NCBI RefSeq assembly: GCF_003112575.1
Contig: NZ_BEWC01000001.1
Coordinates: forward strand, 558,001 to 622,000
DNA from: Streptomyces ardesiacus
Lineage (GTDB): Bacteria; Actinomycetota; Actinomycetes; Streptomycetales; Streptomycetaceae
Direction: 5' to 3'
DNA: 64,000 nucleotides
A program made the translations under genes and the position numbers. The notes beneath the pieces are model-generated. The model was not told the origin of the DNA and ran no database searches. It saw only the letters and a program-made list of their open reading frames with translations. Positions within the stretch are counted from its first letter, which is position 1. The number at the start of each line of letters is the position of its first letter. This document shows positions 1-64,000 of this stretch, in pieces.

Positions 1-674
1 TCGACCAGCCCGCGCCCGCGCAGCCGGCCGGCGGCCGCGTCCCACTCCTCCCGGGTCCAGCCGCGCGTGGTGAAGACCCACTTCGGTGCCAGGCCCCTGC
101 CGGTCGCGGTGTGCGTCACCAGCGCCTCCAGGCCGTCCAGCCCCGCGGTCAGCAGCGCGGCGAGGTGCCCGTCGCCGCGGTGCTCGCGCAGCAGCGTCGC
201 CGCGTGCCAGAGGGCGAGGTGCGGGGCGTCGGGCACGGGCAGATCCGCGTGGGCCGCGTAGAGCGGGCGGGCGCCGCGCGAGCAGCCTTCGGCGGCGCGC
301 AGCGCCAGCTCGGCCGCCTCCGCCATCTCGGGCGACGCCACGGCCTCCTCGCCCAGCAGGCGGCGCAGCGTCGCGTCCACGGCGCGCAGACGTGCCGCCA
401 GGACCTGTTCCGGCGTGACCTTCTCCCACACGGCGGGCACGTGCCGGGCGACGAGGCCGTGCTTGTAGTTGTAGAACGCCGCCGTCACGGTGCCGGCGCC
501 GACCGGACCCAGCGCGGCGGCCCGCACCGCGAAGTTGACGGCCCGGGCCTCGGTGATCCCGAGGGCGCCCAGCTCCCGGCCCAGGTCGGGGGAGAAGTAG
601 TGCGTCGAGTGCAGGGAGTTCAGCGCGTTGTGGCAGCGGCGGCCCGCGCGTGCGTCGATCGCGGCAGTTGTCAT
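1..674 (-). CDS. SCO6745-type protein, truncated by window edge
   Basis: The gene starts at the ATG whose complement is at 672-674 and runs off the left edge, so about 224 N-terminal residues are visible and the C-terminus is missing. The protein begins MTTAAIDARAGRRCHNALN and continues with a helical, Ala/Leu-rich body containing HSTHYFSP near the N-terminus and LYAAHADLP and LALWHAATLLREHRGDGH further on. This pattern matches the actinobacterial SCO6745/SalK-like family, in which a helix-turn-helix-like fold has been proposed but no reaction is established. No motif shows a catalytic function. It is transcribed towards the left edge, away from the enoyl-CoA hydratase, with about 170 bp between the two. 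Family assignment comes from recall of the conserved N-terminal sequence; the role is unknown. Confidence 0.75.
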   Translation of the reverse strand, partial: MTTAAIDARAGRRCHNALNSLHSTHYFSPDLGRELGALGITEARAVNFAVRAAALGPVGAGTVTAAFYNYKHGLVARHVPAVWEKVTPEQVLAARLRAVDATLRRLLGEEAVASPEMAEAAELALRAAEGCSRGARPLYAAHADLPVPDAPHLALWHAATLLREHRGDGHLAALLTAGLDGLEALVTHTATGRGLAPKWVFTTRGWTREEWDAAAGRLRGRGLV

Positions 675-841
675 GCACGCACGTTACCAACCGCTCAGTA
701 CGCCGTCCGGGGCCTTGCGGCGCGGGGGAGGAAAGGAAGGGTGCCTCCGCCGCCGGCGGCCGGGGACCGCGCCTGTGCGGCCGGATCACCGGCCCAGGCG
801 CCCCGGGCACCTCGTCGGGGCGTCGCGCGGCCGGAGCCGTT

Positions 842-1597
842 TCATCCCGGCGCCGGCCCGCTCCAGCCGAAGCGGGGCTGCCTGCGTTCCAGGAAGGCGG
901 CGACGCCCTCCGCGGTGTCGCCGCTGCCGCGGGCCTGCGCGGCCCAGTGGGCGTCCCGGTCGGTGCGTCCGTCGGCGAACTCCTTCGCCGCCGCCTGCGT
1001 CAGCAGGGAGCGGGACGCCAGGACCCGCGTGAACTCCGCGACCCGCTTGCCGAGTTCGCCCTGCGGCAGCACCTCGTCCACCAGGCCGGTGCGCAACGCC
1101 CGTGCGGCGTCGATCAGCTCGCCGCTGAACAGCAGGTACTTCGTGGTGGCCGGCCCGGTCAGCGTCGCCAGCCGCCGGGTCGCGGACGCCGGGTACACCA
1201 CCCCCAGCTTGGCCGGGGTCACCCCGAACAGCGCCGTCTCCTCGGCGAACCGCAGGTCGCAGGCGGCCGCCAACTGCGTCCCGCCGCCCACACAGTGCCC
1301 CCGGACCGCCGCCAGCGTCGGTTTGGGGAACGCGGCGAGGGCCTCCTCGGCCCGTACCGCCAGCTCCTGCGCCTCCTCGGCCGACTCGCGCAGCGTCGTG
1401 ATGTCGGCCCCGGCGCAGAACGTCGCGCCCTCGCCGGTGAGCACCAGCGCCCGCACCCGGTCGTCGGCGGCCAGGTCGTCGAGGAGGCGGGGCAGTGCCC
1501 GCCACATCGCGGCCGTCATGGCGTTGCGCTTGGCCGGGTGGTGGACGACGACGGTGGCGACCGAGTCGGCGACCCGGTGCAGCAACTGCGGCTCCAT
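842..1597 (-). CDS. enoyl-CoA hydratase/isomerase family protein
   Basis: A 251-residue crotonase-fold protein, the usual length for a single-domain enoyl-CoA hydratase. It carries the oxyanion-hole and CoA-binding segments FCAGADITTLRE and GHCVGGGTQLAAACDLRFA, followed by FGVTPAKLGVVYP, the stretch where family members place their catalytic acid. In place of the usual Glu-Xaa-Gly-Leu pattern the motif reads TPAKLGV, so hydratase versus isomerase or hydrolase activity cannot be decided. An ATG at 1597 starts MEPQLLHRVADS; a longer reading 17 codons upstream is possible but adds no conserved sequence. It stands alone, with no beta-oxidation partners next to it, so the physiological substrate is open. 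Confidence 0.85.
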   Translation of the reverse strand: MEPQLLHRVADSVATVVVHHPAKRNAMTAAMWRALPRLLDDLAADDRVRALVLTGEGATFCAGADITTLRESAEEAQELAVRAEEALAAFPKPTLAAVRGHCVGGGTQLAAACDLRFAEETALFGVTPAKLGVVYPASATRRLATLTGPATTKYLLFSGELIDAARALRTGLVDEVLPQGELGKRVAEFTRVLASRSLLTQAAAKEFADGRTDRDAHWAAQARGSGDTAEGVAAFLERRQPRFGWSGPAPG

Positions 1598-1798
1598 GGG
1601 CCGGATGCTATCCGCCGGTCCCTCACCGCGAGCGACCGGCGGGGGCACCCTGCGGGACAGGAACAGTCGCGTATCAGGCGTCAGCGATCAGAAACCGCTC
1701 GATACTTGCTGACTTGTGTTCAGGCCCCGGGTGCGGCCCGGCGCGTTACCAACACTCGGGGTGTGGTGACAATCGAGCCCAGGGGTGGCGACCGGACC

Positions 1799-2266
1799 AT
1801 GGACGAGACGGGGCCCGCCGGGCCGCTGCCGTACGAAGGCGTCTGGCGGTTCACCGCCCCCGCCGTGGACGCCTCGGTCCCGCAGGCCCGGCACGCCGTG
1901 CGCGACCTGCTGACGCGCCAGGGCGTGCCGGTCTCCGACGACATCGCGCAGGCACTCCTGCTGATCGTCTCGGAACTGGTCACGAACGCGGTCCGGCACG
2001 CGGCCGTGCTCTCGCCGGTGCTCGCCGTGGAGGTCGCGGTCGGGCCCGAGTGGGTGCGGGTGGCCGTGGAGGACGACCACCCCTACCGCCCGACCGCCCT
2101 GGAGACCGACCACGGCCGTACCGGAGGGCGCGGCCTGCTGCTGGTCCGCGAGATCACCCGGGAGGCGGGCGGGGCCTGCGACGTCGCCCACACCGCGAGC
2201 GGCGGCAAGGTGATCTGGGCCGCCCTGCCGCTCAAACAGGCGCCGGGGCAGGACCTGCCGCAGTAA
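1799..2266 (+). CDS. ATP-binding protein, RsbW-like anti-sigma/serine kinase fold
   Basis: A 155-residue HATPase_c protein. The N box reads ELVTNAVRHA, the G1 region VEDDHPYRP and the G2 region GGRGLLLVREI, which together form the ATP site of GHKL anti-sigma factor kinases. Streptomyces genomes encode dozens of these, and most are unassigned. There is no adjacent anti-anti-sigma or sigma gene, so the partner is unknown. The ATG at 1799 follows a purine-rich AGGGGTGG about 8 nt upstream; an in-frame GTG at 1763 would add 12 residues and lacks a better ribosome site. The gene is monocistronic and ends at a perfect inverted repeat shared with the convergent idi gene. Confidence 0.85.
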   Translation: MDETGPAGPLPYEGVWRFTAPAVDASVPQARHAVRDLLTRQGVPVSDDIAQALLLIVSELVTNAVRHAAVLSPVLAVEVAVGPEWVRVAVEDDHPYRPTALETDHGRTGGRGLLLVREITREAGGACDVAHTASGGKVIWAALPLKQAPGQDLPQ

Positions 2267-2268
2267 GG

Positions 2269-2300
2269 GGTACCGCCGCGGGACCCCCCGCGGCGGTACC
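2269..2300. terminator. bidirectional hairpin terminator between the ATPase gene and idi
   Basis: A perfect 13-bp inverted repeat (GGTACCGCCGCGG, 2269-2281, and its complement 2288-2300) with a 6-nt loop. It sits exactly between two convergent stop codons, 2 nt after the plus-strand gene and 4 nt before the minus-strand one, so it can serve both. Confidence 0.8.
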
Positions 2301-2304
2301 GCGC

Positions 2305-2898
2305 TCACCAGCCCGCGGCCGGGCCCGTCAGCTCGCGGACGGCCGGCCGGGCCGCGTCCAGCACCGTCATGAACCACGCCGAGAAGGTGTCCTTCGCGTG
2401 CCGCTCGGTCAGCTCCGCCGGGGACACGAAGGCCGTCTCCGCCACTTCCTCCGCGTCCGGGCGCGGCTCCGCCTGCACCAGGCCGACGAAGAGGTGGTTG
2501 TACTCCTGCTCGACCAGCCCGGAGGCCGGGTCGGGATGGTTGTAGCGCACCGTGCCCGCCTCGGCGAGCAGGGAGGGCGACACCCCCAGCTCCTCGTACG
2601 TCCGCCTGGCCGCCGCCGCGAACGGCGCCTCACCCGGGTAGGGGTGGCCGCAGCAGGTGTTGGACCACACGCCGGGGGAGTGGTACTTGCCCAGCGCCCG
2701 CTGCTGGAGCAGCAGCCGCCCCCGCTCGTCGAAGAGGAACACGGAGAAGGCGCGGTGCAGCCGCCCCGGCGGCTGGTGCGCGGACAGCTTCTCCGCGGTG
2801 CCGATCGTCACGCCGTTCTCGTCGACCAGTTCCAGCAAAATCGCGTCTGCGGTGCCGTTCGACGAGCTGGGCGTCGCGGTGGCAGGAGTGATCGGCAT
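2305..2898 (-). CDS. idi: isopentenyl-diphosphate delta-isomerase, type I
   Basis: A 197-residue Nudix-fold isomerase that interconverts IPP and DMAPP, the C5 units for the prenyl chain used by the hopanoid operon downstream. Active-site features are visible: NTCCGHPYPGE holds the catalytic Cys, HRAFSVFLFDERGRLLLQQR precedes it, and EQEYNHLF holds the catalytic Glu and metal ligands. The start chosen is the second in-frame ATG (2898): the GAAGG ribosome site lies 6 nt before it, whereas it abuts the ATG at 2904 directly. MEP-pathway bacteria do not strictly need Idi, but Streptomyces often keep it near terpene genes. Orientation is opposite to the hpn operon, so it is independently transcribed. 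Confidence 0.95.
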   Translation of the reverse strand: MPITPATATPSSSNGTADAILLELVDENGVTIGTAEKLSAHQPPGRLHRAFSVFLFDERGRLLLQQRALGKYHSPGVWSNTCCGHPYPGEAPFAAAARRTYEELGVSPSLLAEAGTVRYNHPDPASGLVEQEYNHLFVGLVQAEPRPDAEEVAETAFVSPAELTERHAKDTFSAWFMTVLDAARPAVRELTGPAAGW

Positions 2899-3206
2899 AC
2901 CCATCCTTCACATCGGTCCTCGCGCCCCAAGTGTGCCGTACGAATCCGGCACTCTCGGCACTTCCCGGCACACCCGCATGTCCCGTGTGCCCGTGCGGGC
3001 ACCGGGGGCGGCCGGTCGGACACCGAGCAGGGGTCCGATGGAAGATCATTCCCGGGGCCGCCCGCCGGGAACCACCCGGTTCGCCCGGCCCGGGAGGGCG
3101 CCGTGGCGCAGCGGAAGCGGAAGGGGGCGCCGCACGGCGCGTTCCGCCGCGTACGCGCCCCCCGGATCCCGGACGGACCGGCGGCCCCGATGCGGCGTGC
3201 CGCGCC
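2899..3206. other. 308-bp intergenic region upstream of idi
   Basis: Lies between the end of the minus-strand cation exporter gene and the idi start, so it should hold the idi promoter and the 3' end of the exporter message. I see no convincing coding frame, tRNA or clear -35/-10 pair. The segment around 3115-3170 is very GC-rich with short self-complementary pieces but no long perfect hairpin. Confidence 0.5.
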
Positions 3207-4145
3207 TCAGTGGCACAGCCGCGCCTCGTGCTCCGCGTGACCGCTCGGTTCGAGCTGGAACGTGCAGTGCTCCACGTCGAAGTGGTCGCCCAGGCAGCCC
3301 TGCAGCTCGTGCAGCATCTTCTCGTGCCCGATCGCGCTCAGTGCCTCGCCGTTCACCACCACGTGCGCCGACAGGACGGGCATGCCCGAGGTGATCGTCC
3401 AGGCGTGCAGGTCGTGCACGTCCTCGACGCCGTCGAGGGCCAGTATGTGGGCGCGCACCTCGGCGATGTCCACGTTCTTCGGGGCGGCCTCGAGCAGCAC
3501 GTCCAGCGTCTCGCGCAGCAGCCGCACGGTACGCGGCACGATCATCAGGCCGATGACCAGCGACGCGATCGGGTCGGCGGGCTGCCAGCCGGTGGTCAGG
3601 ATCACCAGTGAGGAGACGATCACGGTCACCGAGCCCAACGCGTCCGCCGCCACCTCCAGGAAGGCGCCGCGCACGTTCAGGCTCTCCTTCTGGCCGCGCA
3701 TCAGCAGGCTCAGCGACACCGTGTTGGCGACCAGGCCGATCACACCGAACACGATCGCCAGTCCGCCGTCGGTGCCGGCGGGCGTGAGGAACCGCTCGAT
3801 CGCCTCGAAGAGGACGTAGCCCCCGACCCCGAGCAGCAGCACGCAGTTGGCCAGGGCCGCGAGGATCTCCGCACGGGCGTAGCCGAAGGTCCGCCGGTCG
3901 CTCGGGGGGCGGCCCGCGAAGTGGACGGCGAGCAGCGCCATGCCGAGACCCAGCGCGTCCGTGGCCATGTGCGCCGAGTCGGCGACCAGGGCGAGCGAGT
4001 CGGCGAGCAGGCCGCCGACGATCTGGACGACCATGACGAAGACGGTGATCGCCAGCGCCACCCGCAGTCGGCCCCGGTACTCGGCGGTCACCGTCGCGCC
4101 GGCGTGCCCCCCGTGTGCGTGCCCGTGATCGTGCCCTGCCCCCAT
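3207..4145 (-). CDS. cation diffusion facilitator (CDF) metal exporter
   Basis: A 312-residue CDF transporter with six predicted membrane segments and a cytoplasmic C-terminal domain (about residues 210-312). The His-rich N-terminus MGAGHDHGHAHGGHAG is typical of zinc-type CDFs. The first transport-site motif is intact (ADSAHMATDALGLGM), but in the second the usual His-x3-Asp pair reads E-V-A-A-D in FLEVAADALGSV, so one canonical ligand is Glu. The C-terminal domain has the usual DGVEDVHDLHAWTI segment. It probably exports a divalent metal for protons. The start at 4145 follows AAGGAGG 10 nt upstream; a reading 20 codons longer has no ribosome site. It is transcribed divergently from the envelope-lipid operon. 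Confidence 0.92.
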   Translation of the reverse strand: MGAGHDHGHAHGGHAGATVTAEYRGRLRVALAITVFVMVVQIVGGLLADSLALVADSAHMATDALGLGMALLAVHFAGRPPSDRRTFGYARAEILAALANCVLLLGVGGYVLFEAIERFLTPAGTDGGLAIVFGVIGLVANTVSLSLLMRGQKESLNVRGAFLEVAADALGSVTVIVSSLVILTTGWQPADPIASLVIGLMIVPRTVRLLRETLDVLLEAAPKNVDIAEVRAHILALDGVEDVHDLHAWTITSGMPVLSAHVVVNGEALSAIGHEKMLHELQGCLGDHFDVEHCTFQLEPSGHAEHEARLCH

Positions 4146-4621
4146 GAGAAAGCCGCCTCCTTGTCCGCGAGGGCGTCCGGCACCCGGCGCCCGGATGACA
4201 GTCAACTACGGGTAGGGGGTATCCGGCAACGCGGCACTGAACACCGTTGTCATGTGCCCTGACCTGGGCAAACGCCACGCAGGTCAGGGCGTCGCGCGGC
4301 ATTCGGAGGTGCCGCGTCCGCCCGCATGGGGGAGGGGCTGCCGAGGGTCGCCCTGACCCTGTGCGAACGACCGCCGACCCTGTGCGATGTCCGCGATGCC
4401 CGGGTTGGGGACGCGGTTTGTGGGGCGGGGCCCGGATCCACGATGATGATCGCGGCGAAGGCGGGTGCAAGCGGCGTCGACCGACCGTGAAACGGGCGGT
4501 GAACGCGGCGTTCCCGGCATCCGATAACCTCTGCCGACATGCCGCCCGGGTGCCCCAGGCACGGGCGCTCCACCATGCACAGGCCCGGCGCCCAGGCGCC
4601 GGCACCAGGGAGTGAGTTCGG
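4146..4621. other. 476-bp divergent intergenic region
   Basis: Separates the CDF exporter (minus) from the CDP-alcohol transferase operon (plus) and should carry both promoters. On the plus strand GTGAAC (4499-4504) and GATAAC (4523-4528), 18 bp apart, form a weak sigma-70-type pair. G/A-rich TACGGGTAGGGGGTATC near the exporter start is the only metalloregulator-like sequence; it is not a clean palindrome. No gene is supported here. Confidence 0.4.
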
Positions 4622-6439
4622 TTGCCGACCGCCATCCTCACCGGTCAGCCGGTCCCCGGTTCGTCGATCGAGAGCGAACTGCGGTCCCTGGGCTTCGACG
4701 TGCACCTCGCCTCCGGTGCCGCCGACACCGAGACCCTGCTGGCCCGCGTCCCGGGCGACGAGCGCGTCGCGGTGGTCGACGCCCGCTTCGTGGGCCATGC
4801 GCACGCCCTGCGCCTGGGCCTCACCGACCCCCGCTTCCCGCTCGCCGCGGTCCCGGGAGCCGTGACCGCCCAGCCCGCCGCCCGCCAGGCGCTGACCCGC
4901 GCGATGGCCCGGGAGAACTCCGCGGGCGGCGGCACCGCGCTCGCGGTGGACAGCCTCGCCGACCGGATCACCGCTGCCCTCGACGCCGACGGCGCCGACG
5001 TGCACCGCCCCGAACTGGGCAGCCTCGTCGCCGCCGTCCCCGCCGATCCGCAGGCCCGCAACGAGGCGCGGCAGGCCGTCGCCGCCGTCGACGACGAGGC
5101 CGTACGCCTGAAGTCGGCCGTCAAGGCCCGCGACGGCTTCGTCACCACCTTCTTCATCAGCCCCTACTCCCGCTACATCGCCCGCTGGTGCGCGCGCCGC
5201 GGCCTGACCCCCAACCAGGTCACCACCGCCTCGCTGATCACCGCGCTCATAGCGGCGGGCTGCGCCGCCACCGGTACCCGGGGCGGCTTCGTCGCCGCCG
5301 GCGTCCTGCTCATCGCCTCCTTCGTCCTCGACTGCACCGACGGGCAGCTCGCCCGGTACTCCCTGCAGTACTCCACGCTCGGCGCCTGGCTCGACGCCAC
5401 CTTCGACCGCGCCAAGGAGTACGCCTACTACGCGGGCCTGGCCCTGGGCGCCGCCCGCGGCGGCGACGACGTATGGGCCCTGGCCCTCGGGGCGATGGTC
5501 CTGCAGACCTGCCGACACGTCGTGGACTTCTCCTTCAACGAGGCCAACCACGACGCCACCGCCAACACCAGCCCCACCGCGGCCCTCTCCGACAAGCTCG
5601 ACAGCGTCGGCTGGACGGTCTGGCTGCGCCGCATGATCGTGCTGCCGATCGGTGAGCGCTGGGCCATGATCGCCGTCCTGACCGCGCTCACCACGCCCCG
5701 GATCACCTTCTACGCGCTGCTGATCGGCTGCGCGTTCTCCGCGACGTACACCACCGCCGGCCGCGTCCTGCGGTCGCTGACCCGCAAGGCCACGCGGACC
5801 GACCGGGCCGCGACGGCGCTCGCCGACCTCGCCGACTCCGGGCCGCTCGCCGAGGCCGCCGCCAGGGCGCTGCGCCCCGCCGCCCGCAGGCTGCCCGGCT
5901 TCGCCGTCCCCGCCGTCGCCCTCCTCGGCGGTGCCGCCGTCGTCGCCACGGCCGCGCTCACCGGCTTCGGCGGCCCCTGGCCGCTCGTCGCCGCGCTCGT
6001 CCACGTGCTGACCTCCGCCCTCGCCGTCGCCCGCCCCCTCAAGGGCGCCCTCGACTGGCTGGTCCCGCCCTTCTTCCGCGCCGCCGAGTACCTCACCGTC
6101 CTCTTCCTGGCCGCGAAGGCCGACGTGAACGGGGCCCTTCCGGCGGCTTTCGGGCTGGTGGCCGCGGTCGCCTACCATCACTACGACACGGTCTACCGCA
6201 TCCGCGGCGACGCGGGCGCGCCGCCGCGGTGGCTGGTGCGGACCATCGGGGGGCACGAGGGCCGCACGCTGGTGATCTGCGTGCTGGCCGTGCTGCTCAC
6301 CGCCCCACAGTTCACGCTCGCGCTCACGGTCCTCGCCGTGGCCGTGGCACTCGTGGTGCTCGTCGAGAGCATCCGCTTCTGGGTCGCCGCCCACCAGGTC
6401 GGCGCACCCGCCGTACACGACGAAGGAGAACCCGCATGA
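4622..6439 (+). CDS. CDP-alcohol phosphatidyltransferase with N- and C-terminal extensions (DUF5941-type)
   Basis: A 605-residue membrane protein. Residues 237-259 carry the full CDP-alcohol transferase signature: DCTDGQLAR, eight residues, Gly, three residues, Asp, three residues, Asp (ending AWLDATFD), with all four metal/catalytic aspartates present. Such enzymes transfer a phospho-alcohol from a CDP carrier onto a lipid or polyol. The N-terminal ~165 residues form a soluble, Rossmann-like segment, and the C-terminal ~200 residues hold further hydrophobic helices, so it is about three times the size of a minimal family member. The start is a TTG preceded by AGGGAGTGAG. The next gene overlaps by 4 nt (ATGA). 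Acceptor and donor are unknown. Confidence 0.85.
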   Translation: MPTAILTGQPVPGSSIESELRSLGFDVHLASGAADTETLLARVPGDERVAVVDARFVGHAHALRLGLTDPRFPLAAVPGAVTAQPAARQALTRAMARENSAGGGTALAVDSLADRITAALDADGADVHRPELGSLVAAVPADPQARNEARQAVAAVDDEAVRLKSAVKARDGFVTTFFISPYSRYIARWCARRGLTPNQVTTASLITALIAAGCAATGTRGGFVAAGVLLIASFVLDCTDGQLARYSLQYSTLGAWLDATFDRAKEYAYYAGLALGAARGGDDVWALALGAMVLQTCRHVVDFSFNEANHDATANTSPTAALSDKLDSVGWTVWLRRMIVLPIGERWAMIAVLTALTTPRITFYALLIGCAFSATYTTAGRVLRSLTRKATRTDRAATALADLADSGPLAEAAARALRPAARRLPGFAVPAVALLGGAAVVATAALTGFGGPWPLVAALVHVLTSALAVARPLKGALDWLVPPFFRAAEYLTVLFLAAKADVNGALPAAFGLVAAVAYHHYDTVYRIRGDAGAPPRWLVRTIGGHEGRTLVICVLAVLLTAPQFTLALTVLAVAVALVVLVESIRFWVAAHQVGAPAVHDEGEPA

Positions 6440-7188
6440 TCGGCCTCGTGCTGGCGGCCGGCGCCGGACGCCGTCTGCGCCCCTACACCGACACCCTGCC
6501 CAAGGCACTGGTCCCGGTCGGCCCCGAGGGCGCGGAGGACAGCATCACGGTGCTCGACCTGACGCTGGCGAACTTCGCCGAGGTCGGTCTGACGGAGGTC
6601 GGGGTCATCGTCGGCTACCGCAAGGAGGCCGTGTACGACCGCAAGGAGGAGCTGGAGCAGAAGTACGGCGTCAAGCTCACCCTCATCGACAACGACAAGG
6701 CCGAGGAGTGGAACAACGCCTACTCCCTGTGGTGCGGCCGTGACGCCCTCAAGGACGGCGTGATCCTCGCCAACGGCGACACCGTCCACCCGGTCTCCGT
6801 CGAGAAGACCCTGCTCGCCGCCCGCGGCGACGGCAAGAAGATCATCCTCGCCCTCGACACGGTGAAGAACCTCGCCGAGGAGGAGATGAAGGTCGTCGCC
6901 GACCCCGACAAGGGCGTGCAGCGCATCACCAAGCTCATGGACCCGGCCGAGGCGACCGGCGAGTACATCGGCGTCACCCTCATCGAGGGCGAGGCCGCCG
7001 CCGACCTGGCCGACGCGCTCAAGGCCACCTTCGAGCGCGACCCGCAGCTCTACTACGAGGACGGCTACCAGGAGCTCGTCAACCGCGGCTTCAAGGTCGA
7101 CGTGGCGCCGATCGGCGACGTCAAGTGGGTCGAGATCGACAACCACGACGACCTCGCCAAGGGCAGGGAGATCGCGTGCCAGTACTGA
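6436..7188 (+). CDS. LicC-like sugar/phosphocholine nucleotidyltransferase
   Basis: A 250-residue nucleotidyltransferase. The N-terminal signature LAAGAGRRLRPYTDTLPKAL (residues 5-24) binds the NTP; VILANGDTV carries the metal-binding Asp, and the C-terminal VKWVEIDNHDDL the second one. The segment EEWNNAYSLW resembles the LicC/phosphocholine cytidylyltransferase branch more than hexose-1-phosphate enzymes. In context it would charge a phospho-alcohol, probably with CTP, as donor for the two flanking CDP-alcohol transferases. Starts within the ATGA overlap with the preceding gene and has AAGGAGAA 6-7 nt upstream. Substrate (phosphocholine, glycerol phosphate or another alditol phosphate) is inferred only. 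Confidence 0.85.
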   Translation: MIGLVLAAGAGRRLRPYTDTLPKALVPVGPEGAEDSITVLDLTLANFAEVGLTEVGVIVGYRKEAVYDRKEELEQKYGVKLTLIDNDKAEEWNNAYSLWCGRDALKDGVILANGDTVHPVSVEKTLLAARGDGKKIILALDTVKNLAEEEMKVVADPDKGVQRITKLMDPAEATGEYIGVTLIEGEAAADLADALKATFERDPQLYYEDGYQELVNRGFKVDVAPIGDVKWVEIDNHDDLAKGREIACQY

Positions 7189-8237
7189 CGAGGCTCATCC
7201 CGTCGCCGGTCGTCGTGGACATCCGCGCGGGTGCCCTCGACGACCTGGGGTGCGTGCTCGCCGACGAACGCATCTCCCACTCGGGCAAGCTCGCCGTCGC
7301 CGTCAGCGGCGGCTCCGGCGCCAAGCTGCGCGAGCGCGTCGCCCCGTCCCTGCCCGGCGCCGACTGGTTCGAGGTCGGCGGCGGCACGCTGGACGACGCG
7401 ATCAAGCTGGCCGGCGCCATGAAGGGCGGTCACTACGACGCGGTCGTCGGCCTCGGCGGCGGCAAGATCATCGACTGCGCCAAGTTCGCGGCGGCACGCA
7501 TCGGCCTCCCGCTGGTCGCCGTGCCGACCAACCTCGCGCACGACGGCCTGTGCTCCCCGGTCGCCACCCTCGACAACGACGCGGGCCGCGGCTCCTACGG
7601 CGTGCCGAACCCGATCGCCGTCGTCATCGACCTGGACGTGGTGCGCGCCGCCCCGGCCCGCTTCGTGCGCGCCGGCATCGGCGACGCCGTCTCCAACGTC
7701 TCGGCGATCGCGGACTGGGAGCTGGCCAACCGCGTCAAGGGCGAGCGGATCGACGGACTGGCCGCCGCGATGGCCCGCCAGGCCGGCGAGGCCGTGCTGC
7801 GGCACCCCGGCGGCATCGGCGACAACGACTTCCTCCAGGTGCTGGCCGAGGCACTCGTCCTCACCGGCATCGCCATGTCGGTCTCCGGCGACTCGCGGCC
7901 CGCCTCCGGCGCCTGCCACGAGATCAACCACGCCTTCGACCTGCTCTTCCCCACCCGCGCCGCCGCCCACGGCGAGCAGTGCGGTCTGGGCGCGGCCTTC
8001 GCGATGTACCTGCGCGGGGCCCACGAGGAGTCCGCCCAGATGGCCGAGGTCCTGCGCCGCCACGGGCTGCCGGTGCTGCCCGAGGAGATCGGGTTCACGC
8101 CCGAGGAGTTCTTCCGGGCCGTGGAGTTCGCCCCCCGGACCCGGCCCGGCCGCTACACGATCCTCGAGCACCTCGACCTCACCACCGACCAGATCAAGGA
8201 CCTGTACGCCGACTATGTCAAGGCCATCGGTAGCTGA
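7176..8237 (+). CDS. sn-glycerol-1-phosphate dehydrogenase-like iron/zinc alcohol dehydrogenase
   Basis: A 353-residue dehydroquinate-synthase-fold protein. GLGGGKIIDCAKFAA is the NAD(P)-binding Gly-rich turn, VPTNLAHDGLCSPVA is the hallmark block of glycerol-1-phosphate dehydrogenases (VPTxxxHDGxxSP), and SGACHEINHAFD plus AAHGEQ supply metal-binding His residues. G1P dehydrogenases reduce dihydroxyacetone phosphate to the archaeal-type glycerol phosphate enantiomer; AraM/EgsA are bacterial examples. Between a cytidylyltransferase and a CDP-alcohol transferase it plausibly supplies the polyol phosphate. GTG start at 7176 with AGGGCAGGGAG upstream, overlapping the previous gene by 13 bp. The exact substrate is unproved. 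Confidence 0.85.
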   Translation: MPVLTRLIPSPVVVDIRAGALDDLGCVLADERISHSGKLAVAVSGGSGAKLRERVAPSLPGADWFEVGGGTLDDAIKLAGAMKGGHYDAVVGLGGGKIIDCAKFAAARIGLPLVAVPTNLAHDGLCSPVATLDNDAGRGSYGVPNPIAVVIDLDVVRAAPARFVRAGIGDAVSNVSAIADWELANRVKGERIDGLAAAMARQAGEAVLRHPGGIGDNDFLQVLAEALVLTGIAMSVSGDSRPASGACHEINHAFDLLFPTRAAAHGEQCGLGAAFAMYLRGAHEESAQMAEVLRRHGLPVLPEEIGFTPEEFFRAVEFAPRTRPGRYTILEHLDLTTDQIKDLYADYVKAIGS

Positions 8238-8994
8238 ACTACGCCCGGTCGTCCATCCCGCGGGGGTCAAGGACCGGCGCAGCGGTGAGCACTGGGCGGG
8301 ACGCCTCTACATGCGCGAGGTCTCGCTGCGGATCGACCGCTACCTGGTGAACACCAGGGTCACGCCCAACCAGCTCACGTACCTGATGACCGTCTGCGGC
8401 GTGCTCGCCGCCCCGGCGCTGCTCGTGCCGGGCGTGTGGGGCGCGGTGCTCGGCGTGGTCGCGGTCCAGCTCTACCTGCTGCTGGACTGCGTCGACGGCG
8501 AGGTCGCGCGCTGGAAGAAGCAGTACTCGCTCGGCGGCGTCTACCTGGACCGGGTCGGCGCCTACCTGACCGACGCCGCGGTCCTGGTCGGCCTCGGTCT
8601 GCGCGCCGCCGACCTCTGGGGCACCGGACGCATCGACTGGCTGTGGGCCTTCCTGGGCACCCTGGCCGCGCTCGGCGCCATCCTGATCAAGGCCGAGACC
8701 GACCTGGTGGGCGTCGCCCGCCACCAGGCCGGGATGGAGCCCGTGAAGGAGGCCGCCTCCGAGATCCGCTCCTCCGGCATGGCACTGGCCCGCCGGGCCG
8801 CCGGGGCGCTGAAGTTCCACCGGCTGATCCTCGGCATCGAGGCGTCCCTGCTGATCCTCCTCCTCGCGATCGTCGACCAGGTGCGCGGCGACCTGTTCTT
8901 CACCCGCCTCGGCACCGCCGTGCTCGCCGGCATCGCGCTGCTGCAGACGCTGCTGCACCTGGTGTCGGTCCTCGCCTCCAGCAGGCTGAAGTGA
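8215..8994 (+). CDS. CDP-alcohol phosphatidyltransferase with degenerate fourth Asp
   Basis: A 259-residue integral membrane protein with about six hydrophobic segments. Its active-site motif DCVDGEVAR is followed by eight residues, then G-VYL-D-RVG-A: the position that normally holds the fourth Asp (the general base) is Ala. The codons gac-cgg-gtc-ggc-gcc show this directly. Otherwise the protein looks intact, and the following YLTD could conceivably place a substitute Asp. The ATG lies inside the end of the dehydrogenase gene (23-bp overlap), implying translational coupling. It is either a variant transferase or a partner of the larger enzyme upstream. Confidence 0.85.
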   Translation: MSRPSVAELRPVVHPAGVKDRRSGEHWAGRLYMREVSLRIDRYLVNTRVTPNQLTYLMTVCGVLAAPALLVPGVWGAVLGVVAVQLYLLLDCVDGEVARWKKQYSLGGVYLDRVGAYLTDAAVLVGLGLRAADLWGTGRIDWLWAFLGTLAALGAILIKAETDLVGVARHQAGMEPVKEAASEIRSSGMALARRAAGALKFHRLILGIEASLLILLLAIVDQVRGDLFFTRLGTAVLAGIALLQTLLHLVSVLASSRLK

Positions 8995-9875
8995 GCGCGC
9001 CCATGAAGGTCGGCGCCGTCGTCATCACGATGGGCAACCGCCCCGAGGAACTGCGTGCCCTGCTCGACTCCGTCGCCAAGCAGGACGGCGACCCGGTCGA
9101 GGTCGTCGTGGTCGGCAACGGCGCCCCCGTCCCGGAGGTGCCCGAGGGCGTGCGCACCGTCGAACTGCCCGAGAACCTGGGCATCCCCGGCGGCCGCAAC
9201 GTCGGCATCGAGGCCTTCGGCCCCGGCGGCGGCGACGTCGACATCCTGCTCTTCCTCGACGACGACGGCCTGCTCGCCCGCACCGACACCGCCGAGCTGT
9301 GCCGCCGGGCCTTCGCCGACGACGACGAGCTGGGCATCATCAGCTTCCGCATCGCCGACCCGGACACCGGCGAGACCCAGCGCCGGCACGTCCCGCGGCT
9401 GCGCGCCTCCGACCCGATGCGCTCCTCCCGGGTCACCACCTTCCTCGGCGGCGCCAACGCGGTGCGCACCCGGGTCCTCGGCCAGGTCGGCGGGCTGCCG
9501 GACGCGTTCTTCTACGCCCACGAGGAGACCGACCTGGCCTGGCGGGCCCTCGACGCGGGCTGGATGATCGACTACCGGTCCGACATGGTCCTGAACCACC
9601 CCACCACCGCGCCCTCGCGGCACGCGGTCTACCACCGCATGGTGGCCCGCAACCGCGTCTGGCTCGCCCGCCGCAACCTCCCGGCCCTCCTGGTCCCGGT
9701 CTACCTCGGCGTGTGGATGGCCCTCACCCTGCTGCGCCGCCCGTCCCGGCCCGCCCTGAAGGCCTGGTTCGGCGGCTTCCGCGAGGGCTGGGCCACCCCG
9801 TGCGGTCCCCGTCGGCCCATGCGGTGGCGTACGGTGTGGCGGCTGACCCGGCTGGGCCGGCCCCCGGTGATCTGA
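8991..9875 (+). CDS. family 2 glycosyltransferase
   Basis: A 294-residue GT-A fold glycosyltransferase. The N-terminal VVITMGNRPEELRALLDSV begins the nucleotide-binding half, LFLDDDGLL (Asp90-92) is the metal-binding DxD-type motif, and AHEETDLAWRALDAGW is the ED/acceptor-site region seen in rhamnosyl- and galactofuranosyl-type GT2 enzymes. It ends in a short amphipathic/hydrophobic segment, suggesting a membrane-facing location. The GTG at 8991 overlaps the upstream stop by 4 nt; ATG at 9003 (four codons later) is an equally good start. Sugar donor and acceptor are not predictable; it would decorate or elongate the product of the preceding enzymes. Confidence 0.88.
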   Translation: MSAPMKVGAVVITMGNRPEELRALLDSVAKQDGDPVEVVVVGNGAPVPEVPEGVRTVELPENLGIPGGRNVGIEAFGPGGGDVDILLFLDDDGLLARTDTAELCRRAFADDDELGIISFRIADPDTGETQRRHVPRLRASDPMRSSRVTTFLGGANAVRTRVLGQVGGLPDAFFYAHEETDLAWRALDAGWMIDYRSDMVLNHPTTAPSRHAVYHRMVARNRVWLARRNLPALLVPVYLGVWMALTLLRRPSRPALKAWFGGFREGWATPCGPRRPMRWRTVWRLTRLGRPPVI

Positions 9876-9971
9876 CAAGCTCGTACCGAGAGCGTTCCGG
9901 CCCCGACCGGGGCCACGAGGTCCACGCAGGCCCGAGCGGCCGAGCACTTCCGAAGACGAAAGTTTCCACCA

Positions 9972-10901
9972 GTGAGTGAGACAACGCACGACGGCACGGT
10001 CGCCATGACCAGGCCCGTGTCGCCCGACGAGGGCCTCACACCGGCCCGGCTCGCCGCCAAGTACGGGCTGTCCGTGAGCGGTGCCCGACCTTCCCTCGTG
10101 GAGTACGTCCGTCAGCTCTGGGGGCGGCGGCACTTCATCCTCGCCTTCTCCCAGGCGAAGCTGACCGCCCAGTACAGCCAGGCCAAACTCGGCCAGATCT
10201 GGCAGGTGGCCACCCCGCTGCTGAACGCCTTCGTCTACTTCGCGATCTTCGGTCTGATCCTCAAGGCGGGCCGCGGCATGCCCAAGGAGGTGTACATCCC
10301 GTTCCTGGTGACGGGTGTGTTCGTCTTCACCTTCACCCAGTCCTCCGCGATGGCGGGCGTGCGCGCCATCTCCGGCAACCTCGGACTGGTGCGGGCGCTG
10401 CACTTCCCGCGCGCCTCGCTGCCCATCTCGTTCGCGCTCCAGCAGCTCCAGCAGCTGCTCGCCTCGATGATCGTCATGTTCGCGGTCGTCATCGGCTTCG
10501 GCAGCTACCCCTCGCTGTCCTGGCTGCTGGTCCTGCCGGCGCTCGTCCTGCAGTTCCTGTTCAACGTGGGCCTGGCGCTCATCGTGGCCCGCATGGGGGC
10601 CAAGACCCCGGACCTGGCCCAGCTCATGCCGTTCATCATGCGGACCTGGATGTACGCCTCGGGCGTCATGTTCTCCATCCCGATCATGCTGAAGGACAGC
10701 CCGGGGTGGGTCTCCGACCTGCTCCAGTGGAACCCGGCCGCCGTCTACATGGACCTGATCCGCTTCGCGCTGATCGACGGGTACGGCTCCGAGAACCTGC
10801 CGCCGCACGTGTGGGCGGTCGCCCTCGGCTGGGCCGTGGTCCTCGCCGTGGGCGGCTTCGTGTACTTCTGGAAGGCGGAGGAGAGGTACGGCCGTGGCTG
10901 A
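9972..10901 (+). CDS. ABC-2 type exporter permease (TagG/Wzm-like)
   Basis: A 309-residue permease with an ~60-residue cytoplasmic N-terminus and six hydrophobic segments. The region SQAKLTAQYSQAKLGQIWQV precedes the first membrane helix exactly as in Wzm/TagG polysaccharide exporters, and WNPAAVYMDLIRFALIDG is the family C-terminal signature. With the next gene it should form a two-component exporter for lipid-linked glycan or a teichoic-acid-like polymer. GTG start at 9972; the 96-bp gap from the glycosyltransferase is the only real spacing in this operon, so an internal promoter is possible. The next gene overlaps by 8 bp. Confidence 0.9.
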   Translation: MSETTHDGTVAMTRPVSPDEGLTPARLAAKYGLSVSGARPSLVEYVRQLWGRRHFILAFSQAKLTAQYSQAKLGQIWQVATPLLNAFVYFAIFGLILKAGRGMPKEVYIPFLVTGVFVFTFTQSSAMAGVRAISGNLGLVRALHFPRASLPISFALQQLQQLLASMIVMFAVVIGFGSYPSLSWLLVLPALVLQFLFNVGLALIVARMGAKTPDLAQLMPFIMRTWMYASGVMFSIPIMLKDSPGWVSDLLQWNPAAVYMDLIRFALIDGYGSENLPPHVWAVALGWAVVLAVGGFVYFWKAEERYGRG

Positions 10902-11673
10902 GCAGCAGCAGGACCAGCGGGTGCCGACGGTCATCGCGGACGAACTGCACATCGTCTACCGCGTCAACGGCGCCAGGACCGGCAAGGGCAGCGCCACCGC
11001 CGCGCTCAGCCGCATCCTCAGGCGCGGCGAGGAGCGGGGCGTGCGCAAGGTGCACGCCGTGCGCGGCGTCTCCTTCACCGCCTACCGGGGCGAGGCCATC
11101 GGCCTGATCGGCTCCAACGGCTCCGGCAAGTCGACGCTGCTGCGGGCCATCGCCGGCCTGCTGCCCGCCGAGCGCGGCAAGGTCTACACCGACGGCCAGC
11201 CCTCCCTGCTCGGTGTGAACGCGGCCCTGATGAACGACCTGACCGGCGAGCGGAACGTCATCCTCGGCGGCCTGGCCATGGGCATGTCCCGCGAGCAGAT
11301 CAAGGCGCGCTACCAGGACATCGTCGACTTCTCGGGCATCAACGAGAAGGGCGACTTCATCACCCTGCCGATGCGCACCTACTCCTCCGGCATGGCCGCC
11401 CGGCTGCGCTTCTCCATCGCCGCCGCCAAGGACCACGACGTCCTGATGATCGACGAGGCGCTGGCCACCGGTGACCGCAAGTTCCAGACCCGTTCCGAGG
11501 AGCGGATCCGGGAGCTGAAGAAGGAGGCCGGCACCGTCTTCCTGGTCAGCCACAACAACAAGTCCATCCGCGACACCTGCAACCGGGTCCTGTGGCTGGA
11601 GCGCGGCGAGCTGCGCATGGACGGCCCGACCGACGAGGTGCTCAAGGAGTACGAGAAGTTCACGGGCAAGTAG
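10894..11673 (+). CDS. ABC exporter ATPase (TagH/Wzt-like)
   Basis: A 259-residue ATPase. Walker A is GSNGSGKS (residues 73-80), Walker B VLMIDE (183-188), the H-loop lies in LVSHNN, and the signature is the degenerate YSSGMAARLRFS typical of TagH/Wzt/KpsT exporters rather than LSGGQ. The ~50 residues before Walker A include the extra charged insertion GSATAALSRILRRGEERG seen in this subfamily. There is no C-terminal carbohydrate-binding domain, so export is probably of the processive TagGH/KpsMT kind and not Wzt cap-recognition. Last gene of the operon; a strong hairpin follows 8 nt after the stop. Confidence 0.92.
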   Translation: MAEQQQDQRVPTVIADELHIVYRVNGARTGKGSATAALSRILRRGEERGVRKVHAVRGVSFTAYRGEAIGLIGSNGSGKSTLLRAIAGLLPAERGKVYTDGQPSLLGVNAALMNDLTGERNVILGGLAMGMSREQIKARYQDIVDFSGINEKGDFITLPMRTYSSGMAARLRFSIAAAKDHDVLMIDEALATGDRKFQTRSEERIRELKKEAGTVFLVSHNNKSIRDTCNRVLWLERGELRMDGPTDEVLKEYEKFTGK

Positions 11674-11681
11674 TCCGACAC

Positions 11682-11720
11682 GCCGGGGCCGCACCGGAAC
11701 ACTTCCGGCGCGGCCCCGGC
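11682..11720 (+). terminator. hairpin terminator after the exporter operon
   Basis: An 11-bp perfect inverted repeat (GCCGGGGCCGC, 11682-11692, with 11710-11720) whose loop contains a second CCGG/CCGG pairing. It sits 8 nt beyond the ATPase stop and isolates the operon from the hopanoid cluster. Confidence 0.75.
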
Positions 11721-11970
11721 TCTGCAAAGGAAACGTCAACTCCTGGCGTTCTCAGGAATCTTGAAGCCGGACGGTGTGTTGTGGTGGTGGCCCGTGCACC
11801 CCGACGGACGCCCGTGAGTTGTACAACGTAAGCTGTACCGGTCCCGAAACGCTGCACATGGGGCGATAATGCCCGACACCCTCGAGCGGGCCTGCCGCGC
11901 GGGTGGCGGGGCGGCGTGTCCGAAATAGTGTGTATTGAGTCGGCAGTGTAGAACGGGAGATGTGACGGCA

Positions 11971-12036
11971 ATGGCTACGGAAACTCCCCGGCTCCCCGAA
12001 GCGTGCGCCGTCCCCGTCCAGGGCAGCCCGCGATGA
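11971..12036 (+). CDS. possible 21-aa leader peptide upstream of hpnC
   Basis: ATG at 11971 opens a 21-codon frame beginning MATETPRLPEA whose TGA (12034-12036) overlaps the hpnC ATG at 12033 in the ATGA configuration. A GGGAG lies 11 nt upstream of its ATG. The geometry suggests translational coupling to hpnC. No known attenuator-type residue run is present. It may instead be a non-coding leader; an in-frame GTG for a longer HpnC also exists at 12003. Confidence 0.35.
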   Translation: MATETPRLPEACAVPVQGSPR

Positions 12037-12935
12037 CGGCCACCGAGGCGGCGCGCGCCGTCGACCCGGAGCAGGGCACCCTCGCCAAGGCAGCCGACGA
12101 GAACTTCCCCGTCGCCCCCTTCTTCCTGCCCCGCGCCTGGCGCACCGACCTCATGGCCGTGTACGGCTTCGCCCGCCTGGTCGACGACATCGGCGACGGC
12201 GACCTCGCCCCCGGCGGCGCCGACGCCCGACTCCTCGGCGTCCCCGCGGACCGCGCCGACGACCGGCTGGTGATGCTGGACGCCTTCGAGGAGGACCTGC
12301 GCAGGGTCTTCGACGGCACCCCCCGCCACCCGCTGCTGCGCCGCCTGGTGCCCACCGTGCGCCGCCGCTCGCTGACCCCCGAGCCCTTCCTCGGGCTGAT
12401 CGCCGCCAACCGCCAGGACCAGCTCGTCGCACGCTACGAGACCTACGACGACCTCCTCGCCTACTGCGAGCTGTCCGCCAACCCGGTCGGCCGGCTCGTG
12501 CTCGCCGTCACCGGCACCTCGACCCCCGAACGGATCCGCCGCTCCGACGAGATCTGCACCGCCCTGCAGATCGTCGAGCACCTCCAGGACGTCGCCGAGG
12601 ACCTCGGCCGGGACCGGATCTACCTGCCCGCCGAGGACATGAAACGTTTCCACGTCCGGGAGAGCGACCTCGCGGCTCCCACCGCGAACGCGTCGGTGCG
12701 CGCCCTGATCGCCTACGAGGCCGCCCGCGCCCGGGACCTGCTGAATGAAGGAGCCCCCCTGGTGGGTAGCGTCCACGGCAGGCTGCGGCTGCTCCTGGCG
12801 GGGTTCGTGGCGGGCGGAAGGGCCGCGTTGAGCGCGATCGCCGCGGCGCAGCACGACGTACTTCCCGGCCCGCCGAGGTCAGGCAAGGTCCGCTTGCTGC
12901 GCGAGGCGGGATTGGTCCTGCGAGGAGAGGGGTGA
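12033..12935 (+). CDS. hpnC: hydroxysqualene synthase HpnC
   Basis: A 300-residue trans-isoprenyl-diphosphate synthase of the squalene/phytoene synthase superfamily. The aspartate-rich motifs are ARLVDDIGDGD near residue 47 and HLQDVAEDLGRDRIYLP near residue 185. In the three-step bacterial squalene route (HpnD, HpnC, HpnE) this enzyme converts presqualene diphosphate to hydroxysqualene. Identity as HpnC rather than HpnD rests on position as the first of a tandem pair and on the divergent N-terminus DENFPVAPFFLPRAWR, which is typical of HpnC. The stop overlaps the hpnD GTG by 4 nt. First structural gene of the operon. Confidence 0.92.
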   Translation: MTATEAARAVDPEQGTLAKAADENFPVAPFFLPRAWRTDLMAVYGFARLVDDIGDGDLAPGGADARLLGVPADRADDRLVMLDAFEEDLRRVFDGTPRHPLLRRLVPTVRRRSLTPEPFLGLIAANRQDQLVARYETYDDLLAYCELSANPVGRLVLAVTGTSTPERIRRSDEICTALQIVEHLQDVAEDLGRDRIYLPAEDMKRFHVRESDLAAPTANASVRALIAYEAARARDLLNEGAPLVGSVHGRLRLLLAGFVAGGRAALSAIAAAQHDVLPGPPRSGKVRLLREAGLVLRGEG

Positions 12936-13882
12936 TCGGGACCGTGGAGTCGTCAGCGAACATGCCGGCACCGGTGCTCGCCGCCTACAGCTACTGCGAG
13001 GCCGTCACCGGTCAGCAGGCACGCAACTTCGCCTACGGCATCCGGCTGCTGCCCACGCCCAAGCGGCGGGCGATGTCCGCGCTGTACGCGTTCTCGCGCC
13101 GCGTCGACGACATCGGCGACGGGGCGCTGCCGGACGACGTCAAGGTCGCCCGGCTGGACGAGACCCGGGCCGTGCTCGCCCGGATCCAGGACGGCGCGGT
13201 CGAGGAGGACGACACCGACCCCGTCGCCGTCGCCCTCGCCCACGCCGCCCGGAGGTTCCCGATCCCGCTCGGCGGCCTCGACGAACTGATCGACGGCGTC
13301 CAGATGGACCTGCGGGGCGAGACCTACGAGACCTGGGACGACCTGAAGGTCTACTGCCGCTGCGTGGCGGGCGCCATCGGACGCCTCTCGCTCGGCGTCT
13401 TCGGCACCGAGCCGGGGGCGCGCGGCGCCGACCGCGCGCCCGAGTACGCCGACACGCTCGGGCTCGCGCTGCAGCTCACCAACATCCTGCGCGACGTCCG
13501 GGAGGACGCCGAGGGAGGGCGCACCTACCTGCCCGCCGACGACCTCGCCAAGTTCGGCTGCTCGGCCGGGTTCGACGGTCCGACGCCCCCCGAGGGCTCC
13601 GACTTCGCCGGTCTCGTCCACTTCGAGGTGCGCCGGGCCCGCGCCCTCTTCGCCGAGGGCTACCGGCTGCTGCCCATGCTCGACCGGCGCAGCGGCGCCT
13701 GCGTGGCCGCCATGGCGGGCATCTACCGCCGCCTCCTCGACCGCATCGAGCGCGACCCGGAGGCCGTGCTGCGCGGCCGGGTCTCCCTGCCCGGACGCGA
13801 GAAGGCGTACGTCGCCGTGCGCGGCCTGTCCGGCCTCGACGCCCGGCACGTCACCCGGCGGGCCGTCAGGAGGCGCGCCTGA
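12932..13882 (+). CDS. hpnD: presqualene diphosphate synthase HpnD
   Basis: A 316-residue squalene/phytoene-synthase fold protein that condenses two farnesyl diphosphates into presqualene diphosphate, the substrate for HpnC. Motifs: ARNFAYGIRLLP near the N-terminus, SRRVDDIGDGAL as first Asp-rich motif, and LTNILRDVREDAEGGRTYLP as second. GTG start at 12932 within a GTGA overlap, preceded by GAGGAGAGG; a GTG at 12944 is possible but sits too far from it. Directly followed by a small coupled gene whose ATG overlaps this stop (TGATG). Confidence 0.95.
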   Translation: MIGTVESSANMPAPVLAAYSYCEAVTGQQARNFAYGIRLLPTPKRRAMSALYAFSRRVDDIGDGALPDDVKVARLDETRAVLARIQDGAVEEDDTDPVAVALAHAARRFPIPLGGLDELIDGVQMDLRGETYETWDDLKVYCRCVAGAIGRLSLGVFGTEPGARGADRAPEYADTLGLALQLTNILRDVREDAEGGRTYLPADDLAKFGCSAGFDGPTPPEGSDFAGLVHFEVRRARALFAEGYRLLPMLDRRSGACVAAMAGIYRRLLDRIERDPEAVLRGRVSLPGREKAYVAVRGLSGLDARHVTRRAVRRRA

Positions 13883-14040
13883 TGGACACACCGGGCACAC
13901 TCGACACCCAGGACCCGTGCACAACGATCGGCGGACAGCAGGGGGCAACCCTCCGGTGGCGGTCGGCGTCCCTGACTGAGACGGTCAGCCGTACACCGTT
14001 CACACACCACGGCGGCCGGACAGGGAAGGGCGCACCATGA
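13882..14040 (+). CDS. 52-aa small protein coupled between hpnD and hpnE
   Basis: An open frame of 52 codons plus stop starting MDTPGTLDTQDPCTTIGG and ending HHGGRTGKGAP. Support comes from geometry: a perfect AGGAGG (13870-13872 region, 9 nt before the ATG), start overlapping the hpnD stop as TGATG, and stop overlapping the hpnE ATG as ATGA. It therefore fills the only gap in the squalene-forming part of the operon. The product is polar, Thr/Gly-rich, without a signal peptide or membrane helix, and has no recognisable domain. Gene order suggests it is the equivalent of S. coelicolor SCO6761. Function is unknown; it could be a small accessory protein or only a translational relay. Confidence 0.65.
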   Translation: MDTPGTLDTQDPCTTIGGQQGATLRWRSASLTETVSRTPFTHHGGRTGKGAP

Positions 14041-15473
14041 CGCAGGGCAACGGCACGCGCGACCGCGGAGTGCTCGCGGACGTCCCGGCCTCCGGGCCCG
14101 GCGGGCACGCCGTCGTGGTCGGCGGCGGACTCGCCGGGGTCACCACCGCGCTCGCGCTCGCCGACGCCGGCATGCGCGTCACCCTGCTCGAAGGGCGCCC
14201 CCGCCTGGGCGGGCTCGCCTTCTCCTTCCAGCGCGGCGACCTCACCGTCGACAACGGCCAGCACGTGTTCCTGCGCTGCTGCACCGCCTACCGGTGGTTC
14301 CTCGACCGGATCGGCGGAGCCGCGCTCGCACCGGTGCAGGAACGTCTCGACGTGCCCGTGGTCGACCTGGACAGGGCCGAGGGCAACCGGCTCGGCAGAC
14401 TGCGGCGCGACGCGCTGCCCGTGCCCCTGCACCTGGGGCGCAGCCTGGCGGCCTACCCGCACCTCTCCCTCGCCGAACGCGCCTCGGTGGGGCGTGCCGC
14501 GCTCGCGCTCAAGGGGCTCGACCCGGCCGACCCGGCCCTGGACGGCCAGGACTTCGGCAGCTGGCTGGCCGCGCACGGTCAGTCGGCGCGTGCCGTCGAG
14601 GCCCTGTGGGACCTGGTCGGGGTCGCCACCCTCAACGCGGTCGCGGGCGACGCCTCCCTGGGGCTCGCCGCGATGGTGTTCAAGACCGGTCTGCTGTCCG
14701 ACCCGGGAGCGGCCGACATCGGGTGGGCCCGTGTCCCGCTGGGCGAACTGCACGACCGGCTGGCCCGCAAGGCGCTCGACTCCGCGGGCGTCCGTACCGA
14801 GGTCCGTACACGCGTCACCTCCGTCTCCGTGAACGAGAACGGCGGCTGGAGCGTTCAGGTTCCCGGCGAGACGCTCGAAGCGGACGCCGTCGTCCTCGCC
14901 GTACCCCAGCGCGAGGCCCACGACCTGCTGCCGGAGGGTGCGCTGGACGCCCCGGAAGATCTTCTGCGGATCGGCACCGCCCCGATCCTCAACATCCACG
15001 TCGTCTACGACCGCAAGGTGCTCGCCACGCCCTTCCTCACGGCGCTCGGCACCCCGGTGCAGTGGGTGTTCGACCGTACCGAGGCCTCCGGGCTGAAGGA
15101 GGGTCAGTACCTGGCGCTGTCCCAGTCGACCGCGCAGAACGAGATCGACGAGCCCGTGGCCGTGCTGCGCGAGCGGTACCTGCCCGAACTGGAGCGGCTG
15201 CTGCCGCGCACCCGGGGCGCCGAGGTGAAGGACTTCTTCGTGACCCGGGAGCGCGCCGCGACCTTCGCCCCGGCCCCCGGCGTCGGCCGCCTCAGGCCCG
15301 GCGCCCGCACCAAGGCACCCGGCCTCTACCTGGCCGGAGCGTGGACCGCCACCGGGTGGCCCGCGACCATGGAGAGTGCGGTTCGCAGCGGCGTCGGGGC
15401 GGCGGCCGCCGCGCTCGGCGCCCTGGGCCGGTCCCGCGGCCTCCTCCCCGACTTCTTCGAGGAGGCCGCGTGA
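14037..15473 (+). CDS. hpnE: hydroxysqualene dehydroxylase / squalene-associated FAD oxidoreductase HpnE
   Basis: A 478-residue amine-oxidase-fold flavoprotein. The FAD-binding turn is VVVGGGLAGVTTALALADAG (about residues 24-43) followed by the GRPRLGGLAFSF loop, and the C-terminal LYLAGAWTATGWPATMESAV supplies the second FAD contact. HpnE reduces hydroxysqualene to squalene, completing the three-enzyme route. The ATG at 14037 has AGGGAAGGG upstream and overlaps the small upstream gene by 4 nt. Length matches characterised HpnE proteins. Confidence 0.93.
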   Translation: MTQGNGTRDRGVLADVPASGPGGHAVVVGGGLAGVTTALALADAGMRVTLLEGRPRLGGLAFSFQRGDLTVDNGQHVFLRCCTAYRWFLDRIGGAALAPVQERLDVPVVDLDRAEGNRLGRLRRDALPVPLHLGRSLAAYPHLSLAERASVGRAALALKGLDPADPALDGQDFGSWLAAHGQSARAVEALWDLVGVATLNAVAGDASLGLAAMVFKTGLLSDPGAADIGWARVPLGELHDRLARKALDSAGVRTEVRTRVTSVSVNENGGWSVQVPGETLEADAVVLAVPQREAHDLLPEGALDAPEDLLRIGTAPILNIHVVYDRKVLATPFLTALGTPVQWVFDRTEASGLKEGQYLALSQSTAQNEIDEPVAVLRERYLPELERLLPRTRGAEVKDFFVTRERAATFAPAPGVGRLRPGARTKAPGLYLAGAWTATGWPATMESAVRSGVGAAAAALGALGRSRGLLPDFFEEAA

Positions 15474-15532
15474 AAGCCGATCCGCGCGGGACCGACTCCC
15501 GCACTCCCGGCACCGCAACTGGAGGAAAGACT

Positions 15533-16606
15533 GTGCCCACTGTGCCCCCGGCCCCGACGGCCGATCGACGGACCACGGTGGACGTGACCGCGCTTCTGGA
15601 GCGCGGCCGGACCCTGGCCACGCCGGTCCTGCGGGCGGCGGTCGACCGACTGGCCCCTCCCATGGACACCGTCGCCGCCTACCACTTCGGCTGGATCGAC
15701 GCCCAGGGCAACCCCGCGGACGGCGACGGCGGCAAGGCCGTACGTCCCGCGCTCGCCGTGCTCTCCGCCGAGGTCACCGGCGCCGCGCCCGAGGTGGGCG
15801 TGCCCGGCGCGGTGGCCGTGGAGCTGGTGCACAACTTCTCCCTCCTGCACGACGACCTGATGGACGGCGACGAGCAGCGCCGCCACCGCGACACCGTCTG
15901 GAAGGTGCACGGCCCCGCCCAGGCCATCCTGGTCGGCGACGCCCTGTTCGCGCTGGCCAACGAGGTGCTGCTGGAGCTGGGCAGCGTCGAGGCCGGCCGT
16001 GCCACCCGCCGGCTGACCAAGGCCAGCCGGTCCCTGATCGACGGTCAGGCCCAGGACATCTCCTACGAGCACCGCGACCGCGTCAGCGTCGAGGAGTGCC
16101 TGGAGATGGAGGGCAACAAGACCGGCGCCCTGCTCGCCTGCGCCAGCTCCGTCGGCGCGGTGCTCGGCGGCGCCGACGAGCACACCGCCGACACGCTCGA
16201 GAAGTACGGCTACCACCTGGGCCTCGCCTTCCAGGCCGTCGACGACCTGCTGGGCATCTGGGGCGACCCGGACTCCACCGGCAAGCAGACCTGGAGCGAC
16301 CTGCGCCAGCGCAAGAAGTCGCTGCCGGTCGTCGCGGCCCTCGCGGCCGGCGGGCCCGCCTCCGAGCGGCTCGGCGAGATCCTCGCCGCCGACGCCAAGG
16401 CCAGTGACTTCGCGAACTTCTCCGAGGAGGAGTTCGCGGCCCGTGCCGCCCTCATCGAGGAAGCGGGCGGGCGGGAGTGGACCGCCGACGAGGCGCGTCG
16501 CCAGCACACCATCGCCATCGAAGCCCTCGACGCCGTCGACATGCCCGACCGGGTGCGGGACCGGTTCACGGCGCTCGCGGACTTCGTCGTCGTACGAAAG
16601 AGATGA
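15533..16606 (+). CDS. polyprenyl (farnesyl/geranylgeranyl-type) diphosphate synthase
   Basis: A 357-residue all-helical prenyl synthase. The first Asp-rich motif is LLHDDLMDGDEQRRH, and the second, less conserved, is FQAVDDLLGIWGD; both bind Mg-diphosphate. In this operon its likely product is farnesyl diphosphate for HpnD, although GGPP synthesis cannot be excluded from sequence alone. GTG at 15533 was chosen because GGAGG lies 7 nt upstream; an in-frame GTG at 15470 overlaps the hpnE stop (GTGA), also has GAGGAGG, and would add 21 poorly conserved residues, so both may be used. Confidence 0.9.
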   Translation: MPTVPPAPTADRRTTVDVTALLERGRTLATPVLRAAVDRLAPPMDTVAAYHFGWIDAQGNPADGDGGKAVRPALAVLSAEVTGAAPEVGVPGAVAVELVHNFSLLHDDLMDGDEQRRHRDTVWKVHGPAQAILVGDALFALANEVLLELGSVEAGRATRRLTKASRSLIDGQAQDISYEHRDRVSVEECLEMEGNKTGALLACASSVGAVLGGADEHTADTLEKYGYHLGLAFQAVDDLLGIWGDPDSTGKQTWSDLRQRKKSLPVVAALAAGGPASERLGEILAADAKASDFANFSEEEFAARAALIEEAGGREWTADEARRQHTIAIEALDAVDMPDRVRDRFTALADFVVVRKR

Positions 16607-16722
16607 TCATTATCGGTCGAATAGCCCTCGCGTAGTCGCCGGCCGGTGCCGTGGAGACACGAGCACCGGCCGACGGCGGACCCAGCAGACGCACCACATG
16701 CACACTGCACGAAGGGGAAGCC

Positions 16723-18762
16723 ATGACAGCGACGACCGACGGAAGCACCGGGGCCTCCCTGCGGCCCCTGGCAGCCTCGGCCAGCGACACCGACAGCACG
16801 ATCCCCGCCGCGGCGGCCGGGGTACCAGAAGCCGCCGCCCGCGCCACCCGGCGTGCCACCGACTTCCTGCTCGCCCAGCAGGACGCCGAGGGCTGGTGGA
16901 AGGGCGACCTCGAGACGAACGTCACGATGGACGCCGAGGACCTGCTCCTGCGTCAGTTCCTGGGCATCCAGGACGAGGAGACCACCCGCGCCGCCGCCCT
17001 GTTCATCCGCGGCGAGCAGCGCGAGGACGGCACCTGGGCCACCTTCTACGGCGGCCCCGGTGAGCTGTCCACCACGATCGAGGCCTACGTCGCCCTCCGC
17101 CTGGCCGGCGACGCGCCGGACGCCCCGCACATGGCGAGGGCGTCGGAGTGGATCCGCTCCCGCGGGGGCATCGCCTCCTCCCGGGTCTTCACCCGGATCT
17201 GGCTGGCCCTGTTCGGCTGGTGGAAGTGGGAGGACCTGCCCGAACTCCCGCCGGAGCTCATCTACTTCCCGACCTGGGTCCCGCTCAACATCTACGACTT
17301 CGGCTGCTGGGCCCGGCAGACCATCGTGCCGCTCACCGTCGTCTCCGCGAAGCGTCCGGTGCGTCCCGCGCCGTTCCCGCTGGACGAGCTGCACACCGAC
17401 CCGGCCCGGCCCAACCCGCCGCGCCCGCTGGCACCGGCGGCGAGCTGGGACGGTGCCTTCCAGCGCATCGACAAGGCCCTGCACGCCTACCGCAGGGTCG
17501 CACCGCGCCGGCTGCGGAAGGCCGCGATGAACACCGCCGCCCGCTGGATCATCGAGCGGCAGGAGAACGACGGCTGCTGGGGCGGCATCCAGCCCCCGGC
17601 CGTCTACTCGGTCATCGCCCTCTACCTGCTCGGCTACGACCTCGAACACCCGGTGATGCGCGCGGGCCTGGAGTCCCTGGACCGGTTCGCCGTGTGGCGC
17701 GAGGACGGGGCCCGGATGATCGAGGCCTGCCAGTCCCCGGTGTGGGACACCTGCCTGGCCACCATCGCGCTGGCCGACGCGGGCGTCCCCGAGGACCACC
17801 CGCAGCTCGTGAAGGCGGCCGACTGGATGCTCGGCGAGCAGATCGTGCGCCCGGGCGACTGGTCGGTGAAGCGGCCCGGACTCCCGCCCGGCGGCTGGGC
17901 GTTCGAGTTCCACAACGACAACTACCCCGACATCGACGACACCGCCGAGGTGGTCCTCGCCCTGCGCCGGGTCAGGCACCACGACCCGGAGCGGGTGGAG
18001 AAGGCCATCGGCCGCGGGGTGCGCTGGAACCTCGGCATGCAGTCCAAGAACGGCGCCTGGGGCGCGTTCGACGTCGACAACACCAGCCCCTTCCCCAACC
18101 GGCTGCCGTTCTGCGACTTCGGCGAGGTCATCGACCCGCCCTCGGCCGACGTCACCGCGCACGTCGTGGAGATGCTCGCCGTCGAGGGGCTCACCCACGA
18201 CCCGCGCACCCAGCGGGGCGTCCAGTGGCTGCTGGACGCGCAGGAGGCGGACGGCTCGTGGTTCGGCCGCTGGGGCGTCAACTACGTCTACGGCACCGGG
18301 TCCGTGATCCCCGCCCTGACCGCCGCCGGGCTGCCCACCTCGCACCCCGCCATCCGCCGCGCGGTGCGCTGGCTGGAGTCCGTCCAGAACGAGGACGGCG
18401 GCTGGGGCGAGGACCTGCGCTCCTACCGGTACGTCCGGGAGTGGAGCGGGCGGGGCGCCTCGACGGCCTCGCAGACCGGCTGGGCGCTGATGGCCCTGCT
18501 GGCGGCTGGGGAGCGGGAGTCCACGGCCGTGCGGCGCGGCGTCGAGTGGCTCGCGGCCACCCAGCGCGAGGACGGCTCCTGGGACGAGCCCCACTTCACG
18601 GGCACCGGCTTCCCGTGGGACTTCTCCATCAACTACCACCTCTACCGCCAGGTCTTCCCGCTCACCGCGCTCGGCCGGTACGTCCACGGCGACCCCTTCG
18701 CCAAGAAGACGGCCGGGGCCGCCCGGGCCACGTCCGCCGCGGCCGAGGTGAAGGGCGCCTGA
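16723..18762 (+). CDS. shc: squalene-hopene cyclase
   Basis: A 679-residue class II triterpene cyclase that folds squalene into hopene/diplopterol, acting as a monotopic membrane protein. The catalytic acid motif is DIDD (Asp403-Asp406). Repeated QW motifs are visible: QENDGCWGG, QSKNGAWGAF, QEADGSWFGRW, QNEDGGWGED and QREDGSWDEP. The C-terminus GTGFPWDFSINYHLYRQVFP is typical of the family. The ATG at 16723 follows GAAGGGGAAG; an upstream GTG adds only unconserved sequence. A 116-bp spacer separates it from the prenyl synthase, the largest gap in the operon, leaving room for a secondary promoter. Confidence 0.97.
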   Translation: MTATTDGSTGASLRPLAASASDTDSTIPAAAAGVPEAAARATRRATDFLLAQQDAEGWWKGDLETNVTMDAEDLLLRQFLGIQDEETTRAAALFIRGEQREDGTWATFYGGPGELSTTIEAYVALRLAGDAPDAPHMARASEWIRSRGGIASSRVFTRIWLALFGWWKWEDLPELPPELIYFPTWVPLNIYDFGCWARQTIVPLTVVSAKRPVRPAPFPLDELHTDPARPNPPRPLAPAASWDGAFQRIDKALHAYRRVAPRRLRKAAMNTAARWIIERQENDGCWGGIQPPAVYSVIALYLLGYDLEHPVMRAGLESLDRFAVWREDGARMIEACQSPVWDTCLATIALADAGVPEDHPQLVKAADWMLGEQIVRPGDWSVKRPGLPPGGWAFEFHNDNYPDIDDTAEVVLALRRVRHHDPERVEKAIGRGVRWNLGMQSKNGAWGAFDVDNTSPFPNRLPFCDFGEVIDPPSADVTAHVVEMLAVEGLTHDPRTQRGVQWLLDAQEADGSWFGRWGVNYVYGTGSVIPALTAAGLPTSHPAIRRAVRWLESVQNEDGGWGEDLRSYRYVREWSGRGASTASQTGWALMALLAAGERESTAVRRGVEWLAATQREDGSWDEPHFTGTGFPWDFSINYHLYRQVFPLTALGRYVHGDPFAKKTAGAARATSAAAEVKGA

Positions 18763-19403
18763 TGACCCCGCGGACCGGCCCGTCCCCGCTGCTGATCGCC
18801 TGCGCGCTCGGCATCGAGCACCTCGCCCTGCGCACCGGCGACCGCGCCGGCGCGGGCGGGCCGGTCACCGTCCTGCGCACCGGCATGGGACCCAAGGCGG
18901 CCGAGCGCTCGGTCGCCCGGGTCCTGGCCGACCCGGCCCTCGGCGGCGCCGCCGTGCTCGCCACCGGCTTCTGCGCGGGACTCGCCCCCGGCATGCACCC
19001 GGGCGACCTCGTCGTCGCCGAGGAGACCCGGGACCCGCGCTCCACGGTCGCCTGCGTCGCGACCGACCGGCTCGTCAAGGAACTCGCGCGAACCGTTCCC
19101 GGGCGCACCGTCCACACCGGGCCGCTGACCGGCTCGGACCACGTCGTCCGCGGCACCGAACGCGCCGACCTGCTCGCGACCGGCGCGATCGCCGTGGACA
19201 TGGAGTCCGCGGCCACGCTCCTGAGCGCCGTCCGGACGGGCCCGCGCCCGGTTGCGGCCGTCCGGGTGGTCGTGGACGCTCCAGAACACGAACTCGTCCG
19301 GATCGGCACCGTACGCGGTGGAATATCGGCTTTCCGCGTGCTCCGATCCGTTCTTCCCGCATTTTTCGAATGGCACCGTTCTTTGTTGCTACCCCGGAGG
19401 TGA
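18762..19403 (+). CDS. hpnG: adenosylhopane nucleosidase/phosphorylase HpnG
   Basis: A 213-residue nucleoside-phosphorylase-fold protein. MGPKAAERSVARV, ATGFCAGLAPGMHPGDLVVA and AVDMESAATLL are the phosphate, base and ribose contact segments. HpnG removes adenine from adenosylhopane during side-chain elaboration. Start overlaps the shc stop (TGATG). It is annotated as lipoprotein in some genomes but has no lipobox here. Confidence 0.92.
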   Translation: MTPRTGPSPLLIACALGIEHLALRTGDRAGAGGPVTVLRTGMGPKAAERSVARVLADPALGGAAVLATGFCAGLAPGMHPGDLVVAEETRDPRSTVACVATDRLVKELARTVPGRTVHTGPLTGSDHVVRGTERADLLATGAIAVDMESAATLLSAVRTGPRPVAAVRVVVDAPEHELVRIGTVRGGISAFRVLRSVLPAFFEWHRSLLLPRR

Positions 19404-19409
19404 GCCCAG

Positions 19410-20432
19410 ATGGCCATGCCGCTGCGCCAGTCCATCAAGGTCGCTACATACCTGGCCGAACAGAAGATTCGCCGACGGGACAAGTTCCCGCTCATCGTGG
19501 AGCTGGAGCCGCTCTTCGCCTGCAACCTGAAGTGCGAGGGGTGCGGCAAGATCCAGCACCCCGCCGGTGTGCTCAAGCAGCGCATGCCGGTCGCGCAGGC
19601 CGTGGGGGCGGTGCTGGAATCGGGTGCGCCGATGGTCTCCATCGCCGGTGGCGAACCCCTGATGCACCCGCAGATCGACGAGATCGTGCGGCAGTTGGTG
19701 GCCAAGCGGAAGTACGTCTTCCTCTGCACCAACGCGCTGCTCATGCGCAAGAAGATGGACAAGTTCAAGCCCTCGCCGTACTTCGCCTTCGCGGTGCACA
19801 TCGACGGGCTGCGCGAGCGGCACGACGAGTCCGTGGCCAAGGAGGGCGTGTTCGACGAGGCCGTGGAGGCCATCAAGGAGGCCAAGCGGCGCGGCTTCCG
19901 GGTCACGACCAACTCGACCTTCTTCAACACCGACACCCCGCAGACCATCGTCGAGGTGCTCAACTTCCTCAACGACGACCTCAAGGTCGACGAGATGATG
20001 ATCTCGCCCGCCTACGCCTACGAGAAGGCGCCCGACCAGGAGCACTTCCTGGGCGTGGAGCAGACCCGCGAGCTGTTCCGGAAGGCCTTCTCCGGCGGCA
20101 ACCGCGCCCGCTGGCGGCTCAACCACTCCCCGCTGTTCCTCGACTTCCTCGAGGGCAAGGTCGACTTCCCCTGCACCGCGTGGGCGATCCCGAACTACTC
20201 CCTCTTCGGCTGGCAGCGCCCCTGCTACCTGATGAGCGACGGATACGTGCCGACGTACCGGGAGCTGATCGAGAAGACCGACTGGGACAAGTACGGCCGC
20301 GGCAAGGACCCGCGCTGCGACAACTGCATGGCGCACTGCGGCTACGAGCCCACCGCCGTCCTGGCCACCATGGGCTCGCTCAAGGAGTCCCTGCGCGCCA
20401 TGCGCGAGACCGTCTCCTCGAACCGGGAGTGA
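19410..20432 (+). CDS. hpnH: adenosyl-hopene transferase HpnH (radical SAM)
   Basis: A 340-residue radical SAM enzyme with the CX3CX2C cluster as CNLKCEGC (Cys38, Cys42, Cys45) and SAM-contact GGE in [10 protein letters not shown]. It adds 5'-deoxyadenosine to hopene (diploptene), giving adenosylhopane, the precursor of C35 hopanoids. Further Cys residues in [13 protein letters not shown] form the family C-terminal motif. Well placed ribosome site GGAGGTGA 6 nt before ATG 19410; only 6 bp separate it from hpnG. Confidence 0.96.
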
Positions 20433-20436
20433 CGTC

Positions 20437-21591
20437 GTGACCGCCATCCCCTTGGGGCTTCCCGAGGTACCGGTCCGGCCGATCGCCGAGCGGCGCGTGT
20501 CGCAGCGGATCCAGGTCGGGCCGGTGGCGGTCGGGGGCGGGGCCCCGGTGTCGGTGCAGTCCATGACGACCACCCGTACGTCCGACATCGGGGCGACGCT
20601 CCAGCAGATCGCCGAGCTGACGGCCGCCGGCTGCCAGATCGTCCGGGTGGCCTGTCCCACCCAGGACGACGCCGACGCGCTGCCGGTGATCGCGAGGAAG
20701 TCGCAGATCCCGGTGATCGCGGACATCCACTTCCAGCCGAAGTACGTCTTCGCGGCGATCGAGGCCGGTTGTGCGGCGGTCCGTGTGAACCCGGGCAACA
20801 TCAAGCAGTTCGACGACAAGGTCAAGGAGATCGCCAAGGCGGCGAAGGACCACGGCACGCCCATCCGCATCGGCGTGAACGCCGGCTCCCTCGACCGCCG
20901 CCTGCTGCAGAAGTACGGCAGGGCGACCCCCGAGGCGCTGGCGGAGTCCGCCCTGTGGGAGGCGTCGCTCTTCGAGGAGCACGACTTCCGGGACATCAAG
21001 ATCTCGGTCAAGCACAACGACCCGGTCGTGATGGTCGAGGCCTACCGGCAACTCGCCGCCCGGTGCGACTACCCGCTGCACCTGGGGGTGACGGAGGCCG
21101 GGCCCGCCTTCCAGGGCACCATCAAGTCGGCCGTCGCCTTCGGGGCGCTGCTCTCGCGGGGCATCGGCGACACGATCCGGGTGTCGCTCAGCGCCCCGCC
21201 GGTCGAGGAGATCAAGGTCGGCATCCAGATCCTCCAGTCGCTGGGGCTGAGGGAACGCCGACTGGAGATCGTGTCCTGCCCGTCGTGCGGCCGTGCCCAG
21301 GTCGACGTCTACAAGCTGGCCGAGGAGGTCACCGCCGGCCTGGAGGGCATGGAGGTCCCGCTGCGCGTCGCCGTCATGGGCTGCGTGGTGAACGGCCCCG
21401 GCGAGGCCCGCGAGGCGGACCTCGGCGTCGCCTCCGGCAACGGCAAGGGGCAGATCTTCGTCAGGGGCGAGGTCGTCAGGACCGTCCCCGAGTCGAAGAT
21501 CGTGGAGACCCTCATCGAGGAGGCGATGAGGATCGCGGAGCAGAGGGAGAAGGACGGCGCCTCGGGGGCGCCGTCCGTCACCGTGAGCTGA
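20437..21591 (+). CDS. ispG: 4-hydroxy-3-methylbut-2-enyl diphosphate synthase
   Basis: A 384-residue [4Fe-4S] enzyme of the MEP pathway that converts MEcPP to HMBPP. Cluster ligands are visible as CPSCGR (Cys281, Cys284) and [11 protein letters not shown] (Cys316, with Glu323 as the conserved acid). The N-terminal TIM barrel starts at [14 protein letters not shown]. Streptomyces commonly have another ispG elsewhere; this copy is embedded in the hopanoid operon 4 bp after hpnH and presumably raises precursor supply when hopanoids are made. Confidence 0.97.
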
Positions 21592-21616
21592 AACGCGGAC
21601 CGAAGGGGGCCCGAGC

Positions 21617-23557
21617 GTGACGATTCTGGAGAACATCCGGGGACCACGCGACCTGAAGGCGCTGTCCGAGGCGGAACTCGGTGAACTGTCCGACGAGATA
21701 CGTGACTTCCTGGTGCACGCGGTCGCCCGCACCGGCGGTCACCTCGGACCCAACCTCGGCGTGGTGGAACTCACCGTCGCCCTGCACCGGGTCTTCGAGT
21801 CGCCGGACGACCGCATCCTGTGGGACACCGGCCACCAGAGCTACGTGCACAAACTCCTGACGGGACGTCAGGACTTCTCCAAGCTGCGCAGCAAGGGCGG
21901 CCTGTCCGGCTACCCCTCGCGCGAGGAGTCCGAGCACGACGTCATCGAGAACAGCCACGCCTCCACCGTCCTCGGCTGGGCCGACGGCCTCGCCAAGGCC
22001 CGCCAGGTGCAGGGAGAGCGCGGCCACGTCGTCGCCGTCATCGGCGACGGCGCGCTCACCGGCGGCATGGCCTGGGAGGCGCTGAACAACATCGCGGCGG
22101 CCAGGGACCGGCCGCTGATCATCGTGGTCAACGACAACGAACGCTCGTACGCCCCGACCATCGGCGGCCTCGCCAACCACCTGGCGACGCTGCGCACCAC
22201 CGACGGCTACGAGCGGGCCCTGGCCTGGGGCAAGGACGTGCTCCAGCGCACACCCCTGGTCGGCCACACCGTCTACGAGGCCCTGCACGGCGCCAAGAAG
22301 GGCTTCAAGGACGCCTTCGCCCCGCAGGGGCTCTTCGAGGACCTGGGACTGAAGTACCTCGGCCCGATCGACGGGCACGACATCGGCGCCGTCGAGTCGG
22401 CGCTGCGCCGCGCCAAGCGCTTCCACGGACCGGTGCTGGTGCACTGCCTCACCGAGAAGGGCCGCGGCTACGAACCCGCCCTGCGCGACGAGGAGGACCA
22501 CTTCCACACGGTCGGCGTGATGGACCCGCTCACCTGCGAGCCGCTGAGCCCCGCGGGCGGTCCGTCCTGGACCTCCGTCTTCGGCGAGGAGATCGTCCGG
22601 ATCGGCGAGGAGCGCGAGGACGTGGTCGCGATCACGGCGGCCATGCTGCACCCGGTCGGACTGGCCCCCTTCGCCGAACGGTTCCCCGACCGCGTCTGGG
22701 ACGTCGGCATCGCCGAGCAGCACGCCGCCGTGTCCGCCGCCGGACTCGCCACCGGCGGACTGCACCCGGTGGTCGCCGTGTACGCCACCTTCCTCAACCG
22801 CGCCTTCGACCAGCTCCTGATGGACGTGGCGCTGCACCGCTGCGGCGTCACCTTCGTCCTGGACCGGGCCGGTGTCACCGGCGTCGACGGGGCCTCGCAC
22901 AACGGCATGTGGGACATGTCCGTCCTCCAGGTCGTCCCCGGGCTGCGCATCGCCGCGCCGCGCGACGCCGACCAGTTGCGCGCCCAGCTGCGCGAGGCGG
23001 TCGCCGTGGACGACGCGCCGACCCTGCTGCGCTTCCCGAAGGAGTCCGTCGGCCCCGCCGTACCCGCCGTCGACCGGATCGGCGGCCTGGACGTCCTGCA
23101 CGCCGCGGACCGGCCCGAGGTGCTGCTGGTGGCCGTGGGCGTCATGGCGTCCGTCTGCCTCGGGGCCGCCGAACTCCTCGAGGCCCGCGGCATCGGCTGC
23201 ACCGTCGTCGACCCGCGCTGGGTCAAGCCCGTCGACCCGGCGCTCGCCCCGCTCGCGGCCCGGCACCGTCTGGTCGCCGTCGTCGAGGACAACAGCCGCG
23301 CCGCCGGGGTCGGCTCCGCGGTGGCGCTGGCGCTCGGCGACGCCGAGGTCGACGTCCCGGTACGCCGCTTCGGCATCCCCGAGCAGTTCCTCGCGCACGC
23401 CAAGCGCGCCGAGGTGCTCGCGGACATCGGTCTCACCCCGGTCGACGTCGCCGGCCGGATCGGCGCGAGCCTGGCCCTCGCCGAACCGGCCGGGGAACCG
23501 GCGGTGGAACAGTCCGGCGACGGACGGAACGTCATGTCAGCGCAAGGAGATAACTGA
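21617..23557 (+). CDS. dxs: 1-deoxy-D-xylulose-5-phosphate synthase
   Basis: A 646-residue transketolase-like enzyme catalysing the first MEP-pathway step from pyruvate and glyceraldehyde 3-phosphate. The ThDP site is [16 protein letters not shown], the catalytic Glu lies in [15 protein letters not shown], and [19 protein letters not shown] is the Dxs-specific loop. GTG start at 21617 with AAGGGGG upstream. Likely a second, hopanoid-dedicated copy in this genome, as in S. coelicolor. Stop is immediately followed by the next ATG. Confidence 0.97.
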
Positions 23558-24943
23558 ATGACCAAGGAGTTCGACCTCGCCGCGCTCTTGGCCGAGCGCG
23601 GGGCCGAGCGGTACGAGCTGCACGCCAGGCACCTCAACCACCAGTTGCCGCGCATGCTGCGCACCATCGGCTTCGACAAGGTCTACGAGCGGGCCGAGGG
23701 CGCGCACTTCTGGGACGCGGAGGGCAACGACTACCTGGACATGCTCGCCGGGTTCGCGGTCATGGGCCTGGGCCGCCACCACCCCGTCGTCCGCAAGGCG
23801 CTGCACGACGTCCTCGACGCCTCCCTCGCGGACCTGACCCGGTTCGACTGCCCCCCGCTGCCCGGCCTGCTGGCGGAGAAGCTGCTCTCCTACAGCCCCC
23901 ACCTGGACCGCGTCTTCTTCGGCAACAGCGGCACCGAGGCCGTCGAGACCGCGCTGAAGTTCGCCCGCTACGCCACGGGCAGACGGCGGATCCTCTACTG
24001 CACGCACGCCTTCCACGGACTGACCACCGGCTCGCTCTCCGTCAACGGCGAGGACGGCTTCCGCAAGGGCTTCGCCCCGCTGCTGCCCGACACCGCCGTA
24101 CCCCTCGGCGACCTGGAGGCCCTGGCACGGGAGCTGAAGAAGGGCGACGTGGCCGCGCTGATCGTGGAGCCGGTCCAGGGCAAGGGCGTGCACGAGGCCC
24201 CGCCCGGCTACCTGCGCGCCGCGCAGGAACTGCTGCACCGGCACAAGGCGCTGCTGATCGCGGACGAGGTGCAGACGGGTCTCGGCCGCACCGGGAAGTT
24301 CTACGCCTACCAGCACGACGACGGCGCCGAACCCGACCTGGTCTGTGTCGCCAAGGCACTGTCCGGCGGGTACGTACCGGTGGGGGCCACCCTGGGCAAG
24401 GACTGGATCTTCCAGAAGGTGTACTCCTCGATGGACCGGGTGCAGGTCCACTCGGCGAGCTTCGGGTCCAACGCGCAGGCCATGGCGGCCGGACTCGCCG
24501 TGCTGTCCGTGATGGAGAACGAGGAGATCGTGGCGAACGCCGCCGCGGTGGGGGAGCGGCTGAAGTCCCGGCTGGCCGCGCTGGTGGACCGCTACGAACT
24601 GCTCGCCGACGTCCGGGGCCGCGGACTGATGATCGGCATCGAGTTCGGCCGGCCCAGCTCCCTGAAGCTGCGCAGCCGCTGGACGATGCTGCAGGCCGCG
24701 CGGAAGGGACTGTTCGCGCAGATGGTGGTCGTGCCGCTGCTGCAGCGGCACCGGATCCTGACCCAGGTGTCCGGCGACCACCTGGAGGTGATCAAGCTGA
24801 TCCCGCCGCTGATCATCGACACCGACGACGCCGACCGGTTCGTGGACGCCTTCACGGAGGTGATGGAGGACGCGCACCACGGCGGTGGCCTGATGTGGGA
24901 CTTCGGGAAGACCCTGGTCAAGCAGGCGGTGGCCAACCGCTGA
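23558..24943 (+). CDS. class III aminotransferase, probable hopanoid side-chain aminotransferase
   Basis: A 461-residue PLP enzyme of the ornithine/acetylornithine aminotransferase class. FFGNSGTEAVETALKFAR binds the PLP phosphate, LLIADEVQTGLGRTG holds the cofactor Asp, and the Schiff-base lysine is Lys266 in VCVAKALSGGY. As the last enzyme of the cluster it is the natural candidate for making aminobacteriohopanetriol (the HpnO role). ATG immediately after the dxs stop with AAGGAG upstream. The symbol is withheld because HpnO identity is by context. Confidence 0.88.
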   Translation: MTKEFDLAALLAERGAERYELHARHLNHQLPRMLRTIGFDKVYERAEGAHFWDAEGNDYLDMLAGFAVMGLGRHHPVVRKALHDVLDASLADLTRFDCPPLPGLLAEKLLSYSPHLDRVFFGNSGTEAVETALKFARYATGRRRILYCTHAFHGLTTGSLSVNGEDGFRKGFAPLLPDTAVPLGDLEALARELKKGDVAALIVEPVQGKGVHEAPPGYLRAAQELLHRHKALLIADEVQTGLGRTGKFYAYQHDDGAEPDLVCVAKALSGGYVPVGATLGKDWIFQKVYSSMDRVQVHSASFGSNAQAMAAGLAVLSVMENEEIVANAAAVGERLKSRLAALVDRYELLADVRGRGLMIGIEFGRPSSLKLRSRWTMLQAARKGLFAQMVVVPLLQRHRILTQVSGDHLEVIKLIPPLIIDTDDADRFVDAFTEVMEDAHHGGGLMWDFGKTLVKQAVANR

Positions 24944-24959
24944 GCCGTCCCGCGGGTCT

Positions 24960-24995
24960 TTGCCTCTGAGGCAAGGAATTTGCCCGTTGGGCAAA
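24960..24995 (+). promoter_or_regulatory. tandem palindromic operator upstream of the XRE-cupin gene
   Basis: Two inverted repeats of similar sequence: TTGCCTC-T-GAGGCAA (24960-24974) and TTTGCCC-GTT-GGGCAAA (24979-24995). Their centres (24967 and 24987) are 20 bp apart, about two helical turns, so dimers would bind the same face. They lie 20-55 bp before the regulator ATG, a typical autoregulation arrangement. Confidence 0.7.
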
Positions 24996-25014
24996 GTTCG
25001 GGCTGAATGGAGGC

Positions 25015-25629
25015 ATGAGCTCCTCCGAGACCGGCCCCGCCGAGGGGGCGGTCGCCGCCGTGGCGCCCCAGCTGCGCGAGCTGCGGCGGCGGGCCGCCCT
25101 CACCCTCGAGGCGGCGGCCCGCGCCGCGGGGCTGTCGCCCGCCCACCTCTCCCGCCTGGAGACCGGGCAGCGCCAGCCCTCGCTGCCGATGCTGCTCGCC
25201 CTCGCCCGTGTCTACGGTACGACCGTCGCCGAGCTGCTGGGCGAGACGGCCGCCGACCGGGACGCCGTCGTGCGCGCCGCGGACATGGAACCCACAGCCG
25301 CCGGCGGCTGGACGTACTACCGGGCGGGCGCGCCGGGCCGCGGCATGCAGGCCCTGCGGGTCCAGGTGCCCCACGGCTCCCAGGGCGACGTCGTGCGGGT
25401 GCACCCCGGGGAGGAGTGGCTCCACGTCCTGCGGGGGCGGCTGCGGCTGCGCCTCGGGGACAGCGAGCACCGGCTCACCGCGGGGGACAGCGCCCACTTC
25501 GACTCCATGACCCCCCACCGGATCGCGGCCCAGGACCCCGACGGGGTCGAGCTGCTCTTCGTCCACACCCTGCTGCAGAGCCCGACGGCCGCACTGTGCC
25601 TCGGCCCGACCCCTGGAGAGACGCCATGA
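25015..25629 (+). CDS. XRE-family regulator with C-terminal cupin
   Basis: A 204-residue protein. Residues ~18-72 are a lambda-repressor-type helix-turn-helix (LSPAHLSRLETGQRQPSLPM is the recognition region), and residues ~110-185 a small cupin barrel (RVHPGEEWLHVLRGRLRLRL, then DSMTPHRIAA) likely binding a small ligand. This architecture resembles regulators that sense amines, polyamines or metabolites. ATG at 25015 with TGGAGG upstream. The two palindromes just before it are the probable operator. The next gene, a tiny membrane protein, overlaps by 4 nt. Confidence 0.9.
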   Translation: MSSSETGPAEGAVAAVAPQLRELRRRAALTLEAAARAAGLSPAHLSRLETGQRQPSLPMLLALARVYGTTVAELLGETAADRDAVVRAADMEPTAAGGWTYYRAGAPGRGMQALRVQVPHGSQGDVVRVHPGEEWLHVLRGRLRLRLGDSEHRLTAGDSAHFDSMTPHRIAAQDPDGVELLFVHTLLQSPTAALCLGPTPGETP

Positions 25630-25745
25630 GTGCCATCGAGGACAAGTTCCCGCGCGCCCTGTGGGTGCGGCTGGTCATCTACATCGCCCTGGGGCACGTC
25701 TTCGGCGGCTTCCTCTACCTGCTGTTCGAGGTGGGCGCCAAGTAG
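25626..25745 (+). CDS. 39-aa single-pass membrane protein (DUF6126-like)
   Basis: Starts MSAIEDKFPRALWVRLVIY and continues with one hydrophobic helix ending LYLLFEVGAK. ATG overlaps the regulator stop (ATGA), GGAGAG lies upstream. Short positively charged N-terminus then helix suggests N-in topology. Small proteins of this kind recur after XRE-cupin genes in Streptomyces; no function is known. Equivalent to the small hydrophobic gene at the end of the S. coelicolor hopanoid cluster. Confidence 0.8.
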   Translation: MSAIEDKFPRALWVRLVIYIALGHVFGGFLYLLFEVGAK

Positions 25746-25781
25746 CGCCCGCCGTCCGCGAAGGCGCGAAGAAGGGGTGAC

Positions 25782-26579
25782 TCAGTCCACCATCCGCTCG
25801 CGCAGGCGCTCCCGGGTCCCCGGAGTGAGCCGCAGCCCCTGCTCCAGGTAGGCGTCGACGCCGCCCCAGGTCTCCTCGATCGTCTCGAAGGCCGCCGCCA
25901 GGTACTCGGCGCGCGCGTCGAACAGGGGGCTGAGCAGCTCCATGACCTCGGGGGAGTAGGCGGAGGCGTCGGAGCTGCTGCGGTGCACCTTGTAGCGGCG
26001 GTGCGTGGCGTTGGACTTCAGGTAGTCCTCGACGATCGCCTCGCGCTCGACGCCCAGGGCGAGCAGGGTGACCGCGATCGACAGGCCCGCGCGGTCCTTG
26101 CCGGCCGCGCAGTGCATCAGCGCGGGCACGCTGTCCTCGGCGAGCGCGTGCAGGATCCGGGAGTGCTCCGCGGTGCGCTCCGTGACGATCGAACGGTAGG
26201 AGGCGATCATCCGGTGGGCGCCCTTGCCGTCGCCGAGGATCCCGTGCAGTTGGCCGAGGTCTCCGTCCCGGACCATCTTCCAGAACTCGGCCCCGTCCGC
26301 CGGGTCGCTCAGCGGCAGGTTCACATTGCGCACGCCGGGCAGCTCGACGTCGGGGCCCTCCAGCTTCTGGTCGGCCGCGTTGCGGAAGTCGAAGACCGTG
26401 TGCAGGCCCAGCGAGGCCAGGAACGCGGTGTCCTCGCCGGTGGCGTGCGCCAGGTGGCCGCTGCGGAACAGCACTCCCTGCCGTACCCGCCGACCGTCCA
26501 CGGTCGGCAGTCCGCCCACGTCCCGGAAGTTGCGCACGCCGCTCAGCTCGGGTTCGGTCGACGGGACCTGCTGCGTCAC
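25782..26579 (-). CDS. tyrosine/dual-specificity protein phosphatase
   Basis: A 265-residue phosphatase of the Mycobacterium PtpB-like/Tyr_phosphatase_3 family. The P-loop is HCAAGKDRAG with Cys157 as nucleophile, and Lys161-Asp162 replace the eukaryotic Arg context as is usual for this family; ELSGVRNFRDVGGLPT is the N-terminal family signature. It has no signal peptide, so it is cytoplasmic or exported by another route; PtpB itself acts on phosphotyrosine and phosphoinositides. GTG at 26579 chosen for GGAGGAG upstream. Convergent with the hopanoid cluster end. Confidence 0.9.
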   Translation of the reverse strand: MTQQVPSTEPELSGVRNFRDVGGLPTVDGRRVRQGVLFRSGHLAHATGEDTAFLASLGLHTVFDFRNAADQKLEGPDVELPGVRNVNLPLSDPADGAEFWKMVRDGDLGQLHGILGDGKGAHRMIASYRSIVTERTAEHSRILHALAEDSVPALMHCAAGKDRAGLSIAVTLLALGVEREAIVEDYLKSNATHRRYKVHRSSSDASAYSPEVMELLSPLFDARAEYLAAAFETIEETWGGVDAYLEQGLRLTPGTRERLRERMVD

Positions 26580-26979
26580 GGGGGCTCCTCCCACTCCGTC
26601 CCGCCGCCGCTGCTCGCCGGCGGGTGCCACTCGACGATACGGCATGACCGGTACGGGAAAGCCGTTCCGAGCGGGGTAGTGCGTGCCGTTAAGGACCTTC
26701 TGTCCGAATTGGCACCTAAGTGGTAACTGACCCTGAAATGGCGGTGGGTGGGCAGGGGACGCGTGAGCAGCGTCATATCCGTGACCGAGCGTCGTCCGTC
26801 ATGTTCACGTAATGGGGCCGATTTCCAAGGGAATTCAAGGAAAGCGGTGCGACGGAAATCGACGCAGTGTTACCGCGTTTTCCCGTAAAGGATCAATGGA
26901 AACTCCTGTCGCGGGAGCCTCTCGCTTGTTTCCGTGCGTCCCGGTCCCTTACGTTCACCACCGATCCGGACGGACGCCT
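26580..26979. other. intergenic region upstream of the LysM/M23 gene
   Basis: About 400 bp before the riboswitch. It is noticeably less GC-rich than its surroundings around 26800-26890. A sigma-70-like pair TTGTTT (26926-26931) and TACGTT (26950-26955), 18 bp apart, would start transcription near the 5' end of the riboswitch. I see no coding frame with a ribosome site. Confidence 0.4.
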
Positions 26980-27150
26980 AATCCTGCCGCCGACCGGAGC
27001 CCGCACTCATCCACCACCCGTACACGGCAGGAGCGGGGGACCCACAGGTAGAACTGCCTGTTCCGGTTCCCGGAACGGCTTGGGGTAAAGCCGCGTTCCG
27101 ACGTGGCCGGGCATCTCCAGCCCGCACCCGACAGCTCACCTCGCAGGCGC
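26965..27150 (+). promoter_or_regulatory. ydaO-type c-di-AMP riboswitch
   Basis: The 5' leader of the LysM/M23 gene carries the conserved blocks of the ydaO/yuaA class in order: GCGGGGGACCCACAGG (27032-27047), GGCTTGGGGTAAAGCC (27077-27092) and the 3' core ACCCGACAGCTCACCTCGCA (27126-27145), followed by the GGCG that closes the outer stem. In actinobacteria this riboswitch binds cyclic di-AMP and lowers expression of cell-wall hydrolases. It ends about 16 nt before the start codon, so ribosome-site or terminator-type control are both possible. Boundaries are approximate. Confidence 0.93.
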
Positions 27151-27166
27151 CGGAGAGGAATTCGCC

Positions 27167-28114
27167 ATGCCCGCGAAGGGTAAGCACCGCCGTACCAGGG
27201 CCCTGCGCCTGACCCGCACCATCGCCGTCGCCGGAACCGGTGGCGCCGCGCTCGCGCTCCCGCTGCTGGGTGCCGCCGCCGCCAACGCCGCCCCCGCGCA
27301 CTCCGTTTCCGAGCAGTCCGTGCAGTCCGTTCCGACGTCGGCCAAGAAGGCCGCCGCGAACGGCTCCGAGAAGAACTCGGATTCCCGGACGTACACCGTG
27401 AAGAGCGGTGACTACCTTTCGAAGATCGCCGAAGAGCAGCACGTCGACGGCGGCTGGAAGAAGCTCTACGCGGACAACCGCGAGGCCGTCGGTTCCGACC
27501 CGTCGCTGATCCACCCCGGACTCCGGCTGTCGATCGGCGCCGCGGCGGCCAAGTCGTCGGCGCCGTCCTCCGCGCCGTCGCAGAAGCCCGCCGAGAAGCC
27601 CGCCGAGAAGACCGCAGCGAAGCCCGCCGCCGAGAAGCAGGCGGACGCCGCGACGACCTCCTCCTCGCAGTCCTCGAACACCGGCACCCAGTCCGCGGGC
27701 ACCACCAGCGGCTACACCTCCCCCGTCGCGGGCGGCACCGTCGGTACCCCGTACCACCAGTCCGGCAGCATGTGGTCCAGCGGCTACCACACCGGCACCG
27801 ACTTCGTCGTCCCGACCGGCACCTCCCTCAAGGCCGTCGGCGCGGGCACCGTCGTCTCCGCCGGCTGGGGCGGCGCGTACGGCAACCAGGTCGTCATCAA
27901 GCTCGCCGACGGCCACTACGCCCAGTACGCCCACCTCTCCTCGCTCTCCGTCTCCGCCGGCCAGTCGGTGACGGCGGGCCAGCAGGTCGGCCTCTCGGGC
28001 GCCACCGGCAACGTGACCGGCCCGCACCTGCACTTCGAGATCCGCACCACGCCGGACTACGGCTCCGACATCGACCCGATCGCGTTCCTGCGCTCGCACG
28101 GCGTCTCCGTCTGA
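27167..28114 (+). CDS. secreted LysM / M23 peptidoglycan endopeptidase
   Basis: A 315-residue exported protein. Residues 1-40 are a long signal peptide with an Arg-rich n-region and an ANAAPAH cleavage region; ~70-120 are a LysM peptidoglycan-binding domain (YTVKSGDYLSKIAEEQ); 125-200 a Ser/Ala/Lys-rich linker; ~200-310 a lysostaphin-type M23 domain with HTGTD and HLHFE zinc-ligand motifs. It should cleave peptide cross-links during growth, germination or branching. Expression is predicted to follow c-di-AMP through the riboswitch in the leader. Good ribosome site GAGAGGAA. Confidence 0.95.
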   Translation: MPAKGKHRRTRALRLTRTIAVAGTGGAALALPLLGAAAANAAPAHSVSEQSVQSVPTSAKKAAANGSEKNSDSRTYTVKSGDYLSKIAEEQHVDGGWKKLYADNREAVGSDPSLIHPGLRLSIGAAAAKSSAPSSAPSQKPAEKPAEKTAAKPAAEKQADAATTSSSQSSNTGTQSAGTTSGYTSPVAGGTVGTPYHQSGSMWSSGYHTGTDFVVPTGTSLKAVGAGTVVSAGWGGAYGNQVVIKLADGHYAQYAHLSSLSVSAGQSVTAGQQVGLSGATGNVTGPHLHFEIRTTPDYGSDIDPIAFLRSHGVSV

Positions 28115-28141
28115 CGACCGCTTCGGCGCGGTCGCCGCGCC

Positions 28142-28179
28142 CCGAAGGCCGGACCCCGATCCCCGGGTCCGGCCTTCGG
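28142..28179 (+). terminator. strong hairpin terminator after the M23 gene
   Basis: Perfect 15-bp inverted repeat CCGAAGGCCGGACCC (28142-28156) with 28165-28179 and an 8-nt loop, 27 nt after the stop codon. Confidence 0.85.
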
Positions 28180-28271
28180 CGTACCCGGTGTCCGCCGGAC
28201 CCGCCCTCCGCCGTATTCCGGAATTGACGAACACTTTAGGCGTGGCCTTTCTCACCGCCCGTCAACCCCTT

Positions 28272-28287
28272 CCTACGGTCGCGTAGG
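28272..28287. promoter_or_regulatory. palindrome before the SGNH hydrolase gene
   Basis: CCTACG-gtcg-CGTAGG, a perfect 6-bp inverted repeat 30 bp before the GTG start. Size and position fit an operator for a TetR-type regulator, such as the one encoded convergently downstream, but this is inference. Confidence 0.3.
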
Positions 28288-28316
28288 TCACATTCCAAGG
28301 TGAATCATGGGCCGAC

Positions 28317-29135
28317 GTGGCAGACGATTCGAAGAGTGACAGCAGAGCAGTGATCGGGTCGTACGTGGCGGTGGGGGACAGCTTCACCGAGGGCGTCGGC
28401 GACCCCGGCCCCGACGGGGCGTTCGTCGGCTGGGCCGACCGACTGGCCGTCCTGCTCGCCGACCGGCGCCCCGAGGGCGACTTCACGTACACGAACCTCG
28501 CCGTGCGCGGCAGGCTCCTCGACCAGATCGTGGCGGAACAGGTCCCGCGGGTCGAGGCCCTCGCGCCGGACCTGGTCTCGTTCGCGGCGGGCGGCAACGA
28601 CATCATCCGGCCCGGCACCGACCCCGACGAGGTCGCCGAGCGGTTCGAACGGGCGGTGGCCGCGCTGACCGCCGCGGCCGGCACCGTCCTGGTGACCACC
28701 GGGTTCGACACCCGCGGGGTGCCCGTCCTCAAGCACCTGCGCGGCAAGATCGCCACGTACAACGGACACGTCCGCGCCGTCGCCGACCGCTACGGCTGCC
28801 CCGTGCTGGACCTCTGGTCGCTCCGCGGCGTCCAGGACCGCAGGGCGTGGGACGCGGACCGGCTGCACCTGTCGCCGGAGGGCCACACCCGCGTGGCGCT
28901 CCGTGCCGGACAGGCCCTGGGCCTGCGCGTCCCGGCCGATCCCGACCAGCCCTGGCCGCCCCTGCCGCCGCGCGGCACGCTGGACGTGCGCCGCGACGAC
29001 GTGCACTGGGCGCGCGAGTACCTGGTCCCGTGGATCGGGCGCCGGCTGCGCGGCGAGTCGTCGGGCGACCACGTGACGGCCAAGGGAACGCTGTCGCCGG
29101 ACGACATCAAGACGCGGATCGCCGCGGTGGCCTGA
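28317..29135 (+). CDS. SGNH/GDSL hydrolase
   Basis: A 272-residue esterase/lipase-fold protein. Block I is GDSFTEG with nucleophile Ser22, block III is GGND, and block V DRLHLSPEGH supplies the catalytic Asp/His. No signal peptide is visible, so it is cytosolic; the substrate ester is unknown. GTG start at 28317 follows AAGGTGA at a rather long 12-nt spacing. Its 3' end overlaps the convergent TetR gene by 29 bp. Confidence 0.92.
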   Translation: MADDSKSDSRAVIGSYVAVGDSFTEGVGDPGPDGAFVGWADRLAVLLADRRPEGDFTYTNLAVRGRLLDQIVAEQVPRVEALAPDLVSFAAGGNDIIRPGTDPDEVAERFERAVAALTAAAGTVLVTTGFDTRGVPVLKHLRGKIATYNGHVRAVADRYGCPVLDLWSLRGVQDRRAWDADRLHLSPEGHTRVALRAGQALGLRVPADPDQPWPPLPPRGTLDVRRDDVHWAREYLVPWIGRRLRGESSGDHVTAKGTLSPDDIKTRIAAVA

Positions 29136-29793
29136 GCCGGGAGCGGGTCTCCGGCGTCCGTGCGGCGTCCCCCCGACGTCGCGGGGGCGCCAGGTCCGCC
29201 CGCTCCAGGCCCAGTTCGCGGGCCAGTGCCTCGTCCGTCCACTCCTGTGCCCGGGCCCGCGACACCGCGCCCGCGTACGACGTGAGCTGCACCGCCAGCC
29301 CGTCCAGCAACGCCGTCAGGCGCAGCGCGGCGGCCTCGGGCTCGGCGCAGGAGAACTCGCCGGCGGCCGCGCCCTCCGCGATGACGGCGGCGATCGCCGC
29401 CTTCCACTGCCGGTCCAGCTCGCGCGTCACCTCCCGCAGCGCGGGTTCGCGCGGCGCCGCCGCCCAGCCCTCGATCCACAGCCGCCAGCCCTCGGCCCGG
29501 CCGGTCGGCGCGTACCACCGCACGGCCGCCCGCAGCCGGCGCAGTGCCGTCGTGCGGCGGGCGAGCAGCTTGTGCAGATGGGCGAGATCGGCCTCGGCGG
29601 CGTGCCGGAACGCGGCGGCCACCAGCCGCTCCTTCGTCGAGAAGTGATAGAGCACCAGGGCGTTGCTGACCCCGAGCGCGGCGGCGACGTCGGCGATCCG
29701 CAGCGCCGCCACACCCCGCGCCGACATCTGCTCGACGGCCGCCCGCAGCAGCTCCTCGCGCCGCTCCGCCACGCTCAACCGGACTCTCCCCAC
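29107..29793 (-). CDS. TetR-family transcriptional regulator
   Basis: A 228-residue regulator with an N-terminal helix-turn-helix (ADVAAALGVSNALVLYHFST, about residues 35-54) and an all-helical ligand-binding C-terminal part. GTG at 29793 is preceded by AGGGTG; GTG at 29802 would add three residues. Divergent from the metallo-beta-lactamase-fold gene across a 148-bp region, so that gene is the likeliest target. The C-terminal tail is Arg/Pro-rich and overlaps the SGNH gene. Confidence 0.88.
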   Translation of the reverse strand: MGRVRLSVAERREELLRAAVEQMSARGVAALRIADVAAALGVSNALVLYHFSTKERLVAAAFRHAAEADLAHLHKLLARRTTALRRLRAAVRWYAPTGRAEGWRLWIEGWAAAPREPALREVTRELDRQWKAAIAAVIAEGAAAGEFSCAEPEAAALRLTALLDGLAVQLTSYAGAVSRARAQEWTDEALARELGLERADLAPPRRRGDAARTPETRSRLRPPRRSAS

Positions 29794-29941
29794 GCCCGTC
29801 ACCCTATACAGACGCCCCAACGTGCGACGACGCCCTTCCGGATCACCCCGGGCCGGGAACACGGACGCGGCATCCGTCGTTCGAGTGGCGTAGGACGAGA
29901 CCAGCACGACGATCGCCTGAAGCACTCCACCTGGAGGTACC

Positions 29942-31135
29942 GTGGCCGCTTTCCGTTCCCCGAGTCCCGGGTTCAGCGTGCCGCGGCCCGCGGCCTTCGG
30001 CGCGGACCCGGGTGGCGCGCGCATGGCCCGCATCCGCCGATCGCCCCACTTCCGCGACGGCGTCTTCCAGAACCCCGGCGGTACCGCACGGACCCGGCCC
30101 TCCGGGTCGGCCAAGGAGTTCGCCAAGATCTACTTCGACAAGCAGGCGCGGCTGGCCCGGTCCCCGCGGGGCCCGGTCCCGGTGCACGCCACCACCCTGG
30201 CCGACCTCGCCCGGCCGCCCGCCACCGGACTGCGGCTGACCTGGATGGGCCACTCCAGCGTGCTCGCCGAGATCGACGGGCAGCGCGTGCTCTTCGACCC
30301 GGTGTGGGGCGAGCGCTGCTCCCCGTTCCCCTTCGCCGGGCCCAAGCGTCTGCACGCGGTCCCGCTGCCCCTGGCCGCCCTCGGCCCCGTCGACGTCGTC
30401 GTCATCTCCCACGACCACTACGACCACCTGGACATGCCGACCATCAAGGCGCTGGCCGGCACGGACACCGTCTTCGCGGTGCCGCTGGGCGTGGGCGCCC
30501 ACCTCGAACACTGGGGCGTTCCCGCCGGCCGGCTGCGGGAGCTGGACTGGCACGAGTCGACCCGCGTCGGCGGCCTCACCCTCACCGCCACCCCGGCCCG
30601 GCACTTCTGCGGGCGCGGGCTGCGCAACACCCAGCACACCCTGTGGGCGTCCTGGGTCGTCGCCGGGGAGGGGCACCGCGTCTACCACAGCGGCGACACC
30701 GGCTACTTCGACGGCTTCCGGGAGATCGGCGCCGCGCACGGCCCGTTCGACGCCACGATGATCCAGCTCGGGGCGTACGCCGAGTTCTGGCCGGACATCC
30801 ACATGACCCCCGAGGAGGGCGTCCGCGCCCACCTCGACCTCCAGGGCGGCGAGCCCCACGGCGCGCTGCTGCCGATCCACTGGGGGACCTTCAACCTGGC
30901 GCCGCACGCGTGGGCGGAGCCGGGGGAGTGGACCCGGGACGCGGCCGAGGAGGCCGGCCAGGCGGTGGCGTTCCCGCGGCCGGGCGAACCGTTCGAGCCG
31001 GCGGGGGAGTTGCCGGCGGAGGCGTGGTGGCGGGCGGTGTCCGGGCCGATCGCCAAGCCGTGGCACCGTCCGCGCGTCGCCGAGGACGTGGCCGGGATGC
31101 GCCAGGGGGACCTCGGCCTCGCCGGCGGGCGGTAA
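29942..31135 (+). CDS. metallo-beta-lactamase-fold hydrolase (NAPE-PLD/UlaG-like)
   Basis: A 397-residue MBL-fold protein. The zinc motif is SHDHYDHLD (His157, His159, Asp161, His162); ARHFCGRG, YHSGDTGYFDGF and LPIHWGTFNLAPH supply the remaining ligands. The WMGHSSVLAEIDG strand and C-terminal extension match the N-acyl-phosphatidylethanolamine phospholipase D branch, whose bacterial members often have unknown substrates. No secretion signal. GTG start with CTGGAGGTACC upstream. Probably controlled by the divergent TetR protein. Confidence 0.9.
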   Translation: MAAFRSPSPGFSVPRPAAFGADPGGARMARIRRSPHFRDGVFQNPGGTARTRPSGSAKEFAKIYFDKQARLARSPRGPVPVHATTLADLARPPATGLRLTWMGHSSVLAEIDGQRVLFDPVWGERCSPFPFAGPKRLHAVPLPLAALGPVDVVVISHDHYDHLDMPTIKALAGTDTVFAVPLGVGAHLEHWGVPAGRLRELDWHESTRVGGLTLTATPARHFCGRGLRNTQHTLWASWVVAGEGHRVYHSGDTGYFDGFREIGAAHGPFDATMIQLGAYAEFWPDIHMTPEEGVRAHLDLQGGEPHGALLPIHWGTFNLAPHAWAEPGEWTRDAAEEAGQAVAFPRPGEPFEPAGELPAEAWWRAVSGPIAKPWHRPRVAEDVAGMRQGDLGLAGGR

Positions 31136-31149
31136 GGCCGCGGCCGGAA

Positions 31150-31560
31150 ACGTATGACGACCCGAGCGGCACCCAGGCGAGCCCCTGGCGTGCCGCGGGC
31201 GCGGCACTGCCCACCATGGAGGAACGGGTCGTCGAGGGATTCGTGGTCGCCCTGGGCCACACCCGGGCGCATCCGCTCTTCGGCGGACTGCTGTGCCTGG
31301 AGCCCGAGGTGGTGCTGCCGTACCTGACCGTGCACGGGGGTTCCTCGCTGGCCGCCACCGTCGACTACCTGACGGGCCACCTGCGGCGTGCCCAGCAGGC
31401 CGAGGGCCGCCCCGACGAGGACCCGCGGCCCGTCGCCGAACTCATGGTGCGGGTGGCCGTCTCCTTCCTGCTCAACCCCGTCGGCTGCATCGAGACGGAG
31501 GACGCGGACCAGGCCCGCGCCTTCGCCCGCCGCTGCCTGGCACCCTTGCTCACGGCCTGA
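31150..31560 (+). pseudogene. TetR-family regulator remnant lacking the HTH
   Basis: Only the ligand-binding half remains: from ATG 31216 a 114-residue stretch (MEERVVEGFVVALGHTRAHP and onward to RRCLAPLLTA) has the helical pattern and length of a TetR C-terminal domain. The ~60-80 residues with the DNA-binding helix are missing; only ~15 bp separate the preceding gene's stop from unrelated sequence leading into this remnant. There is no ribosome site before 31216. Interpreted as a 5'-deleted gene; a functional short protein is unlikely. Confidence 0.75.
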
Positions 31561-31585
31561 ACCGCGCGGCGCCCGGCCGGCCGCT

Positions 31586-32200
31586 TCAGTGCCGCAGGTG
31601 CAGGGCCCGGGCCGGCCGCACGGCCCGCGCACGGGCGGCCGCCGGCACCTCGAAGGAGGTCAGCGCGACCGGCGGGGCGAACCGCTGCACGGTCGTCGAC
31701 TGCAGCGACGTGAACGCCCGCAGCCCCTGCGCGCCGTGGATCCGCCCGAACCCGGAGTCCCCGGAACCGCCGAACGGCAGCGCCGGCACGGCCGCGAAGC
31801 CCAGCACCGAGTTCACCGACACCGCCCCCGCGCGCAGTCGCGCCGCGATCGCGGCCCCGGCGCGCCGGTTCCCGCAGAACACGGCGGCCCCCAGGGCGTA
31901 CCGCGAGTCGTTCACCCGGGCCACCGCCTCGGCCACGTCGGCCACGTCGGCCACCGCGTTGACGGCGACGACCGGTCCGAACGTCTCCTCCTCCGTCGTC
32001 GCCGCCGCGTCCTGGGGCACTCCGGTCAGCGCGACGGGCGCGACGTAGGGCGCCCGGACCGACTCGGGCCCGCCCAGCAGGGCCCGCGCACCCGAGGAGA
32101 CCGCCCCGGTGACATGCCGCTCCACGGTCGCGGCCTGGCCCGGCAGGGTCATCGGACCGTAGTGCGCGTCGCCGGAACCCGCAGGCGGACATCGCCCGCG
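31586..32200 (-). pseudogene. aldehyde dehydrogenase remnant (C-terminal ~190 residues)
   Basis: The frame gives the C-terminal part of an NAD(P)-dependent aldehyde dehydrogenase (succinate-semialdehyde-type): GPMTLPGQAATVERHV, TFGPVVAVNAV, and PFGGSGDSGFGRIHGAQGL. The N-terminal cofactor domain and catalytic Cys region are absent; homology fades upstream of about 32190 in the reading R-C-P-P-A-G-S-G-D-A-H-Y. No promoter or ribosome site is evident for the remaining ATG at 32152. A residue of a 5' deletion. Confidence 0.8.
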
Positions 32201-32447
32201 TCCGACTGGCCGTCAACGTCACGCTCGGTGACCGAATTTGATCGAGCCCGACCGGTTCTCCGTCGTTCCGGAACGGTTGCGTATCCGGCTTATCGGGCTG
32301 TCGTACGAGGCCTCATACCAGAGCGGGACGTTGGCCGGGGGACTTTGGCAACTGCCCACCGCACATGAGGGGCAGGCGACTACTGTCAGTGTCCGTCGGG
32401 CGACGTAGGGCCGACCCACCAGTACACGGACCAGTACGAGGACACCG

Positions 32448-34298
32448 ATGTCTCACCTCCGCGCACCGGCCGCGCGCGCAGACCGCCGCGAGGGCGGGCG
32501 GCACGGCCGGCCGGCCCCACGTACCACCGCAGCGCCGACCGAGACGCACCTACGGCCCCAGCTCCTGCGGCTCGCCGTCCTGCCGCCGGTCGCGGTCGCG
32601 CTCAGCGCCTGCGCGGTCGTCCTGTTCACCGTCCGGTCCACCGGCGCCCGGCCCGGCCCCGTCCTGTGGGGCGTGCTCGCCGGGGCGGTCTCGGTGACCC
32701 TCGCGGCCGTCGTCATCGCCGCCGTCGCCGCCGACCGCGCCGCCCGGTCGGTGCACGACCGCGTCGGCGTCCTGCGCCGCGGCACCGCACGCCAGGAGGG
32801 CGAACTGCGCGCGGTCGTCGAGGCGTTGCGCCGGGGCGAGACCCCCTCCCCGCGCACCCCGCGCGGCGCGCCGCCGCACGACGCCGACGACTTCGAACTG
32901 CTCGCCGCCGACCTCTCCCGGGCCCACGACGGCGCCGTCACCGCCGTGGTCCGCGCCGCCCAGCTCTCCAGCCAGGCGGGCAGCGAACAGAAGCTGGAGG
33001 TCTTCGTCAACCTCGCCCGGCGCCTGCAGTCCCTCGTGCACCGGGAGATCTCCATCCTGGACGAGCTGGAGAACGAGATCGAGGACCCCGACCTCCTCAA
33101 GGGCCTCTTCCACGTCGACCACCTCGCCACCCGCATCCGCCGCCACGCCGAGAACCTCGCCGTGCTCGGCGGCGCCGTCTCCCGCCGCCAGTGGAGCAAC
33201 CCGGTCGACATGACCGAGGTGCTGCGCTCGGCCATCGCCGAGGTCGAGCAGTACTCCCGGGTCCGGCTGGTCCCGCCGATCGACGGCACCCTGCGCGGCC
33301 ACGCCGTCGCCGACGTCATCCACCTGCTGGCCGAACTCGTCGAGAACGCCACCCTGTTCTCCGCCCCGCAGACCCAGGTGCTGATGCGCGCCAACCTGGT
33401 CACCTCGGGCCTCGCCGTCGAGGTCGAGGACCGCGGGCTCGGCATGCCCGTCGGCGAGCAGGACCGGATGAACGCCCTGCTCGCCGACCCCGACCAGGTC
33501 AACGTCGCCCGCCTGCTGGCGGACGGGCGCATCGGGCTGTTCGTCGTCTCCCAGCTCGCCAAGCGGCACGGGATCACCGTGCGGCTGCAGACCAACATCT
33601 ACGGCGGGGTCCAGGCCGTCCTGGTCCTGCCGCAGGCGCTGCTGGGCGCGGAGCCGGGCGCCCCCACCGAGGACGCGGCCCGGCCGACGGAGGCCGCCGT
33701 GGCCGGGCCGGTGCCCCTGCCGGCGCCCCGGCAGCAGGTGCGGGCCGTGGCTCCCGCGGTGCCGACGGCGGTCGCGTACTCACCCGCTCCGGCCGGTCCG
33801 TCGCCCGTCGCGCCCGTGACCGCTCCCGCCCCCGCGCCCGCTGCGGAGCCTGTTCCGGTACCCGGCCCTGCGCCCGTTGCCGTTCCGGCGGTGACCGAGC
33901 CGGTGCGGGTGCGCAGGGCCGACGGCGAGCCCGTGCCGCTGCCCGTGCGCGGCACCCACCGGAACCGGCCCACCCCGGCCGCGGCCGTCCCCGGCGTGCG
34001 GCCCGAGGACCGGGGTGCCGTCGCCGAGCACACGGCCACCCCGCCCGTACCGCGGCACAGCGCGGTGCGGGGCACCATGGGCAAGCCCCAACTGCCGCGC
34101 CGCCGGGCCCAGGAGCACATCGCGCCCCAGTTGCGCGGTGGTCCCGCGCCCCGCCAGGAACCCGAGCAGTACACCGGGCACGACCCCGGCCTGATGGCGG
34201 CCTTCCAGCGCGGCATCGGCCTCGCCGAGGCCCAGCAGCACGCCGAAGCCCCACCCCTCACACCGACCCACGGCACCCCGGGCGCATCCGCCGAATGA
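32448..34298 (+). CDS. cvnA: conservon sensor-like histidine-kinase-type ATPase (CvnA)
   Basis: A 616-residue membrane protein with two N-terminal transmembrane helices (about residues 38-60 and 67-95), a helical linker and a GHKL ATPase domain around residues 260-400 (N box LAELVENATLFS; G1 VEDRGLGMP; G2 RIGLFVVSQLAKRHG). No conventional phospho-acceptor His box is clear. The last ~200 residues are Pro/Ala/Val-rich and low in complexity. In conservons CvnA associates with CvnB, CvnC and the GTPase CvnD at the membrane, in a receptor/G-protein-like complex. GAGGA ribosome site 6 nt before ATG 32448. Confidence 0.9.
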   Translation: MSHLRAPAARADRREGGRHGRPAPRTTAAPTETHLRPQLLRLAVLPPVAVALSACAVVLFTVRSTGARPGPVLWGVLAGAVSVTLAAVVIAAVAADRAARSVHDRVGVLRRGTARQEGELRAVVEALRRGETPSPRTPRGAPPHDADDFELLAADLSRAHDGAVTAVVRAAQLSSQAGSEQKLEVFVNLARRLQSLVHREISILDELENEIEDPDLLKGLFHVDHLATRIRRHAENLAVLGGAVSRRQWSNPVDMTEVLRSAIAEVEQYSRVRLVPPIDGTLRGHAVADVIHLLAELVENATLFSAPQTQVLMRANLVTSGLAVEVEDRGLGMPVGEQDRMNALLADPDQVNVARLLADGRIGLFVVSQLAKRHGITVRLQTNIYGGVQAVLVLPQALLGAEPGAPTEDAARPTEAAVAGPVPLPAPRQQVRAVAPAVPTAVAYSPAPAGPSPVAPVTAPAPAPAAEPVPVPGPAPVAVPAVTEPVRVRRADGEPVPLPVRGTHRNRPTPAAAVPGVRPEDRGAVAEHTATPPVPRHSAVRGTMGKPQLPRRRAQEHIAPQLRGGPAPRQEPEQYTGHDPGLMAAFQRGIGLAEAQQHAEAPPLTPTHGTPGASAE

Positions 34299-34408
34299 CC
34301 GACCCCGCAACCGCCCCCACGACAACCCCCACGACCGCCCCCGCAACCACCCCCACCCGAACGACCCGCGCTCCCGCAGACCTTCGTACCCCAAGGAGTC
34401 GATCCACC

Positions 34409-34843
34409 ATGGCGAGCGATGCGCCGACCGGCCACGTGTCCGACCTCGACTGGCTGATGAGCGGCCTCGTCCAGCGCGTGCCGCACACGAGCAGTGCGGT
34501 GCTGCTGTCCGCCGACGGACTGGTGAAGTCCGTCCACGGCCTCGACCCCGACAGCGCCGACCACATGGCGGCCCTGGCCTCCGGCCTGTACTCCCTCGGC
34601 CGCAGCGCCGGCGTCCGCTTCGGCGACGGCGGCGACGTGCGGCAGGTCGTCGTCGAACTCGACTCGGCCCTGCTCTTCGTCACCACCGCCGGCTCCGGCA
34701 CCTGCCTGGCCGTGCTGGCCGGCCGCGAGGCCGACGCGGCCGTACTCGGCTACGAGATGGCGATGCTGGTCAAGAGCGTCCGCCCCTACCTGGTCACCGC
34801 GCCCCGGCAGCACGCCGTCGAACCCCCGGCGATGAGGCCTTGA
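34409..34843 (+). CDS. cvnB: roadblock/LC7 domain protein (CvnB)
   Basis: A 144-residue roadblock/LC7 protein (DWLMSGLVQRVPHTSSAVLL then VVVELDSALLFVTTAGSGTC), the family that modulates small GTPases. ATG 34409 follows AAGGAG; an in-frame ATG at 34295 (ATGA overlap with cvnA) would add a 38-residue Thr/Pro-rich tail and may instead act in coupling. Second gene of the conservon. Confidence 0.92.
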   Translation: MASDAPTGHVSDLDWLMSGLVQRVPHTSSAVLLSADGLVKSVHGLDPDSADHMAALASGLYSLGRSAGVRFGDGGDVRQVVVELDSALLFVTTAGSGTCLAVLAGREADAAVLGYEMAMLVKSVRPYLVTAPRQHAVEPPAMRP

Positions 34844-34845
34844 CG

Positions 34846-35220
34846 GTGGCCGCGGCCGGCGACGGGCCCTGGCTCGACGACGCGGCCGGACGGCTGGTGC
34901 GCCCCTTCACCGTCAGCAACGGCCGTACCCGGCCCACCGTCGCGCTCGACCTGATGTCCCAGGTCATGGCCACCGGGGCGACCCCCCTCGGCTACCTCGG
35001 GCCCGAGCACACCCAGGCACTCGACCTGTGCCGCGGACCCCTCCCGGTCGCCGAACTCGCCGCCCGTCTGCGGCTTCCGGTGGCGGTCACCAAGGTGCTG
35101 CTCTCGGACCTCGTCGACTGCGGCGCGCTGACCACCAAACCCCCCGCCGCGTTCCACCACCACCCCACGGACCGGGCCCTTCTGGAGGCAGTGCTCGATG
35201 GACTACGACGACAGCTCTGA
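34846..35220 (+). CDS. cvnC: DUF742 protein (CvnC)
   Basis: A 124-residue DUF742 protein, third conservon component, with a winged-helix-like C-terminal half (VAELAARLRLPVAVTKVLLS, DLVDCGALTTKPP). The N-terminal RLVRPFTVSNGRTRP is a family signature. GTG 34846 has GAGG 8 nt upstream; a TTG at 34840 overlapping the cvnB stop is the alternative. It overlaps cvnD by 23 bp. Confidence 0.9.
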   Translation: MAAAGDGPWLDDAAGRLVRPFTVSNGRTRPTVALDLMSQVMATGATPLGYLGPEHTQALDLCRGPLPVAELAARLRLPVAVTKVLLSDLVDCGALTTKPPAAFHHHPTDRALLEAVLDGLRRQL

Positions 35221-35827
35221 CCACGCCCACGGCGAAGGCGCCGACCCGTTCCCCACCGCCCTGAAGATCCTCGTGGCGGGCGGATTCGGCGTCGGCAAGA
35301 CGACCTTCGTCGGCGCCGTCAGCGAGATCGCGCCGCTGAGCACGGAGGAACTGCTCACCACGGTCAGCGCCGCGACCGACAACCTCGACGGAATCGAGAA
35401 CAAACTCGAAACGACCGTGGCCATGGACTTCGGCCGCCTCACCCTCGACGCCCAACACGTCCTGTACCTGTTCGGAACGCCCGGCCAGGAACGGTTCTGG
35501 TTCATGTGGGACGAACTGTGCGAAGGCGCGCTCGGGGCGGTGGTCCTCGCGGACACCCGACGCCTGGAGGAGTCCTTCGCGGCCGTCGACTTCTTCGAGG
35601 AGCGCGGCCTCGGCTTCGTCGTCGCGATCAACGAGTTCGACGGCTCCTACCGCTACGACCCCGAGGAGGTGCGCGCGGCCATGGACCTCCACCCCGAGAT
35701 CCCCATCGTGCGCTGCGACGCCCGGATCTCCAGCTCCGGCGTCCAGACACTGCTCACCCTCGTACGCCACCTCATCGCCCACACCCCGGCCCCCGTCCCG
35801 GGGTTCGGCGCCGGAGTCCGCCCATGA
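35198..35827 (+). CDS. cvnD: conservon GTP-binding protein (CvnD)
   Basis: A 209-residue Ras-like/ATP-GTP-binding protein. G1 is GGFGVGKTT (residues 28-36), G3 GTPGQERF (93-100), and the base-recognition motif is NEFD (145-148) in place of NKxD, as in other CvnD proteins. Probably the switch of the complex formed by the three preceding products. Start codon lies within cvnC, stop overlaps the GAF gene by 4 nt. Confidence 0.93.
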   Translation: MDYDDSSDHAHGEGADPFPTALKILVAGGFGVGKTTFVGAVSEIAPLSTEELLTTVSAATDNLDGIENKLETTVAMDFGRLTLDAQHVLYLFGTPGQERFWFMWDELCEGALGAVVLADTRRLEESFAAVDFFEERGLGFVVAINEFDGSYRYDPEEVRAAMDLHPEIPIVRCDARISSSGVQTLLTLVRHLIAHTPAPVPGFGAGVRP

Positions 35828-36399
35828 GCTACGACCCGCCGCGCCCGGCCGGACGTCTGCTGCTCACCCCCGAGGACCGGGAGGCCCCCGCCCGGGTACG
35901 GCGCCTGCGTTCGCTCGGCCTGGCGGAGCGCCCCGATCCGGCCCTCGACGCGTTCGCCGGCCACCTCGCCGGCCTCGCCGAGGCGCCGTACGCCATGGTC
36001 AACTTCCTGGTGGAGGGCGGGCAGTTCTTCGCGGGCCTGCGGGTGCCGGACGCCGCGCCGGTGACCGGCGCGGACGGGAGCCGCCCCGAGTTCGGCCGGG
36101 TCCAGCCCCGTGACCACGGCTTCTGCCCCCACGTGGTGGTCCGGCGCAAGGCGCTGGTCCTGGAGGACGTGCGCGACTACCCGCGCTTCGCGGGCAACCC
36201 GGTCGTCGACGCCTTCGGCATCCGCTCCTACCTGGGCGCCCCGCTCATCGACAGCACGGGGACGGTCCTCGGCACGGTGTCGGCCGCCGACGTGCGACCC
36301 CGGACCTGGGGGACCGCGGGCCTGGCGACGATCAAGTCGGCGGCGGCCGACCTGGTCCGGCGGATCGAGCGCAGCGCGGAGGACGGGCTGCCCCTGTGA
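35824..36399 (+). CDS. GAF-domain protein linked to the conservon
   Basis: A 191-residue protein that is essentially one GAF domain (about residues 25-180), with GFCPHVVVRRKALVLEDVRD, then GIRSYLGAPLIDSTGTVLGT as the typical strand-loop pattern. It overlaps cvnD by 4 nt (ATGA), so it is a fifth member of the operon; conservons often end with an extra gene, usually a cytochrome P450. A ligand-sensing role for the complex is a reasonable inference. No output domain is present. Confidence 0.85.
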   Translation: MSYDPPRPAGRLLLTPEDREAPARVRRLRSLGLAERPDPALDAFAGHLAGLAEAPYAMVNFLVEGGQFFAGLRVPDAAPVTGADGSRPEFGRVQPRDHGFCPHVVVRRKALVLEDVRDYPRFAGNPVVDAFGIRSYLGAPLIDSTGTVLGTVSAADVRPRTWGTAGLATIKSAAADLVRRIERSAEDGLPL

Positions 36400-36589
36400 G
36401 CGGGGACCGGCCTGCGCGGCGGCCCGCGCGGACGGCGTGAAGGAAAGCTGCGGGCGGGTTTAAGAAAGGCTCGATGGACCGGGGGCGGTGACGTACGGCA
36501 GATTGCTGTGCGATTCCCCTCCCCTCCCCGGACGCGGGCCGCTTCGGCGTGCCCGGCGCCGGGACCTCACCCCGTCAGGAGCCGAAGCG

Positions 36590-37618
36590 TTGAAGGCGCT
36601 GGTCAAGGAGAAGGCGGAGCCCGGGCTGTGGCTCGCGGACGTCCCGGAGCCCGTCGTCGGACCCGGTGACGTCCTCATCAAGGTGCTGCGCACCGGCATC
36701 TGCGGCACCGACCTGCACATCCGGGCCTGGGACGGCTGGGCGCGGCAGACCATCCGCACGCCGCTCGTCGTCGGCCACGAGTTCGTCGGCGAGGTCGTCG
36801 ACACCGGCCGTGACGTCACCGACGTCAAGCCCGGCGACCGCGTCAGCGGCGAGGGCCACCTGGTCTGCGGCAAGTGCCGCAACTGCCTGGCCGGACGGCG
36901 CCACCTGTGCCGCGCCACCGTCGGCCTCGGCGTCGGCCGGGACGGGGCGTTCGCCGAGTACGTGGCCCTGCCCGCCGGCAACGTCTGGGTGCACCGCGTC
37001 CCCGTCGACCTCGACGTCGCCGCGATCTTCGACCCGTTCGGCAACGCCGTGCACACCGCGCTGTCCTTCCCGCTGGTCGGCGAGGACGTCCTCATCACCG
37101 GCGCCGGACCCATCGGCCTGATGGCCGCCGCCGTGGCCCGGCACGCGGGCGCCCGCAACGTCGTCATCACCGACGTGAGCGAGGAGCGGCTGGACCTCGC
37201 CCGCAAGGTCGGCGTCAGCCTCGCCCTGAACGTCTCGGACGCCACCATCGCCGACGGACAGCGCGCACTGGGCCTGCGCGAGGGCTTCGACATCGGCCTG
37301 GAGATGTCCGGCCGCCCCGAGGCCATGCGCGACATGATCACCAACATGACGCACGGCGGCCGGATCGCCATGCTCGGCCTGCCCGCCGAGGAGTTCGCGG
37401 TCGACTGGGCCCGGATCGTCACCTCCATGATCACCGTCAAGGGCATCTACGGCCGCGAGATGTTCGAGACCTGGTACGCCATGTCCGTGCTGCTCGAAGG
37501 CGGCCTCGACCTCGCCCCGGTGATCACCGGCCGGTACTCCCACCGCGACTTCGAGGCCGCGTTCGCCGACGCGGCGAGCGGCCGCGGCGGCAAGGTCATC
37601 CTCGACTGGACCGCGTAA
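36590..37618 (+). CDS. tdh: L-threonine 3-dehydrogenase
   Basis: A 342-residue zinc-dependent medium-chain dehydrogenase that oxidises L-threonine to 2-amino-3-ketobutyrate. Catalytic zinc ligands Cys38 and His63-Glu64 lie in GICGTDLH and VGHEFVGE; structural zinc Cys93, 96, 99 and 107 in [18 protein letters not shown] turn [10 protein letters not shown]. Length is essentially that of E. coli Tdh. The TTG at 36590 was chosen because CAGGAG lies 8 nt upstream; an upstream ATG frame adds unconserved Arg-rich sequence. Forms a two-gene operon with kbl. Confidence 0.95.
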
Positions 37619-37646
37619 GTCATCTGCCTTCCTAGGAGCTTCTGAG

Positions 37647-38840
37647 ATGTTCGACTCCGTGCGCGACGACCTGCGCACCACCCTGGACGAGATCCGCGCC
37701 GCCGGCCTGCACAAGCCCGAGCGCGTGATCGGCACCCCGCAGTCCGCGACCGTCGAGGTCACCGCGGGCGGCAGCCCCGGCGAGGTCCTCAACTTCTGCG
37801 CCAACAACTACCTCGGCCTCGCCGACCACCCCGACGTCGTCGCCGCCGCCCACGAGGCGCTGGACCGCTGGGGCTACGGCATGGCCTCCGTCCGCTTCAT
37901 CTGCGGCACCCAGGAGGTGCACAAGGAACTGGAGGCCCGGCTCTCCGCGTTCCTCGGCCAGGAGGACACGATCCTCTACTCCTCCTGCTTCGACGCCAAC
38001 GGCGGTGTCTTCGAGACCCTCCTCGGCCCCGAGGACGCGGTGATCTCCGACGCCCTCAACCACGCCTCGATCATCGACGGCATCCGCCTGTCCAAGGCCA
38101 AGCGCCTGCGCTACGCCAACCGCGACATGGCCGACCTGGAGACGCAGCTCAAGGCCGCGGGCGAGGCCCGCCGCAAGCTGATCGTCACCGACGGCGTCTT
38201 CTCCATGGACGGCTACGTCGCCCCGCTCGACGCGATCTGCGACCTCGCCGAGCGCTACGACGCCATGGTCATGGTCGACGACTCGCACGCCGTCGGCTTC
38301 GTCGGCCCCGCCGGACGCGGCACCCCCGAACTGCACGGCGTCATGGACCGCGTCGACATCATCACCGGCACCCTGGGCAAGGCGCTGGGCGGCGCATCCG
38401 GCGGCTACGTCGCCGCCCGCGCCGAGATCGTCGCCCTGCTGCGCCAGCGCTCCCGCCCGTACCTCTTCTCCAACACCCTCGCCCCGGTGATCGCCGCCGC
38501 CTCCCTCAAGGTGCTCGACCTGCTGGAGTCCGCCGACGACCTGCGGGTGCGGCTCGCCGAGAACACCGCCCTGTTCCGCCGCCGGATGACCGAGGAGGGC
38601 TTCGACATCCTCCCCGGCGACCACCCCATCGCGCCGGTCATGATCGGCGACGCCTCCGAGGCGGGCCGCATGGCGGAGCTGCTCCTGGAGCGCGGCGTGT
38701 ACGTGATCGGCTTCTCCTACCCGGTCGTCCCGCAGGGACAGGCCCGCATCCGCGTCCAGCTCTCCGCCGCCCACTCCACCGACGACGTGCACCGCGCGGT
38801 GGACGCCTTCGTCGCGGCCAGGGAACAGCTCGCGGCCTGA
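37647..38840 (+). CDS. kbl: glycine C-acetyltransferase (2-amino-3-ketobutyrate CoA ligase)
   Basis: A 397-residue alpha-oxoamine synthase that cleaves the Tdh product with CoA to glycine and acetyl-CoA. The PLP lysine is Lys245 in [25 protein letters not shown] and [10 protein letters not shown] are family signatures. Only 28 bp after tdh, with TAGGAG upstream of the ATG. Confidence 0.97.
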
Positions 38841-38870
38841 CGCCCCCGCTGACCTGAGAGAATCGATCCC

Positions 38871-39773
38871 ATGATCGAGGCGCGGCGGCTGCACATCCTG
38901 CGAGCGGTGGCGGACCACCGCACCGTGACGGCGGCGGCCGCCGCGCTGTACCTCACCCCGTCCGCGGTCTCCCAGCAGCTGGCCGCCCTGGAACAGGAGA
39001 CCGGGCACCGCCTCGTCGAGCGCGGCGCCAAGGGCGTACGGCTGACCCCGGCCGGCGAGATCCTGCTCAGCCACACCAACGCCGTCCTCGCCCAGCTGGA
39101 GCGGGCGGAGGCCGAGCTGGCGGCGTACGGCTCGGGCGAGGCCGGCACGGTCACGGTGGCCTCCTTCGCGACCGGCATCGCCCTCGTCGTCGCCCCCGCC
39201 CTGGCCCGCCTCGCCGCATCGGCGCCCGGCATCCGCATCCGCGTCCAGGACGCCGAGGGCGACGCCAGCCTGCCGATGGTCCTGGACCGGCAGGTCGACG
39301 TGGCCGTCGCCGTCGAGTACCGCGGGGCGCCCGCCGCCGACGACCCGCGCCTGACCCACGTCTCCCTGTACGCCGAGCCCTTCGACGCGGTCGTCCCGGT
39401 CGCGCACCGCCTCGCCGACGCCGAGGTGGTGCCGCTCGCCGAGCTGGCCAAGGACACCTGGATCGGCCCCTACCCGGGCAACCCCTGCCACGACGTGGTC
39501 GTGCTGGCCTGCGAGAGCGCCGGGTTCCAGCCCCGCCTCGCGCACTCCTCGGACGACTTCCGCGCCGTGGTGTCCCTCGCCGCCGCCGACGCCGGGGTGG
39601 CGCTCGTCCCGCGCTCGGCGCTGCACGGCACCGACCTCACCGGCGTGGTCGTCCGCCCGGTCGACGGGGTCGCGCCCACGCGCCGCGTCTTCGCGGCCGT
39701 ACGCCGGGGAGCCGAGGAACACCCGCTGATCCGCCCCGTCCTCGACGCCCTCGGCGAGGCGTCCCGGGCCTGA
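38871..39773 (+). CDS. LysR-family transcriptional regulator
   Basis: A 300-residue LysR regulator: N-terminal winged HTH (RTVTAAAAALYLTPSAVSQQ, residues ~18-37) and a periplasmic-binding-like effector domain (~90-295). It follows kbl by 30 bp in the same direction, unlike the usual divergent layout, so co-transcription with tdh-kbl is plausible but its target is not shown. Confidence 0.9.
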   Translation: MIEARRLHILRAVADHRTVTAAAAALYLTPSAVSQQLAALEQETGHRLVERGAKGVRLTPAGEILLSHTNAVLAQLERAEAELAAYGSGEAGTVTVASFATGIALVVAPALARLAASAPGIRIRVQDAEGDASLPMVLDRQVDVAVAVEYRGAPAADDPRLTHVSLYAEPFDAVVPVAHRLADAEVVPLAELAKDTWIGPYPGNPCHDVVVLACESAGFQPRLAHSSDDFRAVVSLAAADAGVALVPRSALHGTDLTGVVVRPVDGVAPTRRVFAAVRRGAEEHPLIRPVLDALGEASRA

Positions 39774-39784
39774 GACCCGGGCCT

Positions 39785-39804
39785 GGGACGGGCGGCCCCG
39801 TCCC
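39785..39804 (+). terminator. hairpin after the LysR gene
   Basis: GGGACGGG (39785-39792), loop CGGC, CCCGTCCC (39797-39804): a perfect 8-bp stem 12 nt after the stop codon. Confidence 0.6.
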
Positions 39805-39833
39805 CTGCGACCCGCTCCCGCGTCCCCGGGTGG

Positions 39834-39856
39834 TTGTCAGTGGCGGCGGATAGCGT
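39834..39856 (+). promoter_or_regulatory. LexA-independent DNA-damage-type promoter (PafBC/RecA-NDp-like)
   Basis: TTGTCAGTGGC (39834-39844), six bases, TAGCGT (39851-39856). This matches the streptomycete/mycobacterial recA-type damage promoter consensus TTGTCAGTGGC-N6-TAGNNT exactly. The predicted start falls at about 39863, next to the ATG at 39864, so the message would be leaderless; no ribosome site is present. Confidence 0.8.
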
Positions 39857-39863
39857 GCCTGCC

Positions 39864-40223
39864 ATGCCGGACGCAGAAGACGTACGCCGTATCGCCCTGT
39901 CCCTCCCGGACACGACGGAGAAGATCGCCTGGAGCATGCCCACCTTCCGGGTCGCGGGGAAGATGTTCGCGACGCTGCCCGAGGAGGAGACCTCCCTCGC
40001 GGTGCGCTGCCCGAAGGAGGAGCGCGACGAACTGGTGCTGGCGGAGCCGGAGAAGTTCTGGATCGCCGGACACGAGGCACAGTTCGCCTGGGTCCGGGCC
40101 CGGCTGGCCGCGCTGGAGGACGAGGACGAGCTGCGCGACATCCTCGCCGACTCCTGGCGGCAGGCGGCCCCGGCCCGGCTGCTGGAGGCCCACCCCCGGC
40201 TGGGGCTGCCCGCCGGGAGCTGA
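39864..40223 (+). CDS. MmcQ/YjbR-family protein
   Basis: A 119-residue CyaY-like-fold protein (MmcQ/YjbR): VRRIALSLPDTTEKIAWSMP, FRVAGKMFATL, and ADSWRQAAPARLLEAH. Its E. coli relative YjbR has been described as DNA-binding, though function is not settled. A damage-type promoter sits directly upstream and predicts leaderless, DNA-damage-inducible expression. Start ATG 39864 chosen because the promoter excludes the earlier GTG frame. Confidence 0.88.
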   Translation: MPDAEDVRRIALSLPDTTEKIAWSMPTFRVAGKMFATLPEEETSLAVRCPKEERDELVLAEPEKFWIAGHEAQFAWVRARLAALEDEDELRDILADSWRQAAPARLLEAHPRLGLPAGS

Positions 40224-40237
40224 AAACCGCTCGGGCG

Positions 40238-40260
40238 TTGTCAGTGCCCCGTGGCATGAT
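40238..40260 (+). promoter_or_regulatory. second damage-type promoter, weaker match
   Basis: TTGTCAGTGCC (40238-40248), six bases, CATGAT (40255-40260). The left half is identical to the 39834 element in its first nine bases and the spacing is the same; the -10 keeps only A and T of TANNNT. Lies 115 bp before the MFS start. Confidence 0.55.
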
Positions 40261-40324
40261 CCGAAGACGTGCTCGACAGCCGGGACCGGAGGGGGGTCCC
40301 GGCCGTCGGACGCAGGGGTGCGAC

Positions 40325-40354
40325 GGGGAGTCAAGGGGAGTCAAGGGGAGTCAA
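40325..40354 (+). repeat. three tandem GGGGAGTCAA units
   Basis: Three perfect 10-bp direct repeats ending 20 bp before the MFS ATG, followed by AAGGGGAGGGGAG. The unit contains ribosome-site-like GGGGAG, so copy number changes could alter leader length or ribosome loading. Confidence 0.85.
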
Positions 40355-40374
40355 AGGGGAGGGGAGAGCGCGGC

Positions 40375-41685
40375 ATGGCCGGTACGTCGGTGCGGCCGAC
40401 GGGGGCGCGAGCCGTCTGGTCGCGGGACTTCGCGCTGTTCTTCACCGCCCGGGCCGTGGCCCGGCTCGGCGACACCATGCTGCCCGTCGCGCTCGCCGCG
40501 GGCCTGCTCCAGCACGGGTACGGGGCGGGCGCGGTCGGCCTCGCCATGGCCGCGACGGCCGCCGCCTTCGCCGGTCTCGTCGTCTTCGGCGGCGTCCTCG
40601 CCGACCGCTTCAGCACCCGCAAGCTGATGATCGGCGCCGACCTCGTGCGGCTCGGCACCCAGGCGCTGGCCGCCGTGCTGTTCTACTCCGGGCACGTCGT
40701 GCTCTGGCAGATCTGTGCCATCGGGTTCGCCAACGGCGTCGCGGGCGCCGTCTTCCAGCCCGGCGTCGCCAGCACCGTGCCCCGGCTCGCCTCCGACGTC
40801 CAGGGCGCCAACGGCGCGATACGCGTCGCCGAGTCAGCCGCCCAGCTCGCCGGCCCCGCCGCGGCGGGCCTCCTGGTCGGCTTCGCCTCCCCCGGCGGGG
40901 TCTTCGCCGCACACGCCGCCACGTACGCGCTCAGCGCCCTGTGCCTGCTGCTGCTCCGGCTGCCCCCGCTCGCGCCGGGGAGCCGGCCGGCGTCGTCCGG
41001 GCGGGGGAGCGGGGGCAAGGCCTTCCGCGCCGACCTCGCCGAAGGGTGGCGGGAGTTCCGTTCGCGACCGTGGCTGTGGAGCGTCATCGCCGTCTGGTGC
41101 GTGTACATGATCGCCGTCTGGGGCCCGACCGTGCCGCTGGTCGCCACCGAGGTGGTGCAGGAGCACGGCCCGCGCGCCTACGGACTGGTCAACTCCGCCC
41201 TCGGCGCGGGCACCGTCGTCGGCGGACTGCTCGCACTGCGGCTGCGGCCCCGCCGCATGCTCCGGGCCGGCGCCGTCGGCCTCGTCGGTTTCGCCGCCTT
41301 CCCCGCGATCGTCGGAGCCGGGCTCGGCCTGCCCGCCATGGCCGCCGGGGCCGCCGTCGCCGGGGCGGGCATGTCCTTCTGGGGCGTGATGTGGGCGACC
41401 AGTGTGCAGACCCAGGTCCCGCCGGACGTCCTCAACCGCATCCACGCGTACGACGTGGCGGGCTCCCTCGCCATGATGCCCGTCGGCCAGGCCCTCGCGG
41501 GACCGGCCGCGTCGGTCCTCGGCGCCGACCACGTGCTGCTCCTCTCCGGCGCGACGAGCTTCGCCGTGTGCGCCGCCCTGCTCCTGATACCGGCGGTGCG
41601 CGGGCTGGTCCGGGTGGAGGCGGCGACGGGCCCGAGCGGCGCCCCGGCCCCGACCGAGCCGCCGTCCCGCACACAGAAGTGCTGA
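40375..41685 (+). CDS. MFS transporter (MDR-type, EntS-like)
   Basis: A 436-residue major facilitator with about 11-12 membrane helices; ARAVARLGDTMLPVALAAGL and GGVLADRFSTRKLMIGADLV (the A-like loop between helices 2 and 3) place it among the MFS_3/EntS-type exporters. Substrate unknown. ATG 40375 preceded by GGGGAGAG. The damage-type element upstream suggests stress-linked expression. Confidence 0.9.
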   Translation: MAGTSVRPTGARAVWSRDFALFFTARAVARLGDTMLPVALAAGLLQHGYGAGAVGLAMAATAAAFAGLVVFGGVLADRFSTRKLMIGADLVRLGTQALAAVLFYSGHVVLWQICAIGFANGVAGAVFQPGVASTVPRLASDVQGANGAIRVAESAAQLAGPAAAGLLVGFASPGGVFAAHAATYALSALCLLLLRLPPLAPGSRPASSGRGSGGKAFRADLAEGWREFRSRPWLWSVIAVWCVYMIAVWGPTVPLVATEVVQEHGPRAYGLVNSALGAGTVVGGLLALRLRPRRMLRAGAVGLVGFAAFPAIVGAGLGLPAMAAGAAVAGAGMSFWGVMWATSVQTQVPPDVLNRIHAYDVAGSLAMMPVGQALAGPAASVLGADHVLLLSGATSFAVCAALLLIPAVRGLVRVEAATGPSGAPAPTEPPSRTQKC

Positions 41686-41790
41686 CGCCGCCGGACCAGG
41701 GCCCCGAAAAGCGGTGCGCGACCACGGGCCCGAGTGCGGTATGGTTTTCCTGCGCGTTCAGCCGGGGGAAACCCCAGGTCAGGCGGGCAA

Positions 41791-41864
<74 letters not shown>

Positions 41865-41880
41865 CTGGAGACAGTCCTTG

Positions 41881-41922
41881 ATCGAGGGGCGGTTTCGGAG
41901 GAATCCGAAACCGCCCCTCGAT
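41881..41922 (+). terminator. strong terminator after tRNA-Pro
   Basis: Perfect 19-bp inverted repeat (ATCGAGGGGCGGTTTCGGA and complement 41904-41922) with a GGAA loop and a following TGTTCT tract, 16 nt after the tRNA. Confidence 0.9.
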
Positions 41923-41980
41923 TGTTCTCCCTGCGGCGTGCCTGGGCGCCCAGGCGAGATGCCCGATATATCACTGTCGG

Positions 41981-44884
41981 GTGTCCGTGCTCATCCTCTG
42001 CCACTTCGCGCTCGCGCTGTTCGCCGCGCCGCTGGTGAGATGGTGCGGAACCCGTGCCTTCCTCGTCCTGGCCCTGCCGCCCGCCGCGGCGACCGTCTGG
42101 GCGGCCACCCGGTGGACCACGACGGCCGCGGGCGGCACCGACACCACCGACTGGCGCTGGCTGCCCGCCTACCACGTGGACTGGGCGCTCAGACTGGACG
42201 CCCTCGCCGAACTCATGGTGCTGCTCGCCGCGGGCGTGGGCACCCTCGTCCTCGTCTACTGCGCCTCCTACTTCGACGACCGCTCCCGCCGGCTCGGCAG
42301 GTTCGCGGGAAACCTCCTCGCCTTCGCCGGGGCCATGCTCGGCCTGGTCCTCGCCGACGACCTCGTCCTGCTCTACATCTTCTGGGAACTGACCACCGTC
42401 TTCTCCTACCTGCTGATCGGCCAGACCAGCGACCACAAGCGGAACCGGCGCAGCGCCCTGCAGGCCCTCACGGTCACCGCGTTCGGCGGCCTCACCATGC
42501 TCGTCGGCCTCCTGTTCCTGGGCCACGAGGCGGGCACCTACCGCATCTCGGCGATCCTCGCCGACCCGCCGCACCCGTCGGCGGCACTGTCCACGGCGAT
42601 CGTGCTGATCCTCGTCGGCGCCCTGTCCAAGTCCGCGATCTGGCCCTTCAGCCTCTGGCTGCCCAACGCGATGGCCGCCCCCACCCCGGTCAGCGCCTAC
42701 CTGCACGCCGCCGCCATGGTCAAGGCCGGCGTCTACCTCGTCGCCCGGCTCGCCCCCGCCTTCGCCGACGTCCCGCCCTGGCGCCCGCTCCTGCTCGTCC
42801 TCGGCTCGGCGACGATGCTGCTGGCCGGCTGGCGGGCCCTGCGGATGAACGACCTGAAGCTCGTCCTCGCCTACGGCACCGTCAGCCAGCTCGGCTTCCT
42901 CGTCGTCCTCACCGGCGCCGGACGCCACGACACCGCCCTCGCCGCCACCGCCATGATCTGCGGGCACGCCCTGTTCAAGGCGCCGCTCTTCCTGGTCACC
43001 GGCATCGTCGACCACGCCACCGGCACCCGTGACCTGCGCAAGCTCTCCGGACTCGGACGCCGGCTGCCCGCCGTGTGCGCCGTCGCCGTGGTCGCCGGCG
43101 CGTCCATGGCGGCCGTACCGCCCCTGCTCGGCTTCGCCGCCAAGGAGGCCGCCTTCCAGTCGCTCCTGGACGGGACCACCGGCGACCGCTGGGCGCTCGC
43201 CGCGACCGTCCTCGGATCCGTCCTGACCACCGCCTACACCCTGCGCTACCTGTGGGGCGCCTTCGCCCGCAAGCCCGGCCTCCCCGACACCGACGCGCAC
43301 CGCGTCTCCGCCGCCTTCCTCGCACCGCCCGCGGTGCTCGCCCTGGCCTGCCTCGTCCTGGGCCCAGGAGTGGTCTGGCTCCAGGGACTGCTGGGCACCT
43401 ACGCCGGGCAGTTCCCGGAGCCCGCCCACCCCGCCCACCTGGCGCTGTGGCACGGCGCGGGCCCCGCCCTCGGCCTGTCCGGCGCGGCGTGGGCGGGCGG
43501 CGTCGTGCTCTTCCTCGCCGCGAGCCCCGTCGTGCGCGTGGGACAGCGGCTCGCCTGGCGCTCCGCGGACCTGGTCTTCGGGCGGATGCTGCTCGCCCTG
43601 GAGCGCACCGCCCTGCAGTGCACCGGGCTCGTGCAGCGCGGCTCGCTGTCGGTGTACCTGGTGACGACCATGAGCGTGGTCCTCGCCGGGCAGATCGCCG
43701 TGCTCGCCGCGGACGAGCCCTGGACCGGGGTGCCCGCCCCACGGCTCTGGGACCACCCCGCCCAGGCCGGTGTCGCCCTGCTGACCTGCGCCGCGGCCCT
43801 GCTGTGCCTGCGCGTGCGGCGCCGGATGAAGGCCGTCGTCTTCGCCGGACTCACCGGATACGGCACCGCGCTGCTCTTCGTCGCCCAGGGCGCGCCCGAC
43901 CTCGCGCTCACCCAGTTCTGCGTGGAGACCGTCTCCATGATCGTCTTCGTGCTGGTGCTGCGCCGCATGCCGGTGCGCTTCGAGGAGAGCTTCAGCCGGT
44001 GGCGGCGTCTGCTGCGGATGCCGGTGGCGCTCGCGGGCGGTGCCGCCGTCGCCGTCGTCGTCTGGATCATGGCGGGGCACCGCCGGGCCGACAGCGCGGG
44101 CGCCGCGATGGTCGAGGAGACCGCGCACCACGGTCTGAAGGACGTCGTCGCCACCATCCTCGTCGACCTGCGGGCCTGGGACACGATGGGGGAGTCCGCG
44201 GTGCTCGCCGCCGCCGCGATCGGCGTCACCAGCCTCATCTACCTGCACCGCCGCGCCGAGGGCGCCGAGCAGCCCGTCCTGCCGCTGCCCGGCGACCATC
44301 CGCACGCCGGCCTGCGCACCGCCTGGCGGGCGAGCGGATACGAATCGGCGGGCCTGCCCAGCGGCGACGAAGGGGCGCCGGAGCGGACCTGGCTCGCCGC
44401 CAGCGCCACCCTCGCCCCCGAGCGCCGCTCCCTCGTCCTGGAAGTGGTCGCCCGTCTCATCTTCCACCCCGTCCTCGTCCTCTCCGTCTACCTGCTGCTG
44501 TGCGCGGAGAACCTGCCGGGCGGCGGCTTCGTGGCGGGCCTGACCGCCGGGGTCGCCTTCATCGCCCGCTACCTCGCGGGCGGGCGGCACGAACTCGCCG
44601 ACGCCGTGCGCTTCAAGCCCGGCCTGTTCACCGGCCTCGGCCTGTTCCTGTCCACGGGCGTCGCGCTCGGCGGCCTCGGCGAGGGCACCGTGCTGCACGG
44701 CTGGACCTGGCACGGCCGCCTGCCCCTGTGGGGCGAGGCGCACCTGTCCACCGCCGTCCTCTTCGACTGCGGGGTCTACCTGCTCGTCCTCGGCGTCGTC
44801 CTGGACATCGTGCGGGCCCTCGGCGCCCGGATCGACCGCCAGATCGAGCGGGCCGCCCCGCGCCCGGACGGGGGCCGCGCATGA
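41981..44884 (+). CDS. mrpA: Mrp Na+/H+ antiporter subunit A (MrpA, with MrpB-like C-terminus)
   Basis: A 967-residue polytopic protein homologous to NuoL/ND5, with FGTVSQLG-like AYGTVSQLGFLVVLTG and KSAIWPFSLWLPNAMAAPTP motifs for the proton channel. The C-terminal ~250 residues (LVFHPVLVLSVYLLL-like IFHPVLVLSVYLLLCAEN and GGFVAGLTAGVAFIARY) correspond to MrpB, so A and B are fused and no separate mrpB exists. GTG at 41981 has no ribosome site but lies a few nt after GATATATCACT, suggesting leaderless expression. First gene of the Mrp operon. Confidence 0.93.
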   Translation: MSVLILCHFALALFAAPLVRWCGTRAFLVLALPPAAATVWAATRWTTTAAGGTDTTDWRWLPAYHVDWALRLDALAELMVLLAAGVGTLVLVYCASYFDDRSRRLGRFAGNLLAFAGAMLGLVLADDLVLLYIFWELTTVFSYLLIGQTSDHKRNRRSALQALTVTAFGGLTMLVGLLFLGHEAGTYRISAILADPPHPSAALSTAIVLILVGALSKSAIWPFSLWLPNAMAAPTPVSAYLHAAAMVKAGVYLVARLAPAFADVPPWRPLLLVLGSATMLLAGWRALRMNDLKLVLAYGTVSQLGFLVVLTGAGRHDTALAATAMICGHALFKAPLFLVTGIVDHATGTRDLRKLSGLGRRLPAVCAVAVVAGASMAAVPPLLGFAAKEAAFQSLLDGTTGDRWALAATVLGSVLTTAYTLRYLWGAFARKPGLPDTDAHRVSAAFLAPPAVLALACLVLGPGVVWLQGLLGTYAGQFPEPAHPAHLALWHGAGPALGLSGAAWAGGVVLFLAASPVVRVGQRLAWRSADLVFGRMLLALERTALQCTGLVQRGSLSVYLVTTMSVVLAGQIAVLAADEPWTGVPAPRLWDHPAQAGVALLTCAAALLCLRVRRRMKAVVFAGLTGYGTALLFVAQGAPDLALTQFCVETVSMIVFVLVLRRMPVRFEESFSRWRRLLRMPVALAGGAAVAVVVWIMAGHRRADSAGAAMVEETAHHGLKDVVATILVDLRAWDTMGESAVLAAAAIGVTSLIYLHRRAEGAEQPVLPLPGDHPHAGLRTAWRASGYESAGLPSGDEGAPERTWLAASATLAPERRSLVLEVVARLIFHPVLVLSVYLLLCAENLPGGGFVAGLTAGVAFIARYLAGGRHELADAVRFKPGLFTGLGLFLSTGVALGGLGEGTVLHGWTWHGRLPLWGEAHLSTAVLFDCGVYLLVLGVVLDIVRALGARIDRQIERAAPRPDGGRA

Positions 44885-45645
44885 CGGTGAGCCTCTCCCT
44901 GCTGGTGGCCGCCGCCGTCCTCAACGCCGTCGGCGCCACCCTGCTGCTGACCCGGTCCCTGACCCGGATCCTGCTCGGCGCCGTCGTCCTCGGCAACGGC
45001 GTCAACCTGCTGGTCCTCGCCTCCACCGGCAGCGCGGGCGACGCACCGCTGCTCTACCCGCACATCATCCGCAACCGCGTCACCGACCCGCTGCCCCAGG
45101 CCATCGCCCTCACCGCGATCGTCATCACCCTCGCCACCACCGCCTTCCTGCTCTCCATGGCCTACCGCAGTCACCAGGTCACCGGCTCCGACGAGATCAG
45201 CGACGACACCGAGGACCGGCTGGTCGCCCTGCGCGCCGAGTTCCTCGACCGCCGCGGCGAACTGCGCGACCGCTACCGCGAGGCCCGCGCCGAGGACGGC
45301 GGTGCCGACGCCGAACAGCGCGCCCGCTACCGCGCCGCCCGCAAGCGGCTGCGCCGGCGGGTCCGCGAGGAACGCGCCTACCAGGCCCGCGCCAACGAGG
45401 TCTCCGGCAACCTCTGGAACGACATCCTCGGCGCCGACCCCGAGGACTACCGGGAGGGCAGGGAACTGGGCTCCACCGACGCGGCGGGCCGCCCCGGACC
45501 GGCCCCGGCCCGGATCGCCGGACCCTCCAACGACCCCGAGGAGACCGGCCGCGAACCCGACTCCCGCCCCGGCGAGGACTCCGGCCACCCGCCGCCCGAC
45601 CAGCCCGACGACCCGGGCGGCGCCGGAACGGAAGGAACCAGGTGA
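44881..45645 (+). CDS. mrpC: Mrp antiporter subunit C with long charged C-terminal tail
   Basis: A 254-residue protein. Residues 1-~110 are a normal MrpC/NuoK-like three-helix subunit (ILLGAVVLGNGVNLLVL, PLPQAIALTAIVITLATTAF). The remaining ~140 residues are highly charged and cytoplasmic (EQRARYRAARKRLRRRVREE, then Pro/Asp/Glu-rich), about doubling the usual subunit length. ATGA overlap with mrpA and GTGA overlap with mrpD imply tight coupling. Confidence 0.92.
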   Translation: MTVSLSLLVAAAVLNAVGATLLLTRSLTRILLGAVVLGNGVNLLVLASTGSAGDAPLLYPHIIRNRVTDPLPQAIALTAIVITLATTAFLLSMAYRSHQVTGSDEISDDTEDRLVALRAEFLDRRGELRDRYREARAEDGGADAEQRARYRAARKRLRRRVREERAYQARANEVSGNLWNDILGADPEDYREGRELGSTDAAGRPGPAPARIAGPSNDPEETGREPDSRPGEDSGHPPPDQPDDPGGAGTEGTR

Positions 45646-47324
45646 ACGCGCTCGTCCCGCTCCCCGTCCTGCTGCCCCTGTGCGTCACGGGGATCAAGCT
45701 GGCCATCGGGCCCCGGCTGCACCGGCTCCAGCGCTTCATCAGCCTCGCCGTGCTCGGCGCCGTCCTGGTGCTCTCCGTGCTGCTGATGATCGCCGCCGAC
45801 CGGCACGGCCCGCTCAGCGTGCACCTCGGCGACTTCGCGCCGCCGGTCGGCATCACCCTCGTCGCCGACCGGCTGGCCGGCCTGATGCTCACCGTCTCCA
45901 GCGCCGTCACCCTGCTCGTCCTCGTGTACTCGCTGGGCCAGGGCATGGCCGACCGCGACGACCAGGCGCCGGTCGGCGTCTTCCACCCCGCCTACCTCAT
46001 CCTCGTGGCCGGCGTCTCCTGCACCTTCCTCGCCGGGGACCTCGTCAACCTCTACGTCGGCTTCGAGATCATGCTCGTCGCCAGCTTCGTGCTGCTCACC
46101 ATCGGCGGCACCGCGACCCGCATCCGGGCCGGATCGACGTACGTGATCATCTCGCTGTTCTCCTCCGTGCTCTTCCTGATCGCCATCGCCATGACCTACG
46201 CGGTCGCCGGCACCGTGAACTTCGCCCAGCTCGCCCAGCGGCTGCAGGAGGTGCCGCTCGGCGTGCGCACCCTGCTGGAGGCGATGCTGCTGACGGTCTT
46301 CGCCATCAAGGCGGCCGTGTTCCCGCTCGCCGCCTGGCTGCCCGACTCCTACCCGACCGCCCCCGCCCCGGTCACCGCGGTCTTCGCCGGACTGCTGACC
46401 AAGGTGGGCGTGTACTCGATGCTGCGCACCGAGACGCTTCTCTTCCCCGGCCACCGCCTCGGCGACCTGCTGCTGCTCGCCGCGCTCGCCTCCATGCTCG
46501 TCGGCATCCTCGGCGCGGTCGCCCAGACCGACCTGAAGCGGGTGCTGTCCTTCACCCTCATCAGCCACATCGGCTACATGGTCTTCGGCATCGCGCTCGC
46601 CGCACGCGGCTCCCTCAGCGGCGCGATCGTGTACGTGGCCCACCACATCACCGTGCAGACCACCCTGTTCCTGGTCGCCGGGCTCATCGAGCGGCGCGAC
46701 GGTACCACCGAACTCACCCGTCTCGGCGGCCTGGCCAAGGCGGCGCCCCTGCTCGCCGTGCTGTTCTTCGTACCCGCCATGAACCTCGCCGGCATTCCGC
46801 CGCTGTCCGGGTTCATCGGCAAGCTCGGCCTGATGCGGGCCGGCATCGAGGCCGGCGGAAGCTGGGCCTGGGCGCTCGTCGCCGGGTCGGCGGCCACCAG
46901 TCTGCTCACCCTCTACGTCATGGCGAAGGTCTGGAACCTCGCGTTCTGGCGCGACGCGCCGCCCGGAGCCGAGGAGGAGGGCGTGGTGCTGGAGTCCGCC
47001 GAGGACGACGAGCCGGGCGACGACGAGGACGACGAGGAGGGGAGGGCGGCCGGTCCCGGCGGGGGCACCGGCCCGGGCCGGGACACCGGCACCGGGAGCG
47101 GGCTGCCGGTGCCCGCGGGCGCCGTGGTCGCCGCGGGCTTCCTGGGCCAGTCCATCACCACCACCAAACGCCTGCCCTGGCCCATGCTGGCGGCGACCGG
47201 CGCCGCCGTCGCCCTCGGCCTGTCGTACACGGTGCTCGGCGGCCCCCTCACCACCTTCACCCAGGCCGCCGCCACCGAACTCCTCGCCCGTACCCCCTAC
47301 ATCGAGGCGGTGCTCGGCCGGTGA
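45642..47324 (+). CDS. mrpD: Mrp antiporter subunit D
   Basis: A 560-residue NuoN/NuoM-like subunit with KAAVFPLAAWLPDSYPTAPA and HIGYMVFGIALA motifs for ion translocation. Between the last membrane helices there is an unusual ~50-residue Asp/Glu then Gly-rich stretch (46965-47115; EDDEPGDDEDDEEGR) not normal for MrpD. GTG start in a GTGA overlap; AAGGAA upstream. Confidence 0.93.
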   Translation: MNALVPLPVLLPLCVTGIKLAIGPRLHRLQRFISLAVLGAVLVLSVLLMIAADRHGPLSVHLGDFAPPVGITLVADRLAGLMLTVSSAVTLLVLVYSLGQGMADRDDQAPVGVFHPAYLILVAGVSCTFLAGDLVNLYVGFEIMLVASFVLLTIGGTATRIRAGSTYVIISLFSSVLFLIAIAMTYAVAGTVNFAQLAQRLQEVPLGVRTLLEAMLLTVFAIKAAVFPLAAWLPDSYPTAPAPVTAVFAGLLTKVGVYSMLRTETLLFPGHRLGDLLLLAALASMLVGILGAVAQTDLKRVLSFTLISHIGYMVFGIALAARGSLSGAIVYVAHHITVQTTLFLVAGLIERRDGTTELTRLGGLAKAAPLLAVLFFVPAMNLAGIPPLSGFIGKLGLMRAGIEAGGSWAWALVAGSAATSLLTLYVMAKVWNLAFWRDAPPGAEEEGVVLESAEDDEPGDDEDDEEGRAAGPGGGTGPGRDTGTGSGLPVPAGAVVAAGFLGQSITTTKRLPWPMLAATGAAVALGLSYTVLGGPLTTFTQAAATELLARTPYIEAVLGR

Positions 47325-47920
47325 GCAACCTCTTCCGCGACCGCTCTCCCTACAGCTGGTCCTTCCGCGTCGGCCGCGGCCGGCGCGTGCTCGACCTGCC
47401 GCTCGTCGGCTGGCTGACCGTCATCTGGATCCTGCTGTGGGGCACCCCCTCATGGGCCAACCTCGTCAACGGCGTCCTCGTCGCGGTCTGCCTGTGCCTG
47501 GCCTTCCCGCTGCCCGCCGTCGACATCGGCCTCAGGCTGCGTCCCCTGGGCATCCTGCGCCTCGCCGCCTACCTGCTGTACGACATGTTCTCCTCCAGCG
47601 TCGAGGTCACCCGGCAGATCTTCGCCAAGGGCCCCTACCACGCGGCGGTCGTGGCGGTCCCGCTGCGGGTGCGCAGCGACCTCATGCTCACCGCCACCGC
47701 CGTCGCCGTCTCCAACGTCCCCGGCGGCTCCGTGATCGAACTGCGCCGGTCGACGGCCACCCTGTTCCTGCACGTCCTCGACGCGGGCAGACCGGGCGAG
47801 ATCGAGGGCGCCCAGCGGCAGGTGTGGCGCATGGAGGCACTCGTCGCCCGCGCCTTCGGCACCGCCGAGGACATCGCCGACGCCGCCCGTCCCGTACCGG
47901 AAGGTGACCCCTCGCCGTGA
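47321..47920 (+). CDS. mrpE: Mrp antiporter subunit E
   Basis: A 199-residue subunit with two to three N-terminal helices (LVGWLTVIWILLWGTPSWAN, LLYDMFSSSVEVTRQIFA) and a cytoplasmic domain (VSNVPGGSVIEL, LFLHVLDAG). MrpE is required for assembly and activity of the antiporter. GTGA overlap with mrpD. Confidence 0.92.
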   Translation: MSNLFRDRSPYSWSFRVGRGRRVLDLPLVGWLTVIWILLWGTPSWANLVNGVLVAVCLCLAFPLPAVDIGLRLRPLGILRLAAYLLYDMFSSSVEVTRQIFAKGPYHAAVVAVPLRVRSDLMLTATAVAVSNVPGGSVIELRRSTATLFLHVLDAGRPGEIEGAQRQVWRMEALVARAFGTAEDIADAARPVPEGDPSP

Positions 47921-48234
47921 CCACCCTGCACACCGCCGAAGACGCCGTGCTCGTCGCCTCGCTCGCGATGATCCTCGTCGCGGGCGCCCTGCTGCTGTAC
48001 CGGATCTGGTACGGCCCCTCGATGCTCGACCGGGCCGTCGCCCTCGACGTGCTCGCGGCGCTCATCATCGCCGGCATCGGCGTCAAGGCCGCCCACGACC
48101 GGGACTCCTTCTACTTCCCGGTGATGCTGGTGCTCGCCTTCCTCGGCTTCACCGGCTCGGTGGGCATCGCCCGCTTCATCGCCGCACGCGACCGGCCCGC
48201 CGTACGGCCCGACGGCACGCAGGACCACCGGTGA
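47917..48234 (+). CDS. mrpF: Mrp antiporter subunit F
   Basis: A 105-residue three-helix subunit: YRIWYGPSMLDRAVALDVLA and SFYFPVMLVLAFLGFTGSV are the MrpF signatures. GTG start overlapping mrpE by 4 nt and mrpG by 4 nt. Confidence 0.93.
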   Translation: MTTLHTAEDAVLVASLAMILVAGALLLYRIWYGPSMLDRAVALDVLAALIIAGIGVKAAHDRDSFYFPVMLVLAFLGFTGSVGIARFIAARDRPAVRPDGTQDHR

Positions 48235-48608
48235 ACGCCTGGGCCGAGGCCGCCGACCTGGCCGGAACGGTGCTGCTGTTCCTCGGCTGCCTGCAGTGCC
48301 TGCTCGGGGTGATCGGGATGGTCCGCTTCCCCGACGTGCTCTCCCGCAGCCACGCCGCGACCAAACCGCAGACGCTCGGGATGCTCCTCGTCCTCGCCGG
48401 GGTGGGACTGCGCCTGCGCCACGGCACCGACGTGGGCACCCTCGCGCTCATCGTCTTCTTCCAGTTCCTCACCAGCCCCGTCGCCTCCCACCTGGTGGCC
48501 CGCTCGGCCTACCGCACCGGGCAGACCGGGTCCCGGGGTCTGCTGCGGGACGACCTGGACCCGCAGCTCAGCGACGGGAACGACGACGGCGAGGGCCGGC
48601 AGGGGTGA
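48231..48608 (+). CDS. mrpG: Mrp antiporter subunit G
   Basis: A 125-residue three-helix subunit with GMVRFPDVLSRSHAATKPQT and TSPVASHLVARSAYRTG, the MrpG signatures. Last gene of the operon; its stop is 12 bp from the convergent DUF4916 gene, with no clear hairpin between. Confidence 0.93.
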   Translation: MNAWAEAADLAGTVLLFLGCLQCLLGVIGMVRFPDVLSRSHAATKPQTLGMLLVLAGVGLRLRHGTDVGTLALIVFFQFLTSPVASHLVARSAYRTGQTGSRGLLRDDLDPQLSDGNDDGEGRQG

Positions 48609-48620
48609 CCGCCCGCGGGG

Positions 48621-49157
48621 TCAGCCCACGCAGCCCACGTGCGCCAGCGCCTGCTTCAGCAGCACCCCGTGCCCGCCCGGCATCTCGCTCTGCACCGCCT
48701 CGGACAGCGCCTCGCGCGGATCGAACCAGACCAGGTCCAGGGCGTCCTGCCGGGGCCGGCAGTCACCGGTCACCGGCACGACGTAGGCGAGCGAGACCGC
48801 GTGCTGCCGGGGGTCGTGGTAAGGCGTGACTCCGTGCGTCGGGAAGTACTCGGCCACCGTGAACGGCTGGAGCGAGGACGGCACCCGGGGCAGCGCCACC
48901 GGGCCGAGGTCCTTCTCCAGGTGACGCAACAGGGCGTCCCGGACCCGCTCGTGGTGCAGCACCCGCCCGGAGACCAGCGTGCGGCTCACCGTCCCGTCCG
49001 GTCCGATGCGCAGGAGCAGGCCGACGCTCGTGACTTCGCCGCTGTCGTCCACACGGACGGGCACGGCCTCGACGTACAGGATCGGCATGCGGGCGCGTGC
49101 CATCTCCAGCTCGTCCGTCGTCAGCCAGCCCGGCGTGGTCTCGGTCATGTCAGACAT
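48621..49157 (-). CDS. DUF4916 protein (Nudix-like fold)
   Basis: A 178-residue cytoplasmic protein. ARARMPILYVEAVPVRVDDS and VGLLLRIGPDGTVSRTLVSG recall the actinobacterial DUF4916 family, which is distantly related to Nudix hydrolases, but the canonical GX5EX7REUXEEXGU box is not visible. DLVWFDPREAL near the end fits a Nudix-like strand. ATG 49157 or ATG 49148; no strong ribosome site for either. Function unknown. Confidence 0.8.
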   Translation of the reverse strand: MSDMTETTPGWLTTDELEMARARMPILYVEAVPVRVDDSGEVTSVGLLLRIGPDGTVSRTLVSGRVLHHERVRDALLRHLEKDLGPVALPRVPSSLQPFTVAEYFPTHGVTPYHDPRQHAVSLAYVVPVTGDCRPRQDALDLVWFDPREALSEAVQSEMPGGHGVLLKQALAHVGCVG

Positions 49158-49228
49158 CGCTTGATCATACTTTCAGCCGTTCGAGAGTCCCGGGCGGCGC
49201 TCCGGGACTGTGACCCGTCCCACGCCGC

Positions 49229-50377
49229 TCAGCCGTCGTCAGCGGGGCCGCCGGGCAGCCCGTAGACCCGGCGGGCGTTGTCCCGCCCGGTCCAGCGGGC
49301 GATCCGCAGCGCGTCCGGCAGGGACAGCTCGTCGGCGTCCAGCCGCTCCTGCAACAGCCCGGCCAGGCCCTGGCGGAAGGAGAGCGCCCCCAGGTGGTGG
49401 AACTCGGCCACGCCGTAGGCGTCGGAGCTGTACAGCAGCTTGCGGAACGGGGTGATCTCCAGCGCCTCCGCGAGGACCGCGCCCGCCCGGGCGGGGCCGA
49501 CGTGGTGCAGGGCGAGCCCCACGTCCAGGTACACGCGCTCGAAGACCGCCGACAGGTAGGCCGCCTGGCGCTGGTAGGGCCAGCAGTGCAGCAGCAGGAC
49601 CGGGATCGTCCCGGCGGTCAGGTGCAGCCAGTCGGTCAGCAGCGTGGGGTCAGCCCGGTGCAGGCGGAGGTCGCTGTCCCCGAACCCCGTGTGCAGTTGC
49701 AGGGGGCGCCCGAGGTCCACGGCGGTCCACAGCAGGTCCCGCACGAGCACCGGGTCGCCGAGCCGGCCGCCGCCGCCCGCGAGCCAGCGCCGGGCCGCCT
49801 CCGTCACCTCGGCGGGCGAGGGGCGGGCCGGATCCAGGACGAAGCCGGTGCGGTAGGCCGCCACCGACTTGACGCCCACCACGCCCGGCCGCCGTACCGC
49901 CTCCCAGGCGGCCGTGCGGAACGCCCGCGCGTAGTCGTCCGGTTCGACGCCGCCCGCCGCCACCGCCTCCGCGACCGTCTCCAGCCGGACCACCTCGTAC
50001 GCCGTCGCGCCCGCCGCCCCGGCCAGTTCGGCCGGGGCGGTCACCGGGTGCGGGGCGTACCCCGTGTCCACGCAGAACACGCCGGTGCCCGCGGCCCGCA
50101 GGAACCGCCGGTTCACCTCGGCGCCGCCCAGCTCCGACCGCCGGGCCAGGTACGCGTCGGCGGGCGCGTGCCGCGGCAGGTCCAGCAGGGGCGCGCAGTG
50201 CCGGCGCACGGCGAGACCGGCCGGGGTGTCGAAGGCGGACACGCCGGGCCACGCCTCGCCCTCGGTGAGCAGCGACTCGAAACCCGCGCGGCCCAGGTCG
50301 CCGGTGACCGCGCCGTGGCAGTGGTGGTCCACCAGTTCCAGCGCGGCGAGACGCTCGTGCACGGGCCCGGCGGCCAT
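49229..50377 (-). CDS. amidohydrolase (FluG N-terminal-like)
   Basis: A 382-residue TIM-barrel amidohydrolase: ELVDHHCHGAV carries the HxH metal pair, LQLHTGFGDSD and LLHCWPYQRQAAYL further His ligands, LYSSDAYGVAEFHHLGAL the catalytic Asp. This corresponds to the N-terminal domain of fungal FluG. It lies 1 nt downstream of a glutamine-synthetase-like gene on the same strand, so the pair reproduces FluG as two proteins. Substrate unknown; an amide or gamma-glutamyl conjugate is a possibility. Confidence 0.88.
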   Translation of the reverse strand: MAAGPVHERLAALELVDHHCHGAVTGDLGRAGFESLLTEGEAWPGVSAFDTPAGLAVRRHCAPLLDLPRHAPADAYLARRSELGGAEVNRRFLRAAGTGVFCVDTGYAPHPVTAPAELAGAAGATAYEVVRLETVAEAVAAGGVEPDDYARAFRTAAWEAVRRPGVVGVKSVAAYRTGFVLDPARPSPAEVTEAARRWLAGGGGRLGDPVLVRDLLWTAVDLGRPLQLHTGFGDSDLRLHRADPTLLTDWLHLTAGTIPVLLLHCWPYQRQAAYLSAVFERVYLDVGLALHHVGPARAGAVLAEALEITPFRKLLYSSDAYGVAEFHHLGALSFRQGLAGLLQERLDADELSLPDALRIARWTGRDNARRVYGLPGGPADDG

Positions 50378-50378
50378 C

Positions 50379-51779
50379 TCAGTACTTCCAGCGGTAGGCC
50401 GCCGCCACGCCGTCGTCGTCCAGCCCCTCGGCCGCCCGGGCCTCGCCCAGCCGTACGGCGGTGACCGCGTCGGCCAGCACCGGGCCCAGCGCGGTCCTGA
50501 GCACGTCGTCCGCGCGGAACGCCGCCACCGACTCCGCGAGCGAGACCGGCAGCCTCCGCACGCCCCGGGCCGCCGCCTCGGCGGGGTCGAGCCGGGCCGG
50601 GTCGCCGGTGGTCTCCTCGGGCAGCGGCGCGCACGCGGCGAGCCCGTCGAGACCCGCGGCGATCACCGAGGCGAGGGCGAGGTAGGGGTTGGCGGCCAGG
50701 TCGACCGGTTTGACCTCCAGATTGGCCGCGCGGTCGCGGATCCCGGTGGTGCCGGTGACGATCCGCAGGGCGGCCTCGCGGGTCTCCCGGCCCCAGGCGG
50801 TGAACACCCCCGCCCACTGCGAGGGGCGCAGCCGCAGCGCGCTGGCCGGGCTCGGCGCGGTCACCGCCGTGAGCGCCGGGAGCCGGCCGAGGACGCCGGC
50901 CACGAAGGACTCGGCCTCGGCGGTCATGCCGTGGCGGCCCGCGCCGCCCGCGTGCAGGTTCCTCCCGTCGCGCCAGGCGGAGAGGTGGAGGTGCCCGCCG
51001 TTGCCGACGCCCCGGCCGAGGACCGCCGGGGCGAAGGAGACGCGCAATCCGTGCCGCCGGGCCACCGCCCGGATCGTCTGCCGCACCAGCAGACTGTGGT
51101 CGGCCGCCGCCACCGGGTCGAGCGCGCCCACCGAGATCTCGAACTGCCCCGCCGCGTACTCGGGATGGAACTGCTCCACGTCCACGCCCTGCGCCGCGAG
51201 CGCCGCCAGCAGGTCGGCGGCGCAGTCGCTCAGCTCGATCTGCCGGACGGCCCCGTACGCCGGTCCGGACACCGCCGGGACGAACGCGTCGCCCTCCGCG
51301 TCGCCCCGGCCCACGACCCACTCGATCTCCAGGGCGGCCTTGAAGGCGACGCCGTGGCGCTCGGCGGCCCCGGCCACGGTCCGGCGCAGGACGGTGCGCC
51401 CGCACGCCGGATGGGGTGCGCCCTCCTGCGTGATCCGGTCGACCGGCGCCCACGCCCAGCCCGGTTGCGCGGCCAGCACGGTCAGGCGGCCGAGGTCGGG
51501 GTAGAGGCGCAGATCGCCGTCGGGGGAGCCGAGGACGTCCGTGGTGACGATCGAGTCGTCGGCCAGGAAGGTGTCGAAGACCGGTGACATCCCGACGCCC
51601 CAGGCCGAGGCCGAGGGGAGCTTCGCGGTGGGCACGGTCTTCACCCGGGTGATCCCGGCCGTGTCGACGTACGCCAGCACGACGCCGTGCACGCCCTGCC
51701 CGGTCAGCTCGGCGCTCAGCGCGGTGGCCCGCTCGACCTCACCGGGGCGCCCGCCGGGCACGGGGTCGCTCTCGCTCAC
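50379..51779 (-). CDS. glutamine synthetase-like ligase (FluG C-terminal-like)
   Basis: A 466-residue type I glutamine-synthetase-fold ligase. FKAALEIEWVV contains the metal-binding Glu, NGGHLHLSAWRDG the ATP/glutamate His, and LEVKPVDLAANPYLALASV the C-terminal motif. Several glutamine synthetase ammonium/adenylylation features are absent, which favours gamma-glutamylation of an amine over ammonia assimilation. The GTG at 51779 follows GAAGGAG. With the downstream amidohydrolase it forms a two-gene operon; S. coelicolor carries a gene called fluG of this type. Confidence 0.88.
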   Translation of the reverse strand: MSESDPVPGGRPGEVERATALSAELTGQGVHGVVLAYVDTAGITRVKTVPTAKLPSASAWGVGMSPVFDTFLADDSIVTTDVLGSPDGDLRLYPDLGRLTVLAAQPGWAWAPVDRITQEGAPHPACGRTVLRRTVAGAAERHGVAFKAALEIEWVVGRGDAEGDAFVPAVSGPAYGAVRQIELSDCAADLLAALAAQGVDVEQFHPEYAAGQFEISVGALDPVAAADHSLLVRQTIRAVARRHGLRVSFAPAVLGRGVGNGGHLHLSAWRDGRNLHAGGAGRHGMTAEAESFVAGVLGRLPALTAVTAPSPASALRLRPSQWAGVFTAWGRETREAALRIVTGTTGIRDRAANLEVKPVDLAANPYLALASVIAAGLDGLAACAPLPEETTGDPARLDPAEAAARGVRRLPVSLAESVAAFRADDVLRTALGPVLADAVTAVRLGEARAAEGLDDDGVAAAYRWKY

Positions 51780-51893
51780 GTGTCGGCTCCTTCGCGCGTG
51801 CGCCGTCCGTCGCGGACCATTGTGCCGTCCGGTGATCACCCTGTCCGGGTTTCGCCGGATGTGCGCACGACGCGGTGGAAGCCGACCCGGGGG

Positions 51894-52754
51894 TCAGTCC
51901 AGGTTGGTGGGCTGCGGATCGGGGGTCCCGCCGTCCAGGACGGTCTTCAGGCGCTCGGTGCCCTGGCGCACGCCCCGCTCGACGGAGGAGGACTGGCCGC
52001 CGTCCAGCCCGCCGGCCGTGATGGTGAGGGCCGAGGTGTCGACGCGTACGGCGGCGACGTCCAGGGTGAGCGTGACCGGGGTGCCGCCGGGGTCGCCCTG
52101 CACCGTCACGTGCAGGCCCTGGCGGGCGTCGCCCACGTCGGGCACCGAGGCCTCGGTCACCTGGACCGTGCGCTTGGCGCCGCCGGAGCCGGTCGCGGTG
52201 AACTCGTCGCAGGTCTGCGGCAGGGAGGCCATCCACTTCAGGCGGTCGTCGAGGCCGGCCCGGTCGTAGCCCGCGACCTGCTCCAGGAGCCGGGAGTCGC
52301 CCTGCTCGAAGCCGGTGAGCGCCGACGGCCCCGACGGCCGGCCCAGCAGGTTGTCGCGGTAGAGCCCGTCGAGCAGTTGCTGACAGTCCGCCGCCGCGCC
52401 CTTCGCGGTGAGGAAGGCGGCCACGTCGACCTTGCCGAGGAGCAGCCGGTCGCGCCACGTGTCCGCGCCCGCGACCTGGTTCCAGTCCTCCTCGATGTCG
52501 GCCTCCGTGATGAGGGCGGCCTTGGCGCCGGACTCGGTGAGGGTGCCCGGGGAGGCGCCGGGGGACGTGCTGGGGGAGCCGCTCGGGGTCTGCCGCGCCG
52601 CGTTCCGCTCGGCGACCCCGGCCTGTTCGGCGGCGGTGTCCGAAGCGCTCCCCGACCCGGAGCCCTCCGAGCAGGCCGCCGTGGTCAGCAGCGCGCCCGC
52701 CGCCAGGGCGCAGGACAGGAGACGGACGGGGTGGGACGACGGACGACGGCTCAT
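51894..52754 (-). CDS. lipoprotein of unknown function
   Basis: A 286-residue exported lipoprotein: signal peptide with lipobox LTTAAC (Cys28), then a Ser/Gly/Thr/Pro-rich linker to about residue 75, and a globular domain with conserved-looking single Cys pair (DCQQLLDGL and QTCDEF). No known domain recognised. ATG 52754 preceded by GGAGGCATGCCGCG. Confidence 0.85.
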   Translation of the reverse strand: MSRRPSSHPVRLLSCALAAGALLTTAACSEGSGSGSASDTAAEQAGVAERNAARQTPSGSPSTSPGASPGTLTESGAKAALITEADIEEDWNQVAGADTWRDRLLLGKVDVAAFLTAKGAAADCQQLLDGLYRDNLLGRPSGPSALTGFEQGDSRLLEQVAGYDRAGLDDRLKWMASLPQTCDEFTATGSGGAKRTVQVTEASVPDVGDARQGLHVTVQGDPGGTPVTLTLDVAAVRVDTSALTITAGGLDGGQSSSVERGVRQGTERLKTVLDGGTPDPQPTNLD

Positions 52755-52881
52755 CGCGGCATGCCTCCTGGGGCGGGAACGGTCTCCTCAGCGCATCACC
52801 GGGGCCGGGGACGCACCAGCGCAGGGGGCTGTCCGGGTGAGGGCCGGCTCTCGCGCGGGGAGGCGCACGTCCGCCCGTGGC

Positions 52882-53499
52882 TCAGCCGCCCACCGCCGCC
52901 CGCACCAGCGCCGCCGCGAGGACGGCCGGTTCCGTCTCCCCGGCCAGGGCGAGGAGCCGGTCCGTCTCCCCGGGCAGACCGAGGCGCTCGGCGCCCTGGA
53001 GGGCCTTGCGGTCCAGGTAGGGGGCCGCCTGCGGCCAGACGCGCTGGGCCTCCCGCAGGAAGATGTCGGCGCCGGTCGGTCCCACGCCGGAGAACTCCTG
53101 GAGCAGCCGCCGGACTTCGGAGACGTCGCCGTCCGCCTCGTCGCGCAGCCTGCGCAGGTCGCCGCCCCACCGCTCGGTCAGCAGGTCGGCGGCCTCGCCG
53201 AGCTGGGTGGCGGTGCGCTCGTCGTAGCGCCGGTAGCCGCCCCGGCCGAGGGCGTCCACCCGCTCCTGCCAGCCGGCGCCGGCCATGCGGCGCGGGTCGC
53301 GCAGCCCCGCCTCGCTCAGGGCGCGGGTGGCGGCGACGGCGATGGAGGCGCTGATGCGGGCGCTGAGCAGGTGCGCGAGGACCAGCAGCCGGTACAGCGG
53401 CTGCGGGGTGTCCTTGAGGCGGATGCCCGCCTCCTCGGCGTACGTCTGCCCGTGCGCGTCGACGAGTTCGCGCACGGTCCGCCGTTGGTCGCGGCTCAT
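52882..53499 (-). CDS. HhH-GPD DNA glycosylase/endonuclease-like protein
   Basis: A 205-residue helical protein with a helix-hairpin-helix segment LLQEFSGVGPTGADIFLREA followed by YLDRKALQGAERLG, the pattern of endonuclease III-type base-excision glycosylases (conserved Asp after the HhH). No C-terminal four-Cys iron-sulfur motif. LVLAHLLSARIS is the typical N-terminal helix. It starts 2 nt after the DUF3140 gene, so the two are co-transcribed. Confidence 0.8.
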   Translation of the reverse strand: MSRDQRRTVRELVDAHGQTYAEEAGIRLKDTPQPLYRLLVLAHLLSARISASIAVAATRALSEAGLRDPRRMAGAGWQERVDALGRGGYRRYDERTATQLGEAADLLTERWGGDLRRLRDEADGDVSEVRRLLQEFSGVGPTGADIFLREAQRVWPQAAPYLDRKALQGAERLGLPGETDRLLALAGETEPAVLAAALVRAAVGG

Positions 53500-53501
53500 G
53501 G

Positions 53502-53834
53502 TCAGGGCTTCAGCGGGTCGTGACCGACCGTCATGAGCCGGTGCCGCAGACCGGTGTCGTCGGACGCGGGCTCGTTCTCCAGGTCCGTCTGCGAGGTCAC
53601 GGTGTCCACGACCTTGCGCATGGCGCGCAGGTCGTCCTCCGTCAGGTCGGTGCGCCGCTTCTGCAGGATCGCGAGGACGTGCTGCCCGAGGGGCGGACCG
53701 GCGTCGTCCGGCAGCGGCTCGGTCAGTTCGCCGGAGTCGCGCACCCGGAGCCAGTCCGCGAGTTCCGCGGAGGTCATGTTCACCACGCGGTGGAAGTCCT
53801 CCCACAGCGCGTCGAGTTCGAGGGCGTCGGCCAT
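53502..53834 (-). CDS. DUF3140 family protein
   Basis: A 110-residue protein beginning MADALELDALWEDFHRVVNM with a helical N-terminal half (SAELADWLRVRDS) and QHVLAILQKRRTDLTEDDLR, as in DUF3140, an actinobacterial family of unknown function that recalls DNA-binding proteins. Its start overlaps the upstream WhiB-like gene by 55 bp, and the glycosylase-like gene follows 2 nt after its stop. Confidence 0.8.
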   Translation of the reverse strand: MADALELDALWEDFHRVVNMTSAELADWLRVRDSGELTEPLPDDAGPPLGQHVLAILQKRRTDLTEDDLRAMRKVVDTVTSQTDLENEPASDDTGLRHRLMTVGHDPLKP

Positions 53835-54127
53835 GAGGTGTCCCTCATTTCGTCGTGCGTACGTGCCTGTTGGGCGGTCAGCCGGAGCAGCGCGGCCCGC
53901 TCCGCCTCGTCGGTGCCGCCCCACACGCCCGAGGTCTGCCCCGACTCCAGCGCGAACGTCAGGCACTCGGGGGTCACCGGGCATCCGGCGCAGACCCGCT
54001 TGGCGGCCGCCGTGTCCCGCAGGGCGGGCCCGGCGGTGCCCACCGGGAAGAACAGATCGGGGTCCTCATCCACGCAGGCGGCGCGGCGCAACCACTCCAT
54101 GCGGGCGCGGGTGCCCTTGGGGCGCAT
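53780..54127 (-). CDS. WhiB-like iron-sulfur transcription factor
   Basis: A 115-residue Wbl protein. Four cluster cysteines are Cys18, Cys46, Cys49 and Cys55 (AACVDEDP and CAGCPVTPEC), with the GVWGG turn at residues 67-71 that contacts the sigma factor region 4. The C-terminal Arg/Thr/Ser tail overlaps the DUF3140 gene. ATG 54127 is used; ATG 54100 is an alternative. Heads an operon with DUF3140 and the HhH protein. Confidence 0.93.
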   Translation of the reverse strand: MRPKGTRARMEWLRRAACVDEDPDLFFPVGTAGPALRDTAAAKRVCAGCPVTPECLTFALESGQTSGVWGGTDEAERAALLRLTAQQARTHDEMRDTSWPTPSNSTRCGRTSTAW

Positions 54128-54178
54128 GGGCAAACGTCCGGGTGCCCCGGGGAAGGCCGTGGCGGGCGCGGCGCCGCG

Positions 54179-54988
54179 TCAGCGGGCGAGCACGGCGTCC
54201 AGGAAGCGCGTGAGGTCCGCGAACACCTCCGCGCGGTTGGTCTCGTTGAAGAGCTCGTGCCGGGCGCCCGGGTAGATCCGCTCGGTCAGGTTCCCGCCGC
54301 TCAGTGTCTCGACGCCGGTGCGGCTGCCGGACAGCGGCACCAGCCGGTCGTCGTCCCCGTGCACCCACAGCAGCGGCAGCGCGCCGACGTCGCCGCCCCC
54401 GGCCACCGTCTCCAGCGTCCGCACGAACGCCTCCAGGGTCGGCCGCTTCATCGGCCCGTGCCAGACCAGCGGATCCGCCGCGTACGCCGCGCCGACCGCC
54501 GGGTCCCGCGAGAGGGAGGCCGGGCTGACGGGCGTGTCGGGGATCTCCTCCAGGGCGAGCAGCCGGCGGGGCAGCTCCCAGTCGCCGATGACGGGCCCGG
54601 ACAGCACCAGCGCCGCCAGCTCGCCGGGGTGGCGCTGGGCGTAGCGGGCGGCGACGAGCCCGCCCATCGAGTGTCCGACCATGACGACCGGCAGGCCCGG
54701 ATGGGCGGCCCGGGCGAGTTCCGCCACGGCGTGCACGTCGGTGACCACGTCCTCGAAGTCCTCGATCACCACCCGCTCGCCGTCCGAGCGCCCGTGCCCG
54801 GTGTGGTCCGGGGCGTAGACCGCGGCGCCGTGACCCGTGAGGACGCCCGCCACCTCCTCGTAGCGCCCGGAGTGCTCGCCGTACCCGTGGACCAGCAGCG
54901 CGACGTGGCCGGGGGCCTCGGCGGGCCACTTGCGGACGGCGACGCGTCCCCGCGTTCCGGTCAGGGTGTGCTGGCGGGTCCCGGCCAT
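54179..54988 (-). CDS. alpha/beta hydrolase (monoacylglycerol lipase-like)
   Basis: A 269-residue serine hydrolase. LLVHGYGEHSGRY forms the oxyanion region, GHSMGG carries the nucleophilic Ser, WVHGDDDRLVP the acid, and GARHELFNE the His. The profile resembles monoacylglycerol/lysophospholipases. Divergent from the thiolase operon across a 163-bp region with a palindrome. Confidence 0.9.
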   Translation of the reverse strand: MAGTRQHTLTGTRGRVAVRKWPAEAPGHVALLVHGYGEHSGRYEEVAGVLTGHGAAVYAPDHTGHGRSDGERVVIEDFEDVVTDVHAVAELARAAHPGLPVVMVGHSMGGLVAARYAQRHPGELAALVLSGPVIGDWELPRRLLALEEIPDTPVSPASLSRDPAVGAAYAADPLVWHGPMKRPTLEAFVRTLETVAGGGDVGALPLLWVHGDDDRLVPLSGSRTGVETLSGGNLTERIYPGARHELFNETNRAEVFADLTRFLDAVLAR

Positions 54989-55062
54989 GTCTCCTCCGGC
55001 TGTGTCGGTGGCGGTCGTCCGGAGGATCTTCCCAGGACGGCGGCGGGCGGTCTATAGTCCAA

Positions 55063-55079
55063 AACTAGCAGTGCTAATT
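55063..55079. promoter_or_regulatory. palindromic operator in the hydrolase/thiolase intergenic region
   Basis: AACTAGCA-G-TGCTAATT, an imperfect 8-bp inverted repeat (7 of 8 pairs) around TAGCAGTGCTA, in an unusually AT-rich patch. TATAGT (55053-55058) just before it is a good plus-strand -10, so the repeat covers the predicted start of the thiolase message. Confidence 0.55.
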
Positions 55080-55151
55080 AAGGTTCGCGGTGGTCGACGC
55101 GGCGGCGGCACGCCGTCCGGCGACCGCGCGACGACGGTCAGGAGTCCTCCC

Positions 55152-56339
55152 GTGCGCCCCGTCCACTTCGCGGCCGCCCGCCGCACCCCGATCGGCAAGC
55201 TGCGCGGTGCCCTGTCGACCGTACGGCCCGACGACCTCGCCGCCGCGGTGATCCGGGGCCTGGTCGCCGACGTCCCCGCGCTCGACCCGGCCCGTGTCGA
55301 CGACGTGTACTGGGGCGCCGCCAACCAGGCGGGCGAGGACAACCGCAACGTCGCCCGGATGGCCGCCCTGCTCGCGGGCCTGCCCGAGACCGTCCCCGGC
55401 GCCACCGTCAACCGGCTGTGCGCCTCCGGCCTCGAAGCCGTCACCGCCGCCGCCCGCACCATCGCCGCCGGTGAGGCCGAGATCGTGCTCGCCGGCGGTT
55501 CCGAGTCCATGAGCCGCGCCCCCTTCGTGCTGCCCCGCCCCGACGAGGCGCTGCCGCACCGCATCGAGACCGCCGACACCCGGCTCGGCTGGCGCCTGGT
55601 CAACCCGGCGATGAAGGACCTGCACGGCCTGCTGGCCATGGGCGAGACGGCCGAGGAGGTCGCCGGGCGGTACGGCGTCCCGCGCGAGCGCCAGGACGCG
55701 TTCGCCCTGCGCAGCCACCGCCTGGCCGCCGAGGCCCGGAAGAACGGTCACTTCGACGACGAGATCCTCCCCGTCGAGCGCCCCGACGGCGTGCGCGTCG
55801 ACACCGACGAATGCGTCCGCGAGGACACCTCCCTGGAGAAGCTCGGCCGCCTGAAGCCCGTCTTCCGCCCCGGCGGCACGGTCACCGCGGGCAACGCCTC
55901 CCCGATGAACGACGGAGCCGCCGGACTCCTCCTGGTCAGCGAGGAGGCCCTGAACGACCTCGGCCTGGAGTCGCTGGGCCGCTACGTCGCCGGCGGCTCG
56001 GCCGGCGTCCATCCGGACGTCATGGGCATCGGCCCGGTCCCCGCCACCCGCAAGGTCCTCGCCCGGGCCGGCTGGAGCGTCGACGACCTCGCGGAGGCGG
56101 AGTTCAACGAGGCGTTCGCCGCCCAGGCCCTGGCCTGCGTCGACCAGCTCGGCATCGATCCCGGCCTGGTCAACCCCACCGGCGGCGCCATCGCGCTGGG
56201 CCACCCGCTCGGCTGCTCCGGCGCCCGCATCCTCACCACCCTGCTCCACCGCATGCGCCGCACGGGAGCCGGCCGCGGGCTGGCCACGATGTGCGTCGGC
56301 GTGGGGCAAGGCAGCGCGGTCCTCGTCGAACGCCCCTAG
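55152..56339 (+). CDS. acetyl-CoA C-acyltransferase (thiolase)
   Basis: A 395-residue thiolase. The acyl-accepting Cys90 lies in NRLCASGLEA, GGAIALGHPLGCSGAR holds the catalytic His, and MCVGVGQGSA the second Cys. Overall pattern (GNASPMNDGAAGLLL) is of the beta-oxidation/beta-ketoadipyl thiolase branch. GTG start at 55152 with AGGAG 7 nt upstream. Followed after 68 bp by an acyl-CoA ligase, so probably fatty-acid or aromatic-acid catabolism. Confidence 0.93.
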   Translation: MRPVHFAAARRTPIGKLRGALSTVRPDDLAAAVIRGLVADVPALDPARVDDVYWGAANQAGEDNRNVARMAALLAGLPETVPGATVNRLCASGLEAVTAAARTIAAGEAEIVLAGGSESMSRAPFVLPRPDEALPHRIETADTRLGWRLVNPAMKDLHGLLAMGETAEEVAGRYGVPRERQDAFALRSHRLAAEARKNGHFDDEILPVERPDGVRVDTDECVREDTSLEKLGRLKPVFRPGGTVTAGNASPMNDGAAGLLLVSEEALNDLGLESLGRYVAGGSAGVHPDVMGIGPVPATRKVLARAGWSVDDLAEAEFNEAFAAQALACVDQLGIDPGLVNPTGGAIALGHPLGCSGARILTTLLHRMRRTGAGRGLATMCVGVGQGSAVLVERP

Positions 56340-56407
56340 GACCGCCCGCCCAGCCGTAGAGCCACCCCCCTCTGCAGAGCCGCAGCAAGGAAACGGAGCA
56401 ACACCCC

Positions 56408-57940
56408 ATGGCAACCCTCTCCGTCGCCGCCGTCCTCGCCGAGAACGCCCGGCGCCGTCCCGACAAGGAGGCGCTGGTCGAGGGCGACCTGCGCCTGACC
56501 TTCGCCGAGGTGTGGCGGCGGGCCCGCGCCCAGGCGGGCGCCCTGGCCGGCCTGGACGTCCGGCCGGGGGACCGGGTGGCGCTGATGGCACCGAACACCG
56601 CCGACTTCCCCGTCGCGTACTACGCCGTCGCCGCGGCCGGTGCCGTCGTCGTGCCGGTGCACCTGCTGCTGTCGGCGGCCGAGGTCGAGCACGTCCTGCG
56701 CGACAGCGGGGCCACCCTGCTCCTGTGCCACCCCGCGCAGGCGGAGACCGGGGCCGCCGCCGCGCGGGCGACCGGCGTACGGATGCTCACGCTCGGCGAC
56801 GGGTCCGAGTTCGGCCGGCTCGCGGCGGACGCCGAGCCCCTGCCCTCGTACGTCACCCGTAACGCCGACGACCCGGCCGTCGTCTTCTACACCAGCGGCA
56901 CCACCGGCGTCCCCAAGGGCGCCGTGCTCAGCCACTTCAACCTGGTGATGAACGCGACGGTCAACGCCTTCGACGCCAACGACATCCGGCCCGACGACGT
57001 CGCGCTCGGCGCGCTGCCCCTCTTCCACGCCTTCGGCCAGACCGTCTCCCTGAACTCCACCTGGCGGGCGGGCGCCACCCTCGTCCTGCTGCCGCGCTTC
57101 GACGCGGCGCGCGCGATCGAGCTGATGGTCAAGGAGAACGTCAACACCTTCCACGGGGTGCCGACCATGTTCGTCGCCCTCGCCGCCGCGGCCCCCGGCG
57201 CCGAGGCACTGCCGGAGCTCCGGGTGTGCGTCTCCGGCGGCGCCTCCCTCCCGGTGGCCGTCCTGGAGCGGTTCGAGGAGGCGTTCGGGGCGAAGATCTA
57301 TGAGGGGTACGGACTGTCGGAGACCTCTCCGGCGGCGGCCGTGAACCAGCCGGTGTTCGGCGCGCGGCCCGGCACCATCGGCCACCCGCTGTGGGGCGTG
57401 GACGTGGAGATCGCCCGCGCCGAGGCGGAGGACCGCGTCGAACTGCTGCCGCCCGGCGAGCTGGGCGAGGTCGTCGTCCGCGGCCACAACGTCTTCTCCG
57501 GCTACCTCGGCCGCCCCGAGGCCACGGCGGAAGCCCTGGTCGACGGCTGGTTCCGCACCGGGGACCTGGGCACCAAGGACGACGAGGGGTTCCTCAGGAT
57601 CGTCGACCGGAAGAAGGACGTCATCATCCGGGGCGGCTACAACGTCTACCCGCGCGAGGTCGAGGAGGTGCTGATGCGCCACCCCGGCATCGCGCAGGTC
57701 GCCGTCATCGGGCTCCCGGACGACCTGCACGGCGAGGAGGTCTGCGCCGTCGTCGTGCGCGCCCCGGACCGGGCACCGGACGCCGCCGAGGTCACCGAGT
57801 GGTCCAAGGAGCACCTCGGCCGGCACAAGTACCCGCGCCGGGTGGAGTTCGCGGACGAGCTGCCGCTCGGGCCGAGCATGAAGATCCTGAAGCGGGAGCT
57901 GCGCGTGCGGTACGCCGGCCGCACGGGATCGGGACGCTAA
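56408..57940 (+). CDS. long-chain fatty acid/acyl-CoA ligase
   Basis: A 510-residue ANL-superfamily adenylating enzyme: FYTSGTTGVPKGAVLSH (P-loop), YEGYGLSETSP, WFRTGDLGTKDDEGFLRIVD and RKKDVIIRGGYNVYPREVEE. It activates a carboxylic acid as acyl-CoA, feeding the upstream thiolase. AAGGAAACGGAG upstream of ATG. Confidence 0.94.
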   Translation: MATLSVAAVLAENARRRPDKEALVEGDLRLTFAEVWRRARAQAGALAGLDVRPGDRVALMAPNTADFPVAYYAVAAAGAVVVPVHLLLSAAEVEHVLRDSGATLLLCHPAQAETGAAAARATGVRMLTLGDGSEFGRLAADAEPLPSYVTRNADDPAVVFYTSGTTGVPKGAVLSHFNLVMNATVNAFDANDIRPDDVALGALPLFHAFGQTVSLNSTWRAGATLVLLPRFDAARAIELMVKENVNTFHGVPTMFVALAAAAPGAEALPELRVCVSGGASLPVAVLERFEEAFGAKIYEGYGLSETSPAAAVNQPVFGARPGTIGHPLWGVDVEIARAEAEDRVELLPPGELGEVVVRGHNVFSGYLGRPEATAEALVDGWFRTGDLGTKDDEGFLRIVDRKKDVIIRGGYNVYPREVEEVLMRHPGIAQVAVIGLPDDLHGEEVCAVVVRAPDRAPDAAEVTEWSKEHLGRHKYPRRVEFADELPLGPSMKILKRELRVRYAGRTGSGR

Positions 57941-58002
57941 GGATCAAGGGGCGAGACGGTGCTTACGGCGCCGGCCGGGTGCGCATAGCATCGGTCCCCG
58001 CC

Positions 58003-58788
58003 ATGGACACCATCACGCTCGGGCACCTCACCGGCTGGCAGTTCGCCGCGCTCGCCTTCGCGGCCCTGCTCGTCGGTTTCTCCAAGACCGCGGTGAGCGG
58101 GGCCAACACGGTCAGCCTCGCGATCTTCGCGGCGGTCCTGCCCGCCCGCGCCTCCACCGGCATCCTGCTGCCGGTGCTGATCGCCGGTGACGTCCTGGCC
58201 GTCCTCACCTACCGGCGCCACGCGCACTGGCCCACGCTGTGGCGGCTGTTCCCGGCGGTCGGCGTGGGCGTGGTCGTCGGCACGCTGTTCCTGGTGCGGG
58301 CGGACGACGCGGTCGTGCGCACGTCGATCGGCGTGATCCTGCTGTTCATGGCCGGGGTGACGGTGTGGCGCCGGCGGCAGGCCGACGCCGCCGGGGCGGA
58401 CGCCGGGCAGCCGGACGGGGTCGCTTCGCGCGCCGGCCGTGCGAAGGCCCGTTCGTACGGCGTCCTGGGCGGGTTCACCACGATGGTCGCGAACGCGGGC
58501 GGCCCGGTGATGTCGATGTACCTGCTGTCCGCGGGGTTCCGGAAACTCGGCTTCCTGGGCACGTCGGCGTTCTTCTTCCTGATCGTCAACGTCTCCAAGC
58601 TCCCCTTCAGCGCGGGCCTCGGCCTGATCGACGGCCACTCGCTGCTGCTCGACGCGGCGCTGGTCGTCTTCGTGGTGCCCGGCGCGTTCCTCGGCAAGTG
58701 GGCCGTGGACCGGATCAACCAACGCCTGTTCGAGCGTCTGGTGATCGCGGCGACGGTTGTGGGCGGTCTGCAGCTCCTGCTCGCCTGA
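58003..58788 (+). CDS. TSUP/TauE-SafE family permease
   Basis: A 261-residue membrane protein with seven to eight helices and the internal duplication of the TauE/SafE family ([20 protein letters not shown] and [20 protein letters not shown]). Such proteins export or import sulfur or carboxylate compounds. No ribosome site; TAGCAT (57986-57991) 11 nt before ATG suggests a leaderless message. 3' end overlaps the convergent exporter gene by 74 bp. Confidence 0.9.
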
Positions 58789-60832
58789 TCCGCTGGGGCA
58801 GACCGTTGCTGAGATCTTCCACCAGCAGGCGCTTGGCGATGGCGTCGAGGGCGGCGCGCAGCTCGTCGTCCGTCGGCCGCCCGACGTCCCGCTCCACCCG
58901 GTCCTCCAGCCAGGTCGCCCAGGCCCGGCCGATCACGAGGGCCTCGCGGGCGCCCGCGTCGGTGTGCGAGAGCAGGGAACCGTGCCGGGTCAGGAACCCC
59001 TCCTCCACCATCCGGTCGAAGACCGGCAGCAGCACCTCCGGCGGCAACCGGCGCCGGGCCGCGATCAGGCCGAGGCTCGCGTGCCCGACCAGCCGCGTGA
59101 ACAGCTCGACCTGCATCACCGCCCAGGCGCCGGCGACGTCCAGCCGGGTGTCGCTGTCCGCGATGATCCGGCGCGCGGTGTCCAGTTCCGTACTGCCGAT
59201 GATCTTCCCGACGGACGCCTCCAGGGTCCGCCTGCTGCTGGCGTCGTGCGGTGAGGCGAAGCCCTCGCCCATGTCCGTGGAGCCCGCCCGGGCGCTGTCG
59301 CGCAACGGGACCTGCCTGAGGAACAGGGCGACCACGAAGCCCAGGACCGCGACCGGCACCGTCCACAGGAACACGGTCTGGATGGTGTCCGCGTACGCTT
59401 CGACGATGGGCGCCGACGCCGGGGCCGGCAGCCGGTGCACGCCCTCCGGACTGGTCGAGGCCCCGGCGATCACCGACGGATCGGCGGCACCGGTGCGGAC
59501 CGCGGCGCCGACGCCGTCCCGCAGGTGGGGGCCGAGCGCGTTGGCGTAGATCGTGCCGAACACGGCGGTGCCGAAGGAGCTGCCCAGCGTGCGGAAGAAG
59601 GTGACGCCGGAGGTCGCGGTGCCGAGGTCGGAGTACTCCACCGTGTTCTGCACGGCGATGGTCAGCACCTGCATGGACAGGCCGATCCCGGTGCCCAGCA
59701 CGAACATGTACAGCGATTCGAGCCCCGCGCCCGTGGCCGGGCCCATCAGCGACATCAAGTACAGGCCCGCGCCCATCACCAGCGTGCCCGCGATCGGGAA
59801 CAGCCGGTACCGCCCGGTCTTGCTGACCACGTTGCCGCTGAACACCGAGGCGATCAGCAGGCCCGCCACCATCGGCAGGGTCCGCACCCCGGAGACGGTG
59901 GCCGAGTCGCCGTCCACGTACTGCAGATACGTCGGCAGGTACGTCAGCGCGCCCAGCATGGCGAAACCGACGATGAAGCTGAGGACCGAGCAGACCGTGA
60001 ACACCGGATTGGAGAACAGCCGCATCGGCAGCATCGGTTCGGCCGCCCGCGTCTCCGCCCAGCAGAACAGGCCGAGCGCGGCCAGCCCGCCCGCGAACAG
60101 CCCGACGATCACCGCCGAGCCCCACGCGTACTCGTTGCCGCCCCAGCTCGTCGCCAGGATCAGCGCGCTCGCGCCGATCGCCACCAGCGCGATGCCCAGG
60201 TAGTCGATGACGGGACGGGCCGCCGCCTTCACCACCGGGATGGTCCGGGCGGCGGCGATCACCACGACGACCGCGATCGGCACGTTGACGTAGAACGCCC
60301 AGCGCCAGGACAGATGGTCGGTGAACAGCCCGCCCAGCAGCGGTCCGACGACCGTCGCGACCCCGAAGACCGCGCCGATCGCGCCCTGGTACTTGCCCCG
60401 CTCCCGCAGCGGGATGACGTCGGCGATCAGCGCCATCGCCGTCACCATCAGGCCGCCCGCGCCGACGCCCTGGACCGCCCGCCAGACGATCAGCAGCGGC
60501 ATGTTCGTCGCCAGCCCGCACAGGAACGAGCCGGTGATGAACACGACCGCGGACACCTGGAAGACCACCTTGCGGCCGAACAGGTCGCCGAACTTGCCGA
60601 CCAGCACCGTCGCCACGGTCTCCGCGAGCAGGTACGAGGTCACCACCCAGGACATGTGCTGGGCACCGCCCAGGTCCGACACGATCGTGGGCAGCGCGGT
60701 GCCCACGATCGTCTGGTCCAGGGCCGCGAGCAGCATGCCGAGCATGATCGTGACGAAGACGACGTTGCGGCGCCGACGGTCCAGCACGGGCGGCTGGACG
60801 GCGGCGGTCCGTGGCGCTTCCTCGGCGACTGT
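58715..60832 (-). CDS. DHA2-type MFS exporter with C-terminal winged-helix-like domain
   Basis: A 705-residue 14-helix major facilitator ([53 protein letters not shown]), followed from about residue 530 by ~170 soluble residues ([24 protein letters not shown] region, then [13 protein letters not shown]) resembling a MarR/winged-helix fold. Most DHA2 exporters end near residue 500-540, so this is a transporter-regulator-like fusion. GTG at 60832 or 60859. Likely multidrug or antibiotic efflux. Confidence 0.88.
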
Positions 60833-60905
60833 CACGCGGCCACGATCACACCGGTGCACCGGCCACGCATGCGGGGCGGGGCCGCCCGGGTACGCGCCGG
60901 GCCGG

Positions 60906-61679
60906 TCAGCGCTCGCCGGGGTTGCGCCGCAGCAGGTAGGTGTCCATGATCCAGCCCTTGCGCTCGCGCGCCTCGGCGCGCAGCCGCTCGATGCGGGGCG
61001 CCGCCTCGGCGATCGGGCCGGAGTCGAGTATCTCGTCCGGGGTGCCCAGGTAGGCGCCCCAGTAGATGTCGATGTCCTGGTCCGCGTACCGCCGGAAGGT
61101 CTGGTGGGCGTCGAGCATCACGACGACGTCGTCCGCGTCCTCGGGGAAGCCCTCGGCCAGCCGCCGCCCGGTGGTGATCTGCACCGGCCGCGCCACCCGG
61201 TTCAGCCCGGTCCGGTGCCGGGCGACCAGGGAGGAGACGCTGCTGATGCCGGGCACCACGTCGTACTCGAACGCCACCGTGCCGCGCTCCAGGATCTCCT
61301 CCAGGATGCCCAGCGTGCTGTCGTACAGCGCGGGGTCGCCCCACACCAGGAACGCGCCGGTCTCGTCCTCGCCCAGCTCCTCCGCGATCAGCCGCTCGTA
61401 GATGCCGGCGCGGGCACTGCGCCAGTCCCCGACGGCCGGGGAGTACGCCGCGCCGCCCGCGCCGCGGTCACGCTCGGGGTCGCGCGCCTCGACGACGCGG
61501 TAGGTCCCCTCCGGCAGGTGCGTCTCCAGCATGTCCCGGCGCAGCCGCACCAGGTCGGCCTTGGCCTCGCCCTTGTCCAGGACGAAGAACACGTCCGTGC
61601 TCCGCAGCGCCCGCACCGCCTGGAGGGTGAGCTGCTCGGGGTCGCCCGCGCCGATACCGATCACATGAATTGTCCGCAC
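60906..61679 (-). CDS. cobF: precorrin-6A synthase (deacetylating)
   Basis: A 257-residue tetrapyrrole methylase. [19 protein letters not shown] is the N-terminal signature, [13 protein letters not shown] and [14 protein letters not shown] line the SAM pocket. CobF methylates C1 with loss of acetate in the aerobic cobalamin route. No other cob gene is near, so it is an orphan copy or a solitary essential step. GTG 61679. Confidence 0.9.
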
Positions 61680-61736
61680 GCCACGAGTCTGCCGTACGCC
61701 ACCGACCACGCTCCGCCCGGGCCGCCCCGGCCGGAC

Positions 61737-62276
61737 TCAGCCCCGCAGCCGGGGTGCCCGCGCCGCCGCGTCCACGGACCCCCCGCCCTTCACCTCACCG
61801 GCCAGCTCCCGGGCCCACCCGGCGACCGCTCCGAGGTCCATCCCGTACGGCCGCTGCCGCCCGGACCCCGACGCCGCCCACTCGGTCACGGCGCCCGCCC
61901 CGCGCCGCAGCAGCCTGGCCCCGCCGGTGACGTTGCCGCGCGCCGCGTGCGTCAGCCCGACGGCGAGCTGGGCCAGTCCGCGCCACAGCTCCCGCTCCTC
62001 GTCGGGCCCCGACTTCCAGGCGTCCTCGAACACCTCGTGGGCGTGGAACGGCTTGCCCTCGTCCAGCAGCCGCTGCGCCTCGGCGACCGTCTCCGCCGGG
62101 GCCCGGACGACGCCCTCGGGCTGGCGCGGCACGCCGTCGGAGCCGTACGGCAGGGGCCGCCCGAGTCCGTCCCGCGGCCGGGCGTTGCGGGCGCGGCCCG
62201 CGTCGTCGCGGTCCCGTCCGGCCTCCGGGCGGCCGGGGTCGGTGCTGTCCATGGGGCTGTCGGCAGGGCGGTCCAT
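61737..62276 (-). CDS. DUF309 family protein
   Basis: A 179-residue protein whose C-terminal half carries the DUF309 signature FHAHEVFEDAWK and LAQLAVGLTHAARGN, helical and probably metal-binding. The N-terminal ~60 residues are disordered (Asp/Arg/Pro-rich). ATG 62276 chosen for GAGGGA upstream; ATG 62252 also possible. Function unknown. Confidence 0.85.
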   Translation of the reverse strand: MDRPADSPMDSTDPGRPEAGRDRDDAGRARNARPRDGLGRPLPYGSDGVPRQPEGVVRAPAETVAEAQRLLDEGKPFHAHEVFEDAWKSGPDEERELWRGLAQLAVGLTHAARGNVTGGARLLRRGAGAVTEWAASGSGRQRPYGMDLGAVAGWARELAGEVKGGGSVDAAARAPRLRG

Positions 62277-62375
62277 GGGCCGATTGTCCCTCGCCGGAGC
62301 CCGCTTAGGCATCGCCCGGTGGGTGGGGTAAAGTGCTGTCCGCGTGATCGCGCGGTGCACCGCGCGTGAGCACAC

Positions 62376-62449
<74 letters not shown>

Positions 62450-62456
62450 CGGTGTG

Positions 62457-62492
62457 AAGGGCCTTCACGGACACGAGTCCGCGAAGGCCCTT
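62457..62492 (+). terminator. terminator after the second tRNA-Pro
   Basis: AAGGGCCTTC (62457-62466) pairs with 62483-62492; inner GGAC/GTCC arms extend the stem with one mismatch. Followed by TTCTGTGT. Confidence 0.8.
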
Positions 62493-62540
62493 TCTGTGTC
62501 GTCCCCCTGCTGTTCCCCCCGCCGTGGTTGCCGCCGGCGG

Positions 62541-62963
62541 TCAGTCCCTGGGCAGCGCCCCCGCCGCGAGCAGCAGGTCGGCCGTCTCCTGGTGCGGGCC
62601 GTTCGACGCCCACTGCAGCGGCGTCCAGCCGGTGCCGTGGTCCTCGCGCAGGTTCGGGTCGGCTCCGTGCTCCAGCAGCGCGCGGACGGTCTCCGTGTGC
62701 CCCCAGCAGGCCGCCCCGCACAGCGGAGTGCCCTCCGAACCGATTCCGCTCTCCGTGTCCGGCCGGGCCCCGGCCGCGAGCAGGAGGCGGACGATGCCTG
62801 TCTCCCCGCCCACGGACGCGAGGTACAACGGGGTGCTTCCGGCGGAGTCGGCGGTCTCGGCCGGTGCTCCGGCCCGCAGGGCGGCCCGGACCCGTGAGAC
62901 GTCACCGGTCAGCGCGGCGCCGGCGAGACGTCGGGACAGTTTCTTGCGCTTTCGCCAGTTCAC
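62541..62963 (-). CDS. ankyrin-repeat protein
   Basis: A 140-residue protein with three ankyrin repeats (STPLYLASVGGETGIVRLLL; TPLCGAACWGHTETVRALLE; TPLQWASNGPHQETADLLLA). No enzymatic or secretion domain. GTG 62963 with GGTGGAAC upstream. Binding partner unknown. Confidence 0.9.
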   Translation of the reverse strand: MNWRKRKKLSRRLAGAALTGDVSRVRAALRAGAPAETADSAGSTPLYLASVGGETGIVRLLLAAGARPDTESGIGSEGTPLCGAACWGHTETVRALLEHGADPNLREDHGTGWTPLQWASNGPHQETADLLLAAGALPRD

Positions 62964-63016
62964 CCGTTCCACCCTAGGCGGCGGGCGGGGCCGTTGCTCC
63001 CGTCGCGGTCGTCCGG

Positions 63017-63802
63017 TCAGCTCCTGGCCAGCAGTTGGAAGTCGAACGCGTACCGGGAGGCGCGGTAGACGTGCGTCCCGTACTCGACCGCCCGCCCGGT
63101 GTCGTCGTACGCGGTGCGCTGCATGGTGAGCAGCGCGGCGCCCTCCTGCTCGCCGAGGCGCTCGGCCTCCTCGGGGCGGGCGATGCGGGCGCCGACGGTC
63201 TGGCGGGCGCTGTGCAGGGTGATGCCGGACGCGCGCATCATCCGGTACAGGCCGGTCGACTCCAGCCGGGCGTCGTCGAGTTCCAGCAGGTCCGCCGGAA
63301 GGTAGTTGCACAGCATCGCCACCGGCCGGCCGTGGGTGAGGCGCAGCCGCTCCAGGACGGTGACCTCGGTGCCCTCCGCGAGACCGAGGGCCGTCGCGAC
63401 CTCGGCCCCGGCCGGGACGCGCTCGTTGCGCACCACCCGGGTGCCGGGGCCCTGTCCGGCCGCCTCCAGGTCGTCGTAGAGACTGCTCAGTTCCAGCGGG
63501 CGCCTGACCTGGCTGTGCACCACCTGGGTGCCGACCCCGCGCCGCCGGACCAGCAGTCCCTTGTCGACCAGGGACTGGATGGCCTGGCGGACGGTCGGCC
63601 GGGACAGGCCGAGGCGGACGGAGAGGTCGACCTCGTTGCCCAGCAGGTTCCCCGGGGCGAGCACGCCGTGTCCGATCGCTGCTTCGAGCTGCTGGGCCAA
63701 CTGGTAGTAGAGCGGCACCGGACTGCTCCGGTCCAGGGCGAAGTCCATGGTGCCGGTCGCGGGGGCGGTCACGGCACGTGCGGGGTCGCCGGTCTTCGCC
63801 AT
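63017..63802 (-). CDS. GntR/UTRA-family regulator, probable inositol catabolism repressor
   Basis: A 261-residue regulator: winged HTH (LGLSRPTVRQAIQSLVDKGL, about residues 64-83) and UTRA effector domain (~95-255). It lies 54 bp downstream of the iolD-like gene on the same strand, so inositol-derived signals are the likely effectors. ATG 63802 preceded by GGGAGG. Confidence 0.9.
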   Translation of the reverse strand: MAKTGDPARAVTAPATGTMDFALDRSSPVPLYYQLAQQLEAAIGHGVLAPGNLLGNEVDLSVRLGLSRPTVRQAIQSLVDKGLLVRRRGVGTQVVHSQVRRPLELSSLYDDLEAAGQGPGTRVVRNERVPAGAEVATALGLAEGTEVTVLERLRLTHGRPVAMLCNYLPADLLELDDARLESTGLYRMMRASGITLHSARQTVGARIARPEEAERLGEQEGAALLTMQRTAYDDTGRAVEYGTHVYRASRYAFDFQLLARS

Positions 63803-63856
63803 GGACGTACCTCCCTTGCGTCGGTGACGGGCTGTGCGGGCGGGGGGGCGGAGGGC

Positions 63857-64000
63857 TCAGAGGTGGTGGCGGCGGTCGGCGACCGCGCGCTCGTAGGCCT
63901 CGCGCGCGCCGGTGGCGGCCTCGCGGGCCGACACCTCGGCCACCGGCACGTCCCACCAGGCCGCCGCGGGCGGCGCGGCCGACGGCGGCGCCGTCTCGAC
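63857..64000 (-). CDS. iolD: 3D-trihydroxycyclohexane-1,2-dione hydrolase (IolD-like), C-terminal fragment at window edge
   Basis: Only the last ~47 residues are in the window: AAWWDVPVAEVSAREAATGA then REAYERAVADRRHL. The WWDVPVAEVS signature near the C-terminus is typical of IolD, a ThDP enzyme of myo-inositol catabolism. The rest lies beyond the right edge, so assignment is from the tail alone. Confidence 0.65.
   Translation of the reverse strand, partial: VETAPPSAAPPAAAWWDVPVAEVSAREAATGAREAYERAVADRRHHL

What the first reader, a model, noticed from the sequence alone, without database searches (positions are those of the whole stretch)
4622..11673. Uncharacterised seven-gene route for a CDP-alcohol-derived envelope glycolipid or polymer
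The sequence shows a near-gapless operon coding for a glycerol-1-phosphate-dehydrogenase-like enzyme, a LicC-like cytidylyltransferase, two CDP-alcohol transferases, a GT2 enzyme and a TagGH/Wzm-Wzt-type exporter. Together these supply a polyol phosphate, activate it with CTP, transfer it, glycosylate and export it. I know of no described product for this set. If the dehydrogenase truly makes sn-glycerol-1-phosphate, the product would carry the archaeal-type stereochemistry. Adjacency to the hopanoid operon hints at a shared envelope role.
Basis: partly seen in the sequence, partly recalled or inferred. Interest (0 to 1): 0.72.

Follow-up and report, generated by a model that had tools for sequence, protein, structure and literature searches.

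The report
Archaeal-handed teichoic-acid operon in Streptomyces
A seven-gene block conserved across Streptomyces is predicted to make a mirror-image (archaeal-type) glycerol phosphate, activate it with CTP, and likely load it onto a membrane lipid for export as a teichoic-acid-like envelope polymer, which would help explain how these bacteria build such polymers without the usual supply enzyme.

Summary
Window 4622-11673 carries seven genes: a DUF5941 CDP-alcohol phosphotransferase (A), a LicC-like nucleotidyltransferase (B), a G1P-dehydrogenase-like enzyme (C), a second CDP-alcohol-transferase homologue (D), a GT2 (E) and a TagGH-type exporter (F, G). All seven lie in order in 71 of 80 named loci; D is in 148 of 150 Streptomycetaceae genomes.

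The best reading is a teichoic-acid-type pathway, not a hopanoid accessory. An 83%/70% exporter paralogue lies among TagF-like genes in the same genome. TagF-like, LCP or TagA genes neighbour some distant versions. 141 of 150 family genomes have TagF-like enzymes, but none has a TagD match above cut-off. A natural B-A fusion exists. A's model has AF2299 architecture (AF2299's donor is CDP-glycerol), and its membrane part also matches choline phosphotransferases (lipid acceptor). No PcrB was found, so the Bacillus G1P lipid is unlikely.

The predicted G1P hand equals that of lipoteichoic acid, whose synthesis in Streptomyces (no clear LtaS orthologue) is open. D lacks the putative catalytic Asp4 in all 104 D-type sequences read (88 Ala, 16 His), so 'two transferases' is doubtful. 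A conserved hairpin separates the operon from the hopanoid genes. Substrates and product are inferred.

The parts
4492..4552 (+). Conserved upstream block of the operon, possible promoter region
   Evidence: 75 aligned upstream sequences (window plus 74 loci) share near-invariant runs here, including TGAAC and CCGATA(A/G)CCTCTGCCGACATGCCGCC. No consensus sigma-70 promoter was found by the scan.
4622..6439 (+). A: cytidylyltransferase-like N-domain (about 1-156) + CDP-alcohol phosphotransferase core (168-388) + DUF5941 membrane domain (394-605)
6436..7188 (+). B: LicC/IPCT-like nucleotidyltransferase, predicted CTP:glycerol-phosphate cytidylyltransferase
   Evidence: Best PDB match CTP:phosphocholine cytidylyltransferase LicC over residues 3-111. 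61% identical to the C-terminal domain of P0147, a natural A-B fusion.
7176..8237 (+). C: sn-glycerol-1-phosphate-dehydrogenase-like enzyme
   Evidence: NF002022 G1PDH 244 bits versus 90 for glycerol dehydrogenase. PDB 3ce9, 4rgq, 4rfl, 5fb3. Asp/His/His aligned with archaeal G1PDH at D170, H248, H265.
8215..8994 (+). D: CDP-alcohol phosphotransferase homologue without the fourth signature Asp (Ala here)
   Evidence: Pfam PF01066 34.8 bits. DCVDGEVAR...GVYLDRVGA; Ala or His at Asp4 in all 104 D-type sequences read.
8991..9875 (+). E: family-2 glycosyltransferase
   Evidence: PF00535 41.1 bits. GTG start in frame.
9972..10901 (+). F: TagG/Wzm-type ABC permease
   Evidence: PF01061. PDB matches 9cfp/9cfl 50 bits, TarG 6jbh 34, an O-antigen permease 31; best NCBIfam match galactan exporter Wzm, 52.6 bits, far below cut-off. 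70% identical paralogue near TagF-like genes in the same genome.
10894..11673 (+). G: TagH-type ABC ATPase
   Evidence: NCBIfam TagH 187.5 bits, galactan Wzt 160.3. PDB TarH 6jbh 187.5, TagH 7dd0 185.3, O-antigen type 144. 83% identical paralogue next to a TagF-like gene.
11682..11720 (+). GC-rich hairpin just after the stop of G, likely the end of the transcript
   Evidence: Fold z-score -6.0, 0 of 200 shuffles as good. In 67 of 75 loci the 75 nt after G fold at -35 kcal/mol or better, against 3 of 74 elsewhere in the same gap and 5 of 75 inside G. No T-tailed terminator was found by the scan.

Best explanation
The seven genes form a conserved operon-like block that is predicted to make sn-glycerol-1-phosphate (C), activate it to CDP-glycerol (B), likely transfer phosphoglycerol from it to a membrane lipid acceptor (A), and would then glycosylate the product (E) and export it (F, G) as a teichoic-acid-type envelope polymer. 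Shown by sequence: the gene set, its order and conservation, the intact catalytic signature of A, the altered signature of D, a natural B-A fusion, a TagH-like exporter ATPase, and TagF-like, LCP or TagA genes beside some related clusters. Predicted by model: A has the AF2299 architecture (degenerate cytidylyltransferase domain plus six-helix transferase), and its membrane part including DUF5941 also matches choline phosphotransferases, which use a soluble CDP-alcohol donor and a lipid acceptor. Inferred: DHAP as substrate of C; glycerol phosphate and CTP as substrates of B; a lipid-linked sugar, glycolipid or diacylglycerol as acceptor of A; chain extension by the TagF-like enzymes encoded elsewhere in the genome; D as a CDP-binding partner of A or a transferase with changed chemistry. 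The G1P hand would give the stereochemistry known for lipoteichoic acid (sn-1) rather than wall teichoic acid (sn-3).
Against: No enzyme was tested. C is below the G1PDH model cut-off and could reduce another ketone. B is below every NCBIfam cut-off and its acceptor is unknown. The operon has no polymerase, and in this genome the TagF-like genes lie elsewhere. The choline phosphotransferase match is strong only in the second-look aligner: in Foldseek these entries rank 17 to 25 with E 0.009 to 0.25. In CEPT1 the extra helices serve dimerization and the product lipid is held by TMs 2-6 (PMC10156783, passages), so DUF5941 does not by itself prove a lipid acceptor. F alone does not separate TagG from O-antigen or galactan permeases. 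S. coelicolor walls mainly contain teichulosonic acid, with a polydiglycosylphosphate as minor polymer (PMC7831098, passages), so glycerol phosphate need not be the major polymer here. 45 of 150 genomes carry a 58-68-bit relative of TagD; the one compared with PDB is closest to phosphoethanolamine cytidylyltransferase, but a glycerol-phosphate role is not excluded. A second IspD-type match in this genome is weak but over the Pfam cut-off (30.8 against 27 bits), so CDP-ribitol supply is not excluded. At phylum level the exclusion of TagD and C is not significant (0 of 13 genomes with TagD matches of 109 bits or more have C; p 0.14). Some clusters are incomplete or split: within the family, L160 and L161 show no A or G match in the stretch read; elsewhere G204 and G108 are split and L179 shows no B. 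Several distant C homologues (f9) sit with phosphodiesterase-type genes rather than such exporters.
Confidence: 0.5

Rival explanations
1. The operon is a CDP-glycerol supply and priming unit for ordinary wall teichoic acid made by the TagF-like enzymes elsewhere in the genome; the glycerol ends up in wall polymer whatever its hand, and the operon's own exporter is a second TagGH.
For: 8 PF04464 genes in this genome, TagD model over cut-off in 0 of 150 genomes, exporter paralogue next to a TagF-like gene.
Against: The separate exporter, the GT2 and the lipid-acceptor-like architecture of A suggest a product of its own; seven of the nine genomes without a PF04464 match keep D.
Confidence: 0.2
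2. C reduces something other than DHAP (for example a cyclic or longer ketose) and the CDP-alcohol is not CDP-glycerol; the exported molecule carries another polyol phosphate, as IPCT-DIPPS enzymes do with inositol phosphate.
For: C and B are below family cut-offs; B and A relate to inositol-phosphate enzymes as well.
Against: C is far closer to G1PDH than to glycerol dehydrogenase or dehydroquinate synthase models (244, 90 and 26 bits); TagF-like, glycerol-phosphate-type neighbours.
Confidence: 0.17
3. The product is a short exported phosphoglycolipid, not a polymer: one phosphoglycerol is put on a lipid, sugared once and flipped.
For: No polymerase in the operon; CEPT-like architecture of A; G has 259 residues and no extra C-terminal domain was matched.
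Against: TagGH-type exporters are known for long teichoic chains (general knowledge); LCP and TagA neighbours in two related clusters.
Confidence: 0.15
4. The operon modifies or partners hopanoids, as its position next to the hopanoid genes suggests.
For: HpnC and HpnD follow the operon in most of the 80 named loci.
Against: The stretches of up to 20 kb around the L036, L037, L039, L153, L155, L156, L159, L176 and L178 clusters show no HpnC/HpnD match; a conserved hairpin follows the operon.
Confidence: 0.03
5. C feeds a Bacillus-type heptaprenylglyceryl phosphate lipid.
For: C is an AraM/G1PDH relative.
Against: No PcrB match in this genome, while the same search rings in 7 of 14 controls, B. 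subtilis among them (5 of the 7 over the cut-off).
Confidence: 0.02

Closest known systems
Wall teichoic acid pathway TagO-A-B-D-F-GH-TUV (Bacillus subtilis 168)
   Same: CDP-glycerol-type donor, priming of a membrane acceptor, glycosylation, TagGH export (pathway as in PMC7086022, passages); G matches TarH and TagH, F more loosely TarG.
   Different: No TagD, TagB or TagF in the operon; a G1PDH-like enzyme and a LicC-type enzyme would take the place of TagD, and CDP-alcohol phosphotransferases that of TagB.
Archaeoglobus AF2299 and IPCT-DIPPS enzymes
   Same: N-terminal cytidylyltransferase-like domain fused to a CDP-alcohol phosphotransferase; AF2299 takes CDP-glycerol.
   Different: A has an extra 200-residue membrane domain (DUF5941) and a separate nucleotidyltransferase B; the product is predicted to be exported.
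Choline/ethanolamine phosphotransferases CEPT1 and CHPT1
   Different: Eukaryotic, donor CDP-choline or CDP-ethanolamine, no exporter; sequence identity only 10-12%; weak in Foldseek.
Bacillus AraM plus PcrB (archaea-type lipid in bacteria)
   Same: G1PDH-type first step.
   Different: No PcrB in this genome; G1P is predicted to go to CTP activation instead of prenylation.
Non-TagD glycerol-phosphate cytidylyltransferases of glycerophosphoinositol synthesis (Rodrigues 2017, seen only as reference 20 in PMC8262930; paper not held)
   Same: A CDP-glycerol route outside the TagD family, with stereospecificity as the point of its title.
   Different: Intracellular solute in hyperthermophiles (recalled); not compared by sequence here.

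Membership tests
sn-glycerol-1-phosphate dehydrogenase (NF002022) | Score above the curated cut-off (413 bits) | tested here: not met
   244 bits, still the best NCBIfam match
sn-glycerol-1-phosphate dehydrogenase (NF002022) | Metal-ligand Asp/His/His and SRPASG/HGEQCG-type motifs in register with archaeal G1PDH | tested here: met
   Alignments to 4rgq and 4rfl; D170, H248, H265. That these are the metal ligands is recalled.
sn-glycerol-1-phosphate dehydrogenase (NF002022) | Activity on DHAP giving G1P | not testable with these tools
   Needs an enzyme assay
Class I CDP-alcohol phosphotransferase, protein A | D1xxD2GxxAR...GxxxD3xxxD4 | tested here: met
   Invariant in 35 aligned sequences; D..D in 85 of 86 readable best hits, the exception being a D-gene hit; 3 more hits unreadable
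Class I CDP-alcohol phosphotransferase, protein D | D4, putative catalytic base; D-to-N at this site nearly abolishes activity in a PIP synthase (PMC4634129) | tested here: not met
   Ala in 88 and His in 16 of 104 D-type sequences
Class I CDP-alcohol phosphotransferase, protein D | Pfam PF01066 above cut-off and D1-D3 | tested here: met
   34.8 bits against 22; DCVDG..AR and LD present
LicC/IPCT-type cytidylyltransferase, protein B | Sequence relation to LicC and IPCT | tested here: met
   1jyk (LicC) 50 bits over 3-111, 4jd0 (nucleotidyl transferase; that it is an IPCT is recalled) 32.5 bits over 4-241
LicC/IPCT-type cytidylyltransferase, protein B | CTP and glycerol-phosphate specificity | not testable with these tools
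   No NCBIfam model above cut-off
Teichoic acid exporter TagGH | G: closest solved relatives are TarH/TagH rather than O-antigen ATPases | tested here: met
   TarH 187.5, TagH 185.3, O-antigen type 144 bits
Teichoic acid exporter TagGH | F: closest relatives are TagG rather than Wzm | tested here: inconclusive
   PDB: 9cfp/9cfl (ATPase partner named TagH) 50, TarG 34, O-antigen 31 bits; NCBIfam: galactan Wzm 52.6 bits best, below cut-off
Teichoic acid exporter TagGH | NCBIfam TagH (NF010066) cut-off 320 bits | tested here: not met
   187.5 bits, best match
Canonical wall teichoic acid pathway | TagD-type glycerol-3-phosphate cytidylyltransferase in the genome | tested here: not met
   TIGR01518 best 36 bits, cut-off 165.4, in this genome; 0 of 150 family genomes over cut-off
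Canonical wall teichoic acid pathway | TagF/TagB-type PF04464 enzymes in the genome | tested here: met
   8 in this genome, present in 141 of 150 in the family
Canonical wall teichoic acid pathway | TagO and TagA linkage-unit enzymes in this genome | not tested
   TagA seen only beside the distant cluster L041

The most novel reading that the evidence does not exclude
Streptomyces make their glycerol-phosphate teichoic acid, lipoteichoic acid above all, from archaeal-handed sn-glycerol-1-phosphate: a G1PDH feeds a LicC-type enzyme that makes CDP-1-glycerol, and a choline-phosphotransferase-like enzyme (DUF5941) loads it onto the lipid anchor inside the cell before TagGH-type export. This would replace TagD and LtaS at once, give lipoteichoic acid its known sn-1 hand by a wholly different, cytoplasmic route, and explain why its gene D is kept by 148 of 150 genomes of the family.
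Probability: 0.27. Interest if true: 0.85.

Novelty: new variant of a known kind. Interest (0 to 1): 0.62.

Why it matters
How actinobacteria make poly(glycerol phosphate) lipoteichoic acid without a clear LtaS orthologue is stated as open in print (PMC3196553, passages), and the source of CDP-glycerol for Streptomyces TagF-like enzymes is unexplained by the TagD search here. This operon offers one testable answer to both. It also offers a use for archaeal-handed G1P in bacteria outside the Bacillus lipid, a predicted role for DUF5941, and a conserved family of CDP-alcohol transferase homologues that has lost its putative catalytic base.

Tried and rejected
Hopanoid link: rejected as explanation. 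PcrB route: no match. Phosphonate route (Fe-ADH + cytidylyltransferase): considered because PntC-type enzymes appear among weaker matches; no PEP mutase search was run, so it is untested. CDP-ribitol supply by a second IspD/TarI: one strong match and one weak match that is still over the Pfam cut-off (30.8 against 27 bits), so not excluded. AlphaFold of D: poor (pLDDT 47, 10 close sequences), not used. A simple consensus scan found no sigma-70 promoter and no T-tailed terminator in 3000-14100, so the hairpin claim rests on folding and conservation. My first hairpin threshold was too loose (107 of 228 controls passed) and was replaced. The exclusion of TagD and C across the phylum was tried and is not significant (p 0.14 for 13 genomes with 109 bits or more, p 0.30 for the 8 over cut-off). 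In one search the label C- at the start of a row means the CDF transporter, not gene C; relabelled.

Rows dropped before counts: for the Asp4 count I left out four distant best hits with Asp (L041, L042, L046, L048; 27-36% identity, which I take for other CDP-alcohol enzymes) and the rows of L154 and L158, which are hits to gene A. For gene A I left out hits that are the D genes of their loci. Three A hits had no readable motif, and two of the A rows. Of the 545 confirmed loci only the best 80 were returned, so that set is close to the window.
Full report
WHAT IS THERE. The window is from a genome of 7.85 Mb in 31 contigs. By gene C the nearest named record is Streptomyces coelicoflavus (98%; records of this very genome may be left out there). 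The start of A at TTG 4622 follows an AGGGAG stretch and lies in a conserved upstream context.

CONSERVATION. Of 80 named loci (the best 80 of 545 confirmed hits, so a close set), 71 hold all seven genes in order. Gene D is in 148 of 150 Streptomycetaceae genomes. DUF5941 is in 19 of 396 genomes of the phylum and in none of 14 controls; C-like genes at E 1e-20 are in 41 of 296. Among four stretches from other genera of the family, L162 holds all seven with the hopanoid genes, L159 all seven without them, and L160 and L161 show no A and no G match. Outside the family, all seven stand in the same order in G338 and G553 (L153, L178). A-B-C-D-E stands with F-G some kilobases on in G086 (L036), without F-G in L037 and L156, and behind G-like matches in L176; B-C-D-A-E with F-G in L155; F-G-B-C-D-E without A in L039. 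G204 (L035, L157) and G108 (L038, L158) are split, and L179 shows no B. No HpnC/HpnD match lies in these outside-family stretches of up to 20 kb.

NEIGHBOURS THAT NAME THE PRODUCT CLASS. (a) In this same genome, contig 14 holds an F/G pair 70% and 83% identical to the window's pair; one PF04464 gene (CDP-glycerol:poly(glycerophosphate) glycerophosphotransferase) is directly next to G and two more lie within 11 kb. (b) In G204 one strand reads F-like (26%), G-like (40%), A (38%), TagF-like, nearly without gaps. (c) In G386 a PF04464 gene lies inside the cluster on the other strand. (d) PF04464 genes also lie near A in G399 and near C in G121. (e) An LCP gene precedes the cluster in G183, one ORF away. 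(f) In G003 (1.8 Mb) one strand reads a B-like gene, a 997-residue ORF, C, a CDP-alcohol enzyme and a TagA/WecG gene. (g) Other neighbours are sulfotransferases (G086), a UDP-sugar dehydrogenase and an L,D-transpeptidase (G045). Each of (b)-(f) is one or two cases, not a statistic; I looked at about 30 stretches and at the Pfam content of selected neighbours only.

SUPPLY OF CDP-GLYCEROL. 141 of 150 family genomes have PF04464 enzymes. The TagD model passes its cut-off in 0 of the same 150, but in 8 of 296 genomes of the phylum and in 2 of 14 controls (the output does not name the two), so it can find such genes. 45 of 150 have a 58-68-bit relative, 20 more have 28-47 bits and 85 have none. 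One of the 45 was compared with PDB and is closest to phosphoethanolamine cytidylyltransferase. So 101 of 141 PF04464 genomes lack a TagD-like match of 58 bits or more, and all 101 have D, since only G409 and G412 lack it. Both of those also lack PF04464; that happens by chance with p 0.003, but it is two genomes. Across the phylum, none of 13 genomes with TagD matches of 109 bits or more has C, which is not significant (p 0.14).

PROTEIN D. The fourth Asp of the signature, the putative base, is Ala in 84 Streptomyces sequences and His in 4 distant ones; 16 further D-type sequences give 12 His and 4 Ala. None of the 104 has Asp. Asp-to-Asn at this site nearly abolishes activity of a PIP synthase while leaving binding intact (PMC4634129). 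D is thus a conserved variant that may bind CDP-alcohol without the usual chemistry, or may use a nucleophile that needs no base. That is inference.

PROTEINS B AND C. B is LicC-like and only weakly close to any named model. PMC11324152 (passage) mentions a CDP-glycerol synthase named Gtp2 as a relative of another nucleotidyltransferase; the pneumococcal Gtp pathway itself is recalled. C is nearest to G1PDH models and structures, with the metal-site residues in register, but below the curated cut-off. PMC5059525 used a S. coelicoflavus protein as a G1PDH in its alignment (passages); whether it is C was not checked.

STEREOCHEMISTRY. Wall teichoic acid of B. subtilis is sn-glycerol-3-phosphate and lipoteichoic acid is sn-glycerol-1-phosphate (PMC7086022, passages). 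Streptomyces hygroscopicus makes poly(glycerol phosphate) lipoteichoic acid, and clear LtaS orthologues are lacking (PMC3196553, passages). A G1P-based CDP-glycerol would give the lipoteichoic hand directly. One TagF-like polymerase, Cps7D, makes polymer from G1P, whereas Cps3D does not (PMC8262930, passages). Hence the novel case.

TRANSCRIPTION. A strong hairpin follows G in this window (z -6.0) and in relatives (67 of 75 at -35 kcal/mol or better, controls 3 of 74 and 5 of 75). With the 329-base gap to the HpnC ORF, the hopanoid genes are likely a separate unit.

PRIOR ART. PMC13118837 (2026; passages) already notes the syntenic set CDP-alcohol enzyme, GT2, nucleotidyltransferase, araM, tagG, tagH, crtB and files it under teichoic acid biosynthesis and secondary metabolism, with the nucleotidyltransferase duplicated in 76 genomes. 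It proposes no route in the passages I saw. S. coelicolor gene numbers near SCO6752-SCO6758 are my recall; searching SCO6752-SCO6756 plus DUF5941 gave one paper, on causal network inference, which names SCO6753 twice (listing only, not read).

VERDICT. Observation confirmed; interpretation partly supported and sharpened to a teichoic-acid-type, TagD-independent route; substrates untested.

Noticed in passing
L034 9427-10584 (G000 contig 7), own genome: A second C-type dehydrogenase, 74% identical to gene C, lies between an ORF that looks like Obg (recognised by eye) and an RNase E/G gene, with two PF04464 genes within 10 kb. Among the 9 same-genus genomes, this one included, only this one had a second match.
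   Followed up: partly
L191 1438-1947 and L193 (other Streptomyces-family genomes): 45 of 150 family genomes have a TagD/ECT-like cytidylyltransferase; in the two loci read, an ORF with a CDP-alcohol-transferase motif (by eye) lies next to it, another unexplained CDP-alcohol pair.
   Followed up: partly
L163, L182, L183: Second D copies (53-54% identical), also with Ala at Asp4, lie in some Streptomyces-family genomes without an A, B or C match in the stretch read.
   Followed up: no
L042, L046, L047, L048 (family f9): C homologues next to B-like nucleotidyltransferases, without an F match; L046 has a type I phosphodiesterase gene and similar-looking ORFs lie in L047 and L048. Possibly a different product.
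   Followed up: no
window 4492-4552: Highly conserved upstream block in 75 sequences with no consensus sigma-70 match; may hold an alternative-sigma promoter or a regulator site.
   Followed up: no
L036, L154, L155, L156: Sulfotransferase-like genes recur inside or beside distant clusters (Pfam in L036; by similarity in the others), suggesting sulfated variants of the product.
   Followed up: no
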